Shown here in pieces: positions 1 to 64,000 of a DNA stretch of 64,000 bases. Where the stretch lies: positions 682,001 to 746,000 of the forward strand of contig NZ_CP087723.1 of the NCBI RefSeq assembly GCF_024972735.1, in the 5' to 3' direction. This DNA comes from Halalkaliarchaeum sp. AArc-CO (GTDB lineage: Archaea > Halobacteriota > Halobacteria > Halobacteriales > Haloferacaceae). Made by a program: the position numbers and the translations under genes. The notes beneath the pieces are model-generated. The model was not told the origin of the DNA, did not search any database, and saw only the letters and a list, made by a program, of their open reading frames with translations. How positions within the stretch are numbered: position 1 is the first letter of the stretch; the number at the start of each line of letters is the position of its first letter.

Positions 1-254
1 AGATGGATTCTATGACAGGCTCTAACTATTGCTATTTATGGGTGTTTTAAACGGGTTTGTTCACGTAATCAGGGATTTCGCCACGCTACTATTATAATCG
101 AGTAACTAGTTTGATTGAAGGAGATAACGCCGGTCCGACAGCGATTGCATACGCAAACAGAGTGCTCGAGAACCGGATTTTCCGGGAAGTGAATCTGATA
201 ATATGCGCTATGATGCGTTTAACTATGATTTTCTAATACTTTAAATCGATTGAT

Positions 255-1097
255 ATGCAAACTGGAAACGTCAAGCGAGCTTTCGAACTCCTCCTGGATG
301 GGGGGTTTGTTGAACTTGCAACAGCGTCAAACAGGTTTGTGTCTCACTGGATCCGTGATTCTTTATTATCAGTGGAAAAATATTACCTCCAGAGGAAATG
401 GGGGGAGAGTTATCCGGACCCATATCGTCTTATATACGCGAACCCGAAAGATGTGGAATATTATTTGTTGAATAGTGATAACACAGACTTCCATCTCGGC
501 GAAGAGTTGGAGGATGACATAAAAGAGTTCCATCAGACTGAACAGGCCCGATTTAGCGGGCGGTTTAACCTCGGGAAAATTGTTGGTGGGGACTGGGATC
601 GGCACAAGCGGGAGTGGGAAAACCATGACCTGTTCCGTTCCCTTCGGTCGGTGTATGAACACGGTGAAGACTGGGAAAATACAGAATTCATACAGTTGTG
701 CTTGAACCGTATTGAAAGGGGATACAAAACGTACGGTTACAGTACCAAAGACGGCTTTCTTGAAAATCGAACAGATTATATCGATTTTCTATATCAAGAT
801 ATAAAAGAAAACGGATATAAGACCCAGGATGAAGCGAGAGATGACCATCGGAATGAAGACATCTTCCATGAGGTCACTGTAAATATCGGTCGGCATGGTG
901 AGCTAATATTCAATAACGAATCGGGCCAACACCGTCTTTGTCTTGCAAAAATATTGGATGTCTCCAAAATCCCACTGTTAGTTATCGTCCGACATGAGCA
1001 GTGGCAAAAACTTCGGTACGACATCTTCAAGAACGGACTCCCCGAGACGCATGCACATCTTCGTGACCACCCCGACCTCCAGGACATACTCGAGTAA
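255..1097 (+). CDS. ParB/sulfiredoxin-fold-like protein of unknown function
   Basis: A 280-residue protein I do not recognise as a whole. Near the C-terminus (about residues 215-250) it has a segment of the form ESGQHRLCLAKIL followed by an 'IPLLVIVRH' strand. This resembles the G-x-H/R-R-hydrophobic core of ParB/Srx-type NTPase folds (the family motif is G-R-H-R-L-x-A-A). The rest is charged and aromatic-rich, with no signal peptide or membrane segment. Base composition is clearly more AT-rich than rio2 next door, which suggests recent transfer. It stands alone, with an AT-rich upstream region (TACTTTAAAT at about 237-246) and no operon partner. A role in DNA partitioning or modification is only a guess from the fold. 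Confidence 0.6.
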   Translation: MQTGNVKRAFELLLDGGFVELATASNRFVSHWIRDSLLSVEKYYLQRKWGESYPDPYRLIYANPKDVEYYLLNSDNTDFHLGEELEDDIKEFHQTEQARFSGRFNLGKIVGGDWDRHKREWENHDLFRSLRSVYEHGEDWENTEFIQLCLNRIERGYKTYGYSTKDGFLENRTDYIDFLYQDIKENGYKTQDEARDDHRNEDIFHEVTVNIGRHGELIFNNESGQHRLCLAKILDVSKIPLLVIVRHEQWQKLRYDIFKNGLPETHAHLRDHPDLQDILE

Positions 1098-1182
1098 CTC
1101 CGTTCTCGTCATGCTACTACCGTACCGTGTCGTTTGCTTTGCATCAGCCACTGGAGAGTATTTCCAGTCGTGGTTAGGATGA
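1098..1182. other. Intergenic, nothing recognised
   Basis: First part of the 354-base gap between the ParB-like gene and rio2. I see no RNA gene, convincing ORF or terminator here. The second part of the gap is described under the rio2 remnant. Confidence 0.5.
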
Positions 1183-1320
1183 TTTGTTATCGCACTATGT
1201 GGTTTATTAAGCCACGGTTTTTAAAGCAGTAACAACCAGGCCGTCGACGATAGCTTCACAGACTCCGTCGGTTTAGAGCAAATCGGGGTTTCGTTTCTCG
1301 GATACTTCCGTCGGACGGAC
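1183..1320 (-). pseudogene. Decayed duplicate of the rio2 3' end
   Basis: This stretch aligns with the 3' end of rio2 and its downstream flank (about 1428-1567). Both have the block (T/C)ATCGCA(C/T)TATGTGGTTTATT. Both later have CG(A/G)CGATAGC(T/G)TCACAGA, and then CGG(G)ATACTTCCG. Read on the minus strand, one frame gives TDGVCEAIVDG and then VTALKTVA before a stop, against IDGLCDAIADG and the terminal SVREFAAE of rio2. An upstream piece resembling RKYPR lies in another frame. The copy has frameshifts and many substitutions, so it is an old remnant, perhaps left by recombination that brought in the neighbouring AT-rich gene. Confidence 0.7.
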
Positions 1321-1451
1321 CCGATACCGCGCTCGGCATGTGTGTCGATCAGAATGACCGTAGTCCCAGACGGTCGAGCCGGCCTCTCAGTACAGTTTCC
1401 TCGTCGGCAGCTATCACGCCGGAGCCCCGATTTACTATCGCATTATGTGGT

Positions 1452-2366
1452 TTATTCAGCTGCGAATTCTCGCACACTCGAAAACGATCCGTCGGCGATA
1501 GCGTCACAGAGACCGTCGATTTCGAGGGAATCGGGGACGTCTCGGGGATACTTCCGGCGGAAGTAGCCGATCACGTTCTTTGCGTCCCTGAGGAGTAGTT
1601 CGCGCGCGTTGTCGTGGTCAGTCGACACCGCCTGGGGCCAGTCGAAGATGACAATCCCGGATTCGGAGATCGCCACGTTGTATTCGCTCATGTCGGCGTG
1701 GATGAACCCCAGTTCGTAGGCGGTCGTCAGCTCTTCAAAAACGAGATCGATCACTCCGAGGACCTGATCCGACGGGAGTTTCGATCGAGGAAGCTCGACG
1801 CCCTCGAACTTCCCCATTACGATCGCATGCCGGTTCTGATCGATCGGCCGTGGGACCGAGACGTCCGGATAGAGGGATTCGAGCACTTCGTACTCCCGCT
1901 CGGCGGCCTTCCGTGCGGTATACAGCCAGGAGACGTGATTTCGGTCGGCGGTGTACTCCCGTTCTTTTCTGACCGCCCGGAAGTTGGTGTACCCCTCGCG
2001 GTGGAATTTTAGCGCTAGCGGTTCGAACGAACGTGCCTCGTAGACGTCCGACTCCTTGCCGACGCCGAGCGGGGCGCCGACGTCTGTGACTGTCTCGCGT
2101 TCGGCGAACGTCCGGAGCGCAAGCGCGTCGTACCCTTCGAATTTCAGTCGATACCCCTCGTACTGGATGGTCTTCCGTTCGATCAGCTCTCGCCGCATGC
2201 ATCGATCCAGACGGTACTCGACTTCCTCGGGCGTCAGGTCGGCATACTCCGGGAGCTTGTCGCGCCGTACCCATTCGGAAAACCGCATCCCCTGCTCGAT
2301 ACCGGAAAGGAGATAGAAGTCCTCCGTCTCGAGCTCCGGCATCAGCCCGGCGACGTTCTGTACCAT
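1452..2366 (-). CDS. rio2: RIO2-type serine/threonine protein kinase
   Basis: Atypical kinase/ATPase of the RIO2 family; in archaea and eukaryotes RIO kinases act in maturation of the small ribosomal subunit. Residues 1-85 form the RIO2 N-terminal winged helix. The RIO kinase fold follows with a degenerate P-loop GVGKESDVY (101-109), Lys120 in ALKF, the catalytic loop HADMSEYN (223-230, Asp225) and the metal-binding DWPQ (242-245). I chose the ATG at 2366 (304 residues); an upstream ATG at 2552 would add 62 basic residues unlike the family. A decayed copy of its 3' end lies downstream. Confidence 0.93.
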   Translation of the reverse strand: MVQNVAGLMPELETEDFYLLSGIEQGMRFSEWVRRDKLPEYADLTPEEVEYRLDRCMRRELIERKTIQYEGYRLKFEGYDALALRTFAERETVTDVGAPLGVGKESDVYEARSFEPLALKFHREGYTNFRAVRKEREYTADRNHVSWLYTARKAAEREYEVLESLYPDVSVPRPIDQNRHAIVMGKFEGVELPRSKLPSDQVLGVIDLVFEELTTAYELGFIHADMSEYNVAISESGIVIFDWPQAVSTDHDNARELLLRDAKNVIGYFRRKYPRDVPDSLEIDGLCDAIADGSFSSVREFAAE

Positions 2367-2460
2367 GTGTTGGGATGCGTGCGCCGCGGATAAAAGCCCG
2401 CCGCGTCGGGGTGATAAACGAATAACCGCTATACAAAATTGCAGCCCCCCCGTGATGGCC

Positions 2461-2901
2461 TCAGCGCTCGTCGGTCTCCAGACGGCTTTTAAGATCCTCC
2501 AGCGTCGTCTGTAGTTCGCGTTCGTTGTACCGGCGAACGAACGGCTCAGCAACCGACGAGAGAACCCGCCCGGGAATCTCGTAGGTCCCGGCGTAGGTCA
2601 CCCGCGTACCCCCTCCCGTCTTCGCGAGTTCCAGATCGATTTCCCTGTCGAGTTTGCCTCGCATGTCGAACCGCAACCGCCTCGGGGGGTCGTGGACGGT
2701 CTGAACGAGTTCGCCGTCGATTCCGATCCCGGCCATTCAATAGGTGAACTCGAGTCGTTTGCCCCCGGTTTCCAGGGGTTCCACGTTCCGCACCGACGAG
2801 AGGCTCGGCGTCACCTCGGCGTGGTTGTGGGGATCATCGAGGTACTCGAACACCTGTTCGATCGGAGCCTCGATCTCGATCGATTCGCTCGCGGTCACCA
2901 T
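2461..2901 (-). pseudogene. SRPBCC (START-like) family protein interrupted by an in-frame TGA
   Basis: Two reading segments lie in the same frame, separated by a single TGA at 2737-2739. The first (from ATG 2901) begins MVTASESIEIEAPIEQVFEYL, the classic first strand and helix of polyketide-cyclase/SRPBCC proteins. It ends ...KRLEFTY. The second begins MAGIGIDGEL directly after the TGA and continues through the family's GTRVTYAGTYEIPG strand to a C-terminal helix. Joined, they give a normal-length protein of about 146 residues. A CGA (Arg) to TGA change would explain it. It could be a recent nonsense mutation, a sequencing error, or two separately translated halves restarted at the ATG next to the stop. 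No damage elsewhere in the frame is visible, so any inactivation is young. Confidence 0.75.
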
Positions 2902-2997
2902 ACTCGAAAACAGTAACTCCAGGGAAAAATCGGTCAAGCGCGAGCACGACCGATGCGAATTGCCTCTCGTTTTCATGATGTAAGAACCGGTGACTCC

Positions 2998-3020
2998 TTT
3001 TATGTTTAGGGTGGCCTAAA
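2998..3020 (+). promoter_or_regulatory. TATA-like element and DtxR/SirR-type operator
   Basis: The inverted repeat TTTAGG-GTGG-CCTAAA (3005-3020) sits directly behind a TTTTATG TATA-like element and ends 8 bases before the ATG at 3029. A bound repressor here would cover the transcription start. The half-sites match the TTAGG/CCTAA pattern of DtxR-family iron or manganese repressors. The same 16-bp arrangement (TTTAGGNNGGCCTAAA) recurs at 4783-4798 before the FeoA-fusion gene. Confidence 0.7.
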
Positions 3021-3028
3021 TCATACGT

Positions 3029-3664
3029 ATGGGCCGGCTCGGGAACACTGTCGCGAGGCTGGAGAAGTCGTGTTCGGTCGCTCCGCGGCTGTTTGATCTC
3101 TACACTCGTCTGTACCGTTCGGTCGTCGACCGGGAGATCGAACTAGCGGAAATCGACGAGGACGATGTAGTTCTCAATGTCGGTTGTGGTGCGATGCCAT
3201 TTACGGCTGCACTACTCGCGAAACGGTCCGGGGCGACCGTGTACGCGCTCGATCACGACCAGAGCGTGGTTCGGGAGGCGCGCCGAAACCTCGCACGTGC
3301 CGGCGTCGCCGACGACGTCGAGGTCGTCGTGGGGGACGGCAGGGAGGTCGTCGGTGACGGCACCCAGCTTCCGGAACCCTGTTCGGTGGCTATTGTCGCC
3401 TTGCAGGCGGAACCGAAAGACGATATCGTCGATCGGTACCGACGGACGCAGGGCACCCCGAGCCGAGTAGTCGTCCGTCAGCCGCGGCCCGCGTTCTCGG
3501 CCGATTACGATCCGGTGACCACGGAATCGCGAGACGTCGCGTGCGACGGTGGCTGCTCGTCGACGTTCATCGCTCCTTCGAGAGACACCTCACCGTCGCC
3601 GGCTGACGCTGTTTCACACTGGATGGTAACGTTCGATCGATCGCTCCTGTTCCGGACGGAATGA
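3029..3664 (+). CDS. Nicotianamine-synthase-like SAM-dependent enzyme
   Basis: A 211-residue class I SAM-fold protein. The glycine loop VGCGAMPFT (51-59) is followed by an acidic strand end (LDHD), and a second acidic GDGRE motif comes after it. The form GxGxxPxT, rather than the usual GxGxG, is characteristic of nicotianamine synthases (GSGPLPLT in plants). The next conserved part (ALQAEPKDDIV, then VVVRQPRPAF) also follows the NAS order. It is shorter than typical NAS. A Cys pair (CDGGC) lies near the C-terminus. It heads the iron block, directly behind the operator, and its stop overlaps the next ATG (ATGA). Product unknown: a plain methyltransferase remains possible. Confidence 0.6.
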   Translation: MGRLGNTVARLEKSCSVAPRLFDLYTRLYRSVVDREIELAEIDEDDVVLNVGCGAMPFTAALLAKRSGATVYALDHDQSVVREARRNLARAGVADDVEVVVGDGREVVGDGTQLPEPCSVAIVALQAEPKDDIVDRYRRTQGTPSRVVVRQPRPAFSADYDPVTTESRDVACDGGCSSTFIAPSRDTSPSPADAVSHWMVTFDRSLLFRTE

Positions 3665-4728
3665 AGCGGAAGATCGCGCTGTGGGTGATCGGATTTGCGA
3701 CCCTGATCGGGTTGCTGTGGATCGCAGGATGGTCGGAGGTCCGGACTGTACTGGGCAGGTTCTCTCCCGGGATGCTTCTCGGGCTCCTCGCGTTGCAACT
3801 CGTCACACTCGGGCTCATCGCCTACCAGTGGCACTACGTGCTCCGGCGCGCGGAGATCCCGCTTCCGTTTTCCGAGGTCCTCGCCGTGAACCTCGCTGGG
3901 GGGTTCGTCGAGAGCGTTACTCCCTCCTCGAAACTCGGCGGCGAAGCCGCGAAAGTGTACCTGTTCCGTCGGCTGACCGGCGCCGGATACGACGAGGTTT
4001 CCTCGGCGTTGGTGGTGCACAAGTACGTCTCACTGGTTCCGTTCTTCCTGTTGTGTGTGGGGATTGCCGGTTTCGCCGGGATACGGACGGACGTGACGGT
4101 TTCTACGACCGCCTCGCTGGGACTGCTGGTCGTTGCGTTGTCGGCGACGGTGTTGACTGTCGCCCTCCATCGAGGATCGACGGCCGATCTGCCGGTCGGA
4201 CGTTCGCCACTGTCTGGATCGCGGGTCAGGTCGACCGTGGGAACGATGGAACGTCTGCTCCCTCGGCGGATACGGCGATCGATCGATGGAGCGACGGGAT
4301 TTCTTCGGCGGGCCCTTTCGAATGCCGGATCCCTGCTGACCGCTGCCGATCGTCGGTGGCTGTTTCTGGTCTCGTTTTTCGTCTGGGGACTGTACCCAGT
4401 CAAAATACATCTGGTGGCGCTGATGCTGGGGATCGACGTCGGGTTCGAGGTCGCGGCAGTTGGGACGATTCTCGCGTATCTCGTCAGTATCGCACCGCTT
4501 TCTCCCGGTGGGACCGGAACGTTCGAAGGGACACTGGCGGTGATCTTTCTGGCTGGGGGTGCCACGTTTTCGGAAGGGTTCACAGTCGCGATACTCTCGC
4601 GTGTCGTCGTGTTCTGGTTTCCGCTTTTGTTGTCTGCAGCGGCGGCGGCGTGGCTGGTGTCCTCGGATCACCGGCTCTCACCGGATGGACTGGAACTTCC
4701 GGTCGGTACCGCTCGTTTTCGGGAGTGA
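3661..4728 (+). CDS. UPF0104/LPG-synthase-TM flippase-like membrane protein
   Basis: Polytopic membrane protein of 355 residues with about eight hydrophobic segments. It has the family's TPSSKLGGEAAKVYLF loop in the first third and SPGGTGTFEG in the last third. These mark the lysylphosphatidylglycerol-synthase transmembrane region family (YbhN/UPF0104, the flippase half of MprF and the membrane half of AglD). The family is linked to moving polar lipids or conjugates across the membrane; the substrate here is unknown. The ATG overlaps the preceding stop (ATGA), so it is translationally coupled to the NAS-like gene. Membership of an iron-regulated unit is unusual for the family. Confidence 0.8.
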   Translation: MKRKIALWVIGFATLIGLLWIAGWSEVRTVLGRFSPGMLLGLLALQLVTLGLIAYQWHYVLRRAEIPLPFSEVLAVNLAGGFVESVTPSSKLGGEAAKVYLFRRLTGAGYDEVSSALVVHKYVSLVPFFLLCVGIAGFAGIRTDVTVSTTASLGLLVVALSATVLTVALHRGSTADLPVGRSPLSGSRVRSTVGTMERLLPRRIRRSIDGATGFLRRALSNAGSLLTAADRRWLFLVSFFVWGLYPVKIHLVALMLGIDVGFEVAAVGTILAYLVSIAPLSPGGTGTFEGTLAVIFLAGGATFSEGFTVAILSRVVVFWFPLLLSAAAAAWLVSSDHRLSPDGLELPVGTARFRE

Positions 4729-4782
4729 ACTCCGGTCGATCGTCGCTGTTTTCACGCAGTGGGAACCCGCTCCCGCATTTAA

Positions 4783-4798
4783 TTTAGGAGGGCCTAAA
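4783..4798 (+). promoter_or_regulatory. Second DtxR/SirR-type operator
   Basis: The inverted repeat TTTAGG-AGGG-CCTAAA is a near copy of the element at 3005-3020 and lies 24 bases before the GTG start at 4823. It argues that the FeoA-fusion/feoB pair has its own iron-responsive promoter. Confidence 0.7.
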
Positions 4799-4822
4799 GA
4801 TACGGATACAGGTCGATCCTCC

Positions 4823-5869
4823 GTGACGAATACAGACGGACAACGAGAGCGCGACGACGCAGCGACTGGGGGCGTCGAGTCCGGTTCCAGTGCGGTAGCC
4901 GCGAGTGCGGGCGTGTTGAAACGTCTCGAACGGCTGGACCGGGTGTCGTGTACGTTCGGAAACCTCTACCGTCGGCTATTCTACCAGGACGTCATCGAGC
5001 GGGAACTGGGCCTCGTCGGGCCCGACGACGACGCGTCGGTGCTCCAGGTCGGCTGTGGCCCGTTGCCGATGACCGCGATGGCGTTGGCCGAACACGGCTA
5101 CGACGTCCTCGCGATTGACAACGACCCCGACGCGATCGACGCCGCCCGCCGGGCGGTCGAGAGCCGGGGACTCTCCGAAAAGATCGACCTCGCTGTGGGC
5201 GACGGCCGGACGCTCGAGACTGTCTCCTTCGACGTGATCTGGATGGCGTTTCACGTCCACCCGAAGGCGGAGATCGTCACCGAAACCATGTCACAGCTCC
5301 ATGCGGGACAGACGCTCGTCTATCGCCGGCCGCGGGACTGGGCCAGTACGTTGTTTCCAGACGCCGAGGCGCCGTCGGGAGACGTCTCCTCGGAGACGAT
5401 TACCCACCGGTTCGGCAAGGAAAGCGTGGTCGTCTGCAACGACCCCACCGACTGTGTCGGCTGTTCGGACGCGCCGGACTGTCCGGCGTCGCAACCGACC
5501 GCGGATACGGAGGCGTCTCCGGCAGCTGCTGCCGACGGGGGAACTGTTGCTCGCGGCGGATCGGCCGGCGGATCGTCCGGCGGATCGGCCGACACCCCGA
5601 CGGCGCCGGAGGGCCCCACACTCGAGTCGCTGGACGACGGGGAACACGCCGTCGTCAGCGGCGTTCCGGATCACGACCTGTTGTCGCCGCTCGGCGTCCG
5701 ACCCGGGAATTCGGTCCGGGTTCGAGGACGACAGCTGTTCGGGGGGCCGTTGATCGTGGAAGCAGACGGCCGCCGGGTCGCGATCGACCGAACACTCGCC
5801 GACAACATCCGGGTCGAACGCGAGGAGACGGACCACGATTCGAACCCGAATCTCGATGTCCCGTCGTGA
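4823..5869 (+). CDS. NAS-like SAM enzyme fused to a FeoA domain
   Basis: A 348-residue fusion. Residues 60-180 are a SAM fold with VGCGPLPMT (76-84), LAIDNDP and GDGRT. Then come WMAFHVHPKAEIV and LVYRRPRDWASTLFPD, which follow the order of the C-terminal nicotianamine synthase signature (LAALVGM..K..., then RSAHG.R.FLYP). A cysteine cluster follows (C205, C211, C214, C220), then a Gly/Ser linker. Residues 272-332 are a FeoA/SH3-like domain (GEHAVVSGV..., GVRPGNSVRV). FeoA domains partner FeoB. I chose GTG 4823 because the longer frame back to 4559 runs through the upstream gene and the operator. The end overlaps feoB by 14 bases. Domain fusion and context imply iron-ligand work at the membrane; the product is unproven. 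Confidence 0.7.
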   Translation: MTNTDGQRERDDAATGGVESGSSAVAASAGVLKRLERLDRVSCTFGNLYRRLFYQDVIERELGLVGPDDDASVLQVGCGPLPMTAMALAEHGYDVLAIDNDPDAIDAARRAVESRGLSEKIDLAVGDGRTLETVSFDVIWMAFHVHPKAEIVTETMSQLHAGQTLVYRRPRDWASTLFPDAEAPSGDVSSETITHRFGKESVVVCNDPTDCVGCSDAPDCPASQPTADTEASPAAAADGGTVARGGSAGGSSGGSADTPTAPEGPTLESLDDGEHAVVSGVPDHDLLSPLGVRPGNSVRVRGRQLFGGPLIVEADGRRVAIDRTLADNIRVEREETDHDSNPNLDVPS

Positions 5870-7598
5870 GGGGACGGTCGAGGAAACGGCCGACTCCGCA
5901 TCCACCCGCGTCGCGCTGATCGGCCCACCGAACGTCGGAAAGAGCGTCCTGTTCAATGCGCTGACCGGGCTCGACGCGGGGATCGCGAACTATCCCGGTA
6001 CGACTGTCGAGTACAAGCGGGGGACAGCCACGTTCAGAGGCGAGGAGGCGACCCTGATCGACGTCCCGGGGACGTACTCGCTCGCGGCGACCAACGAGGC
6101 CGAACAGCTGGCCGTCGACATCCTTGAGGGCGGCTGTGACGCCGTCGTCTGCGTGCTCGATGCGGCAAATCTCGAGAGTAGCTTACATCTCCTGTTGCAG
6201 GTGCTCGAACACGACGTGCCGACCGTCGTTGCGGTCAACCGCGTCGACCTGCTGGAGGAAGGGAGAACGCTCAGGCCGGAGGTGCTCGCTCGAGAGCTGT
6301 CGGTTCCCGTGATCCCCACAGTCGCGACGATCGGAAAAGGGTTCGAAGAACTCGTCGACGCCGTGGCCGGCACGCTCCGGAACCCGACCGCTCCCGGAAC
6401 GGACGAGGCAACCTGGGATCGTGCCGAGACACTCGCGGAGAGTGCGATCGTCGACGAATCGTCCGGTGAACCCCTCCCCGAAGGGCGGTTACAGCGGTGG
6501 GGTGACAGGCTCGTCGAACCGTGGCCGGGCCTGCCCGTTGCGCTCCTGGTGCTCGTGGGAACGTTCGCGATTGTCGTCGGGGTCGGGATGGGAATGCGTC
6601 AGTATCTCCTCGTCCCGTTTTTCGAGAGACTGGTGTTTCCGGTGATCGAACGCGCGGTGCGATCGGTCACGGAACCGGGGATGTTCAGATCTGTACTGAT
6701 CGGCGAATACGGCTTTCTGATAAAGGGGATCGAGTGGCCGTTCGCGCTCGTGATGCCGTACGTGATCTCGTTTTACATCGCATTGAGCCTGCTGGAGGAC
6801 AGCGGTTACCTCCCACGGCTTGCGGTGCTGCTCGACGGATTGTTTGCCCGGATCGGATTGACGGGGAGCAACGTGGTCCCTCTGCTTTTGGGCTACGGCT
6901 GTGCGATCCCCGGGATCACCGGTACCCGGGCGGCCGAGACGTACAAACAGCGGCTCTCGATCACGCTCATGATCTGTCTCGCGGTGCCCTGCGTGGCCCA
7001 GACCGGGGCGTTCATCGCGTTGCTCGCCGAGGCAACGATCTTCCTCGTGATTGCGGTGTTTTTCGTGTCGTTTCTCGCGCTCGCCACGGCCGGAGTCGTC
7101 CTCGATCGGGTTCTCGAAGGGGACCGGAGTCCGACGGTCGCCGACGTCCCGCCGCTTTTGATCCCGAAGGCCCACATCACGATGAAGAAGGTCTGGATGC
7201 GGCTGAAACACTACCTGTTCGGCGGCGCGATCCACATGATCTACGCGATCGGGGCGGCGTCGCTTTTGTACGAGCTGGGCGTCCTGGAACTCATTGGCGA
7301 GTATCTTCGTCCACTCGTCGTCGGCTGGCTCCTCTTGCCGGAGGAGGCGGCGACGCCGCTGATGTTGGGCATCGTCAGGCGCGAACTGACGGTGTTGCCG
7401 TTGCTCGAGATGGATCTCTCGACGGGACAGCTGTTCGTCGGCGCGATCGTCGGCCTGTTTTACGTCCCCTGCATCGCGGTGTTCGCCACCGTCGCAGAGG
7501 AGTTCGACATCCGGATCGCCGCCGTCGTCCTCGTGTTGACGATGGGGGTTTCCTTCCTTCTCGGCGGGCTGATCGCACAGACGCTCGCACTCTTTTAA
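5856..7598 (+). CDS. feoB: Ferrous iron transport protein FeoB
   Basis: 580-residue FeoB. The N-terminal G domain has G1 GPPNVGKS (23-30), G3 DVPGTYS (69-75) and G4 NRVD (128-131). The C-terminal half is a membrane domain with about eight hydrophobic segments, including the LLGYGCAIPGITGTRA gate motif and a second YVPCIAVFATV gate repeat (FeoB signatures with Cys). FeoB imports Fe2+ at the cytoplasmic membrane using GTP/NTP hydrolysis. It overlaps the FeoA-fusion gene and is presumably controlled from the operator at 4783-4798. It is somewhat shorter than bacterial FeoB (about 770 residues) but of normal archaeal size. Confidence 0.95.
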   Translation: MSRREGTVEETADSASTRVALIGPPNVGKSVLFNALTGLDAGIANYPGTTVEYKRGTATFRGEEATLIDVPGTYSLAATNEAEQLAVDILEGGCDAVVCVLDAANLESSLHLLLQVLEHDVPTVVAVNRVDLLEEGRTLRPEVLARELSVPVIPTVATIGKGFEELVDAVAGTLRNPTAPGTDEATWDRAETLAESAIVDESSGEPLPEGRLQRWGDRLVEPWPGLPVALLVLVGTFAIVVGVGMGMRQYLLVPFFERLVFPVIERAVRSVTEPGMFRSVLIGEYGFLIKGIEWPFALVMPYVISFYIALSLLEDSGYLPRLAVLLDGLFARIGLTGSNVVPLLLGYGCAIPGITGTRAAETYKQRLSITLMICLAVPCVAQTGAFIALLAEATIFLVIAVFFVSFLALATAGVVLDRVLEGDRSPTVADVPPLLIPKAHITMKKVWMRLKHYLFGGAIHMIYAIGAASLLYELGVLELIGEYLRPLVVGWLLLPEEAATPLMLGIVRRELTVLPLLEMDLSTGQLFVGAIVGLFYVPCIAVFATVAEEFDIRIAAVVLVLTMGVSFLLGGLIAQTLALF

Positions 7599-7644
7599 GC
7601 CCTCAGTTACGTTGCCAGCGCCGCCGGACACCGGCGCAGATCGG

Positions 7645-8370
7645 TCACACGTCGGATTCGATGGTTCCGGCCGACATGCGGACGAATCCACCGAACGCTC
7701 GCCGGCTCACCACGCCCTCACAGCGCTCGTGTAGCGTCCGGTGACCCGCCAGAACGCGCTCGTCGAGCAACTGTGCGGCGCACCGGGTTCGTCCCTGTCC
7801 GCCCGGCGGTGAACTCGCACGTACCAGCGCAGCGAAAGCCGGATTGCCGAGTCGACCTAGCGGGGTCGTGCTCCGGGCGAGGTTGCACAGCCCCAGTCGG
7901 CCGCCTTCGCCGGCGAGCTTTGCCCACGCTTCGACTGCGCCTCCCGGATCGGGAAGCATTCCGACGACGAACGTCGCGAGCACGACGTCGACTTCTCCGA
8001 CCCCGAGTCCGAGTGACTCGGAGGGAACCGCCGTCGACTCCCCGACGAACGGTGGGCGGGTCGCGTCGCCCCGAACCACGTGGACGTTCTCCCAGCCGTG
8101 TCGACGAATCCGGTCGTGCGCCCGCTCGAGAACTCCTTCCGAGAGGTCGACGCCGACGACGGTTCCCTCCCGGCCGACACGGTCCCGGAGCCACGGGAAG
8201 TTCGCCCCGGTACCACAGCCCATCTCGACGACCACGTCCCCGCGGGACGGCGAGAGGAGGTCGAGGAACGTCGACCGCATCCGGACGACGCCGGGGGCGT
8301 CGCTGGCGATCCGGTCGTAGACGCCGGCCCATCGGGTGTAAAACGATCCCGGGGTGGAGCGATCACTCAC
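7645..8370 (-). CDS. Class I SAM-dependent methyltransferase
   Basis: About 241 residues from the GTG at 8370. UbiE/COQ5-like features: FYTRWAGVYDRIA at the start, motif I VVEMGCGTGAN, the post-I acidic GVDLSEG, and a DVVLATFVVGMLPDP strand. The start is set by overlap: GTG 8370 lies 8 bases inside the end of meaB (GTGAGTGA), so the gene is coupled to it, while the longer frame to 8607 only shadows meaB. Substrate unknown. The C-terminal region (LCNLARSTTPLGR) is like haloarchaeal UbiE-type paralogues. It is last in the mutase-accessory operon. Confidence 0.8.
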   Translation of the reverse strand: MSDRSTPGSFYTRWAGVYDRIASDAPGVVRMRSTFLDLLSPSRGDVVVEMGCGTGANFPWLRDRVGREGTVVGVDLSEGVLERAHDRIRRHGWENVHVVRGDATRPPFVGESTAVPSESLGLGVGEVDVVLATFVVGMLPDPGGAVEAWAKLAGEGGRLGLCNLARSTTPLGRLGNPAFAALVRASSPPGGQGRTRCAAQLLDERVLAGHRTLHERCEGVVSRRAFGGFVRMSAGTIESDV

Positions 8371-9469
8371 GGTTGTCGTCGAGACACTTCTCGATCGGTG
8401 CGACGATCCGTTCGGCCACCGCGTACGGGTCGGTCTCCCGCCGGGCCACCCGCTCGGCGAGTCGGTCGATCCCTCCGTGGCGATCCAGCTCCCGTTCGAC
8501 GAGCGCCGCGACGTCGTTGCGGAGCAGCGTCCTGATCCCCTTCGCGTACCTGTTTTCGATCTTCTCTTCGAGCTCTCCTGACGCCTCGAGGTGCGCGTAG
8601 TGGGCATCGATCAGTTCGAGCAGTTCTTCGATCCCGTCGCCGGTCGTCGCGACGGTTTCGACGACCGAGGGGTTCCACTCTGGCTCTTTCCCGTCGGTCG
8701 GTTCCTCGCCGTCGACCGACTCGATCCTCTCCGTCGGGCCGTCTCTGCTCGCGTCTCCGTCTCCGGCCTCGATCGACTGGAAGCCGTGGTGGCCGGTGTT
8801 CAGTCCGGCGGTGGGGCTGTCCCGCATGTGGAGCATCTCCTCGAGTTCGGCGACGGTCCTGTCTGCACCCTCCATGTCGGCCTTGTTGACGACGAACACG
8901 TCGCCGATTTCGAGGATTCCCGCCTTGAGCATCTGTACGTCGTCGCCCGACCCGGGCTGGACGAGGACCGCGACGGTGTCGGCGGTCTCGACGACGTCGA
9001 CCTCGTTTTGCCCGGCGCCGACCGTCTCGATTACGATGCGGTCCTTCCCGAACGCGTCCAGCGCCGTCACTGCGTCGGCGGTCGCCATCGAGAGCCCACC
9101 CAGCTGCCCCCTGGCGCTCATCGACCGGAAGAATACGTCCATGTCGCCGACTGTCGAGGCCATCCTGATCCGGTCGCCGAGCACCGCGCCGCCGGTGTAC
9201 GGAGAGGAGGGGTCGACCGCGATCACGCCGACCGTCTCCCCGCGATCGCGGTAGCGTTTCGCCAGCTTGTCGACCAGCGTCGACTTCCCTGCTCCGGGAG
9301 AGCCGGTGACGCCCACGATCTGTGCGTTTCCGGCGTGTGTGTGAAGCCGGGAGACCAGCTGTCTGTACCCCGGCCGCCTGTTTTCGATCTTCGAGATGAC
9401 CCGCGCGAGCGCCCGATGGTCGCCATCGAGCAACTCGTCGACGAGGTCGGTCTCGGTACCCCGACTCAT
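8363..9469 (-). CDS. meaB: Methylmalonyl-CoA mutase-associated GTPase MeaB/ArgK
   Basis: 368-residue G3E-family GTPase that protects and reloads B12-dependent methylmalonyl-CoA mutase. Walker A is GSPGAGKS (56-63), followed by the family's AVDPSSPYTGGAVLGDRIRM, RGQLGGLS and the ETVGAGQNEVDV segments, then NKAD as the base-recognition motif. Compared with bacterial MeaB it carries a long acidic insertion (about residues 215-260, rich in Asp/Glu/Gly) before the C-terminal helices, a common halophilic expansion. It sits directly downstream of the mutase B12 subunit, 4 bases apart, and overlaps the methyltransferase gene. Confidence 0.93.
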   Translation of the reverse strand: MSRGTETDLVDELLDGDHRALARVISKIENRRPGYRQLVSRLHTHAGNAQIVGVTGSPGAGKSTLVDKLAKRYRDRGETVGVIAVDPSSPYTGGAVLGDRIRMASTVGDMDVFFRSMSARGQLGGLSMATADAVTALDAFGKDRIVIETVGAGQNEVDVVETADTVAVLVQPGSGDDVQMLKAGILEIGDVFVVNKADMEGADRTVAELEEMLHMRDSPTAGLNTGHHGFQSIEAGDGDASRDGPTERIESVDGEEPTDGKEPEWNPSVVETVATTGDGIEELLELIDAHYAHLEASGELEEKIENRYAKGIRTLLRNDVAALVERELDRHGGIDRLAERVARRETDPYAVAERIVAPIEKCLDDNRE

Positions 9470-9473
9470 GCGG

Positions 9474-9890
9474 CTACCGCTCCGGGACGTTCTCCCTGAC
9501 GAACGAGATCGTCTCCTCCATCGGCGTTCCCGGACCGAACACCTCCGAGACGCCGAGTTCCTTCAACTCCTCCTCGTCGTCGTCGGGGACGATCCCTCCG
9601 ACGAGCACGAGGGTGTCCTCGAGGGCGCCGTACTCCGCGAGGCCGTCGAGCACCTTCGGGACGAGCGTGTTGTGTGCCCCCGACAGGATGGAGATTCCCA
9701 GCACGTCGACGTCCTCCTGGACGGCCGCCTGCACGATCTCGTCGGGCGACCGGTGAAGCCCCGAGTAGATCACCTCGAACCCGGCGTCCCGGAACGCCCG
9801 GGCGATGACGTGTGCCCCCCGGTCGTGGCCGTCCAACCCTACCTTCGCCACGAGACACCGGACGGTCCGCTGTTCCTGGTCGACGCTCAT
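9474..9890 (-). CDS. Methylmalonyl-CoA mutase, B12-binding small subunit
   Basis: 138 residues forming a stand-alone cobalamin-binding domain. DGHDRG (20-25) is the DxHxxG cobalt-ligating motif, followed by the SGLHRSPDEIV and GISILSGAH (S-x-L) and VLVGGIVP (GG) signatures of the B12 Rossmann domain. In archaea the mutase is split and the catalytic subunit is encoded elsewhere; it is not in this window. With MeaB it supports methylmalonyl-CoA/succinyl-CoA interconversion. It is first in its operon; the upstream gap to 9989 is a shared divergent promoter region. Confidence 0.93.
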   Translation of the reverse strand: MSVDQEQRTVRCLVAKVGLDGHDRGAHVIARAFRDAGFEVIYSGLHRSPDEIVQAAVQEDVDVLGISILSGAHNTLVPKVLDGLAEYGALEDTLVLVGGIVPDDDEEELKELGVSEVFGPGTPMEETISFVRENVPER

Positions 9891-9988
9891 GGGCTCACGT
9901 TCGCGAGGAGTCGGTTTGACTTTAACGGACGATCGGGAAGGATCGGCGGCGCCGACATCCTTTTGTCCGGACGGTCGTCATCCCCGAG

Positions 9989-10714
9989 GTGATGGACACC
10001 GGCGGACGATCGGCGAACTCTCACGGACGTTTCGGGGCGGTGACCGGACGGATCGGAGAGCTGTTCTCGCGTTCTGACCTGCGTCGCGACGTCATGGTGA
10101 TCGGCGGGCTGCTGGCGATCCAGTTGGCGTTCGTCGCGGTGTACTTTCTGGCCACCGATGCGGAGGCGACACAGCCGCGGTATCTGCTGTATCCGCTGGC
10201 GTGGGTCGCCGTCGGGCTGTGGGCACCGTTCCGTGTCGGGCCGAAAACCGGTAGCACCCGTGCCAGGATAGTCGGTGCGGCGGTCGCGGTCGGTTACTTC
10301 CTGCTGGTCGTGTGGATCGCCGGCCTGATCGGCACGCACGGCGATCACGCTCACCACGTGCAGACGGGACTCGACGTGGCGCTCGCGTCGCCGGGCTGGG
10401 GCCCCCGGGTAAGCTACGTGACCGCGGTCGGACACGTGACGGTGATCCCGTATCTCGTTGTCGGCTACGCGACGCTGTCGTATCTGGTGTACGCGGCGAT
10501 CGCCGATGCGACATCCGCCGCGGCCTCCGGCGTGCTCGGCCTGTTCGCTTGCGTCGGCTGTAGCTTCTCGCTGCTCGCCTCCGTCGTCGCCGGCGCCGCC
10601 GGTGGATCCTCGGGGCTCGCTACGGCGGTGTACTCGCTGTCGATCGACCTCTCGACGCTGGTATTCCTGTTCGCGGTCGGGCTGTTGCTGTGGCGGCCCG
10701 GTTTCCGGGACTGA
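9989..10714 (+). CDS. Haloarchaeal polytopic membrane protein (DUF7546-like)
   Basis: About 241 residues, starting at GTG 9989 or more likely ATG 9992. A 35-residue basic cytoplasmic head precedes six or so transmembrane segments. A GLFACVGCSFSLLAS motif in the fifth segment places a CxxC inside the membrane, which could bind metal or haem or be redox active. A His-rich loop (THGDHAHH) lies between segments. I believe this is a haloarchaeal family usually annotated only as a DUF. It is divergent from the mutase operon. No function can be assigned. Confidence 0.75.
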   Translation: MMDTGGRSANSHGRFGAVTGRIGELFSRSDLRRDVMVIGGLLAIQLAFVAVYFLATDAEATQPRYLLYPLAWVAVGLWAPFRVGPKTGSTRARIVGAAVAVGYFLLVVWIAGLIGTHGDHAHHVQTGLDVALASPGWGPRVSYVTAVGHVTVIPYLVVGYATLSYLVYAAIADATSAAASGVLGLFACVGCSFSLLASVVAGAAGGSSGLATAVYSLSIDLSTLVFLFAVGLLLWRPGFRD

Positions 10715-10789
10715 CCGCGGGCGTTCCGACTGGCGAGCGAGGAGGTCGCTACCGAACGGAGGCGACTGCGAAAAACGAATCCTGCGGCG

Positions 10790-11851
10790 TTATTCGTCGC
10801 CGAGTTCGTCGTCGGCGATTCCTTCGAGTTCCTCGCCGAGCTCCTCGTCCAGGTCCTCGTCGATCTCGTCGCCGAGTTCGGCGGCGAGTTCGTCGGGATC
10901 CAGTTCGACGTCGCCGGCGCCGCCGGCGCCGCCCATCATGCCGCCGAGGCCGCCCATCATCCCGCCCTCGATGACCTCCTCGATGACGACCCGGTCGAGG
11001 TCTAGCCGGCCCATCAGATCCTGGGCGATCTGCTGTTTCGAGAAGAGCCACTGCTGGTTCATCGACATCGCGGGGGTGGCCTCGATGTAGAGGACCTCCT
11101 TGTCGACCTCCTGGAGCTCCGTTTCGGGTTCTGCTGGCTCGTCGTCTTCTTCGTCGTCCTCTCCCTCGCTATCTCCTTCGTCCTCGTCGGATTCCTCCGC
11201 TTCCTCGTCGGGTTCGACGACGACTTCCTCCTCTTCGGTGACCGTTTCGATGCGGACGTCGGGCGTCTGCTGGAGGTACATCCCCAGCAGGCCGGCAGCC
11301 TGCTCCTCGCGGTCGTCGACGACCTCGACGATCTCGTAGTCGTACTCGAGGTCCTCGCCCGCGAGCGGGTGGTTGAAGTCGACCCGGGCGCGGCCGCCGA
11401 TGATCGTCTCGAGGTGCCCCTGGTCGCCGTCGATGGTCACGGGCGCGCCGGGGTACCGGTCGTCCTCGGGGATCTTGTCTGCGGCGACGGTCCGGACCTG
11501 ATCGGGATCGTATTCGCCGAAGGCTTCCGTCGCGTCGACCACGACCGAGCCCTCGTCGCCGGCTTCGGCGCCGGAGAGTTCCTCCTCGACGCTGTCGAAG
11601 ACGTGACCCGCACCCACGACGATCGTCCGGGGGCCGAACTCGTAGTCTTCGTCGTCGATACCGGCTTCTTCGGCGATCTCCTCGTCCGTGGTGTCGACGA
11701 CGGTCCCGTCGTCGACCGTCCGGATCGTGTAGGCGATGCGTACGAAGTCTCCGTCGCCGATCCCGGCGGATTCGGCTTCCGTTTCCGCTTCGGTCTCGGA
11801 CTCCTCGGCGTCGACGGCGTCGTCCGCGTCTGCCTGCGGTTCGTCACTCAT
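10790..11851 (-). CDS. FKBP/SlyD-type peptidyl-prolyl isomerase
   Basis: 353 residues from ATG 11851. A 30-residue acidic tail leads into a SlyD-like FKBP domain (VRIAYTIRT, then VVDTTDEE, GAGHVFDSVEEEL) with an inserted flap containing DQGHLETIIGG and ARVDFNHPLAGEDLEY, which is the archaeal long-FKBP signature. The second half has a family-specific C-terminal domain with Gly/Met-rich GGMMGGLGGMMGG and a very acidic tail. The protein is a cytoplasmic folding helper (prolyl isomerase plus chaperone). It stands alone. The upstream ATG at 11887 would add 12 unrelated residues. Confidence 0.9.
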   Translation of the reverse strand: MSDEPQADADDAVDAEESETEAETEAESAGIGDGDFVRIAYTIRTVDDGTVVDTTDEEIAEEAGIDDEDYEFGPRTIVVGAGHVFDSVEEELSGAEAGDEGSVVVDATEAFGEYDPDQVRTVAADKIPEDDRYPGAPVTIDGDQGHLETIIGGRARVDFNHPLAGEDLEYDYEIVEVVDDREEQAAGLLGMYLQQTPDVRIETVTEEEEVVVEPDEEAEESDEDEGDSEGEDDEEDDEPAEPETELQEVDKEVLYIEATPAMSMNQQWLFSKQQIAQDLMGRLDLDRVVIEEVIEGGMMGGLGGMMGGAGGAGDVELDPDELAAELGDEIDEDLDEELGEELEGIADDELGDE

Positions 11852-11947
11852 GCTATGAAAATCTCCCGTTGGACCCTTAAGGAGCACGATTCGACGCCGC
11901 GTCGGACCGACACCTCGGCGTCCGTCACGAACCGCGTTCGAAGTCGA

Positions 11948-13348
11948 TCACGCGTCGTGACCGTCGTACGATTCGATCCGTTTCCGGAGGCTCGGATCGA
12001 TCGCCGGCGGCTCGTACCGGTCCAGCAACGTCTCGACGCGAGCCTGCGCGCGTTCGACGGCCGACCTCCCGCTCACGTTCGGGCTATCGCCGGCATCCCG
12101 AACCGCGAGATCTGGACGGAACAGTGACTTGCGGGCGTGTTTGACGGTGTGGCGAGCGCTCAAGAAATCCCCGTCCGGGGAGGTTTCAGCCAGCAGCGCT
12201 CCGGCGATCGTCTCCCCTGTGACGTCGATCCCCTGCCGGATCCGCCGGATCGCTCGGATCCGTTCACAGTCCAGCAGAAACTTCTCCGGGGATACCGCCC
12301 GGTAGGAATCGAGGATTCCGACCGCGTGCAAGGTGAAGTCGATTCCGGCGTCGATACCTGCCAGCAGGCCGAGCATCGATTCGGAGCCCGCCTGGTCGTC
12401 GAGCCGCTTTGCGTCGGTCACCCCGCCGCCGCCCCGGCTCGGCAGGTTGTACGATCTCGCCAGCTGGGCGGTCGCGGCCGCTCCGAGCGCCGCCTCGGGG
12501 GCCGCCGCAGCGATCGATGTCGTTTCCATATCGAGGGCGGTGAGCGCAGATCCGTACACGACGGGTGTCCCAGGGTTTTCCAGCTGTGCGAGGACAATCC
12601 CCGAGAGGATCTCGGCGTTTGCCAGAATCACCGCGCCCGCGAGCGTCGCCGGGGCGGAGGCGCCCGCGAGCGGCTGGGACATCACGATCACCGGCTGTCC
12701 ACGCGCGGCGTACGTGAGCAGCCCTGCAGCCATCGCCTCGGGCCAGCGGCGCGGCGAGACGGGCGACACCTGGCCGAGCACGCGCGGCCGGGTGAGATCC
12801 GGGTCGTCGGCCGCGATCCCGGCCAGTTCGAGACATTCCTGGGACCGACGGCGCCCGTACGCTGATCCGACGACGGGAAGGTCGGTCGTCAGCAGGGTCC
12901 GCTTCATCGATTCGCGGGCACGCTGCGGCTCCGGCACGTCCACCGGTTCACAGACGTTGTATCCGGCACAGTCGACAACGTCCTCCTCGTGAGCGAGCCT
13001 GGCGAACGTCTCGACGTCGGCAAGTGTCGCTTCCCGGAACCCGTCCCCTTCGGTGTACAGTTCGGTCGGTCCGAACGCCGGGGCGAACACCGGTTCCCCC
13101 TTGCCGACGACCACCGCGTCGCCGTTGCGAGTGTGCAGTGTGAACGACTCCGGTGCCCGATCGATCGACTGTTCGAGCACCGGTTCGGGGATCCGAACTG
13201 TCGTCCCCGACACCTCACAACCGCCTGCCGAGTATCGGTCTCTGGCTGTTTCGTCGGCGACGTCGACGCCCTGGTTCGACAGCAGTTTCACCGACTCCTC
13301 GTGAATTCGGGAGAGCTCGGTTTCGTCGAGTGGTGCAAAAAGCGTCAT
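11948..13348 (-). CDS. Trimethylamine methyltransferase (MttB) superfamily protein, non-pyrrolysine
   Basis: 466 residues of the MttB/MtgB family, which demethylate quaternary amines onto a corrinoid protein. It has the family's SNQGVDVADE N-terminal region, and the barrel motif GGGGVTDAKRLDDQAG in the region where methanogen MttB carries an amber-encoded pyrrolysine. No in-frame TAG is present, so this is the non-Pyl group, whose substrates include glycine betaine and other betaines or carnitine. No corrinoid protein or reactivating ATPase lies next to it. It is divergent from an SDR gene, with a perfect palindrome between them. Substrate unknown. Confidence 0.88.
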   Translation of the reverse strand: MTLFAPLDETELSRIHEESVKLLSNQGVDVADETARDRYSAGGCEVSGTTVRIPEPVLEQSIDRAPESFTLHTRNGDAVVVGKGEPVFAPAFGPTELYTEGDGFREATLADVETFARLAHEEDVVDCAGYNVCEPVDVPEPQRARESMKRTLLTTDLPVVGSAYGRRRSQECLELAGIAADDPDLTRPRVLGQVSPVSPRRWPEAMAAGLLTYAARGQPVIVMSQPLAGASAPATLAGAVILANAEILSGIVLAQLENPGTPVVYGSALTALDMETTSIAAAAPEAALGAAATAQLARSYNLPSRGGGGVTDAKRLDDQAGSESMLGLLAGIDAGIDFTLHAVGILDSYRAVSPEKFLLDCERIRAIRRIRQGIDVTGETIAGALLAETSPDGDFLSARHTVKHARKSLFRPDLAVRDAGDSPNVSGRSAVERAQARVETLLDRYEPPAIDPSLRKRIESYDGHDA

Positions 13349-13473
13349 CGGTGTTCAGTCGGTCGTCCGGTTCTCTCGTGGTCACGTTGATTCTTGTGAT
13401 TTCACTCTCGACACGTGTTCACGTCCGCTCTGTCACGAATGCCGGATTTCGCCTAAAAAGAACCTTTTTGTGG

Positions 13474-13492
13474 CATATGATCGGGTCATATG
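13474..13492. promoter_or_regulatory. Perfect palindrome in the mttB/SDR divergent promoter
   Basis: CATATGA-TCGGG-TCATATG is a 7-bp perfect inverted repeat with a 5-bp centre. It lies in the 193-bp gap between the divergent mttB-like and SDR genes, about 50 bp before the SDR start. It has the shape of a dimeric regulator's operator and could control both genes. Confidence 0.5.
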
Positions 13493-13541
13493 TTAACCAA
13501 GTAACTATTTTATTACCGTGGGAGGAGTAGGTTCGGTTGCG

Positions 13542-14294
13542 ATGATAGATTTCAGTAACCGCGTCGCGATCGTGACGGGAGCAGGACGTGGAATCGGGGA
13601 AGCGACGGCGACGTTGCTGGCCGAACAGGGTGCCGATGTCGTCGTGACCGACGTCATCCCCGAACGCGAAGCGGTAGGCGAGGCCGTCGAGGAACGCGGG
13701 GGAACTGCGCTCGTCCGCGAACTCGACGTCACTGACTACGAACAGGCACAGGAAGTCGTCGAGGACACACTCGAGGAGTTCGGCGGCGTCGATATCCTGG
13801 TGAACAACGCGGGGATCTTCCCGACGGCCACTCTCGAGGAGATGACTCCCGAGGACTGGCAGCGGGTGATCGACATCAACCTGACCGGCGTGTTCAACTG
13901 TACGAAAGCCGTTCTCCCGGCGATGCGCGGGCAGGGCTACGGCCGGATCGTCAACGTCTCCTCGGCGTCCGGCGGGCACATCGGCTGGTCCGGCGACCTC
14001 TCACACTACGCCGCGAGCAAGGGTGGCGTCGTCGGCTTTACCCGGAGCGCTGCGATCGGTCTCGGTCCGCAGGGGATCACGATGAACGCCATCGTTCCCG
14101 GCATGATCGACACGGGTGCAGCCGAGGAGGTCGCCACGGAGGAAGAGATCGGGGCGGCCGTGAATATGACGCCAGTCGGCCGACAGGGCGATCCCGTAGA
14201 ACTGGCGAGTTCGATCGCCTATCTCGCTTCCGAGCCCGCGGCGTTTATTACCGGCGCGACGCTGGTGGTCGACGGCGGCCTCACACTCGTCTAG
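13542..14294 (+). CDS. Short-chain dehydrogenase/reductase (FabG-like)
   Basis: 250 residues, classical SDR. It has cofactor loop TGAGRGIG (12-19), NNAG (88-91), the catalytic Ser region NVSSASG, Tyr156-x3-Lys160 (YAASK) and the C-terminal VVDGGLTLV. Asp37 after the second strand (VVTD) favours NAD over NADP. The start at ATG 13542 follows a GGAGGAG ribosome site at 13521-13527; the GTG at 13518 is upstream of that site. It is divergent from the mttB-like gene, and the pair may process a methylated-amine or betaine breakdown product. Substrate unknown. Confidence 0.88.
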   Translation: MIDFSNRVAIVTGAGRGIGEATATLLAEQGADVVVTDVIPEREAVGEAVEERGGTALVRELDVTDYEQAQEVVEDTLEEFGGVDILVNNAGIFPTATLEEMTPEDWQRVIDINLTGVFNCTKAVLPAMRGQGYGRIVNVSSASGGHIGWSGDLSHYAASKGGVVGFTRSAAIGLGPQGITMNAIVPGMIDTGAAEEVATEEEIGAAVNMTPVGRQGDPVELASSIAYLASEPAAFITGATLVVDGGLTLV

Positions 14295-14346
14295 AAGGGT
14301 CAGAGTCGGACGGCCCCCGCGAAATCCCCGTGTTCGCCACACGCCT

Positions 14347-15278
14347 GTTTTCACTGCTCGCTATCGCTCGCAGGAAAACGCGCGTGACGGGATCCCCGCG
14401 AGCGAAGCGAGGTGCGACCGTAGGGAGCACCTCGAAAAGCGAACGGCGAAGCCGTGAGCGAGCGGGGGTAAGTCACGCCCGTGACCGAACGAACTGAGGG
14501 AACGTGCGTGACGGGATTCGAACCGAGTGGAGACGGTCCGGGCCTGCGGCCTCGCTTCGCTCGGCCGTTCCGGGCTGCGACTCCCCGGGTTCGAATCCCT
14601 TTTTGCCGTACCGGTGGCTCACTACGTTCGCCACACGGTACGGGCGTGACGGGATTCGAACCGAAACCAGACGTGCTCGCTCACAGTCGTTCGCTGCGCG
14701 CGACTGGTAGGATTCGAATCCCTTTTGGCCGTTTTCACTGCTCGCTATCGCTCGCAGGAAAACGGGCGTGACGGGATTCGAACCGAAACCAGACGTGCTC
14801 GCTCACAGTCGTTCGCTGCGCGCGACTGGTAGGATTCGAATCCCTTTTGGCCGTTTTCACTGCTCGCTATCGCTCGCAGGAAAACGGGCGTGACGGGATC
14901 CCCGCGATCGATGCGAGGTGCGACCGAAGGGAGCACCTCGAGAAGCGAACGGCGAAGCCGTGAGCGAAGCGAGCGGGGGTAAGTCGCGCCCGTGACCGAA
15001 CGAAGTGAGGGAACGGGCGTGACGGGATTCGAACCGAAACCAGACGTGCTCGCTCACAGTCGTTCGCTGCGCGCGACTGGTAGGATTCGAATCCCTTTTG
15101 GCCGTTTTCACTGCTCGCTATCGCTCGCAGGAAAACGGGCGTGACGGGATTCGAACCGAGTGGAGACGGTCCGGGCCTGCGGCCTCGCTTCGCTCGGCCG
15201 TTCCGGGCTGCGACTCCCCGGGTTCGAATCCCTTTTTGCCGTACCGGTGGCTCACTACGTTCGCCACACGGTACGGGC
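14347..15278 (-). repeat. Array of tRNA-Arg-3'-end-derived repeats
   Basis: Seven consecutive units each begin (plus strand) with GTGACGGGATTCGAACC or GTGACGGGATCCCC, the T-arm/acceptor end of the adjacent tRNA-Arg. Unit starts are 14384, 14508, 14646, 14768, 14890, 15019 and 15141. Type A (138 bp; 14508 and 15141) is identical in both copies. Type B (122 bp; 14646, 14768, 15019) is identical in all three. Type C (124-129 bp; 14384, 14890) is diverged. A and B each contain a second, oppositely oriented T-arm-like GGWTTCGAATCCC and end in a stem-loop (for B, GTTTTC...GAAAAC; for A, GTACCG...CGGTAC). This fills almost the whole gap from 14295; protein ORFs here are artefacts. Confidence 0.85.
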
Positions 15279-15346
15279 GTGACGGGATTCGAACCCGCGA
15301 TCCCGAGGTTAGGAACCTCGTGCCGTATCCGCTTGGCCACACGCCC
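15274..15346 (-). tRNA. tRNA-Arg (CCT anticodon)
   Basis: Full cloverleaf on the minus strand. The acceptor stem is GGGCGTG/CACGCCC with discriminator G (15274). The D arm is GCC...GGC. The anticodon stem CGAGG/CCTCG encloses loop TTCCTAA, giving anticodon CCT (reads AGG, Arg). The T arm is GCGGG-TTCGAAT-CCCGT. No intron is seen. Its 3' end is the model for the repeat array that follows it downstream. Confidence 0.95.
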
Positions 15347-15380
15347 AGGAAGGAAGAGTTCGGCGAGCCCGAAGGCGGTT

Positions 15381-15680
15381 TTAGACTTCCTCTGCGGACC
15401 GATCGACTTCGGTTTCCTCGTCTTCTACCGAGGAGACCGTCTCGTCGTCTTCGACGTCTTCGACGTCCTCGACGTCGGACTTCAGCGTGTCATCTTGCAT
15501 CTCCTTGAGTTCCTCTTCGACCTCTTCGCGACCCTTCTTGAATTCGCCCATGGCCTGGCCGGTCGACCGCGCGAGTTTGGGGATCTTGTTTGCCCCGAAC
15601 AGCAGCACGAGCACCAACAGCACGATCAGGAGTTCGGGCCCGCCGGGAATGCCGGGAAACAGTGGAATCGTGGATACCAT
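15381..15680 (-). CDS. tatA: Sec-independent translocase subunit TatA
   Basis: 99 residues. One N-terminal transmembrane helix (about 14-31, ELLIVLLVLVLLFG) is followed by the FGANKIPKLARSTGQAMGEFKKG hinge and amphipathic helix that define TatA/TatE. The tail is very acidic. Tat is the main export route in haloarchaea, and the Tat-type lipoprotein at 30935-32110 is a likely client. The gene is downstream of trpB on the same strand but has its own promoter-like region. Confidence 0.93.
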   Translation of the reverse strand: MVSTIPLFPGIPGGPELLIVLLVLVLLFGANKIPKLARSTGQAMGEFKKGREEVEEELKEMQDDTLKSDVEDVEDVEDDETVSSVEDEETEVDRSAEEV

Positions 15681-15688
15681 CTCTACCC

Positions 15689-15729
15689 GCTTTTTGCCTT
15701 GTGCTGATTATAGGCTTTTTGCCTTGTGC
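15689..15729 (-). promoter_or_regulatory. tatA promoter with duplicated A-rich element
   Basis: On the minus strand GCACAAGGCAAAAAGC occurs twice (15714-15729 and 15689-15704), 25 bp apart. CCTATAATC lies between the copies, about 26-34 bases before the tatA ATG at 15680. The spacing fits a TATA box for a leaderless transcript; the repeats may be duplicated BRE or activator sites. Confidence 0.5.
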
Positions 15730-15814
15730 GGGAGGTCACGGGGACGGATGATCGCTATTCCGACGACGATCGCACCACAGCGGAGGGTCGTTCCGGCCTC
15801 CTCCGCGGCCGCCC

Positions 15815-17020
15815 TCAGATCTCCGTTCCCTGGAGGTGGAACCGCTCGGCGGCGGTCTCCATGTCCTTGTCCCCGCGGCCAGAGAGATTGACGAGGAGGG
15901 TGTTGTGCTCGTCGGCGAGCTCCTTTGCAAGCGCGATCGCGTGGCTGGATTCCAGCGCGGGGATGATGCCGTCCGCCTCCGAGAGGTCGCGAAACGCTGC
16001 GAGAGCCGCGTCGTCGTCGACGCCACGGTAGTCGACGCGTCCGGCCTTCCGGAACATCGCGTGTTCGGGCCCCACGCCCGGATAGTCGAGCCCGGCGGAG
16101 ATCGAGTGGACCTCCACGTCCTCGCCGATGACGCGGGTTTTCATTCCGTGGAGGACGTCGTCGCGTCCCGACGCGAGCGGTGCGGCGTGACGGGGCGAAT
16201 CGGCGCCCTCGCCGCCGCCTTCGGCGCCGTACAGCGCGACCTCGTCGTCCCGGAACGCGTGAAACAGCCCGATCGCGTTCGACCCGCCGCCGACGCAGGC
16301 GACGGCCGCATCCGGCAACTCGCCCGTCCGGTCGTGGAACTGCTCGCGCGCCTCCTCGCCGATCACCGACTGGAACTCCCGGACCATCCGCGGGAACGGG
16401 TCCGGCCCGACGGCAGAGCCGACGAGGTAGTGGGTGTCCTCGACGTTGTGGGCGAAATCCTCCAGCGCGGCGTCGACCGCGTCCGCGAGGCCGGCACCGC
16501 CCTCGGTCACCTCGTTTACCTCCGCGCCCATCAGGCGCATCCGGAAGACGTTCATCCGCTGGCGATTGGCGTCCTTTCGACCCATGTAGATCTCGGTGTC
16601 CAGATCGAACAGCGCTCCGACCATCGCGGTTGCCACGCCGTGCTGGCCGGCGCCCGTCTCCGCGATCAGCCGCTTTTTGTCGGCTTCGACCGCCAGAAGC
16701 GCTTGTCCGACCGCGTTGTTGATCTTGTGGGCGCCGCCGTGGAGCAGATCCTCCCGCTTGAGGTAGATGTCCGCCCCGTATCGCTCGGAGAGCCCCGGCG
16801 CGTACGTGATCGGTGTCGGCCTGCCAGCGTACTCCTCGAGGGTGTCCCTGAATCGGGCCTGGAACTCCGGCGTCTTCACGATCGAATCGAACGCTTCGGT
16901 CAACCGATCGAGCGGCTCCCCCATCACGTCGGGCACGTATCGACCGCCGTAACCGTCGAAGTCGCCCGGTTCGCCGCTTCCGCCCACCGATTCCGTCTCC
17001 TCCGTTTCGCGACTGCTCAT
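15815..17020 (-). CDS. trpB: Tryptophan synthase beta chain
   Basis: 401 residues of TrpB, which joins indole and serine using pyridoxal phosphate. The PLP lysine is Lys99 in GGAHKINNA. Other signatures are ETGAGQHGVATA, the phosphate-binding GGGSNAIG, EGGGEG, and the C-terminal NLSGRGDKD. Start ATG 17020; the longer frame to 17077 runs into the promoter region. No trpA or trpC is adjacent, so the gene stands apart from a trp operon here and may be a separate trpB copy. The loop before the lysine reads EDLLHGGAHK rather than the bacterial EDLNHTGAHK. Confidence 0.93.
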   Translation of the reverse strand: MSSRETEETESVGGSGEPGDFDGYGGRYVPDVMGEPLDRLTEAFDSIVKTPEFQARFRDTLEEYAGRPTPITYAPGLSERYGADIYLKREDLLHGGAHKINNAVGQALLAVEADKKRLIAETGAGQHGVATAMVGALFDLDTEIYMGRKDANRQRMNVFRMRLMGAEVNEVTEGGAGLADAVDAALEDFAHNVEDTHYLVGSAVGPDPFPRMVREFQSVIGEEAREQFHDRTGELPDAAVACVGGGSNAIGLFHAFRDDEVALYGAEGGGEGADSPRHAAPLASGRDDVLHGMKTRVIGEDVEVHSISAGLDYPGVGPEHAMFRKAGRVDYRGVDDDAALAAFRDLSEADGIIPALESSHAIALAKELADEHNTLLVNLSGRGDKDMETAAERFHLQGTEI

Positions 17021-17116
17021 ACGTCCTCCTCCGAAGCCAATGTACATATATGTTCGGTATTGTCCAAAGGTGTTCAAAGGAGGGCAAACTGCCGGTGCTG
17101 GGGCCGGCCGTAGCGG

Positions 17117-17773
17117 CTACCAGGCGGACCAGGCGTCAGTCGTCTCGTCGCGTGCGTACACGCGCTTTACGTCTTTGGCGAACACGCTGTCGCCCTCGTG
17201 GCCGAACTTCTCGAACCGGTAGCCGTCGGCGTCCGAGCGGATCTGGATCCCTTCGATCTCGAACTGTTCGTCGCCGAACGTCTCCGATTTCCCGACGGTG
17301 AGCTCGTAATCCCCCGGAACGTTGATCGTGAGACTCCGGCTCTGATCGCGGTTCCCGTCGCCCGGATGGAGGGTGACGCTTACCGAGACGTTGTCGACAG
17401 CGCGGGTCCAGATCGTGTCGACCTCCTCGACGGTCGCTTCCTCCACCCGGTCGCCGTCGCCGCGTTCGAGTGCGGTGATCCGCGCGGTCAACAGCGCCTC
17501 TTTGCTGTCCACGACGAACTCGTCGCCGACCGACAGGCTGTCCGAGGGGGACATCTCGATCGTGGTGGTGAACGATTCGCCCGACTGGGAGACGACCACG
17601 GTCCGTTCGACGTCGGATTCGATTTCGACGCGTTCCTTGTGGACGTGGCTACACTCGGTACACCGAACGGTAACCTGGCCCCCGGGCTTGAGCACCTCGT
17701 GGACCACCTCGGCGTCGGGAGAACAAGAGGGACACGCGACCGCGATCCGGTCGCCGGCTTCGATATCGGTCAT
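17117..17773 (-). CDS. HVO_0476-family zinc ribbon protein
   Basis: 218 residues from ATG 17773. The N-terminal zinc ribbon has CPSC (C14, C17) and CTEC (C38, C41), like transcription-factor or translation zinc ribbons. Strand-rich segments follow with no catalytic motif (DEFVVDSKEALLTARITALE). The family is conserved in haloarchaea and not characterised as far as I know. It follows the aminopeptidase-type gene on the same strand with 60 bases between. A nucleic-acid-binding role is inferred from the ribbon only. Confidence 0.8.
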   Translation of the reverse strand: MTDIEAGDRIAVACPSCSPDAEVVHEVLKPGGQVTVRCTECSHVHKERVEIESDVERTVVVSQSGESFTTTIEMSPSDSLSVGDEFVVDSKEALLTARITALERGDGDRVEEATVEEVDTIWTRAVDNVSVSVTLHPGDGNRDQSRSLTINVPGDYELTVGKSETFGDEQFEIEGIQIRSDADGYRFEKFGHEGDSVFAKDVKRVYARDETTDAWSAW

Positions 17774-17833
17774 TGGCGAGAATTGACGACTGGAGCGTAT
17801 AAAAGCGCGCATCTCCGCCAACGGCGGTTGGCG

Positions 17834-18790
17834 TCAGCAGTCGGCGGACGTCGGGAGATCGATCTCCTCGCCGTCGGCGTACACCGTCGGCTCCCGCAAG
17901 ATTCCGTCCAGGTGGACGGGGGCGTCGGTGTCGCCGCCGATGCCGGCGTCGTCGCCGATCGCGAGATGTACCGTCCCCCCTGCCTTCTCGTCGAGCAGCA
18001 CCGACCCCACAAGCTCGGTCACGCCGACGTTGGTCCCGATCCCGAGTTCCGCGAGGTTGTACGCGTCCCGGCCGACCGATTCCGCGGCAGCTTCGAGCTG
18101 CGCTCCGATCTCCTCGTCCGAAACCGACGTAACGAACCCGTCCTCGACCTCGAACTCCAGGGTTCGCCCCTCGAGTAACCCGTGGGGCATCATCGTGCCG
18201 TCCACGACGTACCGTCCCTCGGCGGTCTCCGGCGAGACGAACACTTCGCCGGCCGGAAGGTTCGAGAACGCGCCCGGCTCCTGGATCTGTCCGGTGTCCG
18301 AGAGCCACTCCCGATCGCCGGATTCGACGGTGAGGTCGGTCCCCTGCGGGGAGGTGATCCGGATCTCGTCTGCATCCGCGACCCGATCGTGAACCGCCTC
18401 GCAGGCGTCCGCGATCGCGTCGTAGTCGGCGTCGAGGCCGGCGACGAACACTTCTTCGGTTATCCCCGGGAGTGTCGCCCCGCGGGCGCCGGCCTCGCAG
18501 GCGTCCCCGCGAGCTCTGGTGTGGCTCAGGCTCTTCGTCGTCGGAGCGAGGAACGCGTCGGCGCCCTTCATCGCGGCTGCAACCGGGACCGGCGGCTCAC
18601 TCCCGTGCTGTTTCCCCGAGGGATACTCCAGCAGTACCGCCTCGTCTGTGACCTCGCGTGCTACCTCGTACAACGCTTCGCCGATCGGCCGGCGCTTCTC
18701 GTCGGTGACGACCGCACACGACTCACCGGATCCGAGCGACAAACACTGCAGCACCGCAGTCTCGGCGGGTTTCCGTAGTCGTTCGACCAT
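17834..18790 (-). CDS. Aminopeptidase T (M29)-like protein
   Basis: 318 residues with the haloarchaeal 'leucyl aminopeptidase (aminopeptidase T)' layout. The N-terminal half has [18 protein letters not shown]. The C-terminal half has the conserved [30 protein letters not shown] and [10 protein letters not shown] order, as in M29 peptidases and related dioxygenase-like proteins. Several metal-ligand positions of true M29 enzymes (Glu/His pairs) seem kept in NLPAGEV and the His before LDGIL. Whether it is a peptidase is not certain. It is divergent from the GAPDH gene and upstream of the zinc ribbon gene. Confidence 0.75.
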
Positions 18791-18949
18791 ACTGTCCGTA
18801 TTTGCTGCTGCTTCCCTGAGTCTTGTCCTTCCGGTCGTTCCGTCGCCCGTCCCCCCGTGGCCACTCCGATATCGTTACTCGCAAGGAAGTTAATTCCCTG
18901 GGACGAACACTCGAAACGATTATACGGAACCGGAAGCGAGGCTTCGGTA

Positions 18950-19975
18950 ATGATACGTGTGGGCATAAACGGGTACGGCACCATCGGCAAGCGCGTCGCC
19001 GACGCGGTGACGGCCCAGCCCGACATGGAACTCGTGGGCGTCGCGAAAACCCGGCCGAACTTCGAGGCCGACACGGCGGTGCGAAAAGGGTATCCGCTGT
19101 ATGCGGCGATCCCGGAACGGGCGGGCGCGTTCGACGCCGCCGGGATCCGTATCGCCGGCGAGGTGACCGAACTGGTCGGCGCGAGCGACGTCGTCGTCGA
19201 CACCTGTCCCTCCGGAATCGGCGCACAAAACCGTGCGATGTACGAGGCGTATCAGACGCCAGCGATCTTCCAGGGTGGGGAAGACGCCGACGTGGCAGAC
19301 GGGAGCTTCGTCGCCCGTGCCAACTACGATGCCGTGCGGGATCTCGACTACGTTCGTGTGGTCTCGTGTAACACGACGGGGCTCTCGCGGCTGCTCGCAC
19401 CGCTCCGGGAGGAGTACGGCGTCCGGAAGACCCGGGCGACGCTGGTGCGGCGGGGCGGCGATCCCGGCCAATCCGATCGGGGGCCGATAAACGACATCCT
19501 TCCGGACCCCGTCGAGATTCCGTCCCATCACGGCCCGGACGTGAAGACGATCTTCCCCGAACTGGACATCGACACGATGGGGATGAAGGTGCCGGCGACG
19601 ATGATGCACATGCACGGCGTCAACGTCACTCTCGACGCTACCCCTCCCGCAGAGGAGATCCGGCAACTGCTCGACGCGGAGTCCCGACTCTTTTTGATCC
19701 CCGAGGAGGCGGACATCGACGGCGCGGGAAAGCTCAAGGAATACGCGCTCGACGCCGGTCGGCCGCGGGGTGATCTGTGGGAGAACTGTATCTGGGGTCG
19801 CTCGATCTCGACGAAAGGACGGGACCTGTATCTCTTCCAGGCGATCCACCAGGAAAGCGACGTCGTCCCCGAGAACGTCGACGCGATCCGGGCGGTCTGT
19901 TCGGACGTCGACGCCGGCGAGAGCGTTGCCCGCACCGACGAGTCGCTGGGCATCGGATTCGAGAGCCGGTTCTAG
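18950..19975 (+). CDS. gap: Type II glyceraldehyde-3-phosphate dehydrogenase
   Basis: 341 residues of the archaeal type II GAPDH. It has Rossmann loop GINGYGTIG (6-14), DTCPSGIG, catalytic Cys140 in SCNTTGLSR, the [11 protein letters not shown] loop, and the ARPRGD-type C-terminal [13 protein letters not shown]. Haloarchaea usually carry both a type I and a type II enzyme; type II is generally associated with gluconeogenesis. Start ATG 18950 is fixed by the family start [10 protein letters not shown], and an upstream frame of 31 codons is not conserved-looking. A TATA-like ATTATACG lies at about 18919-18926. Confidence 0.95.
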
Positions 19976-19999
19976 CCGGCGGCGGCGCCATCGAAGAAA

Positions 20000-20016
20000 C
20001 CCTTTTATATATAAAC
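20000..20016 (+). promoter_or_regulatory. Strong TATA box for the ArsR-type gene
   Basis: CCTTTTATATATAAACC is the clearest TATA box in the window. Its centre near 20008 predicts transcription starting near 20033, which coincides with the second ATG of the downstream gene and supports a leaderless message. Confidence 0.65.
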
Positions 20017-20032
20017 CGTTTACCTGATGTAT

Positions 20033-20689
20033 ATGGACTCCGCGGTACTCCTGGATCTGCTCGGCAACGAGAACCGCCGACGGATCCTCCGTCTCCTCTC
20101 GCAGAAACCCTGCTACGTCACGGAGATCAGCGAGTATCTCGGCGTCAGTCCGAAAGCGGTGATCGACCACCTCCGGAAGCTGGAGGAGGCCGGTCTCATC
20201 GAATCGGTTACCGACCAGAAGCGCCGGAAGTATTTTCACATCTCCCGGAGCGTGAGGCTCGAGGTGAGTCTCTCCCCGTACAGCTTCGACGCCAAGAGCG
20301 CCTACCCGGCGAACCTCGATCTCGACATGAACGGCCGGTGTCCCCACCTGTCGGTCGAGATCCCGGAGAGTGACGGTCCAGCCGACGTCGAGGAACTGGC
20401 CGCCGAGTACGAGGACCTCCGGGACCTCACCCGGGAGCTGTCGATCGCACAGCGGTGGGTTCACGGCCGACTGACGGAAGTACTCGATCAGTTCAGCGAC
20501 TATCTCGGCACCGAGGCGGACTCCCAGTTTTACGCCGAGGTGCTTGCGGCGGTCGCGGCGACCGACGGAACGCCCTCGGCGGTCGCAGCCGAGATGAACG
20601 CCCGGCGGGAGACGGTCGAGGAGGCACTCGTGGTGCTCGGAAACCGCGGGCTGCTCGCCCGCCGCGGGAACCGGTTCGAGATACCCTGA
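20033..20689 (+). CDS. ArsR-type winged-helix transcription regulator
   Basis: 218 residues from ATG 20033 (an in-frame ATG at 20027 is two codons earlier; the TATA position favours 20033). The N-terminal winged helix begins LLDLLGNENRRRILRLLS, then ISEYLGVSPKAVIDHL, which is the ArsR/HTH_20 pattern seen in many archaeal regulators. The middle part carries a FDAKSAYPANL segment. The C-terminal part is a second HTH-like module (TPSAVAAEMNARRETVEEAL). It lies just downstream of GAPDH on the same strand with its own promoter. The effector is unknown; I see no metal-binding Cys pair. Confidence 0.8.
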   Translation: MDSAVLLDLLGNENRRRILRLLSQKPCYVTEISEYLGVSPKAVIDHLRKLEEAGLIESVTDQKRRKYFHISRSVRLEVSLSPYSFDAKSAYPANLDLDMNGRCPHLSVEIPESDGPADVEELAAEYEDLRDLTRELSIAQRWVHGRLTEVLDQFSDYLGTEADSQFYAEVLAAVAATDGTPSAVAAEMNARRETVEEALVVLGNRGLLARRGNRFEIP

Positions 20690-20705
20690 CTTCCGTTCCG
20701 GGAAC

Positions 20706-21293
20706 TCACTCCAGGTCCCGGGAGAGCCCGTCCCGGAGATCCCGGCCCAGGTAGTGTCCGACAACCGCCAGGACCAGTCCGACCGCGGCGGCGACAATCG
20801 CGAAGCTCACGCCGTAATCCTGGAGCACTTGCAGGCTCACCGGAAGGAACGCGCCCCCGAGAAACCCCGACAGGACGGTGACGGTCGCGGCGCCGGCGCC
20901 GACGAGTCCCGTCTCGAGGTAGCGCCGTTCGGAAAGCACCAGTCCCACGAGGAACGCTGCCAGAAACAATCCGACGAACCGGCCGATTCCCCCGATAAGC
21001 GGTATCGCCCCGCCGAGGAACATGCCGATCCCGGTCAGGAGGATCGCGAGAAGCGTCGCCTTCCCCGAGAACAGTCGCCCGTTCGTCCCAACGAGCGGGG
21101 GTTTGCCGTCGGTTGTCTCGGCCGCGTCCGGAGCCGATTCGGGGGCTTCCGTCACGCCGGTCTCCCGGGATGACCCTCCGGCGTGTGGACCGTCCTCGAG
21201 GAGGTCGTCGTCGAGAAGGCTCTCGTCGATGATGTCCTCGACGGACTCGCCCGCTCCGGCATCGGTCTCCTCGCGCTCCCTGGAGGGTTGCAT
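20706..21293 (-). CDS. Membrane protein with acidic cytoplasmic head
   Basis: 195 residues from ATG 21293. The first 75 residues are acidic and disordered-looking (EDIIDESLLDDDLLEDG). Four transmembrane segments follow (ATLLAILLTGIGMFLGG; FVGLFLAAFLVGLVL; ETGLVGAGAATVTVLSGF; VSFAIVAAAVGLVLAVVGHYLG). Haloarchaeal; I know no function. It is convergent with the ArsR-type gene. The 24-codon extension to 21362 is not needed. Confidence 0.7.
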   Translation of the reverse strand: MQPSREREETDAGAGESVEDIIDESLLDDDLLEDGPHAGGSSRETGVTEAPESAPDAAETTDGKPPLVGTNGRLFSGKATLLAILLTGIGMFLGGAIPLIGGIGRFVGLFLAAFLVGLVLSERRYLETGLVGAGAATVTVLSGFLGGAFLPVSLQVLQDYGVSFAIVAAAVGLVLAVVGHYLGRDLRDGLSRDLE

Positions 21294-21443
21294 ACTCTCC
21301 GTTTGGTATCGACGCTCAAAGGACTTTAGGTCACAACGAGGCAGCAAAATCAGACACTCCAATCGACGCGACGACTGGAGAGAATGTGGCAGGCGGTGCC
21401 GGACAGGAGGCCGGCGGCTCCGCGAGGTGACTTTCCGACCCCG

Positions 21444-21641
21444 TCAACCACCCCACTCCCCGCGCATGTCGTCGGCGACGTTGTTTCGCCACTGTTCGAA
21501 TCCGCGTTCGCAGGTCGGATTCTCCCGCAGGTGCTCCATGAATCCCGCTCCCGGATCCGCAAGGGCCGCCTCACAGAAGGGACACTGCGAGGGAGCGACC
21601 CAATCGGGTGCCGGGGGCGGCGGTGTGGTTTTCGTTGACAT
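21444..21641 (-). CDS. Small zinc-finger protein
   Basis: 65 residues from ATG 21641 (an alternative ATG is at 21650). A proline-rich lead (KTTPPPPAP) is followed by CPFC, then HLRENPTC at a spacing typical of a C-C-H-C mini zinc finger. Haloarchaea encode many such short zinc-finger proteins, mostly of unknown job, some tied to regulation or biofilm. A TATA-like TTATAATTAT (about 21670-21679) sits upstream. Confidence 0.7.
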   Translation of the reverse strand: MSTKTTPPPPAPDWVAPSQCPFCEAALADPGAGFMEHLRENPTCERGFEQWRNNVADDMRGEWGG

Positions 21642-21846
21642 CACAGCCATTCTCAGGGGAGTAACCTACTTATAATTATCCTAGTAGAGGAATTTCTTCG
21701 AGATATCTGGAATTCTCGCGCAAATATTCCCGATCTATCTGGACGTTCGTATGGATATATTCGATAATACACCTTATATGCTGGTGGATGATGATCGGTG
21801 GATCGGCGGCAGAGCGGTTAACCGAATTCGGGCCCTATCCCGGAAC

Positions 21847-22341
21847 ATGCCCACCTACAGGCGCGAGACGCGGATCGCCGCCCCACTCGAGGACGTCTGG
21901 GAGTTTCACTCCCGGCCCGATGGACTGGAGGCGCTGACGCCCGACTGGATGGGAATGTCCGTCGAGTCGGTTCGCGGTCCGGACGGCGAGCGGAACCCAC
22001 CGATACTCGAACAGGGGGCACAGCTCCGGCTCTCGATGCGCCCGTTCGGTGTCGGTCCTCGGTTTTCCTTTACCGCCCGGATCGTCGAACGCTGCCGCGA
22101 GGAGGGTCGCGCGTGGTTCCGGGACGACATGGTCGGCGGGCCGTTCCGGAAGTGGGAGCACACCCACTCGTTTTTCGGCGACGCGGACGAGACGGTGATG
22201 GTCGACACCGTCGAGTACGAGCTCCCGGGCGGCCGGCTGAACGTCCTCGCGTCACCGGTTTCGTCCCTCGGATTCGACGGCATGTTTCGACGGCGGCACG
22301 CGAAGACGCGGGAGCTGCTTTCCGGCCAGGACGCCGATTGA
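21847..22341 (+). CDS. SRPBCC-family protein (cyclase/dehydrase-like)
   Basis: 164 residues from ATG 21847. It begins TYRRETRIAAPLEDVWEFHS, the START-fold first strand and helix. Later come WMGMSVESV, FSFTARIVE, FRDDMVGGPFRKWEHTHSF and VDTVEYELPGG. The last block, with aromatic residues lining a pocket and an FRRRH tail, is typical of haloarchaeal SRPBCC proteins related to the DUF1857/YfiT-like cyclases. Ligand unknown. A start at 21751 would add 32 residues of little similarity. It is convergent with the adenylate-forming fragment. Confidence 0.75.
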   Translation: MPTYRRETRIAAPLEDVWEFHSRPDGLEALTPDWMGMSVESVRGPDGERNPPILEQGAQLRLSMRPFGVGPRFSFTARIVERCREEGRAWFRDDMVGGPFRKWEHTHSFFGDADETVMVDTVEYELPGGRLNVLASPVSSLGFDGMFRRRHAKTRELLSGQDAD

Positions 22342-22347
22342 TCGCTG

Positions 22348-23148
22348 TCAGGGCAGATCGATCCGCTCCACCTCGAACGTGGCGACGTCGCCGCCTGTGG
22401 CTCCCGCGTCCACGACGGCGACAGTCACGTCTGCCGGTCCGTGGTCTCGCTCGTCGGGAAGCACGACCGTCGCGCCGACAGTGATCGGGGCGAGCACGCC
22501 CGCCGCGAGGACGCGCGGATCCGTCGGTAAGCCGTAGACGGCGACCCTGTCGTCGGCAGAGAGGTCCATTCCGGAAGCGGCGACGGCTGCCGCCCCGAGT
22601 GCGGCTGCGTGAGTGACGACAGGTCCCGCCCCGGAGACGTCGGCGTCGACCTCGAGCAACACGTCGTCGGGCGCGACGTCGTACGGCGGAACGCCGGGAT
22701 TTTCGCTCCAGGCCTCCTTTTCCCAGTGGGTCGTCCGGGGGTCGTCGGGCCCCCCACCGTACACTGCGAGTTTGCTTCCGGGTGGGAGGTCGAACTCGCG
22801 CTCGCGTCGGGCGGGAACGACCGTGGCCGCGGGAGCGCTGTCCGGCTTCGGGGCAGTTTGCGGGGCAAACGACACCGGCGCGCCCAGCATTGCGGCACCG
22901 AGGAAGGTAAACAGGGGTTTGGGCGCGAGTTCCGGTTCGATCTGGACCCGGGATCCGCCTGTCGTCCCGAGATACCTGAGGACGTTACACGCCCTGTAGG
23001 AGGTCGTGATGAGGTCGTGATAGCTGAACTCGCGGTCCGAGCCGGCGTCGTAGAGTGCGGGATCGGCGCTCCGGCGCTCCCGCGAGAGCAGGTCGCCGAC
23101 TACTGTTGTGTTCCCGCCGTCGACCACCGCGTCGCGAGGTGGATCCAT
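22348..23148 (-). CDS. Truncated AMP-dependent synthetase-like protein
   Basis: 266 residues. The start resembles the N-terminal part of acyl-CoA/acetyl-CoA synthetases (DPALYDAGSDREFSYHDLI..., then GSRVQIEPELAPKPLFTFLGAAMLGAPVSF). The later part (DRVAVYGLPTDPRVLAAGVLAPITVGATVVLP) mimics the next alpha/beta subdomain. The hallmark P-loop (TSGTTGxPK), the A5/A8 motifs and the whole C-terminal lid are absent. It is therefore a shrunken, probably non-adenylating paralogue. No frame damage is seen, so it may be a functional family rather than a fragment. It is divergent from sucC. Confidence 0.7.
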   Translation of the reverse strand: MDPPRDAVVDGGNTTVVGDLLSRERRSADPALYDAGSDREFSYHDLITTSYRACNVLRYLGTTGGSRVQIEPELAPKPLFTFLGAAMLGAPVSFAPQTAPKPDSAPAATVVPARREREFDLPPGSKLAVYGGGPDDPRTTHWEKEAWSENPGVPPYDVAPDDVLLEVDADVSGAGPVVTHAAALGAAAVAASGMDLSADDRVAVYGLPTDPRVLAAGVLAPITVGATVVLPDERDHGPADVTVAVVDAGATGGDVATFEVERIDLP

Positions 23149-23285
23149 ACGGGCAGTAGACGCTCCCCTGATAAAGGGGTTGTCGAGTTCGGAGATGGGT
23201 GGCGGTAGAGTGCCGGGAATGTGCCTCGTTGACGCGAGCCGAGAATGGACGGTTTTAAGCGACTATCGGACGCGGATACGGACGT

Positions 23286-24434
23286 ATGAAACTGCACGAA
23301 CACCAGGCGAAGGAAATCTTCGCGGACGCGGGAATTCCAGTACCGGAGTCGAGGCTCGCCTCGAGCGTGTCGGAGGTTCTGGACGCGGTCGACGAGATCG
23401 GCTTCCCCGCGGCAATCAAGGCCCAGGTTCACGTGGGCGGTCGGGGGAAAGCCGGCGGGATCAAGATCGCAGGCGACCGCGAGGAGGCGGAAACGTACGC
23501 CGAGGAGATTCTCGGGATGGATCTCAAGGGATACACCGTCGAGAAAGTGCTCGTCGAGGCAGGGGTCGACTTCGTCGACGAACTGTACGTCGGCGTGACG
23601 ATGGACCGCGGGAAGGGACGGCCCGTGGCGATGGTCTCGACGGAGGGCGGTGTCGACATCGAACAGGTCGCCGAGGAGACGCCCGAGGCGATCGCCCGCG
23701 AACACGTCGATCCCTCCTTCGGCATGCAGCCGTACCAGGCTCGCAAGGCCGTCTACGACGCGGGCGTCCCCCGTGAGTTCGCGCGCGACGTCTCCGGGAT
23801 CCTCTCGACGCTGTATGACCTCTTCGAAGAGCGGGACGCCTCCGAGATCGAGGTCAACCCCGTGATGATCACCAGCGACGACGAGGTCGTCGCCGCCGAC
23901 GCCGTGATGAACATCGACGAGGACGCGCTGTTCCGCCAGCCCGAACTCGCCGAACTCGAGGAGGAGGCCTACGAGGACGACCTCGAGCGGAAGGCCGGCG
24001 AGTACGACCTCGATTACGTCCGGCTCTCGGGTAACGTCGGTATCATCGGCAACGGCGCGGGCCTGGTGATGACGACGCTCGACCTGGTGGACTACTACGG
24101 CGGCGACCCCGCGAACTTCCTGGACATCGGCGGCGGCGCGAAGGCCGAACGCGTCATGAACGCGCTGGATCTGGTGTTTTCGGATCCGAACGTCGAGTCG
24201 GTCGTGTTCAACATCTTCGGCGGGATCACCCGCGGCGACGAGGTCGCTCGGGGGATCAACGAGGCGCTGTCGGCGTTCGAGACGGTTCCCAAGCCGGTCG
24301 TCGTTCGGCTGGCAGGCACGAACGCCGAGGAGGGAATGGAGATCCTCGATACGGATCTCGTCGACGTCGAACCGACGCTGGAGGAAGCCGTCCAGCGTGC
24401 GATCGCGAACACCGAGGAGGTGACCGAAGAATGA
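23286..24434 (+). CDS. sucC: Succinyl-CoA synthetase (ADP-forming) beta subunit
   Basis: 382 residues of SucC, the ATP-grasp subunit of the TCA-cycle enzyme that converts succinyl-CoA to succinate with ATP formation. Signatures are [18 protein letters not shown] at the start, [16 protein letters not shown] (nucleotide binding), the EVNPVM metal site, and the C-terminal [23 protein letters not shown] and [13 protein letters not shown]. Its stop overlaps the sucD start (ATGA), giving coupled synthesis of the two subunits. Confidence 0.97.
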
Positions 24435-25300
24435 GTATCTTCGTCGACGACGACACGCGAGTGGTGGTACAGGGCATCACCGGCGGCGAGGGTCGGTTCC
24501 ACGCCGAACAGATGATCGACTACGGGACGAACGTCGTGGCCGGTGCCGTCCCCGGAAAGGGCGGCGAGTCGGTCCACGACGTCCCCGTCTACGACACCGT
24601 CGATCGGGCGGTCGAGGCCGAGAACGCGAACGCGTCGGTCGTGTTCGTTCCGCCGGCGTTTGCGGCCGACGCGATCTTCGAGGCGCTGGACACGGATCTG
24701 GATCTGGTGGTCGCCATCACCGAGGGGATTCCGACCCAGGACATGGCACGGGTCAAAAAGCGGCTTTCGGAGGTCGACACCCGGCTCATCGGACCGAACT
24801 GTCCGGGGATCATCACGCCGGGCGAGGCCAAACTCGGCATCCTGCCGGGCAACATTTTCGCGGAGGGGAACGTCGGACTCGTCTCTCGGTCGGGAACGCT
24901 CACCTACCAGGTGGTGGACAACCTCACCCAGCGGGGGATCGGTCAGACTACCGCCGTCGGCATCGGCGGGGATCCGATCATCGGGACGTCGTTTATCGAC
25001 GCGCTCGAAGCCTTCGAGGCCGACACCGACACCGACGCCGTCGTCATGTGTGGCGAGATCGGCGGGGAGGACGAGGAACGGGCGGCGGCGTTCATCGCCG
25101 AGCACATGGACACTCCGGTCGCGGGCTTTATCGCCGGCCGGACCGCCCCGCCGGGCAAGCGGATGGGTCACGCCGGCGCCATCGTCTCCGGCTCCGGCAC
25201 CGGCACCGCCGAATCCAAGATCGAGGCGCTCAACGAGGCGGGCGTCCCCGTCGGCGACACGCCCGAGGAAGTCGCAGACCACGTCGAAGACTTCCTCTAG
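24431..25300 (+). CDS. sucD: Succinyl-CoA synthetase alpha subunit
   Basis: 289 residues of SucD. It has the CoA-binding Rossmann part ([26 protein letters not shown]), [29 protein letters not shown], and the phosphohistidine His247 in [18 protein letters not shown]. With sucC it completes the tetrameric enzyme. It overlaps sucC by 4 bases. Confidence 0.97.
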
Positions 25301-25384
25301 CCGCCGAGTTCGATCGCAGTGCGGTCCGTTTTTTGCCGGGAAGACACGACAGTTTAGGGGGTGGAGTGCGTGCGATCGATAGGG

Positions 25385-26989
25385 ATGGAGTCGAAACACG
25401 CCGTCGGGCTCCGGGATCTCGATCGCGAGTTCGGCGAGACGGCGCTCGGCGTCGAGGGGGAACTTCCCGACTGGCTGGCGGGCACGCTGCTGTGTAACGG
25501 TCCGGGTCGGTTTACGATCGCGGACGGGCGCTCGGTGAACCACTGGTTCGACGGTCTCGCACTGTTGCGCCGGTTTCGTCTCGACGGCGCGTCGAACTAC
25601 GTTTCCTTTGCCGCACGGTTTCTCCGATCCGAGGAGTTCGAGTCGGTCGACACGGAGGGTCGCCTCGCGCGCGACCAGTTCGGCACCGACCCGTACGCCG
25701 ACGTCTTCGAGCGGCTGGGTCGGGTGCTTTCGCCCGCACCGACCGACAACGCCTCCGTCGGGTTCGAGGTCGTCGACGGCTCGATCCGTGCGGTGACCGA
25801 GACGCCGCGGGGGGTCGTCGTCGATCTGGAGACGCTCGATTCGGGACCGACTGTCGATCGGATTGTCGACACCGACGCGACGATGCTGCTCGCGCACGTC
25901 CATCGGGATCACCGACGCGGCGAGGCGATCGCGGTCGGCACCAGGTTTGGATGGACCAGCGAGTATCTGCTCTGCCGTCGCGAGCTCGGAGAGAAGACGT
26001 TCGAGACGTTCGGGCGCCTCGAACGCGAGCGACCCGCCTACCTCCATTCGTTCGGTCTGACGGACGGCCACGTGGTTTTGCTGGAGTCACCGTTCCGGAT
26101 CGAGCCCCTCGACCTGCTCGATGAGGGGCCGATCAGTGAGGCGTTCGAGTGGACCGACGACGACGCGAACCTGCTCGTGTTCGACCGCGAGACGGGCGAG
26201 CACGTCGCGATTGCGCCCCTCGATCCGTGTTTTGCGTTCCACCACGTCAACGCCTTCGAGCATCCGGTGGGGGACGGCGGGAACGGGACGGACGACGGAA
26301 CGGGCCTCGTCGTGGATCTGGTCGCCTACGACGATGCCGAGATCGTCCGATCGCTCTCGCTTTCCACCCTGCGGAACTCGGAGGCGACGCTGCCGGGCGG
26401 ACAGCTCCGGCGACACGAACTGTCGATCCCGACAGCGCGAAACGGCGTCGCCGAACGTTCGGCGACGACGGAGTCGCTTTACGACGCTCCCGTCGAGTTC
26501 CCGACCGTCAACTACAGCCGGATGAACGGACGTCCCTATCGGTACGTTTACGCCGCAGGTAACGGTGATCGACCGGCGCGAACCCTTCCCGACCGGCTCT
26601 GCAAGATCGATCTCGAGGCGCGAACGACTCGGGTGTGGCGGGAGGACGACTGTTACCCGGGAGAGCCGGTGTTCGTCCCGCGCACGCTCGCAACACGGGA
26701 TGCCGACCACGGAGACGGTGGGAGAGATGGAGACGGTGAGGGAGACGGAGACGAGGACGACGAAGATGAGGACGACGGCGTCGTCCTCTCGGTCGTTCTC
26801 GACGCCGATCACCCGGCGCCAGTCGACGAGTCCGGGGCCCGGTCGTTCCTGCTCGTGCTGGACGCCGGATCGTTCGCGGAACTCGCCAGGGCGCCGCTTC
26901 CCTGCGTGTTGCCGTTCGGCTTCCACGGACAGTTCTTCGGAAAACAGTTTCTCGAAAATCGCGGCGAGTTCGTGCGGTCGATGGCGTGA
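25385..26989 (+). CDS. Carotenoid oxygenase (RPE65/CCD family)
   Basis: 534 residues from ATG 25385. The family's four iron-binding histidines can be placed: AHVHRD, LHSFGLTDGHVV, FAFHHVNAFE and the C-terminal PFGFHGQFF. The N-terminal NGPGRFTIADGRSVNHWFDG region also fits. Such non-haem iron enzymes cut carotenoids with O2; in haloarchaea cleavage of beta-carotene could supply retinal for rhodopsins. An acidic low-complexity insertion (about residues 440-470) separates the last two His regions. The start is after a non-conserved 8-codon extension. Confidence 0.88.
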   Translation: MESKHAVGLRDLDREFGETALGVEGELPDWLAGTLLCNGPGRFTIADGRSVNHWFDGLALLRRFRLDGASNYVSFAARFLRSEEFESVDTEGRLARDQFGTDPYADVFERLGRVLSPAPTDNASVGFEVVDGSIRAVTETPRGVVVDLETLDSGPTVDRIVDTDATMLLAHVHRDHRRGEAIAVGTRFGWTSEYLLCRRELGEKTFETFGRLERERPAYLHSFGLTDGHVVLLESPFRIEPLDLLDEGPISEAFEWTDDDANLLVFDRETGEHVAIAPLDPCFAFHHVNAFEHPVGDGGNGTDDGTGLVVDLVAYDDAEIVRSLSLSTLRNSEATLPGGQLRRHELSIPTARNGVAERSATTESLYDAPVEFPTVNYSRMNGRPYRYVYAAGNGDRPARTLPDRLCKIDLEARTTRVWREDDCYPGEPVFVPRTLATRDADHGDGGRDGDGEGDGDEDDEDEDDGVVLSVVLDADHPAPVDESGARSFLLVLDAGSFAELARAPLPCVLPFGFHGQFFGKQFLENRGEFVRSMA

Positions 26990-27007
26990 CCGGATGGCTG
27001 ATCTCGG

Positions 27008-27226
27008 CTACCGATCCCGATCGAGGGTACCCCGCTCTTTGATCCGCATGATGTTGCGGACGTTCCGGTAGATGTCTTCGGGGGTAGTCTCCTCGTCGGG
27101 ATCGTACAGGTCCGACACCCGGTAGAGGAACGCGGCGACCTGTTCGCTTTCGGAGCTTCCGCCGCGGACGTCCTCGGCCACCTCACGGAGCATTCGGGCG
27201 CGTTCGGGGTCGTCTTCGCCACTCAT
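27008..27226 (-). CDS. Small conserved haloarchaeal protein
   Basis: 72 residues, acidic, probably all helical: ERARMLREVAEDVRGGSSESEQVAAFLYRVSDLYD, then TTPEDIYRNVRNIMRI. I know no function. It is 18 bases downstream of the Mrp ATPase gene on the same strand, so likely co-transcribed and possibly linked to Fe-S assembly through that context alone. Confidence 0.7.
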   Translation of the reverse strand: MSGEDDPERARMLREVAEDVRGGSSESEQVAAFLYRVSDLYDPDEETTPEDIYRNVRNIMRIKERGTLDRDR

Positions 27227-27244
27227 GAGCGGTACTGACGTCGA

Positions 27245-28291
27245 TCAGGAGTTCTGCTGGCTCGCGTCGCGACGCCGGACGATGCCGACGTTGTTGGCAA
27301 CGTTCTCCGTGAGCGTGCGGAACGCCTCGCCGGTCTCGCTGTCCTCGTCCATCACGACCGGCTTCCCCTCGTCGCCGCCCGAGCGGACGGCCGGATCCAG
27401 CGGGATCCCGCCGAGGAACGGCAGGTTGTTCTCCGCGGCGAACTCCTCTCCTCCGCCCGAGCCGAAGATCTCGTGGAAGCTGCCACAGTCGGGACAGCGG
27501 AACCCGGACATGTTCTCGGTGATTCCCAACACGTTGGTGCCGTGTTCGCCGAACATCCGCAGTCCCTTGCGTGCGTCGTCGACCGCGACGCCCTGCGGGG
27601 TGGTGACGATGACGGCGCCCGTGAGCGGTAGCGTCTGGAGGATGGTGAGCTGGGTGTCGCCGGTTCCGGGCGGCATGTCGAGCACGAGGTAGTCGAGTTC
27701 GCCCCACTCGACGTCCTCGATCAACTGGGTGAGCACCTTGTGGACCATCGCACCCCGCCAGATGACCGGCTCCTCCTCGCCGACGAGAAAGCCCATGCTC
27801 ATCAGCTTCATGCCGTGTTTCTCCGGCGGGAGGATCGTCTCCCGCTCGGTCGCCTGGGCGTGCTGGTCGGCGTCGAGCATCCGCGGGACGTTCGGCCCGT
27901 ACACGTCGGTGTCGAACAGCCCGACGCGGGCGCCGAGCTGGGAGAGCCCGGCCGCGATGTTGACCGAAACCGTCGACTTCCCGACGCCGCCCTTCCCCGA
28001 GGCGACGGCGATGATGTTTTTGATGTTCGGTAACACCTGCTCCTCCTCGGACAGCTGGGAGGGAACTGCCGCGGAGATGTCGACCTCGAGCCCCTCTGCA
28101 GAGAGTACCTCACGGACGTCGTTTGCGATCTGACTCTCGTGTGGGGCGTACGGTGCCCCGAGGGCAAGCGAGACGCGGACCGTCTCCTCTTCGATTTCGA
28201 TGGCGTTTACGAGCCCCAGGGAGACGATGTCGTCCCCGAGATCCGGATCCTCGACGGCTTCGAGCAACTCGCGCACTTCCGATTCGTCCAT
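27245..28291 (-). CDS. Mrp/ApbC (NBP35-type) iron-sulfur carrier ATPase
   Basis: 348 residues. The N-terminal MIP18/DUF59 domain (about 1-85, LLEAVEDPDLGDDIVSLGLV) is followed by a deviant Walker A P-loop ATPase with GKGGVGKST, DTDVYGPNVPRML, DMPPGTGDTQL and TPQGVAVDDARKG. A CPDC pair follows (GFRCPDCGS) that corresponds to the bridging Fe-S cluster site. Mrp proteins bind and hand over 4Fe-4S clusters in the cytosol. It is followed by a small gene of unknown job. Confidence 0.94.
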   Translation of the reverse strand: MDESEVRELLEAVEDPDLGDDIVSLGLVNAIEIEEETVRVSLALGAPYAPHESQIANDVREVLSAEGLEVDISAAVPSQLSEEEQVLPNIKNIIAVASGKGGVGKSTVSVNIAAGLSQLGARVGLFDTDVYGPNVPRMLDADQHAQATERETILPPEKHGMKLMSMGFLVGEEEPVIWRGAMVHKVLTQLIEDVEWGELDYLVLDMPPGTGDTQLTILQTLPLTGAVIVTTPQGVAVDDARKGLRMFGEHGTNVLGITENMSGFRCPDCGSFHEIFGSGGGEEFAAENNLPFLGGIPLDPAVRSGGDEGKPVVMDEDSETGEAFRTLTENVANNVGIVRRRDASQQNS

Positions 28292-28359
28292 AGGGAAAAT
28301 CCGGAGTTGTCGGGGTTAAGAGTTGTGGGATCGTCGTCGGAGAGAACGTCGTCTTTGGG

Positions 28360-29139
28360 TCACATCATCCTTCTGTGTGGCGTTTCTTCCTCCCAGGGGA
28401 CCAGATAGCGCTGGATCCGCTCGAGGCCGTAGGTGATCGCGATCCCGAACGCGCCGATGACGACCACCGAAGCGTACAGTTCCCCGAGCTGATAGGTGTT
28501 CCACGAGACCCACATGAAGTAGCCGAGCCCGTCGTTGGCGGCGATCAGCTCCACCGAGATCACAATCAAAAACGACGTGCTCAACCCCAGGCGAAGTCCC
28601 GTGAACACGACCGGGAGTGAGCCCGGAAGCAGCACCTCCCTGAACAAGGCGTACGTCGACGTTGCGCCGTTGTCGCGGGCGACGTCGAAGTACACTGACT
28701 CGATTCCCCCGGCGGCGCTCATGGCGTTCCACGCCACGAGGAAGAACCCGCCGAACGCGGCGGCGAATATCAACGCGCCGTCACCCCGGCCGAAGATCAG
28801 GATCAAAAGCGGCAACAGCGCAACGACCGGAAGCGGGTACAGTGCCGAGAAGATCGGGCCCAACAGCGACCGGATCGTGTCGCTGTACCCCATCGCCAGC
28901 CCGATCACGATCCCGAACCCGGCCGCGAACGCCGACGCGATCACCGTGCGTCGGAGCGTCGACCCGACGTGGGCGAGAAAGCCCGCGTCGGTCGCGAGCG
29001 TCGCCGTCGTGACTGCGATTGCCGTCGGCGCCGGCAACACAGACGGGTTGATTAGGCCGACAACGTCGACGGAGAGCTGCCAGAGTACCAGGACGGCCAC
29101 GGCGGAGCCGATCTGGGCGGCGTATTCGCGGTTTCTCAT
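28360..29139 (-). CDS. ABC transporter permease (SsuC/TauC type)
   Basis: 259 residues, six membrane segments. It has the SsuC/TauC N-terminal VAVLVLWQLSVDVVGLINPSVLPAP block and the coupling-helix EAA-like loop ARDNGATSTYALFREVLLPGSLPVVFTGLRLGLSTSF. It is the last gene of a four-gene importer operon and one of two non-identical permeases, which probably pair as a heterodimer. Confidence 0.9.
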   Translation of the reverse strand: MRNREYAAQIGSAVAVLVLWQLSVDVVGLINPSVLPAPTAIAVTTATLATDAGFLAHVGSTLRRTVIASAFAAGFGIVIGLAMGYSDTIRSLLGPIFSALYPLPVVALLPLLILIFGRGDGALIFAAAFGGFFLVAWNAMSAAGGIESVYFDVARDNGATSTYALFREVLLPGSLPVVFTGLRLGLSTSFLIVISVELIAANDGLGYFMWVSWNTYQLGELYASVVVIGAFGIAITYGLERIQRYLVPWEEETPHRRMM

Positions 29140-29167
29140 AGCCCCACCCCCGAGTGCAGTGATCCAG

Positions 29168-29935
29168 TCATGCTCCCTCCCAGGGCGTCAGGTATTCGCC
29201 CAGCTCCTCGATACCGTAAACGAACACGACCCCGAGCACGTTGATGACGAAAAGCGCGACGTACATTCGGGTGATCGTGAACAGCTGCCAGGAGTTCCAG
29301 ATCACGTAGCCGAGCCCGGAGTTCGCGCCGACCATCTCGATGACGACGATCAGCACGAACCCGATCCCGAACCCGAGGCTGAGTCCGGTCGTGATCTGCG
29401 GTAATGCTCCGGGGACGATGACCTCCCGATACAGCGCTAGCGTCCCTGCCCCGTTGTCGATGGCGACGTCGACGTAGACGTCGTCGATCTGCCTGACGCC
29501 CGCCATCGTGTTGACTGCCACCAGCAGGAACACCGCAAGGCCCATGGTGAGGATCCGCGCGAGTTCCGTGACGCCGAACAACGAGAACGCGATCGGCAAC
29601 AGCGTGATCTTCGGGACGGGATACAGTATCGCGACGTGGGGGTTCACCAGCAGCCGGATCTCGCGTGACCACCCCATCACCAGCCCAACTGCGATCCCGC
29701 CTGTGGCGCCAACCAGGAATGCAAGCAGGATCCGCCGGAGGCTGACCCCCAGGTGATACAGCAGTTCCCCGTGGAGAAACTCCTCGACGGTCGCCACAAG
29801 CACCGTCGTCGGCGCCGGGAAGAACACCGGATGAATCAGGGCGGCACGGGAGGCAACCTCCCACAGCAGCAGCACCGAAAGTATCGGAAGGAGGTTCAAT
29901 CGGAGCCGGGCGCCGACTGTCGAACGGGACTGCAT
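29168..29935 (-). CDS. ABC transporter permease (SsuC/TauC type)
   Basis: 255 residues, six membrane segments. It has the same family signature as the next gene (LLLWEVASRAALIHPVFFPAP; AIDNGAGTLALYREVIVPGALPQITTGLSLGFG). It is clearly paralogous to but diverged from the downstream permease. It lies between the ATPase and the second permease with short gaps, so co-transcription is likely. Confidence 0.9.
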   Translation of the reverse strand: MQSRSTVGARLRLNLLPILSVLLLWEVASRAALIHPVFFPAPTTVLVATVEEFLHGELLYHLGVSLRRILLAFLVGATGGIAVGLVMGWSREIRLLVNPHVAILYPVPKITLLPIAFSLFGVTELARILTMGLAVFLLVAVNTMAGVRQIDDVYVDVAIDNGAGTLALYREVIVPGALPQITTGLSLGFGIGFVLIVVIEMVGANSGLGYVIWNSWQLFTITRMYVALFVINVLGVVFVYGIEELGEYLTPWEGA

Positions 29936-29941
29936 GACCGA

Positions 29942-30928
29942 TCAGGGGGTCCGCCCACTCGATCGTTCGACCGACCGCTCGACCTCGTCGCTCAGGCTGG
30001 TCCACACCGTTTCCTGGATCTCCTCGAACCGGCCAACCGGAATGTTGTCGCGGGTTCGGGGCCGATCGAGATCTACGTCGACGACAGTCTTTATCCGCCC
30101 CGGTCTGGCAGACATGACGCCGATCCGGTCCCCGAGGTGGATCGCCTCCTCGATGTCGTGTGTGACGTATACGACGGTCTTTTTCGACTCGTTCCACAGG
30201 GAGAGCAACTCCTCGAGGAGGTACTGTTTCGTCTGTGCGTCGAGCGCTCCGAACGGCTCGTCCATGAGGAAGATCTCGGGATCGTTCGCGAACGCTCGCG
30301 CGATGCTCACTCGCTGTTTCATCCCGCCGGACAGCTGGTGTGGATACGACTCCTCGAAGCCGTCCAGGTTCACCTTCTCGATGTACCGCCGGGCGATCTC
30401 GTGGCGGCGGGGTTTGGGGACGCCACGCATCTTGAGGCCGAAGGCGACGTTCTCCACGACGGACTTCCAGGGGAAGATCCCGTACTCCTGGAAGACCATA
30501 CTGGTCGTCGGCCCGTCCTCGGGCTCGGGTTTCAGGATCTCGATATCGCCGGAGTCACACTCGAGTAGCCCGCCCAGAAGCCGAAGGAACGTCGACTTGC
30601 CGCAGCCGGAGGGGCCGACCAGACAGAAGAACTCCCGGTCGTACACCTCGAGGTTTACGTCTTCGAGTGCCGAGACGTCCCCGGAGGGTGAGCGGTACAC
30701 CTTGTTGACCGCAGTCGCTCGGAGGCAGGGATCGCTTCGTCCGGATGGCGTCCCCGACCCCGTGCCGTCGGGTAACTCGCTACCGGCTGACCCGTCGCCG
30801 ACACCGGCCTCGCCCGGGGCGGAAGCGTCCCGCATTGGGTGCTGGTTGGGGCTGGAGCTACTGGAACGTTTCCGTTCGGAGACGTTCGACCACGACCGCG
30901 ATCCGAACTCTGGAGATCCCAGCGTCAC
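29942..30928 (-). CDS. ABC transporter ATPase (SsuB/TauB/NrtD type)
   Basis: 328 residues from ATG 30928, or about 297 from ATG 30835. It has Walker A GPSGCGKST, Q-loop VFQEYGIFPW, signature LSGGMKQRVSIARAF, Walker B IFLMDEPFGALDAQT and switch His THDIEEA. The YGIFPWKSVVENV spacing is that of the sulfonate/nitrate/taurine subgroup. The first 60 residues are a low-complexity Ser/Gly/Asp extension, so the shorter start is quite possible. Confidence 0.92.
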   Translation of the reverse strand: MTLGSPEFGSRSWSNVSERKRSSSSSPNQHPMRDASAPGEAGVGDGSAGSELPDGTGSGTPSGRSDPCLRATAVNKVYRSPSGDVSALEDVNLEVYDREFFCLVGPSGCGKSTFLRLLGGLLECDSGDIEILKPEPEDGPTTSMVFQEYGIFPWKSVVENVAFGLKMRGVPKPRRHEIARRYIEKVNLDGFEESYPHQLSGGMKQRVSIARAFANDPEIFLMDEPFGALDAQTKQYLLEELLSLWNESKKTVVYVTHDIEEAIHLGDRIGVMSARPGRIKTVVDVDLDRPRTRDNIPVGRFEEIQETVWTSLSDEVERSVERSSGRTP

Positions 30929-30934
30929 AGGGTA

Positions 30935-32110
30935 TCACTCGCAGATCCGTTCCCCGGGGAATCCCTCCGGAACGGTGATCTCTCCGACCGGGGCGTACGG
31001 AGCCGGCGCCGTCTCGCTCCACTCGTGGATCGTGTCCACCGAGGGAGTCGCTTCCGCCTCGTCCAGCCGCCCGACCTCCTCGAGGGCAGCGTCCAGCAGG
31101 GTTTCGTCGACGATTTCGTCGGCGGAAACCGTCTCGTCGAGATAGCCGCGACACGCGTGAAACTCCTGTTGCCGCATCAAGCTGTCGACGTTCATCCGGC
31201 CGTTCTTGTGGACGAGCGACGGGATCGACGCCTGGATCGCGGGGACGGGAACGTCGATCTCCTCGCTGATGATCGAGGCGACCTCCTCGTTCGGGAATCC
31301 GCCCATATCGTAGTACTCGCGGACGCCGAGGAGATACGCCTCCAGCCACCGTCTGGCGACGTCGGGTCGGTTCTCCATGAACGGCTCCCCGAAGAAATAC
31401 GTCGCGATCTGCATCCGGGGGGCGAGCTGGGAGCCGTACAGCAACTGGCCCGCGCCGGTTTCCTGGGCGACCTGCAGCCCGAGCGGATCGGGGATCGTAC
31501 AGGCGTCGATCTCCCCCGAGCCCATCGCCGAGATCATGTCCGGGAACGGCATCTCCGTTACCGTCAGGTCGTTCCAACCCATGTCGTTGAGCTGGAGCAG
31601 CCGCCCCAGAAGGTAGTCCATCGACGTCGCCTCCCCGTTGATCGCCACTGTCGGGTTCTCCGGGAGGTCAGCAAAGGACATCCCTTCCTGGTACAGCTCC
31701 GCTCGAATCCAGAACCTGTTACCTGATGGCTGGTCGTCCCAGTACTGCGTCTGGTCTGCCACCGCCCGAACGGGGACGTCCTGGGCGATCGAGTTGAACA
31801 CGCCCGCCCCGATCGAACCGCTCGCGACGTCGAGATCCCCGGATGCGAGCTGGGGAACCGCCTGGGAGGCGCCGGTGATTCGTTCGGTCTCGATCTCGAT
31901 GTCCCGATCCGCGAAAAAGCCCCGGTTCTTGGCGACGAACACCTCCGCAACTGCGGCGATCGGCAGCGTTCCGAACGTGACGGTGTCCGTCGTTTCTCCG
32001 ACGTCGCCGAGACAGCCACCGAGAGACGTCGCCACGGTGGCGCCACCGAAGGCTAGAAATCTCCGCCTCGACGTCCGTCCCCTTCTTTGAACCGACCGTC
32101 GATTACTCAT
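30935..32110 (-). CDS. NMT1/TauA-type substrate-binding lipoprotein
   Basis: 391 residues. The N-terminus has a twin-arginine motif (SRRRFLAFGG) and a lipobox (SLGGC), so it is Tat-exported and lipid-anchored on the outer face. The mature part matches the SsuA/TauA/ThiY fold: VTFGTLPIAAVAEVFVAKNRGFFADRDIEIE, SGDLDVASGSIGAGVFN, MGSGEIDACTIPDPLG. The ligand may be a sulfonate, taurine, nitrate, bicarbonate or a pyrimidine. The surrounding genes do not decide. First gene of the importer operon. Confidence 0.9.
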   Translation of the reverse strand: MSNRRSVQRRGRTSRRRFLAFGGATVATSLGGCLGDVGETTDTVTFGTLPIAAVAEVFVAKNRGFFADRDIEIETERITGASQAVPQLASGDLDVASGSIGAGVFNSIAQDVPVRAVADQTQYWDDQPSGNRFWIRAELYQEGMSFADLPENPTVAINGEATSMDYLLGRLLQLNDMGWNDLTVTEMPFPDMISAMGSGEIDACTIPDPLGLQVAQETGAGQLLYGSQLAPRMQIATYFFGEPFMENRPDVARRWLEAYLLGVREYYDMGGFPNEEVASIISEEIDVPVPAIQASIPSLVHKNGRMNVDSLMRQQEFHACRGYLDETVSADEIVDETLLDAALEEVGRLDEAEATPSVDTIHEWSETAPAPYAPVGEITVPEGFPGERICE

Positions 32111-32291
32111 TATCAGTTATTGGTTTTCTGTAATGTACTATAAGGATTGTGGTCAGTCCCGCCGGCACGGAACGGAGTTTCCGTGGGAGACCGGGCAAAA
32201 GCGGCGGACTCCGGAGAGAGGACGATCGAAAACTATCGGAGGGACGATCGAAAACTCTGGGCCAAACGCCGTAGCTCCCGGGTGGCCGGGA

Positions 32292-32948
32292 CTACTCCGG
32301 CGACGAGAGGGTTGTGGGTGCGATCGCCGGATCGTCGGGGAACTTCCAGTCGATCCCGTCCTTTTCGGTTTCCCGTTTCAGGACCGCCGCGATGTGGCCC
32401 TGGATCATCCGTGCGTCTGCGGGACTCATGTGTTCGAACAGCTGGTCGAGGCTGGTTTCGTCGGTGTCGGGATCGTCGAGGATCACGAGTACGCCGGTGA
32501 TCGCCTCGAGCAGGATCGTGTAGTTGTTCCGATCCAGGAACATCTGGACGTCGTCGGACTGTACCCCGCGTCCCAGCACGCCGATGAGCGTACTGTGGAT
32601 GTTAAACTGGGGACCGATCCCCTTCGGGTGCTCCGAGACGAAGATCTGCATCCTGGAGGGCTTGTAAATCGTGGCCCGGGTGTCGGCCGACCCCGACGGG
32701 TAGAGGCTTCCTTCCTCGACCATCTCCTTGGTGAGATTGTACAGCGTGCTCTGCGGGATCGACGTTACCTCGGTCAGCCCTTTGATGTCGAGCCCCTCGT
32801 GGAGCCAGACCTCGTGCCAGATCTTGCATTTCCGTGGGGACGCGAGCAACTGACCCGCGGCGACGACGGTGTCTACCGTGGTCCGGATCTCGTCCCGGGG
32901 AAACGAGGGAACGGCGTCGTCCCGGTCGGACGAAGCGTTGTCGGCCAT
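32292..32948 (-). CDS. Winged-helix transcription regulator
   Basis: 218 residues. The HTH region KCKIWHEVWLHEGLDIKGLTEVTSIPQSTLYNLTKEMVEEGSLYP is followed by a wing (TRATIYKPSRMQIFV). The C-terminal domain has VQMFLDRNNYTILLEAI and an acidic SPADARMIQGHIAAVLKRET helix. It resembles haloarchaeal TrmB/DUF7437-like regulators. It sits upstream of the importer operon on the same strand with a 181-base gap, so it is the natural candidate to control it. Confidence 0.75.
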   Translation of the reverse strand: MADNASSDRDDAVPSFPRDEIRTTVDTVVAAGQLLASPRKCKIWHEVWLHEGLDIKGLTEVTSIPQSTLYNLTKEMVEEGSLYPSGSADTRATIYKPSRMQIFVSEHPKGIGPQFNIHSTLIGVLGRGVQSDDVQMFLDRNNYTILLEAITGVLVILDDPDTDETSLDQLFEHMSPADARMIQGHIAAVLKRETEKDGIDWKFPDDPAIAPTTLSSPE

Positions 32949-33038
32949 CTCGGTTATCTATTTCCTGGAATACGCAATAAGGCTGCTGGTTCTCGGTGTG
33001 TGTCGGAAGGTGGAGGAGTCCCGGCCGCCTCGCCCGTG

Positions 33039-33416
33039 TCAGCCAACCAGTTCGTCGAGCTTCTCGAGGTACGCCTCCCGCGGGAGCTGGTACGCCTCGC
33101 GATAATCGATGTCGCCGTCGGCGAACTCCTCGGCCAGCGAGATGGCCCCGTCGAGTGCGTCGCTTTGATCGTCGTATCTCCGGTGTTCGAGTTCGATCTC
33201 CGGTTCCAGGAACAGCACCACCTGCCAGCCGTCGGTCTCTCGGCGGGCGGCTGCCGGGCGCGAGTCCTGCGGCCCGTCACTCACGTAGATCGTCGGCAAA
33301 CAGGGAGCAGGAAACGCCTGAGAGTCGAACACGTCCGGCCGATACGTGAGAACGACCTGCCCGTTCGATCCGTCGTTCCAGACCGTCCACCCGTCCGGCA
33401 GCGTCGGCAGCTCCAT
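33039..33416 (-). CDS. DUF5820-like haloarchaeal protein
   Basis: 125 residues from ATG 33416. It begins ELPTLPDGWTVWNDG and continues GQVVLTYRPDVFDSQAFPAPCLPTIYVSDG, then WQVVLFLEPEIELE and the C-terminal REAYQLPREAYLEKLDELVG. It is a small soluble protein conserved in haloarchaea, without a known function. A minus-strand TATA-like TTTAAGTACTATACC lies at about 33470-33484. The upstream extension to 33512 crosses that promoter and is rejected. Confidence 0.75.
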   Translation of the reverse strand: MELPTLPDGWTVWNDGSNGQVVLTYRPDVFDSQAFPAPCLPTIYVSDGPQDSRPAAARRETDGWQVVLFLEPEIELEHRRYDDQSDALDGAISLAEEFADGDIDYREAYQLPREAYLEKLDELVG

Positions 33417-33704
33417 GTCCCTATTGTGAGCTACAGCCGGAAAGCGATCCCGCTTCGGTGAGGGTTTCTCGGTATAGTACTTAAAGACGGCTCTTTTTTC
33501 ACATGATATCACTCCGCATGGCTCCTCTCTGTCTTTGGCTTTTCTTTCTGCGATAACTGGGGCTCACGATACACTTAAATATCTCTAATCCTCATAACCA
33601 TAGTAGTCCCGGTACCGGATCGGGAATACCGACCACTCCCGTCCGCTGGTCCCCGAACGATGTGTCGTCGGCTTCGACGCCCGGTCGCCGCGGAGGTGTG
33701 GTAA
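33417..33704. other. Divergent promoter region before the PrkA operon
   Basis: It holds a minus-strand TATA-like element for the DUF5820 gene (about 33470-33484) and a plus-strand CACTTAAATATC (about 33572-33583) that may drive the operon. A ribosome-binding site GGAGGTG lies at 33692-33698. No gene or RNA is recognised. Confidence 0.45.
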
Positions 33705-33891
33705 ATGAGCACACACAACAATGACCTCGCCCAACGCGTTCCGGGCGGACGGCGCGCCCTGGAAACGAACCTGCACCGAACACGAACGCACCGAACACGA
33801 ACGCACCGAACACGAACGCATTCTCGAAGAGAGCGCACGCACGGTCCTCGGTAAAACGAGACCTGTGTCGACGCCCGGGAGCAAACGATGA
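33705..33891 (+). other. Two overlapping small ORFs upstream of prkA
   Basis: ORF 1 (33705-33854, 49 codons, starts MSTHNNDLAQRV) follows a good Shine-Dalgarno GGAGGTG at 33692-33698. ORF 2 (33721-33891, 56 codons, starts MTSPNAFRADG) is in another frame, is more acidic, and ends with TGA overlapping the prkA ATG (ATGA). Both cross three perfect copies of the 15-bp repeat CACCGAACACGAACG (33774-33818), read as TEHER x3 in ORF 2 and HRTRT in ORF 1. Either could be a leader peptide or a small gene; neither may be translated. Confidence 0.4.
33774..33818 (+). repeat. 15-bp tandem repeat, three perfect copies
   Basis: CACCGAACACGAACG repeated at 33774, 33789 and 33804. The period is a multiple of three, so it preserves reading frames in the small ORFs above. 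Copy-number change could alter the leader of the prkA operon without shifting frame. Confidence 0.8.
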
Positions 33892-35963
33892 CGCCCGGAC
33901 GGACGCTCGAGGAAATCAGCCGGAAGTACCGCGAGTCAGTGCCGTCGGATCTTCGCGAGGCGAAGTCGTTCGAGTGGTATCTCGAGGCGCTGTACGAGGA
34001 TCCCCACGTCGCACGCAACGCTCACCAGCGGGTCGCCGACATGTTCGACCACTACGGCACCACCTACGACGAAGATCGTGGCGTCGTCGAGTATCGGCTC
34101 GCCGCGGAGGATCCGCTACACGACGGCGAACACGTCTTTTATGGCCGGGAGATCCACGAGGCGATCCACGAGTTCGTCAACAAGGTGAAGTCGGGCGCCC
34201 GGGGGCTCGGCCCCGAAAAACGGATCAAGCTCTTGCTCGGACCGGTCGGCTCCGGGAAGTCGCACTTCGACTGGCTGGTGCGGCGCTACTTCGAGGCGTA
34301 CACCCTCGAGGACGCCGGTCGGATGTACACGTTCCGGTGGACGAACCTGTGTGACGTCATTCGCGATCAGGATCCGGCCGACGACGAGGTCCGATCGCCG
34401 ATGAACCAGGACCCGCTCGTGTTGCTCCCGGCCGGACAGCGCGACGAGATCCTCGAGGACCTCAACGACCGGTTGGACGCGCCGTACACCATCCGGAACG
34501 ACCAGTCGCTGGATCCGGCAAGCGAGTTCTACATGGACACGTTGCTCTCCCACTACGGCGACGACCTCGAGGCAGTCATGGACACCCACGTCGAGATCCT
34601 CCGACTGACAGCAAGCGAGAACAAGCGCCAGTGTATCGAGACGTTCGAGCCGAAGGACAAGAAAAACCAGGACGAGACCGAACTCACCGGCGACGTCAAC
34701 TACTCGAAGCTCGCGGTCTACGGCGAGTCGGATCCGCGAGCGTTCGACTACGCCGGGGCGTTCTGCAACGCCAACCGCGGACTCTTCTCGGGGGAGGAGC
34801 TGCTCAAACTCCAGCGGGAGTTCCTCTACGACTTCCTGCACGCCACTCAAGAGCGGACGATCAAACCGAAGAACAACCCCCGAATCGACATCGACCAGGT
34901 GATCGTCGGCCGGACGAACATGCCCGAATACCGCGAGAAGACGGGTGACGAGAAGATGGAGGCGTTCAACGACCGGACGAAACGCATCGACTACCCGTAC
35001 GTCCTCGAGTACGAGTCGGAGGCGAACATCTACCGGAAGATGCTGCGGAACGCGGACGTCCCCGACGTCAACGTCGAGCCCCACACCCTGGAGATGGCGG
35101 GACTGTTCGGCGTGTTGACCCGGATCGAGGAGCCGTCCGACGAGTCGGTGTCGCTGTTGCAGAAGGCGAAGGCGTACAACGGGGAACTCGACGAGGTCGA
35201 CGCCGTCGACGTGAAGAAGCTCCGGGAGGACGGCGACGAGCGCGCCGAGATCGCGGAAGGGATGTCCGGCGTCTCGGCCCGGTTCATCGGCGACGAGATC
35301 GCCGAGGCAATCATGGACGCGACCCACCGTGAGCGCGGATACCTTTCGCCGCTTTCGACGTTCCGTCACTTCGAGGCGAACCTCGAGAGCCACGGCTCGA
35401 TCGACGCCGACAACCTCAAGCGCTACGAGCGGCTGCTCGAACTGGTCCGCGAGGAGTACAAAGAGCGCGCAATAGAGGACGTCCGGCACGCGCTGGCGTA
35501 CGACGTCGAGGAACTGCGACGCCAGGGCGAAAAGTACGTGGATCACGTGATGGCGTACATCGACGACACCACTGTCGAGGACGAACTCACCGGCCGCGAG
35601 GGGGATCCCGACGAGACGTTCCTGCGTGCGGTCGAAGAGCGGCTCGACATCCCGGCGGATCGCAAGGACGACTTCCGACAGGAGATCTCCAACTGGATCT
35701 CCCGGCGGGCCCGGGAGGGAACCTCCTTCGACCCTCACGAGAACGATCGACTGCGACGGGCGCTGGAGCGGAAGCTCTGGGACGACAAAAAGCACAACAT
35801 CAACTTCTCCGCGCTCGTGTCCGCAAGCGAGACGGACGACGACGATCGGGCTGCCTGGATCGACGCCCTGAGAGAGCAGGGCTACTCGGCGGCGGGCGCC
35901 CGTGAGGTGCTCGAGTTCGCCGGCGCCGAGGTCGCCAAAAACGAACTCGAGGAAGATGTCTGA
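33888..35963 (+). CDS. prkA: PrkA-type serine protein kinase/AAA ATPase
   Basis: 691 residues. The PrkA AAA domain has Walker A GPVGSGKS (118-125), and the conserved RWTNLCDVI and the long helical region with FCNANRGLFSGEELLKLQREFL. The C-terminal PrkA kinase-like domain follows (KRIDYPYVLEYESEANIYRKML). In bacteria PrkA works with YeaH and SpoVR in starvation or stationary-phase survival. First gene of four tightly spaced genes; its stop overlaps the next start. An alternative start is unlikely since ATG 33888 follows directly from ORF 2 by ATGA. Confidence 0.92.
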   Translation: MTPGRTLEEISRKYRESVPSDLREAKSFEWYLEALYEDPHVARNAHQRVADMFDHYGTTYDEDRGVVEYRLAAEDPLHDGEHVFYGREIHEAIHEFVNKVKSGARGLGPEKRIKLLLGPVGSGKSHFDWLVRRYFEAYTLEDAGRMYTFRWTNLCDVIRDQDPADDEVRSPMNQDPLVLLPAGQRDEILEDLNDRLDAPYTIRNDQSLDPASEFYMDTLLSHYGDDLEAVMDTHVEILRLTASENKRQCIETFEPKDKKNQDETELTGDVNYSKLAVYGESDPRAFDYAGAFCNANRGLFSGEELLKLQREFLYDFLHATQERTIKPKNNPRIDIDQVIVGRTNMPEYREKTGDEKMEAFNDRTKRIDYPYVLEYESEANIYRKMLRNADVPDVNVEPHTLEMAGLFGVLTRIEEPSDESVSLLQKAKAYNGELDEVDAVDVKKLREDGDERAEIAEGMSGVSARFIGDEIAEAIMDATHRERGYLSPLSTFRHFEANLESHGSIDADNLKRYERLLELVREEYKERAIEDVRHALAYDVEELRRQGEKYVDHVMAYIDDTTVEDELTGREGDPDETFLRAVEERLDIPADRKDDFRQEISNWISRRAREGTSFDPHENDRLRRALERKLWDDKKHNINFSALVSASETDDDDRAAWIDALREQGYSAAGAREVLEFAGAEVAKNELEEDV

Positions 35964-38298
35964 CGGAAGCCGGCCGGCGGACGCAGACGCCTACCGCCGG
36001 GCTGCAGACGAGGCGCTCTCGGAGGCGTTCGAGCCCCCGATGAGTCTGAGCGAGTACGTCGACGCAGCGTTCCACGATCCCCAGATCGCGGCGGGGGCGG
36101 CACGGTATCTCCTCGCCGGAATCGAGTCCGTGGGCACCCGGACCGTCTTCGAAGGGGGCGAGCGTCTGACCCGCTACCGGTTCTTCGACGACCCGTACGG
36201 CGACGGCGAACACGCGGTTCTGGGCAACACCGCGACGCTCAACGCATTCGTCGACGATCTGCGGGCGATCGTCGCCGGGCGAGGGAAAGCCGAGAAGATC
36301 ATCTGGTTCGACGGTCCGACCGCCACCGGGAAATCGGAGCTGAAACGGTGTCTCGTCAACGGGCTCCGGGGCTACTCCCGAACGCCGGAGGGACGCCGAT
36401 ACACCCTCGAGTGGAACGTCGCCGGCGCCACACAGGATCGGAGCCTCGGCTACGGGGACGGCTACGCCGACGAGGAAGACTGGCACGAGAGTCCGGTGCA
36501 AGTCCACCCACTTTCAGTGTTTCCGCGGGAGGTCCGCGAAGAGATCGTCGAGGACCTCTCGGAACTGGTCGACGGCGAGATCTCGGTTCCGGGCGAACTC
36601 GACCCGTTCAGCCGCGAGGCGTACGACTTCCTCGAAGAGCAGTACCGGCGGTCCGGCCGGAACGATCTCTTCTCGGCGGTGACCGACGGCGAACACTGTC
36701 GGGTGATAAACTACCACGTCGACGTCGGTCGGGGGATCGGGATCCTCCATGCGGAAGACGACGGCACACCCAAAGAGCGACTCGTCGGCTCGTGGATGCC
36801 CGGGATGCTCCGGGAGCTCGACTCCCGCGGGCGGAAGAATCCGCAGGCGTTCTCCTACGACGGCGTGCTCTCACAGGGAAACGGTCTGCTTTCGATCGTC
36901 GAGGACGCGAGCCAGCACGCCGACCTGCTGCGGAAGCTGCTCAACGTTCCCGACGAGGGGCACGTCAAGCTCGACAAGGGGATCGGGATGGATATCGACA
37001 CCCAGCTGATCGTCATCTCGAACCCGGATCTCGACGTGGAGTTGGACCAGTACGCCGACCGGGACGGAACTGATCCGCTGAAGGCGCTCAAACGACGTCT
37101 GGATCGCCACGAGTTCCGGTATCTCACCGATCGGCGGCTCGAGGCGGAGCTCATCCGCCGCGAGCTGACGGGGGAAACCGAAGTGTGGGCGACTGCAGAG
37201 GGGATCGATCCCGACGATCGCGTCCGGGAGTCCGTCCACGTACCGATCCACGACGGGAGCGGGGTGGTTCGGGAGCTTGCCCCGCACGCGGTCGCCGCGG
37301 CAGCGACGTACGACGTCGTGACCCGGCTCGATCCAGACCGGCTCCCCGCGGATCTCGGAACCGTCGAGAAAGCGAGCCTGCTCGAGCAGGGGTACGTCCA
37401 GATCGGCGACGAGCGGCGCGAGATCGGGGAGTTCGACTTCGGCGGCGAAGGGACCCGAGACGCCAGTCGAGACGGCGGCAAGACGGTCGGTCGAGGCGGC
37501 GGTAGAAACCACAGCAACGACGGTCGCAGTGGGATTCCCGTGACCTACACCCGCGACGTGATCGCCGAACTATTGGAGGAGCCACGGGACCGGTCGCATC
37601 CGGAGCTTGCAGTCGAGAACGTGATCATGCCCGACGACGTGCTCGACGCGATGGCGAACGGGCTGGCTGCCGCCCCCGTGTTTTCCCGGGCGGAAACCAC
37701 GGAGTTCGAAAGCCGGGTCGCGGCGGTGAAGTCCCACGTTCGGGACCGCCAGGAGGCGGACGTCCTCGGCGCGATACTCTCGGAGGTGGGGGTCGACGAG
37801 GCGACAGTCACCGAGTACGTCGAGCACGTGTACGCCTGGGACACCGGCGGAACCGTTGCCACGTCCCAGGGCGAGGTGGAGCCGGATCCGCTGGTCATGA
37901 AGCTGTTCGAAACCGAGCAGCTCGGCCGGTTCGACGACGCCGAGTACGATGGTTCCTCGGCGGGCGACGATGTGGCCGAATTCCGGCGAACGAAGGTAAT
38001 CGCGGCGCTGAACAGGTACGCGTGGGAGCATCGTGACGAGGACTTCTCCGTCGAGGGAGTCGATCTCCGGGAAGTCCCGATCATCCGGACGGTGCTCGAG
38101 GCTGACAGCTGGGAAGACGTCAGGCGACTGTTTCCGGACTTCGACCCCGGCCAGTGGGCGGACCCCCCGGGGGACACCGAGACCGCCACGGTGAAGCGTC
38201 GAACGATCGACCGGCTGTGCGAACGCGGTTATTCCACCGCGTCGGCCGAACTGACGACCGGACGCGTCCTCCGGGAGGTGGCACACGAATGGGACTGA
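35956..38298 (+). CDS. Second, divergent PrkA-family protein
   Basis: 780 residues from ATG 35956, which overlaps the prkA stop. It has the same N-terminal layout as PrkA ([24 protein letters not shown]) and a Walker A GPTATGKS (120-127), then [33 protein letters not shown] and [14 protein letters not shown], as in PrkA AAA domains. Its C-terminal half is diverged from the first PrkA and carries a Gly/Arg-rich linker (about residues 505-520, [15 protein letters not shown]). Two PrkA paralogues in tandem suggest a hetero-oligomer. Overlaps the yeaH start. Confidence 0.88.
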
Positions 38299-39599
38299 GA
38301 GACGATCTCGACCGGTTCGAAGCCGTCGGGGAACAGCGCAGGCAGGACCTCTCGGAGTTCATCACGCACGGCGATTTGACCGGATCGTCACCGGATCGGG
38401 TCCGAGTCCCCGTCAAGATCGTCGACCTACCGTCCTTCGAGTACGATCGCCGGTCGATGGGTGGGGTCGGACAAGGGGAGGGCGCAGAGCCGGGACAGCC
38501 GGTTTCGGTTCCCGGAGAAGACGACGGCGACGGCGAGGAGGACGGGGGGCCGGGCGAGGAAAGCGGTGACCACGAGTACTACGAGATGGACCCCGAGGAG
38601 TTCGCCCAGGAGCTCGACGAGGAGCTCGGCCTGGATCTCGAACCGAAGGGGAAACGCGTCCTCGAGGAGATCGAAGGGGAGTTCACCGACGTCACCCGCA
38701 GCGGCCCGGACTCGACGCTGGATTTCGAGGAGCTGTTCAAGCGCGGCCTCAAACGGAAACTCGCGACGGACTTCGACGGGGAGTACGTCCGGGAAGGACT
38801 GCGCGTCGCGGGTGCCGACGTCGACGACGTCTACCGGTGGGCTCGCAGCAGGCGGATCCCGGTCTCGCGGGCGTGGATCGCCGACGCCGCGGCCGACCTG
38901 ACCGGAGAGATCGACCGCTGGGAGAGTTTCGAAGAACTGGAGGAGAACGTCGAACGCGAGCCGGTTTCGGTTCGGCTCCGCCGGGAAGGGATCCGGGAGA
39001 TACCGTTCCGACGGGAGGACGAACGCTACCGCTACCCGGAGATCATCGAGCGGCGACAGAAGAACGTCGTCGTCGTCAACATCCGTGACGTGTCGGGGTC
39101 GATGCGCGAACGCAAACGCGAACTCGTCGAGCGGGTGCTGACGCCGCTCGACTGGTATCTCACCGGTAAATACGACGAGGCGGAGTTCCGGTACGTCGCT
39201 CACGACGCCGAGGCGTGGGAAGTCGAACGCGGGGAGTTTTTCGGCATCCAGTCTGGTGGCGGAACGCGGATCTCCGCAGCCTACGAACTGGCCGCCGAGA
39301 TCTTAGAGGAGTATCCGTTCGACGAGTGGAACCGGTACGTCTTCGCCGCGGGCGACAGCGAGAACTCCGCGAACGACACCCGCGAGCGCGTGATCCCGCT
39401 GATGCGGGAGATCGACGCGAACCTCCACGCGTACGTCGAGACTCAGCCCGGCGGCGGTGCGGTAAACGCCACCCACGCCGACGAGCTGCTGGAGCTGTTC
39501 GGAGACGCAGACGACGTCGCCGTCGCGCGGGTGTCGGACGCCGACGACGTGACCGACGCGATTTACGAAATCCTGAGCACGGAGAGTGATACCGAATGA
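38289..39599 (+). CDS. YeaH/YhbH family protein (DUF444, vWA fold)
   Basis: 436 residues from ATG 38289 (overlaps the preceding stop). The N-terminus is [21 protein letters not shown], then [16 protein letters not shown] as in DUF444. An acidic Gly/Asp-rich linker follows, then a von Willebrand A-like domain with MIDAS-like [44 protein letters not shown] and [12 protein letters not shown]. Part of the conserved PrkA-YeaH-SpoVR set. Its stop overlaps a ten-codon mini-ORF. Confidence 0.93.
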
Positions 39600-39628
39600 C
39601 CGACGCCGACGGGAGTGACGACGAATGA
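39596..39628 (+). other. Ten-codon mini-ORF bridging yeaH and spoVR
   Basis: ATG 39596 overlaps the yeaH stop and its TGA (39626-39628) overlaps the spoVR ATG at 39625, giving two ATGA junctions 29 bases apart. It would encode [10 protein letters not shown]. The arrangement could pass ribosomes from yeaH to spoVR without a gap. Too short to tell from chance. Confidence 0.35.
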
Positions 39629-41685
39629 GCAACGCATACCGGGACGACCGACTGCTCGCAAAGCGGGAGGCGACGGAGCTTCTGGGTCCGGTTCGGGAAG
39701 CCCGAAACCTGGCCCGGAAGCTCGGGCTCGACCCGTATCCGGTGAACTACTGGATCGTCGACCACGAGGAGATGAACCACCTGATCGCGTACGACGGCTT
39801 CCAGCGACGATATCCCCACTGGCGGTGGGGTATGAAGTACGATCGCCAGCGGAAGCGCGACCAGCACGGGCTCGGGAAGGCGTTCGAAATCGTCAACAAC
39901 GACGAGCCAGCGAACGCGTTCCTCCAGGAGTCGAACTCGCTCGCCGATCAGAAGGCGGTCATCACCCACGTCGAGGCCCATGCGGACTTCTTCCGGAACA
40001 ACGAGTGGTATCGGCTGTACGCGGACCGGGGGGCAGACGGGCCCGCCGCCGCGGCGATGCTGTCCCGTCACGCCGACGCGATCGAGGAGTACATGGAAGA
40101 TCCCGAAATCGCTCGAGACGACGTCGAGCAGTTCATAGACGCGGTCAGCTGTCTGGAGGATACGATCGATCAGTATCGGCCGGTGGCTGCCGACCTCGAC
40201 GGCGATCCCGGCAGCGAGAACTCGACCAGCGGCGAGGATCCCGACGGGGCGGAGGACGGACGCCGCGAGGTATTTGCAGATCTCGAACTGTCCTCGGAGG
40301 TTCGGGAGGCGGTCTTTGACGACGAGTGGCTGGAGGGGGAGTCCGAGGGAACGCCATCGGAGCCGCAGCGTGACGTACTCGGGTTCCTTCTCGCATACGG
40401 CAAACGGTACGACGAAGAGGAGCGGAAGGCCGTCGATCGTCCGGAGTGGCAGACGGACGTGCTCTCGATGCTTCGGGAGGAGGCGTACTACTTCGCCCCC
40501 CAGAAGATGACCAAGGTGACAAACGAGGGGTGGGCGAGTTACTGGGAGTCGTTGATGATGGCAGACGAGCAGTTCGCCGGCACGGACGAGTTCGTCACTT
40601 ACGCCGACCACATGTCGCGGGTTCTCGCCTCCCCCGGATTGAATCCCTACAAACTCGGCAGGGCGCTGTGGGAGTACGTCGAAAACCGCGCCAACCGGCG
40701 CGAGGTCATAGAGCGGCTGCTCCGGGTCGACGGCGTCACCTGGCGGAACTTCGAGGACACGGTCGACCTCGAGTACGTCCGGGAACTGCTCGAACCCGAC
40801 GAGACGGTCGCGAACGTCGGTATCGAGTCGCTCGATCGACTGGATCCCGACGACCCGCGGGTGGACGCGTCGGCGCTTGCAGCCGCCAGACGGACCCGCG
40901 ACGGGGAGATCCCTCCCGACGACGAGAGAGCCGTCGACGCCGATCGGCATCCCTGGAAACTGCTGACCTACGAAGGGCTCGCAGAGCGTCACTACTCCCT
41001 GGTCAAACCGCACAACTACGGCGTCCTGGCACGGGTAACTCGGTCGCAACTCGAGCGGCGTGCTCGGTATCTCTTCGACGACGAGCGGTACCGGAGCGTC
41101 GAGGAGGCGATCGCGGACGTCCCCTACACCGCCGGCTGGGATCGCCTGTTCGAGGTGCGGGAGAGTCACAACGACGTGACGTTCATCGACGAGTTTCTCA
41201 CTCAGGAGTTCGTAGACGAGTACGACTACTTCACCTACGAGTACTCCCGAGCGGCCCAGGAGTATCGGGTCGCCTCGACCGACGCCGCCGACGTGAAAAA
41301 GAAGCTGCTGTTGCGGTTCACCAACTTCGGGAAGCCGACGATCGTCGTCTACGACGGCAACTTCGACAACGCGGGCGAACTGCTGTTGGGCCACCAGTAC
41401 AACGGGGTTGCGATCGACGAGCGACAGGCGCGGGCGACACTCGAGCGCGTCTTCCAGCTGTGGGGCCGGCCGGTCAACCTCGCGACGATCCGGGTCGAGT
41501 ACGACGATCGAGAGATCGAACTCGCCCGGCGGCGCTCGCGGGAACCCGAAGGGGCCGAGATCGGCGTTCGGATTCGGTACGACGGCGACGGCTTCGAAGA
41601 GCACGACCTCGATGACGGGCTGTTCGATCGGCTGGCGGCGAACGATGTCGATTACGACACGAAGCCGGACGACTGGCTCGCGTGA
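39625..41685 (+). CDS. SpoVR family protein
   Basis: 686 residues. SpoVR signatures are GLDPYPVNYWIVDHEEMNHLIAYDGFQRRYPHWRWGMKYD and, later, EAHADFFRNNEWY, EEAYYFAPQKMTKVTNEGWASYW and SPGLNPYKLGRALWEYVE. The C-terminal part has ...RFTNFGKPTIVVYDGNFDNAGELLLGHQYNGVAID. An acidic insertion lies around residues 190-250. The function is unclear in any organism; named for spore cortex formation in Bacillus, but widespread in non-spore formers with PrkA and YeaH. Last gene of the operon. Confidence 0.95.
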   Translation: MSNAYRDDRLLAKREATELLGPVREARNLARKLGLDPYPVNYWIVDHEEMNHLIAYDGFQRRYPHWRWGMKYDRQRKRDQHGLGKAFEIVNNDEPANAFLQESNSLADQKAVITHVEAHADFFRNNEWYRLYADRGADGPAAAAMLSRHADAIEEYMEDPEIARDDVEQFIDAVSCLEDTIDQYRPVAADLDGDPGSENSTSGEDPDGAEDGRREVFADLELSSEVREAVFDDEWLEGESEGTPSEPQRDVLGFLLAYGKRYDEEERKAVDRPEWQTDVLSMLREEAYYFAPQKMTKVTNEGWASYWESLMMADEQFAGTDEFVTYADHMSRVLASPGLNPYKLGRALWEYVENRANRREVIERLLRVDGVTWRNFEDTVDLEYVRELLEPDETVANVGIESLDRLDPDDPRVDASALAAARRTRDGEIPPDDERAVDADRHPWKLLTYEGLAERHYSLVKPHNYGVLARVTRSQLERRARYLFDDERYRSVEEAIADVPYTAGWDRLFEVRESHNDVTFIDEFLTQEFVDEYDYFTYEYSRAAQEYRVASTDAADVKKKLLLRFTNFGKPTIVVYDGNFDNAGELLLGHQYNGVAIDERQARATLERVFQLWGRPVNLATIRVEYDDREIELARRRSREPEGAEIGVRIRYDGDGFEEHDLDDGLFDRLAANDVDYDTKPDDWLA

Positions 41686-41752
41686 GTCGCCGCCGGCCGC
41701 GGCCGTCGAGGACAGCGCAGGATTGATAGCAGCAGCGTGACGACACTTGCGT

Positions 41753-42355
41753 ATGACATCGGGGGGTGCCGAAGCGTCGGGCGAGGACAGGACGGCAGCA
41801 TCGGGGGAAACGTCGTCGTCCGAATCGACCGAGGAGAGGGACGACGTGGGCGATCTCGCGGAGACCGAGATCCACGACGTACTTCGAAACGAGCGACGCC
41901 GCCTCGCGCTCGAACGGCTCTCGGAGCGATCGGGTCCAGCGAGCGTGAGCGACCTGGCGGAGCACGTCGCGGCGCTGGAGGCGGGCGAGCGCCCGCCACC
42001 GAACAATCTCCGGCAAAGCGTGTACGTCTCCTTGCACCAGACGCATCTCCCGAAGCTGGACGAACTCGGAATCGTCGAGTACGACACTGACGAAAAGACC
42101 GTCGAACTCACGGACCGGGCCGGACAGGTGACCGTCTACCTCGAGGTGGTGCCCCGGTACGGCATCTCCCGGAACGAACTGTATCTTGGGCTCGCGGTTC
42201 TCGGGATCCTCCTGACGCTCGCCGCTGCGCTCGGCGTTCCCGGGTTCGCCGCTGTCGCACCGGGCACCTGGGCGCTGGTCGCGCTCGCGTTGATCGCGAC
42301 CGCAGCGACGTTTTACACCGCAAAACAGGGAGAGACTGTGTTCGATCGGCTCTAG
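41753..42355 (+). CDS. Membrane-anchored HTH protein (DUF7344-like)
   Basis: 200 residues from ATG 41753 (an ATG at 41747 is two codons earlier). A Ser/Glu-rich lead of about 35 residues is followed by a winged helix (IHDVLRNERRRLALERLSE, SVSDLAEHVAALE, VYVSLHQTHLPKLDELGIVEYD). Two transmembrane segments follow (LYLGLAVLGILLTLAAALGV; ALVALALIATAATFYTA). A HTH domain tied to the membrane is typical of a large haloarchaeal family with no known effector. It is convergent with a paralogue. Confidence 0.78.
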   Translation: MTSGGAEASGEDRTAASGETSSSESTEERDDVGDLAETEIHDVLRNERRRLALERLSERSGPASVSDLAEHVAALEAGERPPPNNLRQSVYVSLHQTHLPKLDELGIVEYDTDEKTVELTDRAGQVTVYLEVVPRYGISRNELYLGLAVLGILLTLAAALGVPGFAAVAPGTWALVALALIATAATFYTAKQGETVFDRL

Positions 42356-42393
42356 CTCGAGTGCGTTCCCGGTCGGTGACGTTCCGACGTTTT

Positions 42394-43032
42394 TCACCTG
42401 TCGACCGTGTCGTCTTCGAGTCGCATCCGACGACCGGAAGCGACGTGCACGACCGCCGAAACGAACAGCACGAGGCTCACGACGGCAGCCAGCGTCGTTC
42501 CAGTGACGATCCCTGCCGGAAGGGCTCCGAGGGCGAGAGCGACGGTCGTCGCAAGCGAGACGACACCGAGCCCGAGGTAGTATTCGCTCCAGGGAAGTTC
42601 GTGTTTCCCGACCGTCTCGAGATAGACGTCCAGTTCGGCTGCGGCGGGCGTCAGCGCGACGCGGCCCCTGTGAGGTTCGTACTCGATGAATCCGCCCGCT
42701 GCCAGTTTCGGGAGATGCGTCTGGTGGAGCGACGTGTACACCCGTTTCCGCTGTCGGTAGGTCACCTCGGAGACGTCGACGTCGTTCTCCCAGGCGGCGA
42801 TCCGCCCGGAAAGTGTTCGGACGCTCGTCTCGCCCGGGTTCCCCTTCAGGTACCGGAGCACGTCGCGCCGCCGTCGGTTGCTCAACGTCGCGAACGTCGC
42901 GTCCAGGGAGAGTTCCGTCCCTGCAGACGTCACGGACGTCGCTGACGGTCCGACGGCCCGTGGCTGCCGTCGGGAGGGAACCGGCGTCGTCGAAAGCTGC
43001 AGATCCAGCTGTGGCTGTTGCCCCGGGTTCAT
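42394..43032 (-). CDS. Membrane-anchored HTH protein (DUF7344-like), paralogue
   Basis: 212 residues. A polar lead of about 40 residues is followed by FATLSNRRRRDVLRYLKG, SVRTLSGRIAAWE and VYTSLHQTHLPKLAAGGFIEYE, sharing SLHQTHLPKL with the neighbour. Two transmembrane segments follow (YYLGLGVVSLATTVALALGA; LAAVVSLVLFVSAVVHVASG). It is convergent with the gene at 41753-42355. The upstream region (43050-43075) is very AT-rich (AATATATTATATTTC) and gives a strong TATA for this gene. Confidence 0.78.
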   Translation of the reverse strand: MNPGQQPQLDLQLSTTPVPSRRQPRAVGPSATSVTSAGTELSLDATFATLSNRRRRDVLRYLKGNPGETSVRTLSGRIAAWENDVDVSEVTYRQRKRVYTSLHQTHLPKLAAGGFIEYEPHRGRVALTPAAAELDVYLETVGKHELPWSEYYLGLGVVSLATTVALALGALPAGIVTGTTLAAVVSLVLFVSAVVHVASGRRMRLEDDTVDR

Positions 43033-43091
43033 TTGGAATACACATATAATATATTATATTTCAAGATATTAACTGTATCGGCGAAAAGAAC

Positions 43092-43171
43092 GTTATCGGC
43101 ACCGTTCCCGTCGGCGTAGTCGGGTAGGCCGGTTATCGGCACCGTTCCCGTCGGCGTAGTCGGGTAGGCCG
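43092..43171 (+). repeat. Perfect 40-bp tandem duplication upstream of yjbQ
   Basis: The unit beginning GTTATCGGCACCGTTCCCGT runs 43092-43131 and again 43132-43171, with no mismatch. A TATA-like TTTTATACTG (about 43176-43185) follows, 25-30 bases before the ATG at 43209. The duplicated block is thus immediately upstream of the core promoter. Confidence 0.9.
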
Positions 43172-43208
43172 GCACCTTTTATACTGCTTCGGGCGAACTC
43201 GGATCGAG

Positions 43209-43589
43209 ATGCGCTTTACCGTCGATACCGACACCGGGACTGCGGTTCACGACGTGACCGAGCAGGTGGCGGACGCTCTCCCGCCGTCCGGGGACGGTGT
43301 CGCCACCGTGTTCGTTCGCCACACCACTGCCGGCCTCGTCGTCAACGAACCTGAAGCGCGACTGCTCGGCGACGTGGAGACGTTCCTCTCGGAGCTCGTT
43401 CCCGACGAGGGGTGGGAACACGACCAGATCGACGACAACGCCGACTCACATCTCCGGGCGCTCCTTTTGGGTGAAAGTGTCACCGTCCCGGTTCGGAACG
43501 GGGAGCCGGATCTGGGGACGTGGCAGGCGATCCTGCTCGTGGAGTGTGACGGGCCACGGTCCCGGACGGTTGAGGTGATCGTTCACTGA
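43209..43589 (+). CDS. YjbQ/UPF0047 family protein
   Basis: 126 residues. Family markers are FVRHTTAGLVVNEPE (with the HTTA motif) and WEHDQIDDNADSHLRALLLGESVTVPV, then LGTWQAILLVECDGPRSR. Members have weak thiamine-phosphate synthase activity in bacteria; the physiological role is not settled. The message is probably leaderless, given the TATA position. The IS1595-type element lies just downstream. Confidence 0.92.
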   Translation: MRFTVDTDTGTAVHDVTEQVADALPPSGDGVATVFVRHTTAGLVVNEPEARLLGDVETFLSELVPDEGWEHDQIDDNADSHLRALLLGESVTVPVRNGEPDLGTWQAILLVECDGPRSRTVEVIVH

Positions 43590-43675
43590 AAAGGGGACGT
43601 CGGTACTTTGGATGGCCGCTCTTGTGAAGCAGATTGTTGATAGCGAGAGCTGCAGCTGAAAGTCGAAGAGGACAA

Positions 43676-43697
43676 GGGCACCGCGGCAGCGGTGCCC
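43676..43697 (+). other. Hairpin in the transposase leader
   Basis: GGGCACCGC-ggca-GCGGTGCCC is a perfect 9-bp stem ending 3 bases before the transposase ATG (43701). It also covers the upstream GTG at 43692. Such hairpins in IS leaders can mask translation from read-through messages; here that is inferred. Confidence 0.6.
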
Positions 43698-43700
43698 GAT

Positions 43701-44572
43701 ATGTTCCCAATGCACCGCTTTGTGTCGGAATCCGCCGCAGCGGACCTGTTGCAGCAGGTTCGCTGGTGTAACGGTGTCGAATGTCCCCGCTGCCGTTCTG
43801 ACCGCACGGTCAGAAACGGCAGCTATCGGGTCTATCAACGGTATCTCTGTAAGAATTGCGGTCGTTCGTTCAACGACAAGACCGGCACGATCTTCGCTCA
43901 CTCCAAGCTGAAACTCAAAGAGTGGTACTTCACGATCTACACGTTCTTACGGTTTAACACGAGTATTCGCCAAATTGAGGCTGAACTCGATGTGTCGTAC
44001 CGAACGCTGAGAGAGCGCGTCGATCAGTTCGCCAGAACGCTCGACGCGCCCTCGATCACACTTACTGGACCAGTCGAAATTGACGAAGTCTATGTTTCTG
44101 CTGGGCTCAAAGGCCGCGAGCGCGACCAAGAGCCGCGCCCACGCGTGGGCGCGGCTCGTACGCGGGTGACAACCCACCCGTGTTCACGCTCGTTGATCGT
44201 GGCTCGGACAACCGCTACGTGATCCCTGCGAAATCCGCCGACGAATCGACTGTGCGACTCCTGCTCGACAACCACGAGCAGGAGTCGCTCACCGTCTATA
44301 CTGACGGATTTCGGGCCTACGAGCCACTCGAAGACGACGACACCTTCGACCGCGAATACGTCGTCCACAGCGACGGTGAATACGCTGATGAAGACGTTCA
44401 CATCAATACCTGCGAGAGCCACGGTTCGCTGGTGCGGCCGTGGCTCTCGCCCCATCGAGGTATCTCAAAAGACAAGCTAACGCCGTATTTTAGAGCCTTT
44501 CAACTCCGCAGAGAACTCTACAGAAAGCCGGGAGACGAAGCTCTCAGACATGCCATCGACGCTGTCCTCTGA
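43701..44572 (+). pseudogene. IS1595-family transposase, frameshifted
   Basis: Part 1 (43701-about 44130) has the family start FPMHRFVSESAAADLLQQVRW, a zinc ribbon (CPRC...CKNC), FNDKTGTIFAHSKL and VEIDEVYVSAGLKGRERD (first catalytic Asp region). Part 2, in another frame (readable from about 44168), carries FTLVDRGSDNRYVIPAKSADES, YTDGFRAYEPL (second catalytic Asp) and NTCESHGSLVRPWLSPHRGISKDKL. The frame is lost within 44130-44175, at a 28-bp perfect palindrome. Not able to make active transposase unless a frameshift is programmed. Confidence 0.85.
44130..44157. repeat. 28-bp perfect palindrome at the transposase frameshift
   Basis: GAGCCGCGCCCACG joined directly to its complement CGTGGGCGCGGCTC, with no loop. 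It falls exactly where the transposase frame breaks, so it may be a scar of template switching or deletion between inverted repeats. Confidence 0.9.
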
Positions 44573-44641
44573 AATCAACAATGTACTTCCGAAGAGCGGG
44601 ATGGGAAAATGTCACCGTTCTGGTACTGACTACAACCTCTA

Positions 44642-44698
44642 TATTCAGCAGTGGAGAGATAACGTGTCTAGATATCGTTAGATTGTGGGTGCTGAATA
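44642..44698. repeat. Inverted repeat in the island's AT-rich gap
   Basis: TATTCAGCA (44642-44650) and TGCTGAATA (44690-44698) form a perfect 9-bp inverted repeat with 39 bases between. It lies in the 296-base gap between the IS1595-type element and the Panacea-like gene, which otherwise shows nothing clear. It may be a small element end or an operator. Confidence 0.4.
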
Positions 44699-44868
44699 CA
44701 GTGCGCGAATGTCACACAAGTCAGGGTGTAACCGATCCGAAGAATTGAACACTCAGTGCAGCGGTTGGTCGTATTCGTGATGATTCTTACTGGTGATCAC
44801 TCTGAATACAGGAAGTAATTACAGCGTCAATTATTTTGCACCCGGATTCAATAGGCCGAATAAGACGA

Positions 44869-45801
44869 ATGTCTGAGTCGCCACCGGCGGATGATGACCT
44901 CGGTGACTTCGGGCCGCCGGAGTATCTTCTGTATCGGGTGGCTGCGGAACGTCACGAGCAGGACAGCCGTGAGACGGGGCGGACCCGTATCCACAAACTT
45001 TGCTGTTTAGCTGATCGGCTGTTAGCGCAGGAATACGACCGAGAAGTCGGTCTGCCGAAGTACTGGTACAAGTATGGCCGTACTATCTCCGAAGCTCATC
45101 TAAATTCAGCGGTTACGTACAGGCCCAACGCGAATCACTTTGGTGGACAGGCGTACTATCCGGCCGACCAAGTTAGCGAATCCGACTTCGACCACCTGTC
45201 TGAAGATCTCAAAGACGACATCTACAACGCGGTTCAGTACGTAGTTACTAAACACGGCGACAAAACAGCTGAGGAACTGGAAGAGTACCAGTACCAGAAC
45301 TTTGCGCCCGACGATTTCGTTATCGCATATGCTGATTTGCGGTGGTACTTAAACACGATTTCGCAAGACGAAGGTCAGCATAGGCTGAGCCAATTCGTTG
45401 CCCCCGATGAGAAGACCCACATCGAAGAACTTCTGGATGAGATGCTGGCGAACTTCGACGAGGAGCGTTACTCGGAAATTTACGATATCTACCTTGATTG
45501 GGACGACACGATGCGCCTGTTGGTCGATATCGGGCGAAGCCCGAGAGAACTCCATGACTTCACAGAGATCTTCATTGAGGGGGCCGCAAGAATCATTCTC
45601 CGCTTTGAGGAGCATTCAAATATTGATCCGGAGACGCTTGAAGACTGGTGCGAAGAGAAGGAAAAAGTGCGCAGAGATCTCCAGAGCCGGGTAACACAGA
45701 AGCGGAAGGAAGCCCTCTCAGAAAGACAGTCCACCTCGGCTTTAGACAGCGTCGCTGATTCGTACAATACGGCTATCTCTGAGGAGCTAGACGACCTATA
45801 G
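44869..45801 (+). CDS. Panacea (DUF4065)-like protein, putative antitoxin
   Basis: 310 residues from ATG 44869. The first 160 residues read like a divergent Panacea domain: TRIHKLCCLADRLLAQEY (the family's L-x-K-L-x-Y/x-A pattern), then YWYKYGRTIS (KYGP-S-like), and later VVTKHGDKTAEELEEY before an aromatic LRWYLN. The second half is helical and strongly acidic, with a charged tail. Panacea domains neutralise many unrelated toxins in PanAT pairs. The next gene, a PIN-like protein, starts 1 base after this stop. Base composition is AT-richer than the core. The domain call is by eye and tentative; it could be another helical partner protein. Confidence 0.5.
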   Translation: MSESPPADDDLGDFGPPEYLLYRVAAERHEQDSRETGRTRIHKLCCLADRLLAQEYDREVGLPKYWYKYGRTISEAHLNSAVTYRPNANHFGGQAYYPADQVSESDFDHLSEDLKDDIYNAVQYVVTKHGDKTAEELEEYQYQNFAPDDFVIAYADLRWYLNTISQDEGQHRLSQFVAPDEKTHIEELLDEMLANFDEERYSEIYDIYLDWDDTMRLLVDIGRSPRELHDFTEIFIEGAARIILRFEEHSNIDPETLEDWCEEKEKVRRDLQSRVTQKRKEALSERQSTSALDSVADSYNTAISEELDDL

Positions 45802-45802
45802 A

Positions 45803-46540
45803 ATGGCAGACAACGCCTTTCTCGACAAGGGAGTCATCCTCGGATTCTGTTTCTTTACTGACCCTCACCACCGAGAATGTAGGAGGTACTTGTTTAGTGA
45901 CGAAACAGAGTATTTCGCTACGGAACAGGTTGAGAACATCTTCCGAAATGCCAAGGACTCAATTATCGAGGAGCACCGGAGGGGCATTCTCCGGAACCTC
46001 CAACAGGTGAAGGTCAATTACGAGGGGGAGCTAACTGAGAGTGATATCGAGGAGATTCAATCAGAAATTGATCGGGATGAAAATTCGGCATGGAGGTATT
46101 TAGAGGATTTTTACGAGGATAAAGCCGGAAGAGGTGTCTACGAGGTCACTGATGAATTGCGGGAGGTAATCCGTGAGATCGAACAACGAGCCGAGGCGCG
46201 AAAGGAGACGCTCTACTCAACGTTCCAAGGCTGGCTGAGGATTAGTTCGCACGAATCGGTACAGGACGAATTGACTCAACTCCGGGCTCAAGACGAGGAA
46301 GATTTCTGGATTGTGATCGATGCTCACGATGTCGCCGCAAACGTGCCGGGAGAAACAGAACTAGCGACAACGAATCCTGCAGAGTTTGCAGATGACCAAA
46401 TAAAAGAGGAAGTTTTGGGAGCAACAGCCATCGATAGTATCCAGTTAGTGTTTGTTTCGAGGGACTATTCACCATTAGCACTCAGGAACAATCCCAGTGA
46501 TGGCAGCGTCCCGACGGACGTTTCTGGGGACAATACCTGA
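45803..46540 (+). CDS. PIN-domain-like protein, putative toxin
   Basis: 245 residues. It opens with ADNAFLDKGVILGFCF (first acidic residue of PIN folds), then ATEQVENIF (conserved Glu), then a long helical insert. It ends with WIVIDAHDVAANVP...LATTNPAEF, the typical C-terminal PIN core with two Asp and a T-N-P turn. PIN proteins are Mg-dependent RNases, frequent as toxins (VapC). At 245 residues it is almost twice VapC size because of the insert. It is one base after the Panacea-like gene, an operon order (antitoxin first) typical of TA systems. Confidence 0.6.
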   Translation: MADNAFLDKGVILGFCFFTDPHHRECRRYLFSDETEYFATEQVENIFRNAKDSIIEEHRRGILRNLQQVKVNYEGELTESDIEEIQSEIDRDENSAWRYLEDFYEDKAGRGVYEVTDELREVIREIEQRAEARKETLYSTFQGWLRISSHESVQDELTQLRAQDEEDFWIVIDAHDVAANVPGETELATTNPAEFADDQIKEEVLGATAIDSIQLVFVSRDYSPLALRNNPSDGSVPTDVSGDNT

Positions 46541-46742
46541 CCACTTCAAACACCAAGTCCGTAACGCGTTCCCTCGCTGAATTTCGGTTAAGGGAGCGAC
46601 CTAAGTGCGCACGTATAGTGAGTATATATTCACTAATTCCGGCATGAAACAAGCTCACCTGTCTTGCTGCATTGCTATATCTTGCATACGAAGAATCGAA
46701 TTGTCTCGTTCGATTACTATCTTGTCCGAACTTCTTCCCCCT
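46541..46742. other. Intergenic with a short palindrome
   Basis: Contains TAGTGA-GTATATAT-TCACTA (46616-46635), a 6-bp perfect inverted repeat around a TATA-like centre. No gene is supported. Confidence 0.4.
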
Positions 46743-46952
46743 CTACCAAGTTCGGCACTCGTGAGCGGTGATCCGTTCTGGTAACCCAACCCGCCCACAG
46801 ACCGGACACTCCACCAGCGGCCTCACCGGAAGTTCCTCGGCGGCCTCCAGCGCCGCCTCGACGTGCGCCCTGGCATCCGGATCCTCGACCCGCGTGGCCG
46901 CCTGGGCGAGATGCATCCGCAACTCCTCCGCTGCCGTTCGGCCGTCGGTCAT
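46743..46952 (-). CDS. Small zinc-finger protein
   Basis: 69 residues from ATG 46952. The helical acidic first half (AAEELRMHLAQAATRVED, HVEAALEAAEEL) is followed by CPVCGRVGLPERITAHEC, a C-x2-C and H/C arrangement. Its ATG overlaps the stop of the broken gene upstream (ATGA), so the two were once an operon. Function unknown. Confidence 0.6.
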   Translation of the reverse strand: MTDGRTAAEELRMHLAQAATRVEDPDARAHVEAALEAAEELPVRPLVECPVCGRVGLPERITAHECRTW

Positions 46953-47330
46953 CGCCGCGCGCTCCGTTCGCGGTGTTCCCACGCTTCCCGTGCTTCCACG
47001 GGATCGCGCCGCCCGACCTTACGGAGCCCCCGCGCTTCCCGCGACGGAGTGTCACCCAGCGGCGCCACGCCCGTGAGCACGCCGATCCACTGGTTATGCT
47101 GGTTGGTGAGCGCGATCGTGGTCCCGCGGGGCGTCTCCGGGCGTCCCTGCCGGACGGGGATCTCCTCGGCCGGGTCGAGCGTGTCGGGATCGCCTCAAGG
47201 GTGCTGTTCTCACGCGTGACGATCCAACTTGCGGAGGCCGACGTGATCGAGACCGAACGAGTGCCGATCGATATCGGTAAGCCACGGAACCGGTTGTAGC
47301 TGGCGGACGACGTTGTGACATAAGCTCCGA
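46949..47330 (-). pseudogene. Remnant of a frameshifted gene upstream of the zinc-finger gene
   Basis: One frame is open from 47194 to the stop at 46949 with coding-like composition (DTLDPAEEIPVRQGRPETP, TTIALTNQHNQWIGVLTG, ...EAREAWEHRERSARR) but has no start codon. A second frame upstream (about 47198-47330: TSASASWIVTRENSTLEAIP) seems to continue into it through a one-base slip near 47180-47197. The family is unknown to me. Confidence 0.45.
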
Positions 47331-47453
47331 CGTTCGAATCGGTGATCGGTGCGCTTTAATATAAGTCGGCAACCGTCGACTAAATACGCCACACGTTTTC
47401 CAGCGAAAACTGACAGGCGTAACGAGAGAGCAAGAAGGCCCGATTCAACCAGG
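47331..47453. other. Intergenic, AT-rich, symmetric TATA-like element
   Basis: CTTTAATATAAG (about 47352-47363) can read as a TATA box on either strand. It could have served the decayed gene at 47330. Nothing else recognised. Confidence 0.35.
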
Positions 47454-47825
47454 TCAGGCGTCCTCTGTTTCCGAGACCTCGACTAGAGCTGCAGAAAGCA
47501 GTTTTGTGGCATCTGCTCCGTCCTCGGCCTCGTCCTCCTCGGCTTCGAAGAATTTCGTCAATATATACTCATAATTGACATCGACAACAAGGAACGTTCC
47601 GAGCTCTTCAGTCCGTTCTCCGGCCCTCTCCGTGTCACTATCTGGTTCGGGATCATATATGAGCAACTCCGAGAGTGTTATTTCACTTCCCTCGCGAGGG
47701 ACCATCATTTCCTCATCGTGGAGTGAAGCAATCGGATCGTCCGGATCCCCATCGTGGAAAATGATGAACTCCGTTGGCGGTAGCGATTGCGATTCGGGGT
47801 CCCGATCTAATAATAAATCAGCCAT
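47454..47825 (-). CDS. Acidic hypothetical protein, partner of the HTH gene
   Basis: 123 residues, very acidic, mostly beta-looking: LPPTEFIIFHDGDPDDPIASLHDEEMMV, ELLIYDPEPDSDTERAGERTEELGTFLVVDVNYEYILTKFF. No known motif. It follows the HTH regulator gene by 11 bases on the same strand, so likely co-transcribed. An island gene of unknown function. Confidence 0.6.
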   Translation of the reverse strand: MADLLLDRDPESQSLPPTEFIIFHDGDPDDPIASLHDEEMMVPREGSEITLSELLIYDPEPDSDTERAGERTEELGTFLVVDVNYEYILTKFFEAEEDEAEDGADATKLLSAALVEVSETEDA

Positions 47826-47836
47826 GTCTGTCTCAC

Positions 47837-48367
47837 CTATCTGGGGAGGACAGCTTTCTGGGCCGCCCTGTCGTACGAGCGTTCACGTTCGGATTGCTCC
47901 GATTCAGTTGGCCCAGATGCAGCGTCGCCCGACACATCATTACGTTCTGTCTCAAGCCGGTTCCCGAGTGCGTCGCGGATCTGCTCGATATCCCTGTGCA
48001 GCAGCCACCCCGGCTTGTACACCTCCGTCTGTTCGGCGATTACAGGTGCGTGTGCCTGCAGTTTGGTGTGGGTGTCGTGAAGGATCTCGACGAACTCGTT
48101 CTCCTTGTTCAGTCGATAATATTCCGTCTGACCCTTGACGCGGGTTTGTTCGATAATGCCGAGATTGAGGAGTTCCTTCTTGTTTTTGTGGAACGTAGCC
48201 TTGTCGATGCCGCCGAGATCAGCGACCTCTGCGGCCGAAAGCTCGGTGTAGTGCTTTCGCAAAAAGACATCGTAGATTCGAACATGTGCCGGTTTCTCCA
48301 ATAGCCGAACGAACGGCGAACGGTCACTGTACTCCGATCGCTTGATCCGGCTATCTTTCTCCATCAT
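47837..48367 (-). CDS. Winged-helix transcription regulator
   Basis: 176 residues. It has FVRLLEKPAHVRIYDVFLRKHYTELSAAEVADLGGIDKATFHKNKKELLNLGIIEQT, then a wing with TEYYRLNKENEFVEIL, a pattern common in haloarchaeal wHTH regulators (some phage-repressor-like). The charged C-terminal tail is Ser/Glu/Arg-rich. First gene of a two-gene unit with 47454-47825. Two start ATGs are adjacent at 48367 and 48364. Confidence 0.75.
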   Translation of the reverse strand: MMEKDSRIKRSEYSDRSPFVRLLEKPAHVRIYDVFLRKHYTELSAAEVADLGGIDKATFHKNKKELLNLGIIEQTRVKGQTEYYRLNKENEFVEILHDTHTKLQAHAPVIAEQTEVYKPGWLLHRDIEQIRDALGNRLETERNDVSGDAASGPTESEQSERERSYDRAAQKAVLPR

Positions 48368-48492
48368 AGTGGAAGGTACTGTGCATACACATTAAAGGTA
48401 TTGCATCTATGCAACAGACCGATGCTAAAATGCAATGGTGGGGGAAAGGGGGTGCAACGAGAAGATTCTTTAGCTGAATGCAGGCGCTAAGC

Positions 48493-48552
48493 CCCCTCCC
48501 TCAAGGAGCACCGCAGTCCGCGCCAGCGGACAAGGAGCGCAGTAGGGAGGGG
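48493..48552 (+). ncRNA. Solo IS605-type right-end/omega-RNA-like hairpin
   Basis: Stem CCCCTCCCT (48493-48501) pairs with AGGGAGGGG (48544-48552), followed by TCAAGGAGC. This matches the TnpB 3'-end hairpin at 50333-50381 in plan and flanking words. One base pair is exchanged (C-G for G-C) so that pairing is kept. It looks like the leftover right end of another TnpB element, or an RNA acting in trans. Confidence 0.55.
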
Positions 48553-48563
48553 ATACAGCGTCC

Positions 48564-48612
48564 CCAGAAATCTCCGATTTCTGGTGTGCGAACGAATCGC
48601 TCCGCGATTCGT
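48564..48612 (+). repeat. Twin 8-bp stem-loops with identical CTCCG loops
   Basis: CCAGAAAT-CTCCG-ATTTCTGG (48564-48584) and ACGAATCG-CTCCG-CGATTCGT (48592-48612). Stems differ in sequence but have the same length and loop. Probably part of the element's left end or an RNA. Confidence 0.6.
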
Positions 48613-48714
48613 CCACGCCCTCATCGTCTTTCATGCACTGTTCTATTTCTGGCCCACACCCCCACGCAGTCGTAACTTCTTTCTACTAGGTTCTACAAAT
48701 ATTGACTGAACCCA

Positions 48715-49119
48715 ATGAAGTACGACCTCGATACGGGAGCGCACTCGGTGTATTCACTCCACTACCACCTGATACTCACCACCAAGTATCGGCGTGGTGT
48801 ACTCACCGAGGAGCGAACCCAATTCATTCGCGGGGTCATCGAGGGGTTCGCGGACAAGTACGGTGTCACACTGACCCATCTCGACGGTGAAGACGACCAC
48901 GTTCATATCCTGTTCCGGGCTGAACCAACCACAGACCTCGTGAAGTTCATCAACACCGTCAAAGGCGCAACTGCTCGACGCATCCGCAACGAGTACGAGG
49001 ATGAACTCAAAACTGACCTGTGGGGCGACTCCTTCTGGAACGACTCGTACTGTCTCATTTCGACAGGACAAGTCTCACTGGATGTGTTGAAAGAGTACGT
49101 CGAGGACCAACGAGCATGA
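48715..49119 (+). CDS. tnpA: IS200-type Y1 (HUH) transposase TnpA
   Basis: 134 residues. The HUH motif is His62-x-His64 in DDHVHILF, and the catalytic tyrosine is Tyr112 in NDSYCLIS. The start YDLDTGAHSVYSLHYHLILTTKYR is the family N-terminus. It moves single-stranded DNA of the element between hairpin ends. Full length and without visible damage. Its stop overlaps tnpB (ATGA). Confidence 0.95.
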   Translation: MKYDLDTGAHSVYSLHYHLILTTKYRRGVLTEERTQFIRGVIEGFADKYGVTLTHLDGEDDHVHILFRAEPTTDLVKFINTVKGATARRIRNEYEDELKTDLWGDSFWNDSYCLISTGQVSLDVLKEYVEDQRA

Positions 49120-50384
49120 ACTACAACTACAGGTATCGCCTCAAGCCGACCGAAAGCCAGCGTGAGACGTTGGACTACCACCGCGATACGTGTAGACAGC
49201 TCTACAACCACGCCCTGTACGGCTTCAACCAGATTCCCGAAGATGAGGGCACCGTCAAACAGCGTGTCCGGAAAATCCGGGACGAGCTTCCCGACCTCAA
49301 AGACTGGTGGGACGCACTCACCGACATCTACTCGAAAGTGCTTCAGCCCACCGTTATGCAGATTGCGAAGAATATCAACCGCCTCGGACAACTCAAAGAG
49401 CAGGGCTACAAGGTTGGTGAACTCCGGTGGAAATCACCACGCGAGTTTCGCAGTTTCACCTACAACCAGTCTGGCTTCGAACTCGACAAAAAGAGTGGTC
49501 AGACCGTGTTGTCGCTGTCGAAACTCGCAGATATTCCTATCGAACTTCACCGACCGCTGCCTGACGATGCCACAGTCAAAGAAGTCACGCTCAAAAAAGA
49601 GAAAACCGGCGAGTGGTTTGCTATCTTCGGCATCGAGATGGACACAGAACCGCCAGCCAAGCCACCGCTAGCGGAGATTGACACTGATGAGATGGTCGGC
49701 ATCGACGTGGGTATTCTGAAGTATTCCCACGATACAGACGGCACAGCGGTCGAATCACTCGACCTCTCAGAGGAACGCGAAAGGCTCGAACGAGAGCAGC
49801 GGAAACTCTCACGCAAAGAGTACGAGTCGAACAACTGGCAGAAGCAACGTCGGCGTGTCGCCGAGTGCCATCTCGACATCAAGCGCAAGCGGCGTGACTT
49901 CCTGCACAAACTCTCGACCTATTACGCTCGGGAGTACGAGCTAGTCGCGGTCGAAAACCTCGACGTAAAAGGGATGCTCGAATCGCCACGCAACAGCCGC
50001 AACACGGCGTCAGCGGCGTGGAGCACCTTTACCGATATGCTCGAAACGAAGTGTGAACGCGAAGGCACGCACTTCGTGGAGGTTGATCCAGATGGCACCA
50101 CCAAAGAGTGTGCCAACTGTGGTGTCGAAACCGAGAAACCGCTGTGGGTTCGTGAGCACTCCTGTCCTGCCTGTCGCTTCGAGGCCGACAGAGACGCAAA
50201 CGCGGCGTGGAATGTTCTTTCTCGCGGACTCACCAAACTAGGAGTGGGACACTCCGAATTACCGCCTGTGGAGACTGCGCTCCCTGCGGGAACTGCGGTT
50301 GTTCCTGCAAAGCGCGTCTTGGAAGCAGGAAGCCCCTGCCTCAAGGAACGAGCGGCGACGCCGCGAGTGAGTAGGCAGGGGTAG
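49116..50384 (+). CDS. tnpB: RNA-guided endonuclease TnpB
   Basis: 422 residues from ATG 49116. The RuvC-like triad is complete: Asp197 in GIDVGI, Glu280 in VAVENLDVKGM, Asp360 in ADRDANAAWN. The zinc finger is complete too (C332-x2-C335...C350-x2-C353). The N-terminal MNYNYRYRLKPTESQRETL and HTH-like part fit. TnpB nucleases are guided by an RNA made from the 3' end of their own gene. The last 17 codons lie in the conserved right-end hairpin. Likely active as far as motifs show. Confidence 0.95.
   Translation: MNYNYRYRLKPTESQRETLDYHRDTCRQLYNHALYGFNQIPEDEGTVKQRVRKIRDELPDLKDWWDALTDIYSKVLQPTVMQIAKNINRLGQLKEQGYKVGELRWKSPREFRSFTYNQSGFELDKKSGQTVLSLSKLADIPIELHRPLPDDATVKEVTLKKEKTGEWFAIFGIEMDTEPPAKPPLAEIDTDEMVGIDVGILKYSHDTDGTAVESLDLSEERERLEREQRKLSRKEYESNNWQKQRRRVAECHLDIKRKRRDFLHKLSTYYAREYELVAVENLDVKGMLESPRNSRNTASAAWSTFTDMLETKCEREGTHFVEVDPDGTTKECANCGVETEKPLWVREHSCPACRFEADRDANAAWNVLSRGLTKLGVGHSELPPVETALPAGTAVVPAKRVLEAGSPCLKERAATPRVSRQG
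50333..50381 (+). ncRNA. TnpB 3'-end hairpin (omega-RNA/right-end structure)
   Basis: CCCCTGCCT (50333-50341) pairs with AGGCAGGGG (50373-50381), just before the TnpB stop. Overlapping sense RNAs at the 3' end of archaeal tnpB genes are known and serve as guide RNAs. The guide would lie just beyond about 50395. The exact RNA ends cannot be read here. Confidence 0.65.
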
Positions 50385-50412
50385 TTCACCGATGCCACCG
50401 CTCCGTCGAATA

Positions 50413-50709
50413 ATGAGCAACTCGGCGAAGAAGAAAGCAGTTATGTCTGATATTCTTCGCATCCTCATCAACAACCATACGCCGGGTGGACGGAGGCGTA
50501 TCGAAACGGGAGTCAGTATTGACAAACTATGTGACTACCATTTCCAGGCCGACGGAACGGATGACGAGTTCGTCGAGGCCGCAATTGACGAACTCGTAAC
50601 TGGCGACTTCGGGGTGGATTCTTGGGGGCGAAGCGGTGAGATGATCTATCTCGAAGATTGTGACACGGCGATCGACAAGCAGCAGGAACTCGAAGACGAG
50701 GCGTGGTGA
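50413..50709 (+). CDS. Small winged-helix-like hypothetical protein
   Basis: About 98 residues from ATG 50413 (MSNSAKKKAVMSDILRILINNH). A possible wHTH: SDILRILINNHTPGGRRRIETGVSIDKLC, DDEFVEAAIDELVTGDFGVDSWG. No partner is visible. The IS element inserted directly upstream and probably replaced its native promoter. Confidence 0.5.
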   Translation: MSNSAKKKAVMSDILRILINNHTPGGRRRIETGVSIDKLCDYHFQADGTDDEFVEAAIDELVTGDFGVDSWGRSGEMIYLEDCDTAIDKQQELEDEAW

Positions 50710-50719
50710 GTGTGTTGCA

Positions 50720-50926
50720 TCAACCTCCAAGGAGCCAAGCCTCGGTGGGATCCCGTCTTGCCAAGGAATCGACGACGCTGTCATCCTCGTCTGAATCGAT
50801 ATTCGTCGCTCGAGAGGGGATATCTTCGGAGGATCGGATGCGCTCGCGGAGATTGTTGATCTGTTCCTGACCGGAGTGGATAGTCACTCCAACAATCCGG
50901 GAGAAATCGAAGATCGAATGCGATGC
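50720..50926 (-). pseudogene. Possible gene remnant without a start
   Basis: An open frame of 69 codons with plausible protein character (FDFSRIVGVTIHSGQEQINNLRERI, SSEDIPSRATNIDSDEDD), but no start codon; it begins right after a stop. Perhaps the 3' end of a truncated gene at the island edge. Confidence 0.3.
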
Positions 50927-50948
50927 TCACAATTTGTTCGCAGCAAAC

Positions 50949-51136
50949 TGCTCGCTAGGGGGCCGTGAACCGAATGGAGACGGTCCGGGATGCTCGCTTC
51001 GCTCGCGGCTTCGCCGCTCGCGTTGTTCGAGACACTCACTCCGTTCGTGTCTCGCTTCGCTGCGCGTCCGGGCTGCGACTCCCCGGGTTCAAATCCCTCG
51101 CTGCGCTCCTCTCTCGTCACTTCGTTCCTCGAGAAG
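50949..51136 (-). repeat. tRNA-Glu-3'-end-derived repeat unit
   Basis: The plus-strand word TGCTCGCTAGGGG of the tRNA-Glu 3' end (51137-51149) recurs at 50949-50961 followed by GCCGTGAACC. It is then followed by GGAGACGGTCCGGG, ...CCGGGCTGCGACTCCCCGGGTTCAAATCCCT, the same core as type A units beside tRNA-Arg. The T-loop word is TTCAAAT, as in tRNA-Glu, not TTCGAAT as in the Arg array. One unit of 188 bp. Confidence 0.75.
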
Positions 51137-51211
51137 TGCTCGCTAGGGGATTTGAACCCCTGTCATCGGCTCGAAAGGCCGATATGATTGGCCGGGCTAC
51201 ACCAAGCGAGC
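51137..51211 (-). tRNA. tRNA-Glu (TTC anticodon)
   Basis: Cloverleaf on the minus strand. Acceptor GCTCGCT/AGCGAGC with discriminator A (plus-strand T at 51137). Anticodon stem TCGGC/GCCGA with loop CTTTCGA, giving anticodon TTC (reads GAA, Glu). T arm AGGGG-TTCAAAT-CCCCT. It closes the accessory island. Confidence 0.95.
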
Positions 51212-51313
51212 GTGCAACCGCACGTATTGCTGCCTTCGATTTAACTCTTCTCAACTACGGCCAGTGTGTGGGCCGCCGGCACACCTTTAAATCGGGATGT
51301 AGATGTTCGGAAT

Positions 51314-51994
51314 ATGACGGAATCGAACGGCCTCGAGCCGGGCACGAAAAAAGGGGCAGGATCGGAAAACGCGGGCCCTGAGGACCCGAACATCGGCGAC
51401 CTGATTGCGAAACTCGAGCGACTGGAGTCGACGGTCGACGAGGGACACGAGCGACAGAAGGTACGACAGACGATCGCCCTCGTCGAACGGATGCCGGGAA
51501 GTCGGGCGTTCACCCAGCGCGTGAGCAAGTACACGACCCGGGACATGGCGGAGGCGTTCGTCGGGGCGGTGCTGTTTTCGTTACCGCTTCTGGTCGAAGA
51601 CGGCGTCTTCGAGATCGCCGACTACCTCACGTCCGTCACGGTCGGCGCCATCCCGGCGTTCTTCCTCGCGAACGTGACGTTTGTCGTCGTTCTCACCGCC
51701 GGGATGCTGTACTACACCGACTTCCGTGACGTCCAGATCCACCGTCCCCTGTTCGGCATCGTCCCTCGACGGCTGGTCGGCGTGCTCGTGATTTCGCTTC
51801 TGACCGCGACGATAATGATGTACATGTGGGGACGCCTCGCCGCCGAGGATCCGACTTCCTTCGAGACCGTCGGCCGGATAACGGTCATCTGGGCGGCGGC
51901 AGCCTTCGGCGCGGCGCTGGGCGACATCCTTCCCGGCGAGTCGACCGGGACGGACGTCAGTGAACTCCTCGACCGTCCCGGCTCCGAGAGGTAG
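51314..51994 (+). CDS. DUF2391-family membrane protein
   Basis: 226 residues from ATG 51314. An acidic N-terminal helix (LERLESTVDEGHERQKVRQTI) and RVSKYTTRDMAEAF are followed by about five membrane segments ending AAAFGAALGDILPGES. The family (TIGR02587-like integral membrane proteins) has no known function. Tandem with a close paralogue 40 bases downstream. Confidence 0.82.
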   Translation: MTESNGLEPGTKKGAGSENAGPEDPNIGDLIAKLERLESTVDEGHERQKVRQTIALVERMPGSRAFTQRVSKYTTRDMAEAFVGAVLFSLPLLVEDGVFEIADYLTSVTVGAIPAFFLANVTFVVVLTAGMLYYTDFRDVQIHRPLFGIVPRRLVGVLVISLLTATIMMYMWGRLAAEDPTSFETVGRITVIWAAAAFGAALGDILPGESTGTDVSELLDRPGSER

Positions 51995-52034
51995 CCGGGA
52001 CTTTTTCGCCGGCGGTCCGCGTACGGTTCCGTCG

Positions 52035-52754
52035 ATGACCGACGAACCCGATCCCAGGGCGGACGATCCGGGGGGACGGCCGCGCACCCATTCCGAGGCT
52101 GTCGGAGGGCAGAATAAACCCGACATCGACCGGGAGAACCCGGACGTGTCGGATCTCCTCACGGAGCTTGCCGCACTCGAAGACGCCGTCGACGAGGATC
52201 ACGAGCAACAGAAAGTACGACAGACGATCGCCCTCGTCGAGCGGATGCCCAGTAGCCGGGCGTTCACCCGGCGCGTGAGCAAGTACACGACGCGGGACAT
52301 CGCGGAGTCGTTCGTCGGCAGCATCCTGATCTCGCTGCCACTTCTCGTCGAGGACGGCGTCTACGACATCGGCGACCACTTCCTCGCAGTGACCGTCGTC
52401 GGCGTCCCGATGTTCCTCCTCGCCAACGTGGCGTTCATCGTCTTCCTGTCGGCCGGACTGATGTACTACGCGGATTTTCGGGACGTCGACGTACAGCGCA
52501 TCCTCGGTATCGTTCCCCGTCGGCTCCTCGGCGTCCTCGTCGTATCACTCGTCACGGCGACAACGCTCATGACGATGTGGGGTCGCGTCGAGGGGTGGGA
52601 GGACCCCTGGGTCGCGTTCGCCCGGATCTCGGTCATCTGGACGGCTGCCGCGTTCGGCGCGGCGCTGGGTGACATTCTTCCCGGCGAGTCGGAGGGGCCG
52701 GACATCCGCGAGCGGATCGACTCCTTTACCGACGCAGTCGGTGGCGACGACTAG
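52035..52754 (+). CDS. DUF2391-family membrane protein, tandem paralogue
   Basis: 239 residues from ATG 52035. It shares QKVRQTIALVERMP, RVSKYTTRD, SLPLLVEDGV and AAAFGAALGDILPGES with the preceding gene. The N-terminal head differs. A tandem duplication; the two may form a heteromer. Confidence 0.82.
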   Translation: MTDEPDPRADDPGGRPRTHSEAVGGQNKPDIDRENPDVSDLLTELAALEDAVDEDHEQQKVRQTIALVERMPSSRAFTRRVSKYTTRDIAESFVGSILISLPLLVEDGVYDIGDHFLAVTVVGVPMFLLANVAFIVFLSAGLMYYADFRDVDVQRILGIVPRRLLGVLVVSLVTATTLMTMWGRVEGWEDPWVAFARISVIWTAAAFGAALGDILPGESEGPDIRERIDSFTDAVGGDD

Positions 52755-52797
52755 GCGACGCCCGGGTGCTCAATACGCTTCGGTCCCTACATCGATC

Positions 52798-53565
52798 ATG
52801 GAACGAAGCGAAGATCTCGCCGCGCTGGCCAGCGACCTTCGTGAGGCCGACACCGCGATCGCGCTCACCGGGGCGGGTCTGTCGGCCGCCTCGGGGATCC
52901 CGACGTTCCGGGGTGAAGACGGGATCTGGGGCGAGGAGTTCTCCGAGGCGGATTTTCATATCAGTCGCTTCGAGCGTGATCCCGCGGGGTTCTGGGAGGA
53001 CCGCCTCGAGTTGAACGGGTTACTCCGGCCCGACGGAATCGAACCGAACACGGCACACGAGGCGCTCGCCGACCTCGAGAACGCCGGAACCCTCGACGCC
53101 GTGGTTACTCAGAACACGGACGGGTTACACGACGCCGCCGGTACCGGAACGGTTCTGGAGCTGCACGGTAACGCCGACCGAGTGGTCTGTCACAGATGCG
53201 GGCGAACGAAACCGGCCACCGAGATCCACGACCGGATCCGGTCCGGGGAGAACCCGCCGACGTGTGGCGACTGCAACGGCGTTTACAAGCCGGACGTCGT
53301 GCTGTTCGGCGAATTACTTTCCAGGGAGGTCCTCAAACGTACCCGTCGGCTTGCGGAAGACAGCGACGTGATCGTCGCCGCCGGCTCCTCGCTGCAGGTG
53401 GACCCGGCCGCATCGTTGCCCAGCTACCAGCGGGACGGCGTGCTGGCGATCGTCAATTTCGAGGAGACTCGGTACGCCTCGCGGGCGACGTACACGTTTC
53501 GCGAAGACGTCACCGAACTGCTGCCCGCTCTCGCAACGCGAGTGTTGAAGTGCGATCCGGAGTGA
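52798..53565 (+). CDS. Sir2-type NAD-dependent protein deacylase
   Basis: 255 residues from ATG 52798. It has NAD-binding GAGLSAASGIPTFRG, TQNTDGLHDAAG with the catalytic-type His after LELHG, and the zinc ligands C-x2-C (CHRCG) and C-x2-C (CGDC). Deacylates lysines with NAD. The upstream frame (52669) overlaps the previous gene and is rejected. Next gene starts 9 bases on. Confidence 0.94.
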   Translation: MERSEDLAALASDLREADTAIALTGAGLSAASGIPTFRGEDGIWGEEFSEADFHISRFERDPAGFWEDRLELNGLLRPDGIEPNTAHEALADLENAGTLDAVVTQNTDGLHDAAGTGTVLELHGNADRVVCHRCGRTKPATEIHDRIRSGENPPTCGDCNGVYKPDVVLFGELLSREVLKRTRRLAEDSDVIVAAGSSLQVDPAASLPSYQRDGVLAIVNFEETRYASRATYTFREDVTELLPALATRVLKCDPE

Positions 53566-53574
53566 ACACCGACT

Positions 53575-54372
53575 ATGGCCATCCGAGCGTTCGCACCCGG
53601 TAGTGTCACCGGACTGTTTGCTCCGGCCCCGGCAGAGGGCGGTGCCTCCAGGGGGGCCAGTTTCGCGATCCGTGACGGGGTCGTCGTCGAACTCGAGCCG
53701 GCCGCCGAACGCGTCGTCACCGTCGACGGGGAGCCGGCCCCGTTCGACCCCGTCGAACGCGTCCTCTCGGAGCTCGGCGTCGACGCCGCGGTCGACGTGA
53801 TGCCCGACGTGCCGCTCGGTCACGGGTTCGGCGCGAGCGGCGCTGCGACGCTCGCGACTGCGATCGCCGCGAACGACGCGTTCGATCTAGGACAGGCCCG
53901 CCCGGAACTGGTCGACGCCGCCCATCGAGCGGAGATGGCTGCCGGAACGGGACAGGGCGACGTGTTCATTCAGGATCGGGGCGGTCTGCTGTGGACCGTC
54001 GGCGATGGCGTCCGGCGGACGGTCCCCACCGAACCAGTTGAGTACGCCACCGCCGGCGGAATCGCGACCGGATCGATGCTCGCAGACGACGCGTTCATGG
54101 AGGCGGCACGTCGGGTCGGCTCCCGTGGACTGGATGCGCTCAAGTCGGAGCCGACCCTGCAGGCGCTCGCAGAACGCTCCAGTGAGTACGTCGACGCAAC
54201 CGACGTCGCGACGCCGTTCGTCGAGCGAGAGATCGACCGGGTCGAGGAAGCCGGCGGCACGGCGGGGATGGCACTGTTCGGCGAGACTGTCTTCGCGGTC
54301 GGGGTCGATGGTGTCCTCCCGAACCGGACGCGGGTGGCCAGAGAGGGGGCGAAACTGCTGGCTGTAGACTAG
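53575..54372 (+). CDS. Pantoate kinase (archaeal CoA pathway)
   Basis: 265 residues, GHMP kinase fold. It has IRAFAPGSVTGLFAP at the N-terminus, the ATP-binding PLGHGFGASGAATLA and AAGTGQGDVF. Archaea make CoA through pantoate kinase and phosphopantothenate synthetase instead of the bacterial pantothenate route. The synthetase is not in this window. Confidence 0.9.
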   Translation: MAIRAFAPGSVTGLFAPAPAEGGASRGASFAIRDGVVVELEPAAERVVTVDGEPAPFDPVERVLSELGVDAAVDVMPDVPLGHGFGASGAATLATAIAANDAFDLGQARPELVDAAHRAEMAAGTGQGDVFIQDRGGLLWTVGDGVRRTVPTEPVEYATAGGIATGSMLADDAFMEAARRVGSRGLDALKSEPTLQALAERSSEYVDATDVATPFVEREIDRVEEAGGTAGMALFGETVFAVGVDGVLPNRTRVAREGAKLLAVD

Positions 54373-54403
54373 CTCTCTCTTCGGGGTTTTCCCCCCACTG
54401 CGC

Positions 54404-55750
54404 TCACTCCAGATACTCCTCTTCCCGTTCGTCTTCCTCGACTGCGTCGTCGACCCGCTTTCGCACGTCGACCCGGTAATGCTGGAGGATGTCGCGCCCG
54501 AGCAACAGCGGGTACTCCATGTGTGAGCGGTCCTCCACGCTCGCGGTGACGGTGTGCTGGTTGCCGCCGATCCCGATCACGAGGTCGACAACGGGCCTGG
54601 CTGTGCCGGTCTTCATGCTCCCCGACTTCACGCGGGTCATGCTCTTTATCGGTCCGGCGCCGATCTCGGCGGCGAGCTGGGTGTCGATGCTCGTCCGCGT
54701 CGCGCCGGTGTCGGACTTGGCGTGGGCCTGTTTCGAGCCGCTCGTTCCGATGACCAGCACTTCCTCGATGTAGCCGATGAGCGGCGTTTCTCCGAGACCG
54801 GTCCGGCTCGGTCTCGGTGCCGAGGCCGGCCGTGAGTCGTCCAGCGTCGTCGAAAGCCCCTCGACGCGGTCCTCGTCGACCTCGCCGCCGACTGTCTCGA
54901 TCGCGTGTTTCGCGATGTGCGGGGCGGGCGAGACGCCGGTCGCCTCGAACAGTCCCTTGAATCCCGCCGTCGGGTTCACCTCCAGCACGTACCAGCCGTC
55001 GTACCCCTCGACGAGGTCGACGCCTGCGTAGTCGAGGCCGATGACCTCGGTCGCGTACAGCGCGGTTTCGGCGGCCTCCTCGGGCATGTCGGTCGCGTCC
55101 TCGACGGCGCCCCCGAGCGCGACGTTCGTCCGCCAGTCGCCTTCGGGGGCGTACCGGTACATCGCGCCGACGATCTTCTCGCCCACGACGTACACGCGCA
55201 GGTCTCGATGCTTCTCGCCGTCCCTGTCTATCAACTCCTGGAGGAACGCCTGCCGGTTTCCGACCTTCGGGTTCACCGGTTCGGTGAGATCGACCTTCCA
55301 GGTACCGCCGCCGTGAGTTCCGATCGCGGTTTTGTAGACGCCGACGTCGCCGAAGCGTTCGCGGTCCTGGTTGAGCCGTTCGTTCGACAGCGCGAGCAGG
55401 GCGTCCGGGACGCGGATGTTCCAGTCGGCCAACGTTGCGGCGGTCGCGAACTTGTGGATCGCCGTGAGAACGGCGCCGGGCTCGTTGAGCATCGGACGGA
55501 TGCGATTGAACGTCGTCGCGAGCCCGAGCGCTTCGGCTGGCTCTTCGGTGTTCGAGAGCAACAGCCGGTTCGCGATAACGTCGACGTCGGGTTCGACGCT
55601 CACGTCGCCGTCCTCGATCGAGACCGCAGCGTTCTCTCGTCGGAGCCAGATCCCCTCGTGTCCCAGGTCGTCGATCGCGTTGCAGATCGCTTTCGTCTCC
55701 TTGCTGTTGTGCAGCGACAGTACGCCCACTCGGACTGGCTCCTCTGACAT
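54404..55750 (-). CDS. RimK-like ATP-grasp ligase fused to a retropepsin-like (RimB) domain
   Basis: 448 residues from ATG 55750. Residues 1-290 are ATP-grasp ligase of the RimK group (VGVLSLHNSKETKAICNA; AIGTHGGGTWKV; metal-binding LEVNPTAGFKG at 256-266). Residues about 325-430 are an aspartic-protease-like domain with DTGATRTSID (347-356) and YPLLLGRDIL, as in RimB/'ATP-dependent zinc protease' families. RimK adds Glu residues or makes amide bonds to amino acids; RimB-like domains are thought to process or bind peptides. The upstream frame to 56095 shadows the divergent gene. Confidence 0.88.
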   Translation of the reverse strand: MSEEPVRVGVLSLHNSKETKAICNAIDDLGHEGIWLRRENAAVSIEDGDVSVEPDVDVIANRLLLSNTEEPAEALGLATTFNRIRPMLNEPGAVLTAIHKFATAATLADWNIRVPDALLALSNERLNQDRERFGDVGVYKTAIGTHGGGTWKVDLTEPVNPKVGNRQAFLQELIDRDGEKHRDLRVYVVGEKIVGAMYRYAPEGDWRTNVALGGAVEDATDMPEEAAETALYATEVIGLDYAGVDLVEGYDGWYVLEVNPTAGFKGLFEATGVSPAPHIAKHAIETVGGEVDEDRVEGLSTTLDDSRPASAPRPSRTGLGETPLIGYIEEVLVIGTSGSKQAHAKSDTGATRTSIDTQLAAEIGAGPIKSMTRVKSGSMKTGTARPVVDLVIGIGGNQHTVTASVEDRSHMEYPLLLGRDILQHYRVDVRKRVDDAVEEDEREEEYLE

Positions 55751-55873
55751 GGAACCCTGTATTTGGGGCGCGTCAATATGTTTGCCGGTTTTTCCCCTGT
55801 TCGGGTTTCCCATCGCCCGAACGACCGCTCCGCTGTCAGACCATTTAAGACCCCACGCGCCCGATCCCGGCTC

Positions 55874-56878
55874 ATGGCCGAATCCGGGGACGTTTTCACG
55901 TACAACGGCGGCAGGGTCGAACCCGGGGAGCGGCAGAACCTCCGGTATCGGATCAGCGAGACGTATCTGGGTGATCCAGTCCGCATCCCGGTGACGATCG
56001 TCAACGGCAAGCGTCCCGGTCCGACCGCGTTTCTCTCCGCAGCATCTCACGGCGACGAACTCAACGGGATCGAGGTGGTTCGGGAGGTCGCCCACGAGTG
56101 GGAACTGTCCGATCTCGCCGGAACGCTGGTCTGTCTGCCCGTCCTCAACGTGCCCGGATTCATTACCCAGCAGCGCTATTTACCGATCTACGATCGCGAC
56201 CTCAACCGGTCGTTCCCGGGTGATCCCGAGTCGACGAGTTCGAAACGGATGGCCCACCGCATCTTCACGAACTTCCTCGAGCCGTGTGACGTCGGGATCG
56301 ACTTTCACACCTCGACTCGAGGACGAACGAACATGCTTCACGTCCGGGGGGACATGACCGACCGGGAGGTCCACCGTCTCGCGATGGCGTTCGGCTCGAA
56401 GGTGGTTATCGACAGCGAACCGCCCGAAGGGACGCTCAGAGGGGAGGCGACGAGAGCCGGGACGCCGACGATCACCGTCGAGATGGGGGAGGCACACCGG
56501 TTCCAGCGGGATCTCATCGACGACGCGCTCGCCGGCGTCGAGTCGGTCTTCGCGGAGTACGGGCTGTTGGAAACTGCGGCGGTTAGGTGGCCGGGATGGC
56601 GGACGATCGTCGCCGGCGGGGCAGAGAAGACGTGGATACGCGCGGACGCGGGCGGCATCGTCGATATGCACGCTTCGCGGGGCGAACTCGTTCGCGAGGG
56701 CGACGTGATCGCGACGATCACGAACCCGTTCAAGGCCGACGACGTCGCCATCGAAGCGCCGTTCACTGGGGTGTTGGTCGGCGTACTCGAAAATCCGGTC
56801 GTCTACCCCGGGAACCCCCTGTGTCACCTCGTCGAGCTCGAGCCGGAGGTTCGGCGAGTGCTCGAATCCGGAGCGTGA
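55874..56878 (+). CDS. Succinylglutamate desuccinylase/aspartoacylase-family hydrolase
   Basis: 334 residues from ATG 55874. The zinc site is visible as SHGDELNG (His59, Glu62) and DFHTS, with the catalytic Glu in VEMGEAH. The C-terminus (about 255-325) is a barrel-sandwich, biotinyl-like domain ([23 protein letters not shown]). It hydrolyses an N-acyl amino acid or a related amide. Divergent from the RimK-like gene by 123 bases; the pair suggests making and breaking the same amide. Substrate unknown. Confidence 0.88.
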
Positions 56879-56978
56879 GTGTCCGTCGCCGTCGGTTCGT
56901 ATTTTCCCCTCCGAGTTTCCGTTCCCTGCCGCCGACTACGTAACTACTATACCCCCCCGCGACGGACTGCCAAACGTT

Positions 56979-57404
56979 ATGAGTCAGTCGTACAACAGGG
57001 GCGTGATCGAGGACTTCAGCCGCTGGCGGGAGTTCTCGGCGGGGATGTGGGCCTGGATCTTCCACAAGTTCACCGGCTGGGTGCTCGTGGGATACCTGTT
57101 TACCCACATTGCCGTGCTCAGTACGGCGATTCCCGCGGCGAGTCAGGATCCGTCGGTGATCGCAGCCGGAAACGACATCTACACGCAGACGATCGTGACG
57201 CTCGAAGAGTTGTTACTCGTGCGCGTGCTCGAGGTCGGGTTGCTCGCAGTCGCCGTGTTCCACATCCTCAACGGGACGCGGCTGCTGTTCATCGATCTGG
57301 GGATCGGCCTGGAGTCACAGGATAAGAGCTTCTACGCGTCGTTGATACTGACTGGTGCAATCACCGTCGCATCCGTTCCGACGTTCATCGCGGGGGCGTT
57401 CTGA
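56979..57404 (+). CDS. sdhC: Succinate dehydrogenase cytochrome b subunit
   Basis: 141 residues, three membrane segments. It has [26 protein letters not shown] with the haem-ligand-type His residues, and [22 protein letters not shown]-like CTACTATACCC at about 56943-56953 is 25 bases upstream of the ATG. First gene of the sdhCDBA operon. Confidence 0.93.
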
Positions 57405-57405
57405 G

Positions 57406-57777
57406 ATGGCACAGCAGTACTCCTCCTTTAGACACGGCGGGACGATGTGGCTGCTCCAGCGGATCACGGCGGCGTTTTTGATCGTCGTGCTGGCGTTCCA
57501 CTTCTTTTTGCTGCACTTCGTCCATCACGCCGACGAGGTGTCGTTCCTCGCGACGGCGGGACGGATGGAACAGTGGAGCTACTACTCGCTCATGGTGTTG
57601 TTTTTGATCACGGCGACGTTCCATGGGGTAAACGGCGTGTACAATGCGCTAATAAATCAGGGACTCTCGGGGACCAAGCGCACCGCGGTGAAGTGGATCC
57701 TCGTCGTCGCCAGCCTTGTCGTGATCGTCCAGGGGATCCGGACCGCCAACGCCTGGGCAGGAATCGGGGTGTTTTGA
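57406..57777 (+). CDS. sdhD: Succinate dehydrogenase membrane anchor subunit
   Basis: 123 residues from ATG 57406, three membrane segments. It has GGTMWLLQRITAAFLIVVLAFHFF, FHGVNGVYNAL and the C-terminal ...WAGIGVF. Starts 2 bases after the sdhC stop; sdhB follows by 3 bases. Confidence 0.92.
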   Translation: MAQQYSSFRHGGTMWLLQRITAAFLIVVLAFHFFLLHFVHHADEVSFLATAGRMEQWSYYSLMVLFLITATFHGVNGVYNALINQGLSGTKRTAVKWILVVASLVVIVQGIRTANAWAGIGVF

Positions 57778-57780
57778 ACC

Positions 57781-58719
57781 ATGAGTACTGACGCAACTGA
57801 AACTACGGACGCGGAGACGGCAGCCGAAACGGAGACGGAAACCGACGCGACGGCAGACTCCGAGGTGGCGACCGACGCGAAACCGGAGGCTCCCTCGCCG
57901 GGCGAACAGAGACGACAGGCGAAACAAGAGCGTGCAGCCGACCGCGAGGCGGCAGCCGACCGCGAGGCCGAGGACATCGCAGCGTCGGCCGACAACACTG
58001 TTCACCTGCGCGTGTTCAGGTACGACCCCGATGTCGAGGGGAAGACGGAACCGTACTTCGACGATTTTCACGTCCCGTTCACGAAGGGGATGACCGTCCT
58101 GGACGCGCTGATCTGGGCACGCGACAACTACGACCCCTCCCTCACCTTCCGGCACTCCTGCCGGCAGGCGATCTGTGGGTCGGACGCGCTGTTCGTCAAC
58201 GGGAGACAGCGGCTCGCCTGCAAGACGCAGATCAGCGACATGAGCGAACCCGTCATGGTCGAGCCGCTCCCGCACTCGGAGGTCGAAAAGGATCTGGTCG
58301 TCGACATGGAGCACTTCTACGACCAGATGGAGGCGGTCGAGCCGTACTTCCAGACGAACGAACTCCCCGAGGACGAACTCGAAGAGCAGCGACAGTCCCG
58401 GGAGAACCGCGAGACGATCAAGATGTCCACCCGGTGTATCTGGTGTAGTGCGTGTATGTCCTCGTGCAACATCGCCGCCGGGAACAACGAGTATCTCGGA
58501 CCGGCCGCGCTCAACAAGGCGTATCGGTTCGCCATGGACGAGCGGGAGGGCGAGGACATGAAACAGCACCGGCTGGAGATCATCGAAGAGGAGAACGGCG
58601 TCTGGCGGTGTCAGACCCAGTTCTCCTGTACGGAGGTGTGTCCGAAGGACATCCCGCTCACCGAGCACATCCAGGCGCTCAAGCGCGAAGCGGTGAAACA
58701 CAACCTGAAGTTCTGGTGA
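57781..58719 (+). CDS. sdhB: Succinate dehydrogenase iron-sulfur subunit
   Basis: 312 residues. An acidic Ala/Glu/Thr extension of about 70 residues is followed by the [2Fe-2S] ferredoxin domain (HSCRQAICGSDALFVNG) and the [4Fe-4S]/[3Fe-4S] motifs CIWCSACMSSC and CTEVCPKDIP. The long acidic head is a halophilic feature. Confidence 0.95.
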   Translation: MSTDATETTDAETAAETETETDATADSEVATDAKPEAPSPGEQRRQAKQERAADREAAADREAEDIAASADNTVHLRVFRYDPDVEGKTEPYFDDFHVPFTKGMTVLDALIWARDNYDPSLTFRHSCRQAICGSDALFVNGRQRLACKTQISDMSEPVMVEPLPHSEVEKDLVVDMEHFYDQMEAVEPYFQTNELPEDELEEQRQSRENRETIKMSTRCIWCSACMSSCNIAAGNNEYLGPAALNKAYRFAMDEREGEDMKQHRLEIIEEENGVWRCQTQFSCTEVCPKDIPLTEHIQALKREAVKHNLKFW

Positions 58720-58752
58720 CCCCAGACGCGAGAAGACATTCAGATCCAATCC

Positions 58753-60585
58753 ATGTACGAATACGACGTTATCGTGGTCGGCGCGGGCGGTGCCGGTCTC
58801 CGCGCGGCGATCGCGGCACAGGAGGCAGGGGCCGACGTGGCCATCGTCACGAAGCTCCATCCGGTCCGGTCTCACACCGGTGCGGCGGAAGGCGGCGTCA
58901 ACGCCGCCCTCCATCCGGACGACTCGGTGGAGGATCACGCCTACGAGACGATGAAGGGATCGGACTACCTCGCCGATGCCCCCGCGGTCGAAACCTTCGC
59001 CGAGAACATCCCGCGGGAGGTGGTCCAGCTCGAACGGTGGGGAATGGCCTTTTCCCGCGAGGAGGACGGTCGGATCTCCCAGCGACCGTTCGGCGGAATG
59101 GCGTTCCCGCGGACCGCCTACGCCGGGGCGGAAACCGGCCACCACCTGCTCCACACGATGTACGAGCAGGTCGTGAAACGCGGCATCACGGTCTTCGACG
59201 AGTGGTACGTAACCAAGCTCGTCGTGACCGACGAGGACGATCCTGCCGATCGGACGTGTCACGGCGCGGTCGCGATCGACATCGCGACCGGCGAGATCGC
59301 GGGCTTTCACGCCCGGAACGGTGTGATACTGGCGACCGGGGGCGCCGGACAGGTGTTCGAACACACCACGAACGCGATCTCCAACTCGGCTGACGGGATG
59401 GCAATGGCGTACCGTGCGGGGGTGCCGCTGGAGGACATGGAGTTCATCCAGTTCCACCCGACGACGCTCCCCTCGACGGGTGTCCTCATCACGGAGGGCG
59501 TTCGGGGGGAAGGCGGAATCCTCTACAATGCGGAGGGGGAGCGGTTCATGTTCGAGCACGGCTACGCGAACAACGCCGGGGAGTTGGCCTCCCGGGACGT
59601 GGTCTCGCGGGCGGAGCTCACCGAAGTGAACGAGGGACGGGGGATCGAAGACGAGTACGTCCATCTCGACATGCGCCACCTCGGCGAGGAGCGGATCATC
59701 GATCGACTGGAGAACATCGTTCACCTCGCGGAGGACTTCGAGGGCGTCGACGCGCTCGAAGAGCCCATGCCCGTAAAGCCGGGCTGTCACTACACGATGG
59801 GCGGGATCGAGACCGACGAAAACGGCCAGACCAGAGTCGATGGGCTGTACGCCGCCGGCGAGTGCGCCTGCGTCTCGATGCACGGCGCGAATCGCCTCGG
59901 CGGGAACTCGCTCGCGGAACTACTCGTGTTCGGGGAGCGTGCCGGTCGAGACGCGGCCGGCGACGAGATCGAGGAGCCGGAGATCCCGACCGGCTGGACC
60001 GACAACGCCGAGGAGGCCGACTTCGTGCCGCCGGTCGAACTCGGGGCCGCCGGCGTCGAGCCCGCCGCGGTCGCGGACGGCGGCGCGATGGCCGCCTCGC
60101 CGGTCGAACTCGTCGAGAACGCGGTGGAGTCAGAACGCGCGTGGGTCGATCAGTTGCTCGAACGCGACGACGGCGTCAATCACGCCCAGATCCGGGCGAG
60201 AGTCCAGGATACGATGGGCCAGCACGTCAACGTGTTCCGCGAGGAGAAGGGACTCGAGCAGGCGGTTCGTGACGTCCAGGAGGCACGGAAGCTGTATCGG
60301 GAGGTGCACGTGGAGGACCCCTCGCGGACGTTCAACACCGACCTGATCCAGGCGCTGGAGACGCGCAACGTCATCGACGTTGCGGAAACGATCGCAGTCG
60401 GTGCGCTGGCGCGCGAGGAGTTCCGGGGGGCCCACTGGCGCGAGAAGCACCAGCGGCGCAAGGACGACGAGTGGCTCAAACACACGTTCGTCTCGTGGAA
60501 CGACGGGGAGCCGCAGCTGTGGTACCGGCCGGTACTCCTCGAGGGCGAGATGCAAAACTACGAGCCGAAAGAGCGAAGCTACTGA
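58753..60585 (+). CDS. sdhA: Succinate dehydrogenase flavoprotein subunit
   Basis: 610 residues. It has FAD-binding GAGGAGLRAA, the covalent-FAD-type His in VRSHTGAAEGG, QFHPTTLPSTG, EGVRGEGG, ASRDVVSRA, CHYTMGGIETD and HGANRLGGNSLAEL. All active-site residues are present. An Ala-rich insertion is at about 430-455. Completes sdhCDBA. Confidence 0.96.
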   Translation: MYEYDVIVVGAGGAGLRAAIAAQEAGADVAIVTKLHPVRSHTGAAEGGVNAALHPDDSVEDHAYETMKGSDYLADAPAVETFAENIPREVVQLERWGMAFSREEDGRISQRPFGGMAFPRTAYAGAETGHHLLHTMYEQVVKRGITVFDEWYVTKLVVTDEDDPADRTCHGAVAIDIATGEIAGFHARNGVILATGGAGQVFEHTTNAISNSADGMAMAYRAGVPLEDMEFIQFHPTTLPSTGVLITEGVRGEGGILYNAEGERFMFEHGYANNAGELASRDVVSRAELTEVNEGRGIEDEYVHLDMRHLGEERIIDRLENIVHLAEDFEGVDALEEPMPVKPGCHYTMGGIETDENGQTRVDGLYAAGECACVSMHGANRLGGNSLAELLVFGERAGRDAAGDEIEEPEIPTGWTDNAEEADFVPPVELGAAGVEPAAVADGGAMAASPVELVENAVESERAWVDQLLERDDGVNHAQIRARVQDTMGQHVNVFREEKGLEQAVRDVQEARKLYREVHVEDPSRTFNTDLIQALETRNVIDVAETIAVGALAREEFRGAHWREKHQRRKDDEWLKHTFVSWNDGEPQLWYRPVLLEGEMQNYEPKERSY

Positions 60586-60690
60586 ACTGTCGCCGGCGGT
60601 TGTGAGTTCTCGCGGTTGCCGTTTTCTCGTGTTCGATTGGATCGAGCAGTACAATTAGGTCGCTGTAGTTCCAATACGGAGAGGAGATAA

Positions 60691-62538
60691 ATGTACGAGT
60701 ACGACGTCATCGTGGTCGGCGCGGGCGGCGCCGGCCTCAGAGCGGCGATCGCGGCACAGGAGGCAGGGGCCGACGTGGCCATCGTCACGAAGCTCCATCC
60801 GGTCCGGTCCCACACCGGCGCGGCGGAGGGCGGCATCAACGCCGCACTCAGGGAGGGCGACTCTTGGGAGGATCACGCCTACGACACGATGAAAGGCTCC
60901 GACTACCTCGGCGACGCCCCGGCCATCGAGACGCTGTGTAAGGACAGTCCAGAGGAGACCGTCCAGCTGGAACACTGGGGAATGGCGTTCTCCCGCGACG
61001 ACGACGGTCGGATGAGCCAACGGCCGTTCGGCGGGCTGTCGTTCCCACGGACCACCTACGCCGGTGCGGAAACCGGCCACCAGCTGCTTCACACGCTGTA
61101 CGAGCAGCTCGTGAAGCGCGGCGTCGAGGTGTACGACGAGTGGCACGCCACGCGGCTCGCGGTTTCCGACGAGGAACAGCCGGAGGATCGGACGTGTCAC
61201 GGCGTCGTCGCCTACGACGTCAAAACCGGAGAGATCTCGGGGTTCAAGGCGAACGACGGCGTGATACTGGCGACCGGTGGTCCCGGCCAGGTGTACGATC
61301 ACACCACGAACGCGGTCGCCTGCACCGGTGACGGCACCGCAATGGCGTACCGTGCGGGGGTTCCGCTGGAGGACATGGAGTTCATCCAGTTCCACCCGAC
61401 GACGCTCCCCTCGACGGGTGTCCTCATCACGGAGGGCGTTCGGGGGGAAGGCGGAATCCTCTACAATGCGGAGGGGGAGCGGTTCATGTTCGAGCACGGC
61501 TACGCGAACAACGCCGGGGAGTTGGCCTCCCGGGACGTGGTCTCGCGGGCGGAACTCACCGAAGTGAACGAAGGGCGAGGAATCGAAGACGAGTACGTCC
61601 ATCTCGACATGCGCCACCTCGGCGAGGACCGGATCATCGACCGCCTGGAGAACATCGTTCACCTCGCGGAGGACTTCGAAGGCGTCGATCCTCTCGAGGA
61701 GCCGATGCCCGTAAAGCCCGGACAACACTTCGCGATGGGCGGGATCGAGACCGACGAGAACGGCCAGACGTGCATCGAGGGCCTGTACGCGGCCGGCGAG
61801 TGTGCGTGTGCGTCGGTTCACGGCGCCAACCGTCTGGGCGGGAACGCGCTGCCTGAGTTGACCGTCTTCGGCAAGCGGGCGGGCCACCACGCTGGAGGCA
61901 AAGAAATCGAGGAGGCGAAAATCGAGACGGGCAAACGCGGCGAGTACGAATCCGGTGGGATAGAAACGCCCGTAGAACTCGGCGAGGTCGACAGCTCCGG
62001 CGAACCTGTCGCTTCCGACGGTGGAACATCGGAAGACGGCAGTGGTGCGGAGGGGGGAGAGATCGTCGAACGCGCGGTCGAAGACGAACGAGAGCACGTC
62101 GAGATGCTGCTGGATCGCGACGACGGCGTCCACCACGCGGAGATACGGTCCGAACTCCAGGAGTCGATGACCCAGTACGTCAACGTGTTCCGCGAGGAGG
62201 GGGGGCTCGAACAGGCACTCCGGGACATCCGACGCGCACGCGAGCGGTACCAGGACGTCGCCGTGGCGGATCCCTCGCGGACGTTCAACACCGACCTGCT
62301 TCAGACGATCGAAACCCGGAACCTACTGGATCTGGCGGAGGCAATCACCATCGGTGCGCTGGCGCGCGAGGAGTTCCGGGGGGCCCACTGGCGGAAGGAA
62401 CACCAACGGCGAAAGGACGACGAGTGGCTCAAACACACCATGCTCTCGTGGAACGACGGCGATCCGGAGCTGTGGTTCCGGCCGGTCGTTCTCGAGGGTG
62501 AAGAGAAGACCTACGAACCGAAGACGCGCAGCTACTGA
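60691..62538 (+). CDS. Second succinate dehydrogenase/fumarate reductase flavoprotein
   Basis: 615 residues, a close tandem paralogue of sdhA. The catalytic Arg/His set is kept (QFHPT, EGVRGEGG, SRDVVSRA, HGANRLGGN). However, the substrate-loop reads QHFAMGGI instead of CHYTMGGI and the FAD loop GGNALPEL instead of GGNSLAEL. Long stretches are identical in DNA to sdhA (for example about 61353-61560). A purine-rich SD (GGAGAGGAGAT, about 60677-60687) precedes it. It could be an alternative sdhA, a fumarate reductase, or an unused copy. Confidence 0.9.
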   Translation: MYEYDVIVVGAGGAGLRAAIAAQEAGADVAIVTKLHPVRSHTGAAEGGINAALREGDSWEDHAYDTMKGSDYLGDAPAIETLCKDSPEETVQLEHWGMAFSRDDDGRMSQRPFGGLSFPRTTYAGAETGHQLLHTLYEQLVKRGVEVYDEWHATRLAVSDEEQPEDRTCHGVVAYDVKTGEISGFKANDGVILATGGPGQVYDHTTNAVACTGDGTAMAYRAGVPLEDMEFIQFHPTTLPSTGVLITEGVRGEGGILYNAEGERFMFEHGYANNAGELASRDVVSRAELTEVNEGRGIEDEYVHLDMRHLGEDRIIDRLENIVHLAEDFEGVDPLEEPMPVKPGQHFAMGGIETDENGQTCIEGLYAAGECACASVHGANRLGGNALPELTVFGKRAGHHAGGKEIEEAKIETGKRGEYESGGIETPVELGEVDSSGEPVASDGGTSEDGSGAEGGEIVERAVEDEREHVEMLLDRDDGVHHAEIRSELQESMTQYVNVFREEGGLEQALRDIRRARERYQDVAVADPSRTFNTDLLQTIETRNLLDLAEAITIGALAREEFRGAHWRKEHQRRKDDEWLKHTMLSWNDGDPELWFRPVVLEGEEKTYEPKTRSY

Positions 62539-62704
62539 TCCGCGTTTCGGTCGTAGTTCCGCCCGCGGACGCGACCTCCCGCAAGCAACGTTTTCGGGAA
62601 GCAGGGGATTCATAACGATCGTTTTGTGGTAATTCATAGCAAGCCCTTTTACCTCGCCCTTGTAAGTTCAGGATACTCGGCCCGAACGGGCCGCGGCCAA
62701 AACT
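62539..62704. other. Intergenic, promoter for the oxidoreductase gene
   Basis: 166 bases with a CCCTTTTACCTC TATA-like element (about 62644-62655). Nothing else recognised. Confidence 0.4.
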
Positions 62705-64000
62705 ATGACTGAAAGTGAACTCATCTGGCGGATTTCCGGCGGTTCGGGGGACGGTATCGCCTCGACTAGCCAGAACTTCGCCAAGGCGTTGATGCGTTCG
62801 GGACTGCACGTGTTTACGCACCGCCACTACCCCTCGCGGATCCGCGGTGGCCACACGTACACGGAGATCCGGGCGTCGGACGAACCCGTCAAGTCACGGG
62901 GTGACGGGTACAACTTCCTGCTCGCGCTGGGGGACTCCTTCGCCCGGAACCCACAGGAGGACGCCTACTACGGCAACGAGGAGCTCAAACCGCTCTCGGA
63001 GAACCTCGATGAACTCCGAGAGGGGGGCGTGATCGTCTACGATTCGGGGCTGCTCGACGCAGACGAGATCGAGGGCTTCGACCGACGAGTCGAGGAGAAC
63101 GACTGGCACGTCTATCCGATCGACCTCCGCGGGATGGCTCGCGAGCAGGGGCGTGAGGTCATGCGGAACACGGCCGGCGTCGGTGTGACGTGTGCGCTGA
63201 TCGGGATGGATCTGGAGTACATCCAGGACCTCATGCGCGAGGCGATGCCCGACAAGATCCTGGAGCCGAATCTCGAGATCCTCCAGACGGCGTACGAGCA
63301 GGTCCAGGAGGAGCACGATCCGGACGCCCACGACGTTCGGATCCCGTCCGGGGAACACGACGAACCGCAGCTCCTGATGTCGGGATCGGACGCGATCTCC
63401 TACGGCGCGATCGACGAAGGCTGCCGGTTCATCTCGGGGTATCCGATGACGCCGTGGACGGAGGTGTTCACCATTATGACACAGGCCCTGTCGGGGCTCG
63501 GAGGAATCTCCGAGCAGGTCGAAGACGAGATCGCGGCGGCGGCGCTGGCGCTCGGGGCGTCCCACGCCGGCGTCAAGGCGATGTCCGGCTCCTCCGGCGG
63601 CGGATTCGCGTTGATGTCCGAGCCGCTCGGGCTGGCGGAGATGACCGAGACGCCCGTGGTGTTCGTCGAGGCGATGCGTGCCGGTCCGTCCACAGGAATG
63701 CCGACGAAGACCGAACAGGGCGACCTCGAACACGTCCTGTACACTTCTCAGGGTGACACCCACCGGGTGGTGTTCGCTCCGGGAACCGTCGAGGAGGCGT
63801 ACGACCAGACCCGCACGGCGTTCCGGATCGCCTACGAGTACCAGATTCCGGCGATCGTCCTGTACGACCAGAAGCTCGGCGGGGAGCTGATAAGCGTCCC
63901 CGAGAGCACGTTCGACCGGGAGCCGAACCCGGACCTGGGATCGGTGCTCACGGAAGAAGAGCTCGTGGACGCGCCGCACAACGCCGCCGGCAAGTACGAG
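62705..64000 (+). CDS. 2-oxoacid:ferredoxin oxidoreductase alpha subunit (partial, runs off window)
   Basis: At least 432 residues, open to the window end. The N-terminal gamma-like domain (WRISGGSGDGIASTSQNFAKAL, HRHYPSRIRGGHTY) is fused to the alpha domain (LLMSGSDAISYGAIDEGCRFISGYPMTPWTEV, QVEDEIAAAALALGASHAG, TEQGDLEH). This is the KorA/PorA fusion that haloarchaea use for 2-oxoglutarate or pyruvate decarboxylation with ferredoxin. The beta subunit is presumably beyond the edge. Start ATG 62705. Confidence 0.93.
   Translation, partial: MTESELIWRISGGSGDGIASTSQNFAKALMRSGLHVFTHRHYPSRIRGGHTYTEIRASDEPVKSRGDGYNFLLALGDSFARNPQEDAYYGNEELKPLSENLDELREGGVIVYDSGLLDADEIEGFDRRVEENDWHVYPIDLRGMAREQGREVMRNTAGVGVTCALIGMDLEYIQDLMREAMPDKILEPNLEILQTAYEQVQEEHDPDAHDVRIPSGEHDEPQLLMSGSDAISYGAIDEGCRFISGYPMTPWTEVFTIMTQALSGLGGISEQVEDEIAAAALALGASHAGVKAMSGSSGGGFALMSEPLGLAEMTETPVVFVEAMRAGPSTGMPTKTEQGDLEHVLYTSQGDTHRVVFAPGTVEEAYDQTRTAFRIAYEYQIPAIVLYDQKLGGELISVPESTFDREPNPDLGSVLTEEELVDAPHNAAGKYE

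Follow-up and report, generated by a model that had tools for sequence, protein, structure and literature searches.

The locus described here raises the question of whether two proteins resembling nicotianamine synthase (NAS), encoded beside FeoA, FeoB and a flippase-like protein, make a metal ligand for iron uptake. It lies in a window of 64 kb (the whole stretch of DNA that was analysed), which probably belongs to a salt-loving archaeon of the haloarchaeal class. The reading preferred below, to which we give somewhat better than an even chance, is an iron-repressed module for Fe(II) acquisition that would combine a NAS-type ligand, a flippase, a dedicated FeoB subtype and DtxR/Idr-type control.

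Layout of the locus

The features of the locus, all on the forward strand, were as follows.

3005..3020, +, operator TTTAGGGTGGCCTAAA, upstream of the NAS2–flippase unit; the same palindrome occurs at the orthologue in G052 and G129 and in Thermoplasmatota
3029..3664, +, NAS2, a short NAS-like SAM-fold protein of 211 aa; MtNAS is the best match of its AF2 model; clade N2
3661..4728, +, flippase-like membrane protein of 355 aa, PF03706 (149.5 bits, cut-off 33.4) and TIGR00374 (101 bits, cut-off 43.2)
4783..4798, +, operator TTTAGGAGGGCCTAAA, upstream of NAS1::FeoA–feoB; an identical 16-mer occurs at the G052 orthologue
4823..5869, +, NAS1::FeoA fusion of 348 aa with a GTG start; NAS-like core at about residues 26-213, Cys cluster at 205-220, FeoA at 266-333
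5856..7598, +, FeoB of 580 aa, assigned by its motifs to a NAS-linked subtype; VPCVAQTGAF, GIVRRELTVLP

The NAS2 and flippase genes overlapped by 4 nt (ATGA), and the 3' end of NAS1::FeoA overlapped feoB by 14 nt. The SAM loop was VGCGAMPFT in NAS2 and VGCGPLPMT in NAS1, and NAS1 also contained HVHPKAEIV and YRRPRDWASTLFPD in its tail. The FeoA domain was C-terminal in NAS1 (PF04023, 51.7 bits, cut-off 23) and followed a cluster of C205, C211, C214 and C220, which was invariant across the three aligned copies. The palindrome TTTAGGN4CCTAAA occurred exactly twice in the window (3005 and 4783), just before both starts, versus no occurrence in 100 dinucleotide-preserving shuffles. The first-pass annotation had described two GxGxxPxT loops, a tail in the order of the NAS signature, a fusion to FeoA through a Cys cluster that overlaps feoB, a flippase-type gene coupled to the second SAM-fold gene and one operator at both promoters; all of these were recovered. 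The fusion was present at nine further loci, and the operator in several other genomes, indicating that the locus is neither a product of chance nor an assembly artefact.

Kinship with nicotianamine synthase

The relation of NAS1 and NAS2 to the NAS family was evaluated at the levels of profile, fold and catalytic residues. The rival to be weighed is that both are ordinary methyltransferases acting on FeoB, FeoA, a lipid or another protein, and that their likeness to NAS is that of a generic Rossmann methyltransferase. We regard this as unlikely, though several matches speak for it. Methyltransf_25 was the best methyltransferase-type Pfam match of NAS1, and its score of 40.4 bits was higher than that of the NAS profile PF03059 (31.4 bits, cut-off 27.1). 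The profile match anticipated by the first-pass annotation held for NAS1, with the C-terminal segment covered, but not for NAS2, which had no match to PF03059 at E <= 1. Among the 24 family members of A2, PF03059 matched 19 at E <= 0.01, not all of them above the cut-off, versus 23 for Methyltransf_25; the profiles A2, A3 and A4 match their own members by construction. In the host-class scan PF03059 failed to find five of the six NAS2 copies. Against the rival, at E <= 0.001 it matched four of the 194 host-class genomes (two above the cut-off), which were the ones carrying NAS1 and/or NAS2, and it was silent in the other 190.

The sequence search of the PDB with NAS1 placed MtNAS first (4e-7) and the staphylopine synthase CntL next, and a three-sequence profile gave the same order. 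For NAS2, the best match was an RNA methyltransferase (9e-9), ahead of MtNAS (4e-5), in line with the methyltransferase reading. According to the Foldseek results, the NAS1 model matched MtNAS at 9.6e-12, two orders of magnitude ahead of the best non-NAS chain (1.6e-9), whereas the VIA comparison gave a lead of less than 1 Z for MtNAS (19.4) over the methyltransferase 3t7s (18.6). The AF2 model of NAS2 matched MtNAS with a Z of 19.4 (183 aligned residues, 3.0 Å), followed by CntL (17.4), and the best non-NAS chain was 3 Z lower (16.1). Among solved structures, MtNAS thus matches both predicted folds best, by a narrow margin for NAS1 and a clear one for NAS2. Moreover, profile–profile alignment with eight full-length NAS proteins, those kept by a length filter from 21 loci, gave a probability of 99.3.

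The GxGxxPxT loop, Tyr107, the xPK segment and one invariant Arg were common to NAS1/NAS2 and NAS, which argues against the methyltransferase reading. Tyr107 is catalytic in MtNAS, and Glu81 is its second catalytic residue. The Tyr107 column held Tyr in 40 of 40 alignment rows, with Y54 as the counterpart in NAS1 (P0001). Glu81 had no aligned counterpart; MAFFT with the eight full-length NAS proteins gave a gap and hhalign paired other residues, and for this reason its equivalence was left aside. A candidate for its role is an invariant Glu, mostly in an LE context, 17-18 residues upstream of the Tyr. The NAS1/NAS2 core measured 188-211 aa versus about 265-275 aa in NAS, and most of the NAS N-terminal domain was absent, the global hhalign alignment spanning template residues 89-284 only. 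Some of the helices of the N-terminal domain were matched in VIA, whose aligned ranges started at chain residue 21-25. The two proteins are therefore short relatives of NAS, with a core of about 190 residues; they are NAS-like, and full membership of the family was not borne out, since the N-terminal domain is mostly gone and Glu81 is without an aligned counterpart. Contact with lipid, suggested by the hydrophobic moment of the N-terminal helix, was dropped as a candidate feature because the moment was high in short NAS proteins and equally high in some ordinary methyltransferases.

The tree separated clades N1 (99/97) and N2 (99/97) within one mostly Feo-linked clade (94/89), and a second tree gave 89/95 for N1 and 98/93 for N2. 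Both were built without ordinary methyltransferases. A tree that included 12 of these was set aside, because its long branches came together and N1 did not form a single clade, and reliance was placed on the other two. The rows were trimmed around the SAM loop, the N-terminal extensions of NAS2 from G052b and G000b were cut at hand-chosen places, and the near-copies L121 and L125 were excluded. From Thermoplasmatota, 19 of 26 short-NAS ORFs entered the 99/97 tree and one was dropped (no motif), leaving 18.

Gene linkage, FeoB subtype and regulation

The NAS1::FeoA fusion was rare in the host class (3 of 194 genomes). The gene order was kept in two further genomes, but only in those among the 194 of the class searched, and the extension to haloarchaea at large that had been put forward could not be sustained. 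The module was also found in Thermoplasmatota (with the same operator), in other families of the host phylum, in Dehalococcoidia and in Desulfonatronospira. NAS1 adjoined feoB in 17 of 17 loci, and a flippase gene lay near NAS2 in 17 of 17, some loci being near-copies. NAS-like proteins, flippase, FeoA and FeoB were the only families that recurred across the module loci in the scans made, for which the neighbouring genes were called as mechanical ORFs. Loci L119-L128 were retrieved with the NAS1::FeoA alignment, so the nearby FeoA is partly ascertained there, whereas FeoB and the flippase are not. Short NAS-like genes stood without feo or flippase genes at 19 of 20 further Thermoplasmatota loci, an absence that is weak for feo because these stretches were partly short (3.1 to 14 kb), and a G199 protein placed in the Feo-linked clade had no feo gene nearby. 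NAS1 had no tblastn match at E <= 0.001 among 72,556 plasmid records, and a PDB sequence search with P0003 gave nothing at E <= 1. The best plasmid match of one window protein was in Halomicrococcus. Both the kinship with NAS and the genetic tie to FeoB have good support, and the same gene set in unrelated archaea and bacteria suggests an undescribed iron-uptake route.

A different arrangement of the same parts is that NAS1, held at FeoB, makes or presents a cytosolic chelator for the exiting Fe(II), or gates FeoB by SAM, and that the flippase serves another step. The fusion should place NAS1 in the cytosol beside the G domain, given that B. fragilis FeoA is described as a nucleotide-dependent interaction partner of NFeoB in the excerpt of PMC8980893, and in the three aligned copies the two domains are separated by the Cys cluster. 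This cluster was also considered as a core metal site; it was missing from G231 and G354, which counts against the inner-face arrangement, and was treated as accessory. Furthermore, NAS1 and FeoA were encoded by separate genes in Desulfonatronospira and Dehalococcoidia. The flippase gene stayed near NAS2 at all 17 loci, including six (L071-L073, L184-L186) with no feo genes within the stretch read, and the two smallest complete modules retained the flippase with one NAS, FeoA and FeoB. The inner-face arrangement is accordingly held to be quite improbable.

In the window FeoB, the FeoB_N, Gate and FeoB_C domains all exceeded the Pfam cut-offs (152.3, 95.7 and 28.9 bits), and the score against the equivalog TIGR00437 was 303.1 bits, under the cut-off of 315.65. 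Its gate read VPCVAQTGAF and not the canonical CGARLP. The pattern PCx[AS]Q[TS]GA was present in 11 of 11 NAS-linked FeoBs versus none of the 25 others compared, two of which came from genomes that also have NAS. Judged by this motif, NAS-linked FeoB is a distinct subtype. No second FeoB was found in the host genome at E <= 1e-20.

The operator was present in three host-class genomes and in Thermoplasmatota. At the other TTAGGN4CCTAA sites of the three genomes, 12 of 19 lay upstream of ABC-transporter genes of the SBP_bac_6/BPD_transp, ABC_tran/TOBE_2 and Peripla_BP_2/FecCD families, which include, but exceed, iron and siderophore carriers (SBP_bac_6, BPD_transp and TOBE are not iron-specific); the remaining seven had no transporter gene among the genes tested. 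Searched as TTAGG, 2-8 bases and CCTAA, the exact operator was absent at the f22, G377, G195, G336, G199, Dehalococcoidia and Desulfonatronospira loci, and TTAGGN2-6CCTAA was absent at the second NAS2 copy in each of G000 and G052 and at the G182 NAS2. The operator and the genes found at its remaining sites make iron regulation of the module likely. A DtxR/Idr-type repressor may bind there, with iron as its probable metal.

The module could instead serve another divalent metal (Mn, Co, Ni or Zn), a reading that we consider very doubtful. Plant nicotianamine handles Fe, Zn, Ni, Cu and Mn (excerpt of PMC10341464), the FeoB gate departs from the canonical motif, and an extra NAS2–flippase copy adjoins genes identified by eye as belonging to cobalamin synthesis. 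Against it, the operator is common to SBP_bac_6/BPD_transp and FecCD-type ABC transporter genes, and the DtxR-family proteins Idr1 and Idr2 function in iron homeostasis in Halobacterium, as summarized in PMC11349517.

Proposed mechanism and comparison with known systems

In the iron-acquisition module that we prefer, NAS1 and NAS2 would most likely act by moving the 3-amino-3-carboxypropyl (aminobutyrate) group from SAM onto an acceptor, which would give a small ligand able to bind metal. This ligand, or a lipid-bound form, may be carried across the membrane by the flippase-like protein. NAS1 would be tethered via its FeoA domain to the dedicated FeoB subtype, which would import the iron, and a DtxR/Idr-type repressor at TTTAGGN4CCTAAA would allow both units to be switched on under iron scarcity. 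The ligand itself, and the earlier suggestion that it is moved or loaded at FeoB, are inferred, as are the transferase chemistry, the direction of flipping, the side of the membrane and whether Fe(II) or a complex enters FeoB. What the computation itself shows is the kinship in fold and sequence, the conserved linkage, the operator in common together with the genes found near it elsewhere, and the FeoB subtype.

A more specific version, to be taken as tentative and of low probability, is a membrane-anchored metallophore: NAS2 would aminocarboxypropylate a lipid, the PF03706 protein would flip it outward, and the head group would pass Fe(II) to the co-evolved FeoB. If true, archaea and bacteria would share a principle of iron uptake, spread between the two, that relies neither on a free siderophore nor on a channel for bare Fe(II). 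An FeoB subtype in the lasting company of NAS-like enzymes and a flippase-like protein, across several lineages of archaea and bacteria, would mean that some FeoBs use a made-to-measure ligand; nicotianamine-type chemistry would be brought to the host class, and the role of FeoA, being fused to an enzyme here, would become directly testable. Among the open-licence papers searched, no title or abstract opening described a NAS/FeoB/flippase module, a weak absence, and these papers gave no match for haloarchaea together with nicotianamine.

MtNAS (3fpe/3fpj/3o31; PF03059) resembles NAS1 and NAS2 in the fold, the GxGxxPxT loop, Tyr107 and the xPK segment, and differs in its longer core, its N-terminal domain and its Glu81, for which no counterpart was aligned. 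The window is further distinguished by two paralogues, by the FeoA fusion and by genetic linkage to feoB and a flippase gene, a linkage that HMM searches failed to recover at the 11 PF03059-match neighbourhoods L108-L118 (L116 giving a partial match only).

CntL is the next solved NAS-type relative after MtNAS. Its partners are an opine dehydrogenase and its own importer, whereas the genes recurring beside NAS1/NAS2 encode flippase, FeoA and FeoB. It performs a SAM-dependent aminobutyrate transfer that yields a metallophore (excerpt of PMC10491745).

Like other PF03706 flippase-like proteins, the window protein exceeded both general cut-offs, and five homologues from related loci were likewise above that of TIGR00374. 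It differs from them in having no narrower assignment, as MprF, GlcN_PG_flip and HpnL of NCBIfam matched weakly and reached no cut-off. The substrates known for PF03706 proteins are lipids, not metallophores, and to our knowledge none of these proteins has been tied to metal uptake.

FeoB is usually described as acting on bare ferrous iron. The window has in common with FeoAB ferrous iron transport the FeoA and FeoB domains above the Pfam cut-offs, FeoB being the main prokaryotic Fe(II) importer (excerpt of PMC8980893). It differs in that the window FeoB carries PCx[AS]Q[TS]GA in place of the canonical SCGARLPV, and in that its FeoA is fused to a NAS-like enzyme.

NAS-linked Feo genes in the window

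All of the sequence features reported by the first-pass annotation for the locus of two short nicotianamine synthase (NAS)-like proteins were found in the window. The module comprises the following four genes:

3029-3664, NAS2, a short NAS-like SAM-fold protein
3661-4728, flippase-like protein (PF03706)
4823-5869, NAS1::FeoA, a second NAS-like protein fused to FeoA, with a GTG start
5856-7598, FeoB

The overlap was 4 nt between NAS2 and the flippase gene and 14 nt between NAS1::FeoA and feoB. Both units were preceded by the palindrome TTTAGGN4CCTAAA, which occurred twice in the 64 kb versus none in 100 shuffles. A methyltransferase-like gene (7645-8607, minus strand) lies beside feoB, together with two genes (8363-9890, minus strand) that, by eye, resemble those of a MeaB-type GTPase and a methylmalonyl-CoA mutase B12-binding subunit. 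The trimethylamine-methyltransferase-like protein at 11948-13348 (minus strand) had matches in 185 plasmid records, the best of which was a Halomicrococcus gene annotated to the trimethylamine-methyltransferase family (45% identity).

Relationship of the short proteins to NAS

The assignment of both proteins to NAS was examined with the Pfam profile PF03059. NAS1 scored 31.4 bits (cut-off 27.1) over profile positions 122-243 of 276, the C-terminal segment included, and the window's NAS2 had no PF03059 match at E<=1. The Methyltransf_25 score of NAS1 (40.4 bits) was above its PF03059 score. The nearest PDB sequence to NAS1 was the archaeal NAS of known structure, MtNAS (4e-7), followed by the staphylopine synthase CntL. 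In the corresponding ranking of NAS2, MtNAS (4e-5) stood behind an RNA methyltransferase (9e-9) and a precorrin enzyme (2.8e-5). In the class scan, PF03059 at E<=0.001 was matched in 4 of 194 genomes, two of them above the cut-off, and these four were the genomes carrying NAS1 and/or NAS2; three NAS1 genes and the NAS2 of genome G182 were detected, and the remaining five NAS2 copies were missed. Among the 24 family members, PF03059 matched 19 at E<=0.01 and Methyltransf_25 matched 23.

AlphaFold models of NAS1 and NAS2 (pLDDT 86.3 and 85.7) were compared with the PDB via Foldseek and VIA. MtNAS was the top Foldseek match of NAS1 (9.6e-12; next non-NAS 1.6e-9). In VIA, MtNAS (Z 19.4, 182 aligned, 3.2 A) and the methyltransferase 3t7s (Z 18.6, 167 aligned, 2.7 A) were tied for NAS1, with CntL at 18.3. 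For NAS2, the VIA values were Z 19.4 for MtNAS (183 aligned, 3.0 A), 17.4 for CntL and 16.1 for the top non-NAS structure. In MtNAS, the acceptor amine is deprotonated by Glu81 and Tyr107 (PMC10491745), and their counterparts E77 and Y106 are essential in AtNAS1 (PMC10248798). Y54 of NAS1 was aligned to Tyr107, a column occupied by Tyr in 40/40 sequences. An invariant Glu located 17-18 residues upstream of this Tyr in the short proteins is a candidate counterpart of Glu81, to which neither MAFFT nor hhalign aligned it. The profile-profile comparison with eight full-length NAS gave probabilities of 99.3 in local mode (template 96-239 of 284) and 99.6 in global mode (template 89-284). Judged by residue conservation and profile-profile coverage, the short proteins are NAS-like and lack the greater part of the N-terminal domain.

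Distribution and history of the module

The HMMs used to annotate the neighbourhoods were based on the window together with its G052, G129 and G182 relatives. NAS1 was present in 3/194 class genomes, and the order NAS2-flippase-NAS1::FeoA-FeoB was conserved in the window's genome (G000), G052 and G129. A scan of genome contigs gave 11 loci, namely, three in Thermoplasmata, five in Desulfonatronospira, two in Dehalococcoidia and one in Anaerolineales (L129), the last being a locus of another kind. NAS1 adjoined feoB in all 17 loci read, several of them near-copies (G000, G052, G129, L102, L103, L105, L119-L128 and L284); 10 of these carried the FeoA fusion, whereas in the 7 loci from Desulfonatronospira and Dehalococcoidia NAS1 and FeoA were separate. 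NAS2 had a flippase gene in its neighbourhood in 17/17 loci read (window, L069-L073, L102, L103, L105, L120, L121, L124, L125, L184-L186 and L284), and in the f22 genome group this gene lay on the far side of feoB. Four genomes had only one NAS: it was accompanied by FeoA, FeoB and flippase in G377 and G195, stood with FeoAB at the end of a contig in G336 and was isolated in G199.

In the window's own phylum (294 genomes), the profile of the 24-member short family scored at least 148 bits for short NAS, about 56-83 for full-length NAS and up to 55 for other proteins; the latter two ranges thus touch. G195 (177 bits) and G336 (148 bits) lie outside the profile's membership. Within the phylum sample of Desulfonatronospira genome G443, short NAS was found in 1/247 genomes, G443 itself, and two others had matches of 51-65 bits. 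Short NAS-like proteins occurred in 59/243 genomes of the Thermoplasmata phylum sample, and G828 carried the only Feo module among 20 further loci read from 19 of the 59.

The module FeoB was the sole FeoB of the window's genome at E<=1e-20. The motif PCx[AS]Q[TS]GA was present in 11/11 aligned module FeoBs. The 23 FeoBs that scored next in the phylum scan had PCx[AS][QK]xAM, and their 3.4-4.7 kb loci gave no match to the HMMs for NAS and flippase. A profile built from the module FeoBs themselves scored 874.5-918.6 bits in seven of 288 genomes, all with short NAS, and 603 for the next. In the FeoB tree, the module clade had a modest SH-aLRT of 78 and the clade of the 23 others 97. A second, canonical FeoB with SCGARLPV was sited a few kb from the NAS-linked FeoB in two f22 genomes (L102:1721-3841 and L103:11748-13868).

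In a midpoint-rooted tree of 58 rows, NAS1 and NAS2 formed distinct clades (each 99/97 with G828 included), and each contained the window's class, f22, Thermoplasmatota, Dehalococcoidia and Desulfonatronospira. Both clades and four single NAS, that of G199 among them, formed one clade (94/89) set off from other Thermoplasmatota homologues and full-length NAS. By this phylogeny, the pair predates its present patchy distribution, which suggests transfer between lineages.

Several further loci were observed. The G199 gene (L106:7399-8010, minus strand) had no feo or flippase gene within ~7 kb, and the genome search gave no FeoB at E<=1e-20. A second NAS2-flippase pair in G000 (L073:7415-10056; C2 ~2805400-2808100) lacked the operator and adjoined genes resembling, by eye, those of cobalamin synthesis. 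Comparable pairs, with no feo gene in the sequence read, were present in G052 (L072), G182 (L071) and Desulfonatronospira (L184-L186). In Thermoplasmatota, the short NAS-like genes that lie away from Feo genes (L285-L302) may belong to unexplored biosynthetic clusters; in the tested loci L287, L293, L295 and L298, an ornithine-carbamoyltransferase-like gene and genes for UbiA prenyltransferases, AMP-dependent ligases and B12-binding radical SAM proteins were among the neighbours. Full-length NAS genes of the phylum's other families were often paired or in triplets (L108-L112, L117, L118).

Regulation and proposed mechanism

The shorter palindrome TTAGGN4CCTAA occurred 7 times in G000, 12 times in G052 and 5 times in G129 (reversed pattern 3, 3 and 0), and 5 of these 24 sites were in NAS promoters. 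Among the remaining 19 sites, 12 preceded ABC-transporter genes, one (G129) preceded an Lrp-type regulator and six preceded none of the genes tested. The transporter genes encoded SBP_bac_6 binding proteins and BPD_transp permeases in G000 and G052, the binding protein only in G129, an ABC_tran/TOBE_2 ATPase in G000, and Peripla_BP_2 and FecCD in G052; from their families, these carriers may import iron, which is not certain. In Thermoplasmatota, a perfect palindrome was located before NAS2 in the near-copies L120 and L121 and, in G828, in the interval separating the divergent units. One-mismatch forms preceded NAS1 in L119-L121 and G129, and exact copies were not found at module loci of other lineages or at the extra NAS2 loci. 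Idr1 and Idr2 of the SirR/DtxR family function in Halobacterium iron homeostasis (PMC11349517), and they may bind the module palindrome. The module is real and conserved, and it is probably iron-regulated.

NAS and CntL transfer aminocarboxypropyl groups of SAM to amines, yielding metal ligands (PMC10491745), and the PF03706 proteins are lipid-flippase-like by profile matches. In the simplest reading, NAS2 and/or NAS1 would produce a ligand, the flippase would move it, and the matching FeoB would use it for Fe(II). In B. fragilis, FeoA and the G domain of FeoB interact (PMC8980893), so that, by analogy, NAS1 would be kept at FeoB through the fusion. The ligand may be on the outside, either free or anchored to lipid, or in the cytosol at FeoB. 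BtaA, the betaine-lipid enzyme that transfers the aminocarboxypropyl group onto lipid, is described in a review as apparently not homologous to NAS (PMC10491745), so the lipid version would be without direct precedent in the NAS family. A description of the module was not found in the titles and starts of abstracts searched. It would combine NAS-type chemistry with Feo transport.

Follow-up and report, generated by a model that had tools for sequence, protein, structure and literature searches.

The window analysed here is a stretch of 64,000 nucleotides from Halalkaliarchaeum sp. AArc-CO (contig NZ_CP087723.1, positions 682,001 to 746,000). Two of its tRNA genes, tRNA-Glu and tRNA-Arg, are followed by hairpin repeat units, which form an array in the case of tRNA-Arg (Table 1). 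Read on the tRNA strand, the Glu unit consists of a hairpin (H1) starting at the first base past the tRNA, a short spacer, an inverted T-arm copy (X'), a core that forms an imperfect hairpin and, last, a second copy of the tRNA 3' end in direct orientation. The T-arm of tRNA-Glu reads AGGGG TTCAAAT CCCCT, and GGGTTCAAATCCC (51085-51097) is a perfect 13-nt inverted repeat of it (51147-51159). In the direct copy the T-loop has decayed to TTCACGG, leaving the matching word in the inverted arm only. Compared with the Arg units, the core has a longer apical part.

Table 1. Features of the tRNA-Glu and tRNA-Arg loci in the window
Feature	Position	Strand	Basis or remarks
tRNA-Glu (anticodon TTC), host gene	51137..51211	-	ARAGORN; Rfam RF00005, 60.6 bits
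Hairpin H1, abutting the tRNA-Glu 3' end, CTTCTCGAGGAACGAAGTGACGAGAGAGG	51108..51136	-	Sequence; similar hairpin behind tRNA-Glu of G001
Inverted T-arm copy X', host word TTCAAAT	51085..51099	-	TRNA strand reads GAGGGATTTGAACCC
Core hairpin, type A, apex enlarged	50972..51084	-	Contains GGAGACGGTCCGGG (50976-50989) and most of CCGGGCTGCGACTCCCCGGGT (51068-51088); R1 match
Direct copy of tRNA-Glu 3' end, GGTTCACGGCCCCCTAGCGAGCA	50949..50971	-	Acceptor part intact, T-loop decayed; 12-nt acceptor copy confirmed
tRNA-Arg (CCT), array host	15273..15347	-	ARAGORN
Arg array unit 1, core type A, TTCGAAT in both arms	15146..15231	-	R1, 64.5 bits
Arg array unit 2, core type B	15024..15094	-	R1, 88.4 bits
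Arg array unit, core type B	14773..14843	-	R1, 88.4 bits
Arg array unit, core type B	14651..14721	-	R1, 88.4 bits
Arg array final unit, core type A	14513..14598	-	R1, 64.5 bits
Arg array, other hairpin type between tail copies	14853..14967, also 14347-14461	-	Direct repeat family D3

The first-pass annotation had claimed that the Glu unit keeps the core of the Arg array with a T-loop word changed to match its own tRNA, and both parts were borne out. Within the window, GGAGACGGTCCGGG occurs exactly at 14529, 15162 and 50976 only, and CCGGGCTGCGACTCCCCGGGT exactly at 14570, 15203 and 51068 only, that is, once at tRNA-Glu and twice in the Arg array; for CCGGGCTGCGACTCCCCGGGT the chance expectation is 0.02 matches at up to three mismatches. 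The word is TTCAAAT at the Glu unit, as in tRNA-Glu, versus TTCGAAT in the Arg array, as in tRNA-Arg. The further claim that both ends copy the Glu acceptor holds for the far end (50949-50971, TGCTCGCTAGGGGGCCGTGAACC) but not for the inverted arm, which contains T-arm letters only. A covariance model (R1) built from 19 other units of the genome, with the Glu unit left out, recovered the latter at 50960-51096 on the minus strand (45.9 bits, E=2.7e-10). Just past this unit (window 50000-50390), the sequence codes for the C-terminal part of a TnpB-like protein and then shows a palindromic end; from reading alone, this was identified as probably an IS605-type element. The other hairpin type of the Arg array also follows three further tRNA genes of the genome, tRNA-Gly(TCC), tRNA-Arg(GCG) and tRNA-Arg(CCG); in the first two cases its inverted arm is similar to the acceptor end and not to the T-arm, and the tRNA strand carries the pyrimidine version of the palindrome.

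The same anatomy recurs generally. On the tRNA strand, the tRNA is followed by a flush H1, a short spacer, X' of about 12 nt (the T-loop and half of the T-stem), the core hairpin and a tail that directly repeats the host tRNA's final 22 nt (X plus acceptor), with tandem repetition possible. For the genome, coverage comprised the stretches around tRNAs together with pattern matches, and the 3' flanks of its 44 tRNA matches were examined. An inverted copy of the gene's own T-arm within 290 nt downstream was present at 24 of these 44 genes and a second copy of its own acceptor end at 22, compared with about 1% in a control using the ends of other tRNAs; no direct copy was found upstream of any of the genome's tRNA genes. 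Strict parsing yielded 39 units at 19 tRNAs, part of them in tandem, and identical tandem units occur at ArgCCT, LysTTT and LeuCAA. The tRNA flanks of the genome (e.g. window 51108-51136) also regularly carry tRNA-strand hairpins in which GA/GA steps flank a GNA triloop (GCGAAGC, ACGAAGT), as in DNA mini-hairpins known to be very stable.

Beyond this genome, R1 matches were detected in 50 of 60 relatives and in 41 of 247 genomes of the phylum, every one within the same order; the sampled genomes outside the order gave no match. A pattern of core letters only returned 92 exact matches in named haloarchaea, including Halorubrum, Halobellus, Halosimplex, Halobacterium, Salinigranum and others. 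Among these, 79 lay 3' of a same-strand tRNA (76 within 400 nt of its 3' end, 3 farther) and the remaining 13 in stretches with no detectable tRNA, while none of the 92 was upstream of a tRNA or on the opposite strand. In an Rfam search the gathering score was reached by the tRNAs themselves and not by the units, and a known RNA family was therefore rejected. Similarly, viral contigs and phage collections were searched with no unit match, so a virus or phage as the vehicle was rejected. A plasmid search gave four matches, at least one of them at an ordinary plasmid tRNA. One plasmid of Haloarcula halophila (L276, 1427-1569) carries a cluster of at least 17 tRNA genes, with a type B core inside an apparent tRNA-Cys gene, at the T-arm. 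Inspection of the core revealed no clean bulge-helix-bulge, and an intron was rejected.

The arms follow the neighbouring tRNA well beyond the window. Among 75 units of the named genomes, located with the core-only pattern, 63 had the exact host T-loop word in their direct arm and 54 had it in their inverted arm; where the host has an unusual T-loop word, the match was 10/12 and 9/12, respectively. Among covariance-model matches in relatives, the inverted word was exact in 47 of 64, against 17.9 +/- 2.9 when tRNAs were shuffled, and the direct word and the acceptor matched in 61 and 57 of 64 (21.8 and 2.8 shuffled). The proposed coupling of a shared core to the local tRNA sequence is thus strongly supported, and order-wide. 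The word mostly, but not always, follows the adjacent tRNA: across 158 units both words equalled the host's in 123, the inverted word alone differed in 29, the direct word alone in 5 and both in 1. The coupling is therefore no absolute rule, with a changed arm word in 35 of the 158. The changes fall mostly in the inverted arm, which is the pattern expected from decay after copying. The sole unit with both words changed has two different new words, and none of the 158 had both arms changed to one common new word. Each arm is thus related to the host tRNA, with no sign of one arm's word adapting to the other.

The two copies differ in extent. The direct copy starts at the GG preceding the T-loop and ends with the final base of the tRNA gene, 22 nt in all, with 94-100% identity across these positions and background levels to either side (n=138); because these copies were preselected at no more than three mismatches, the free evidence is the fall of identity at the edges. 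The inverted copy covers about 12 nt, namely GGTTCRAATCC with one or two T-stem letters, and its acceptor part is at background level in units elsewhere as well as at tRNA-Glu. It is present at 164 of 244 loci of relatives, which were chosen for holding a core, and the fraction is thus no measure of prevalence. Since the inverted copy ends after about 12 nt, a direct-inverted-direct triplication of the whole tRNA 3' end, through fold-back or an ODIRA-like process, was rejected.

Core types A, B and D have AGTCGC ... CGTCT in common, with a mismatch that is mostly T-T; beneath this common part, two pairs vary freely yet remain paired (CG, GC, UA, AU). Covariation among these pairings in the core stem left 98.4% of the cells paired, a level reached in 0 of 500 shuffles, in an alignment (A2) that took in reverse-strand matches of the same units. 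In the forward rows, wobble pairs are nearly absent (2 GT versus 4 AC mismatches); with no G-U excess, the core stem does not look like an RNA helix. The GT excess among T-arm stem mismatches comes mostly from the two positions adjoining the core, so that this asymmetry between the strands does not by itself prove folding of one strand. The covariation of the core stem could reflect a function other than recombination.

Comparison with a sister species of the same genus (G001) indicates rapid turnover. The core is swapped and H1 constant at AspGTC, ArgCCT and GlyGCC. Units at LeuGAG, GlyCCC, GluTTC, ThrCGT, ProGGG, TyrGTA and others occur in one of the two species only, and those at LeuCAA, Trp and AlaCGC are kept in both. 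At tRNA-Glu, G001 has a similar H1 and lacks the X'-core-tail. An empty site is seen at LeuGAG, where the flank past the last copy in one species closely matches the flank right behind the tRNA in the other; part of the apparent gain may be loss through recombination between tail copies. Further, identical tracts are shared across different tRNAs. A 62-nt tract (GGATTTGAACC-core-GGTTCA) is common to tRNA-Pro (G000) and tRNA-Lys (G001), comprises the core and both half arms, and stops in the middle of the T-loop; others measure 47 nt (Asp/Thr) and 46 nt (Val/Gln). In G001, a CRISPR-like array of 19 repeats (GTTTCAATCCCGTGCTGGGTTTTCTCCCTGCTGCGAC; L160, 1700-3043) starts about 125 nt behind tRNA-Val(GAC).

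Gene-carrying insertions also occur at these sites. In three relatives with a unit lacking a nearby tRNA, an insertion of 8-29 kb separates the two (G014 Gly, G001 Leu, G002 Met), and that at Met contains a tyrosine integrase gene. These elements bear their own attR, of a different length, with the units lying beyond it, and the units as their attR were therefore rejected. Elsewhere, the units stand directly behind tRNAs with no element between and do not bound one as a conventional tRNA attR does. Smaller insertions were observed as well. In the tRNA-Val(CAC) array, two tail copies enclose a toxin-antitoxin pair of MazE/MazF type by Pfam (L066, 3601-4242), and no integrase gene was seen there. 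Two small genes, by eye similar to an AbrB/PIN toxin-antitoxin pair, lie between a unit and a perfect second tail of tRNA-Glu(CTC) (L049, 488-1242).

The reading that we favour, and to which we give about an even chance, is that the units are short non-coding modules that recombine at the tRNA T-loop and have their arms renewed from the host. The recombining module would be X'-core-GGTTC, entering and leaving at the T-loop, where every tRNA has GGTTCRAATCC or a close variant. Acquisition would duplicate the tRNA tail, so that the gene remains whole, and both arms would be set from the host upon or after entry. This setting could proceed by site-specific recombination on a folded single strand, the X'/X stem mimicking the T-arm and the hairpin itself serving as substrate in the way of integron attC sites, or by a short conversion tract copied from the tRNA gene, the cells being polyploid. 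The core stem may serve as the recognition feature for a putative recombinase, and the arms would decay independently after placement. Module recombination at the T-loop would account for the place and orientation of the units, the sharp 22-nt tail duplication, core exchange and the matching words. Integration into tRNA genes is known to occur at the T stem-loop, among other regions, and the 7-nt tRNA loop fits the overlap region of tyrosine recombinases (PMC8371274). Because the loop has the size of that overlap, the direct arm can be expected to have the host's word; the inverted arm calls for a further step. Against this reading, neither a recombinase nor a circle, excision or movement of a unit was observed, and the viral, phage and plasmid searches yielded no donor outside the chromosomes.

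The first-pass annotation had left the choice between a function and a mobile element reconstructing itself from the tRNA that hosts it. The latter is favoured by the host-copied arms, core swapping and the gain and loss within the genus, and the former becomes a rival, which we consider unlikely. It would hold that the hairpins act in tRNA termination, 3' processing or the binding of a nucleoid or replication protein, and that selection keeps X', core and X paired. The conserved core with its covarying stem, the fixed orientation and place, and an H1 flush with the tRNA end agree with such a role. Yet the inverted arm is absent at 20 of the 44 tRNAs of the genome, 10 of 60 relatives have no R1 match, turnover within the genus is quick and distal copies decay. 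A compensatory change of the T-arm word was found in none of the 158 units, and the mismatches of the core stem differ from those of an RNA helix.

By-products of replication and repair offer another explanation, in our judgement quite an unlikely one: template switching at quasi-palindromes, unequal crossing-over of tails and gene conversion in polyploid cells would build and homogenise the repeats with no dedicated element. Identical tandem units, quasi-palindromic loops, arms that track the tRNA itself and copy numbers that differ between sister species would all follow. One core family at unrelated tRNAs throughout the order, however, is beyond the reach of local copying; a fold-back copy should take in the acceptor, and the conserved core mismatches would get corrected. 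That the units are scars, either the attR of a conventional tRNA-integrating element or an element reduced to its attachment region, is very improbable, even though the direct copy is shaped like a tRNA attachment site and gene-carrying insertions use the array tail copies at Val-CAC and Glu-CTC. The real 8-29 kb elements have their own attR, conventional attR sites contain neither an inverted T-arm nor a shared hairpin core, and such elements would need a common attP hairpin, which the virus and phage records searched did not contain.

The units share features with several known systems. Integron attC sites are imperfect hairpins whose base stem is the recombination sequence, with a variable apex and one orientation, and form tandem arrays behind a fixed anchor site. 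The units have a base stem (X'/X) and a covarying core stem, a variable apex, one orientation and tandem arrangement behind an anchor, but their base stem is the tRNA T-arm and varies by host site, and genes are rare in them. A bolder version, which we offer tentatively and regard as rather doubtful, is that they are gene-less hairpin cassettes, spread across the order, that fold as single strands and in this form recombine at any tRNA gene's T-loop, using a stem that mimics the local T-arm and is rewritten for each new host; this would amount to an integron-like array with every tRNA gene as an anchor site. Bacterial REP/BIME sequences are also hairpin repeats arrayed behind genes, but they are not linked to tRNA genes and do not copy the neighbouring gene, as the units do. 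CRISPR- or casposon-like insertion gives a target duplication of fixed length around unrelated inserts; the units show a 22-nt duplication, but their inserts are mutually related and contain an inverted target copy.

Archaeal attL/attR sites of tyrosine recombinases at tRNAs (PMC8371274) resemble the units in three respects: a directly repeated tRNA 3' end leaves the tRNA whole, the T-loop is the likely crossover, and the 3' side is preferred. As in a conventional attR, the direct copy ends at the tRNA 3' end and restores the tRNA, with sharp limits. In contrast to these sites, the units span only about 100-200 nt, lack an integrase, occur in tandem and combine an inverted T-arm with a conserved hairpin core, and where a real element is present they are found beyond its attR. 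Small mobile repeats and PATEs of Haloquadratum walsbyi are palindromic, transposase-free haloarchaeal repeats of about 100 nt, like the units, and their mobilisation is unexplained (PMC3119063). SMR-A has its own fixed terminal repeats, makes no target duplication and inserts into PATE or IS605 palindromes (PMC3119063), whereas the units are located at tRNAs and have host-derived ends. As in MITEs and small mobile repeats, the units are short, non-coding and present in many copies, but fixed terminal inverted repeats of their own are missing and the ends vary with the host tRNA. As far as tested, the units thus bear some likeness to attC hairpin arrays and to small mobile repeats but fit neither definition, their ends being the host's.

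These hairpin repeats point to an undescribed recombining element that takes its ends from the host gene. No description of such units was found in full-text searches of the open literature. For annotation, it matters that the unit tails duplicate part of a tRNA and that gene-carrying insertions land in them. The tRNA genes are classic landing sites of integrating elements, and a repeat that takes its ends from each adjoining tRNA appears undescribed in the open literature. If mobile, the units would represent an element that has no genes and copies its target recognition from the target itself, and they would offer a natural test of host change by tRNA-directed elements. If functional, a whole archaeal order would possess an unannotated element at the 3' end of many of its tRNA genes.
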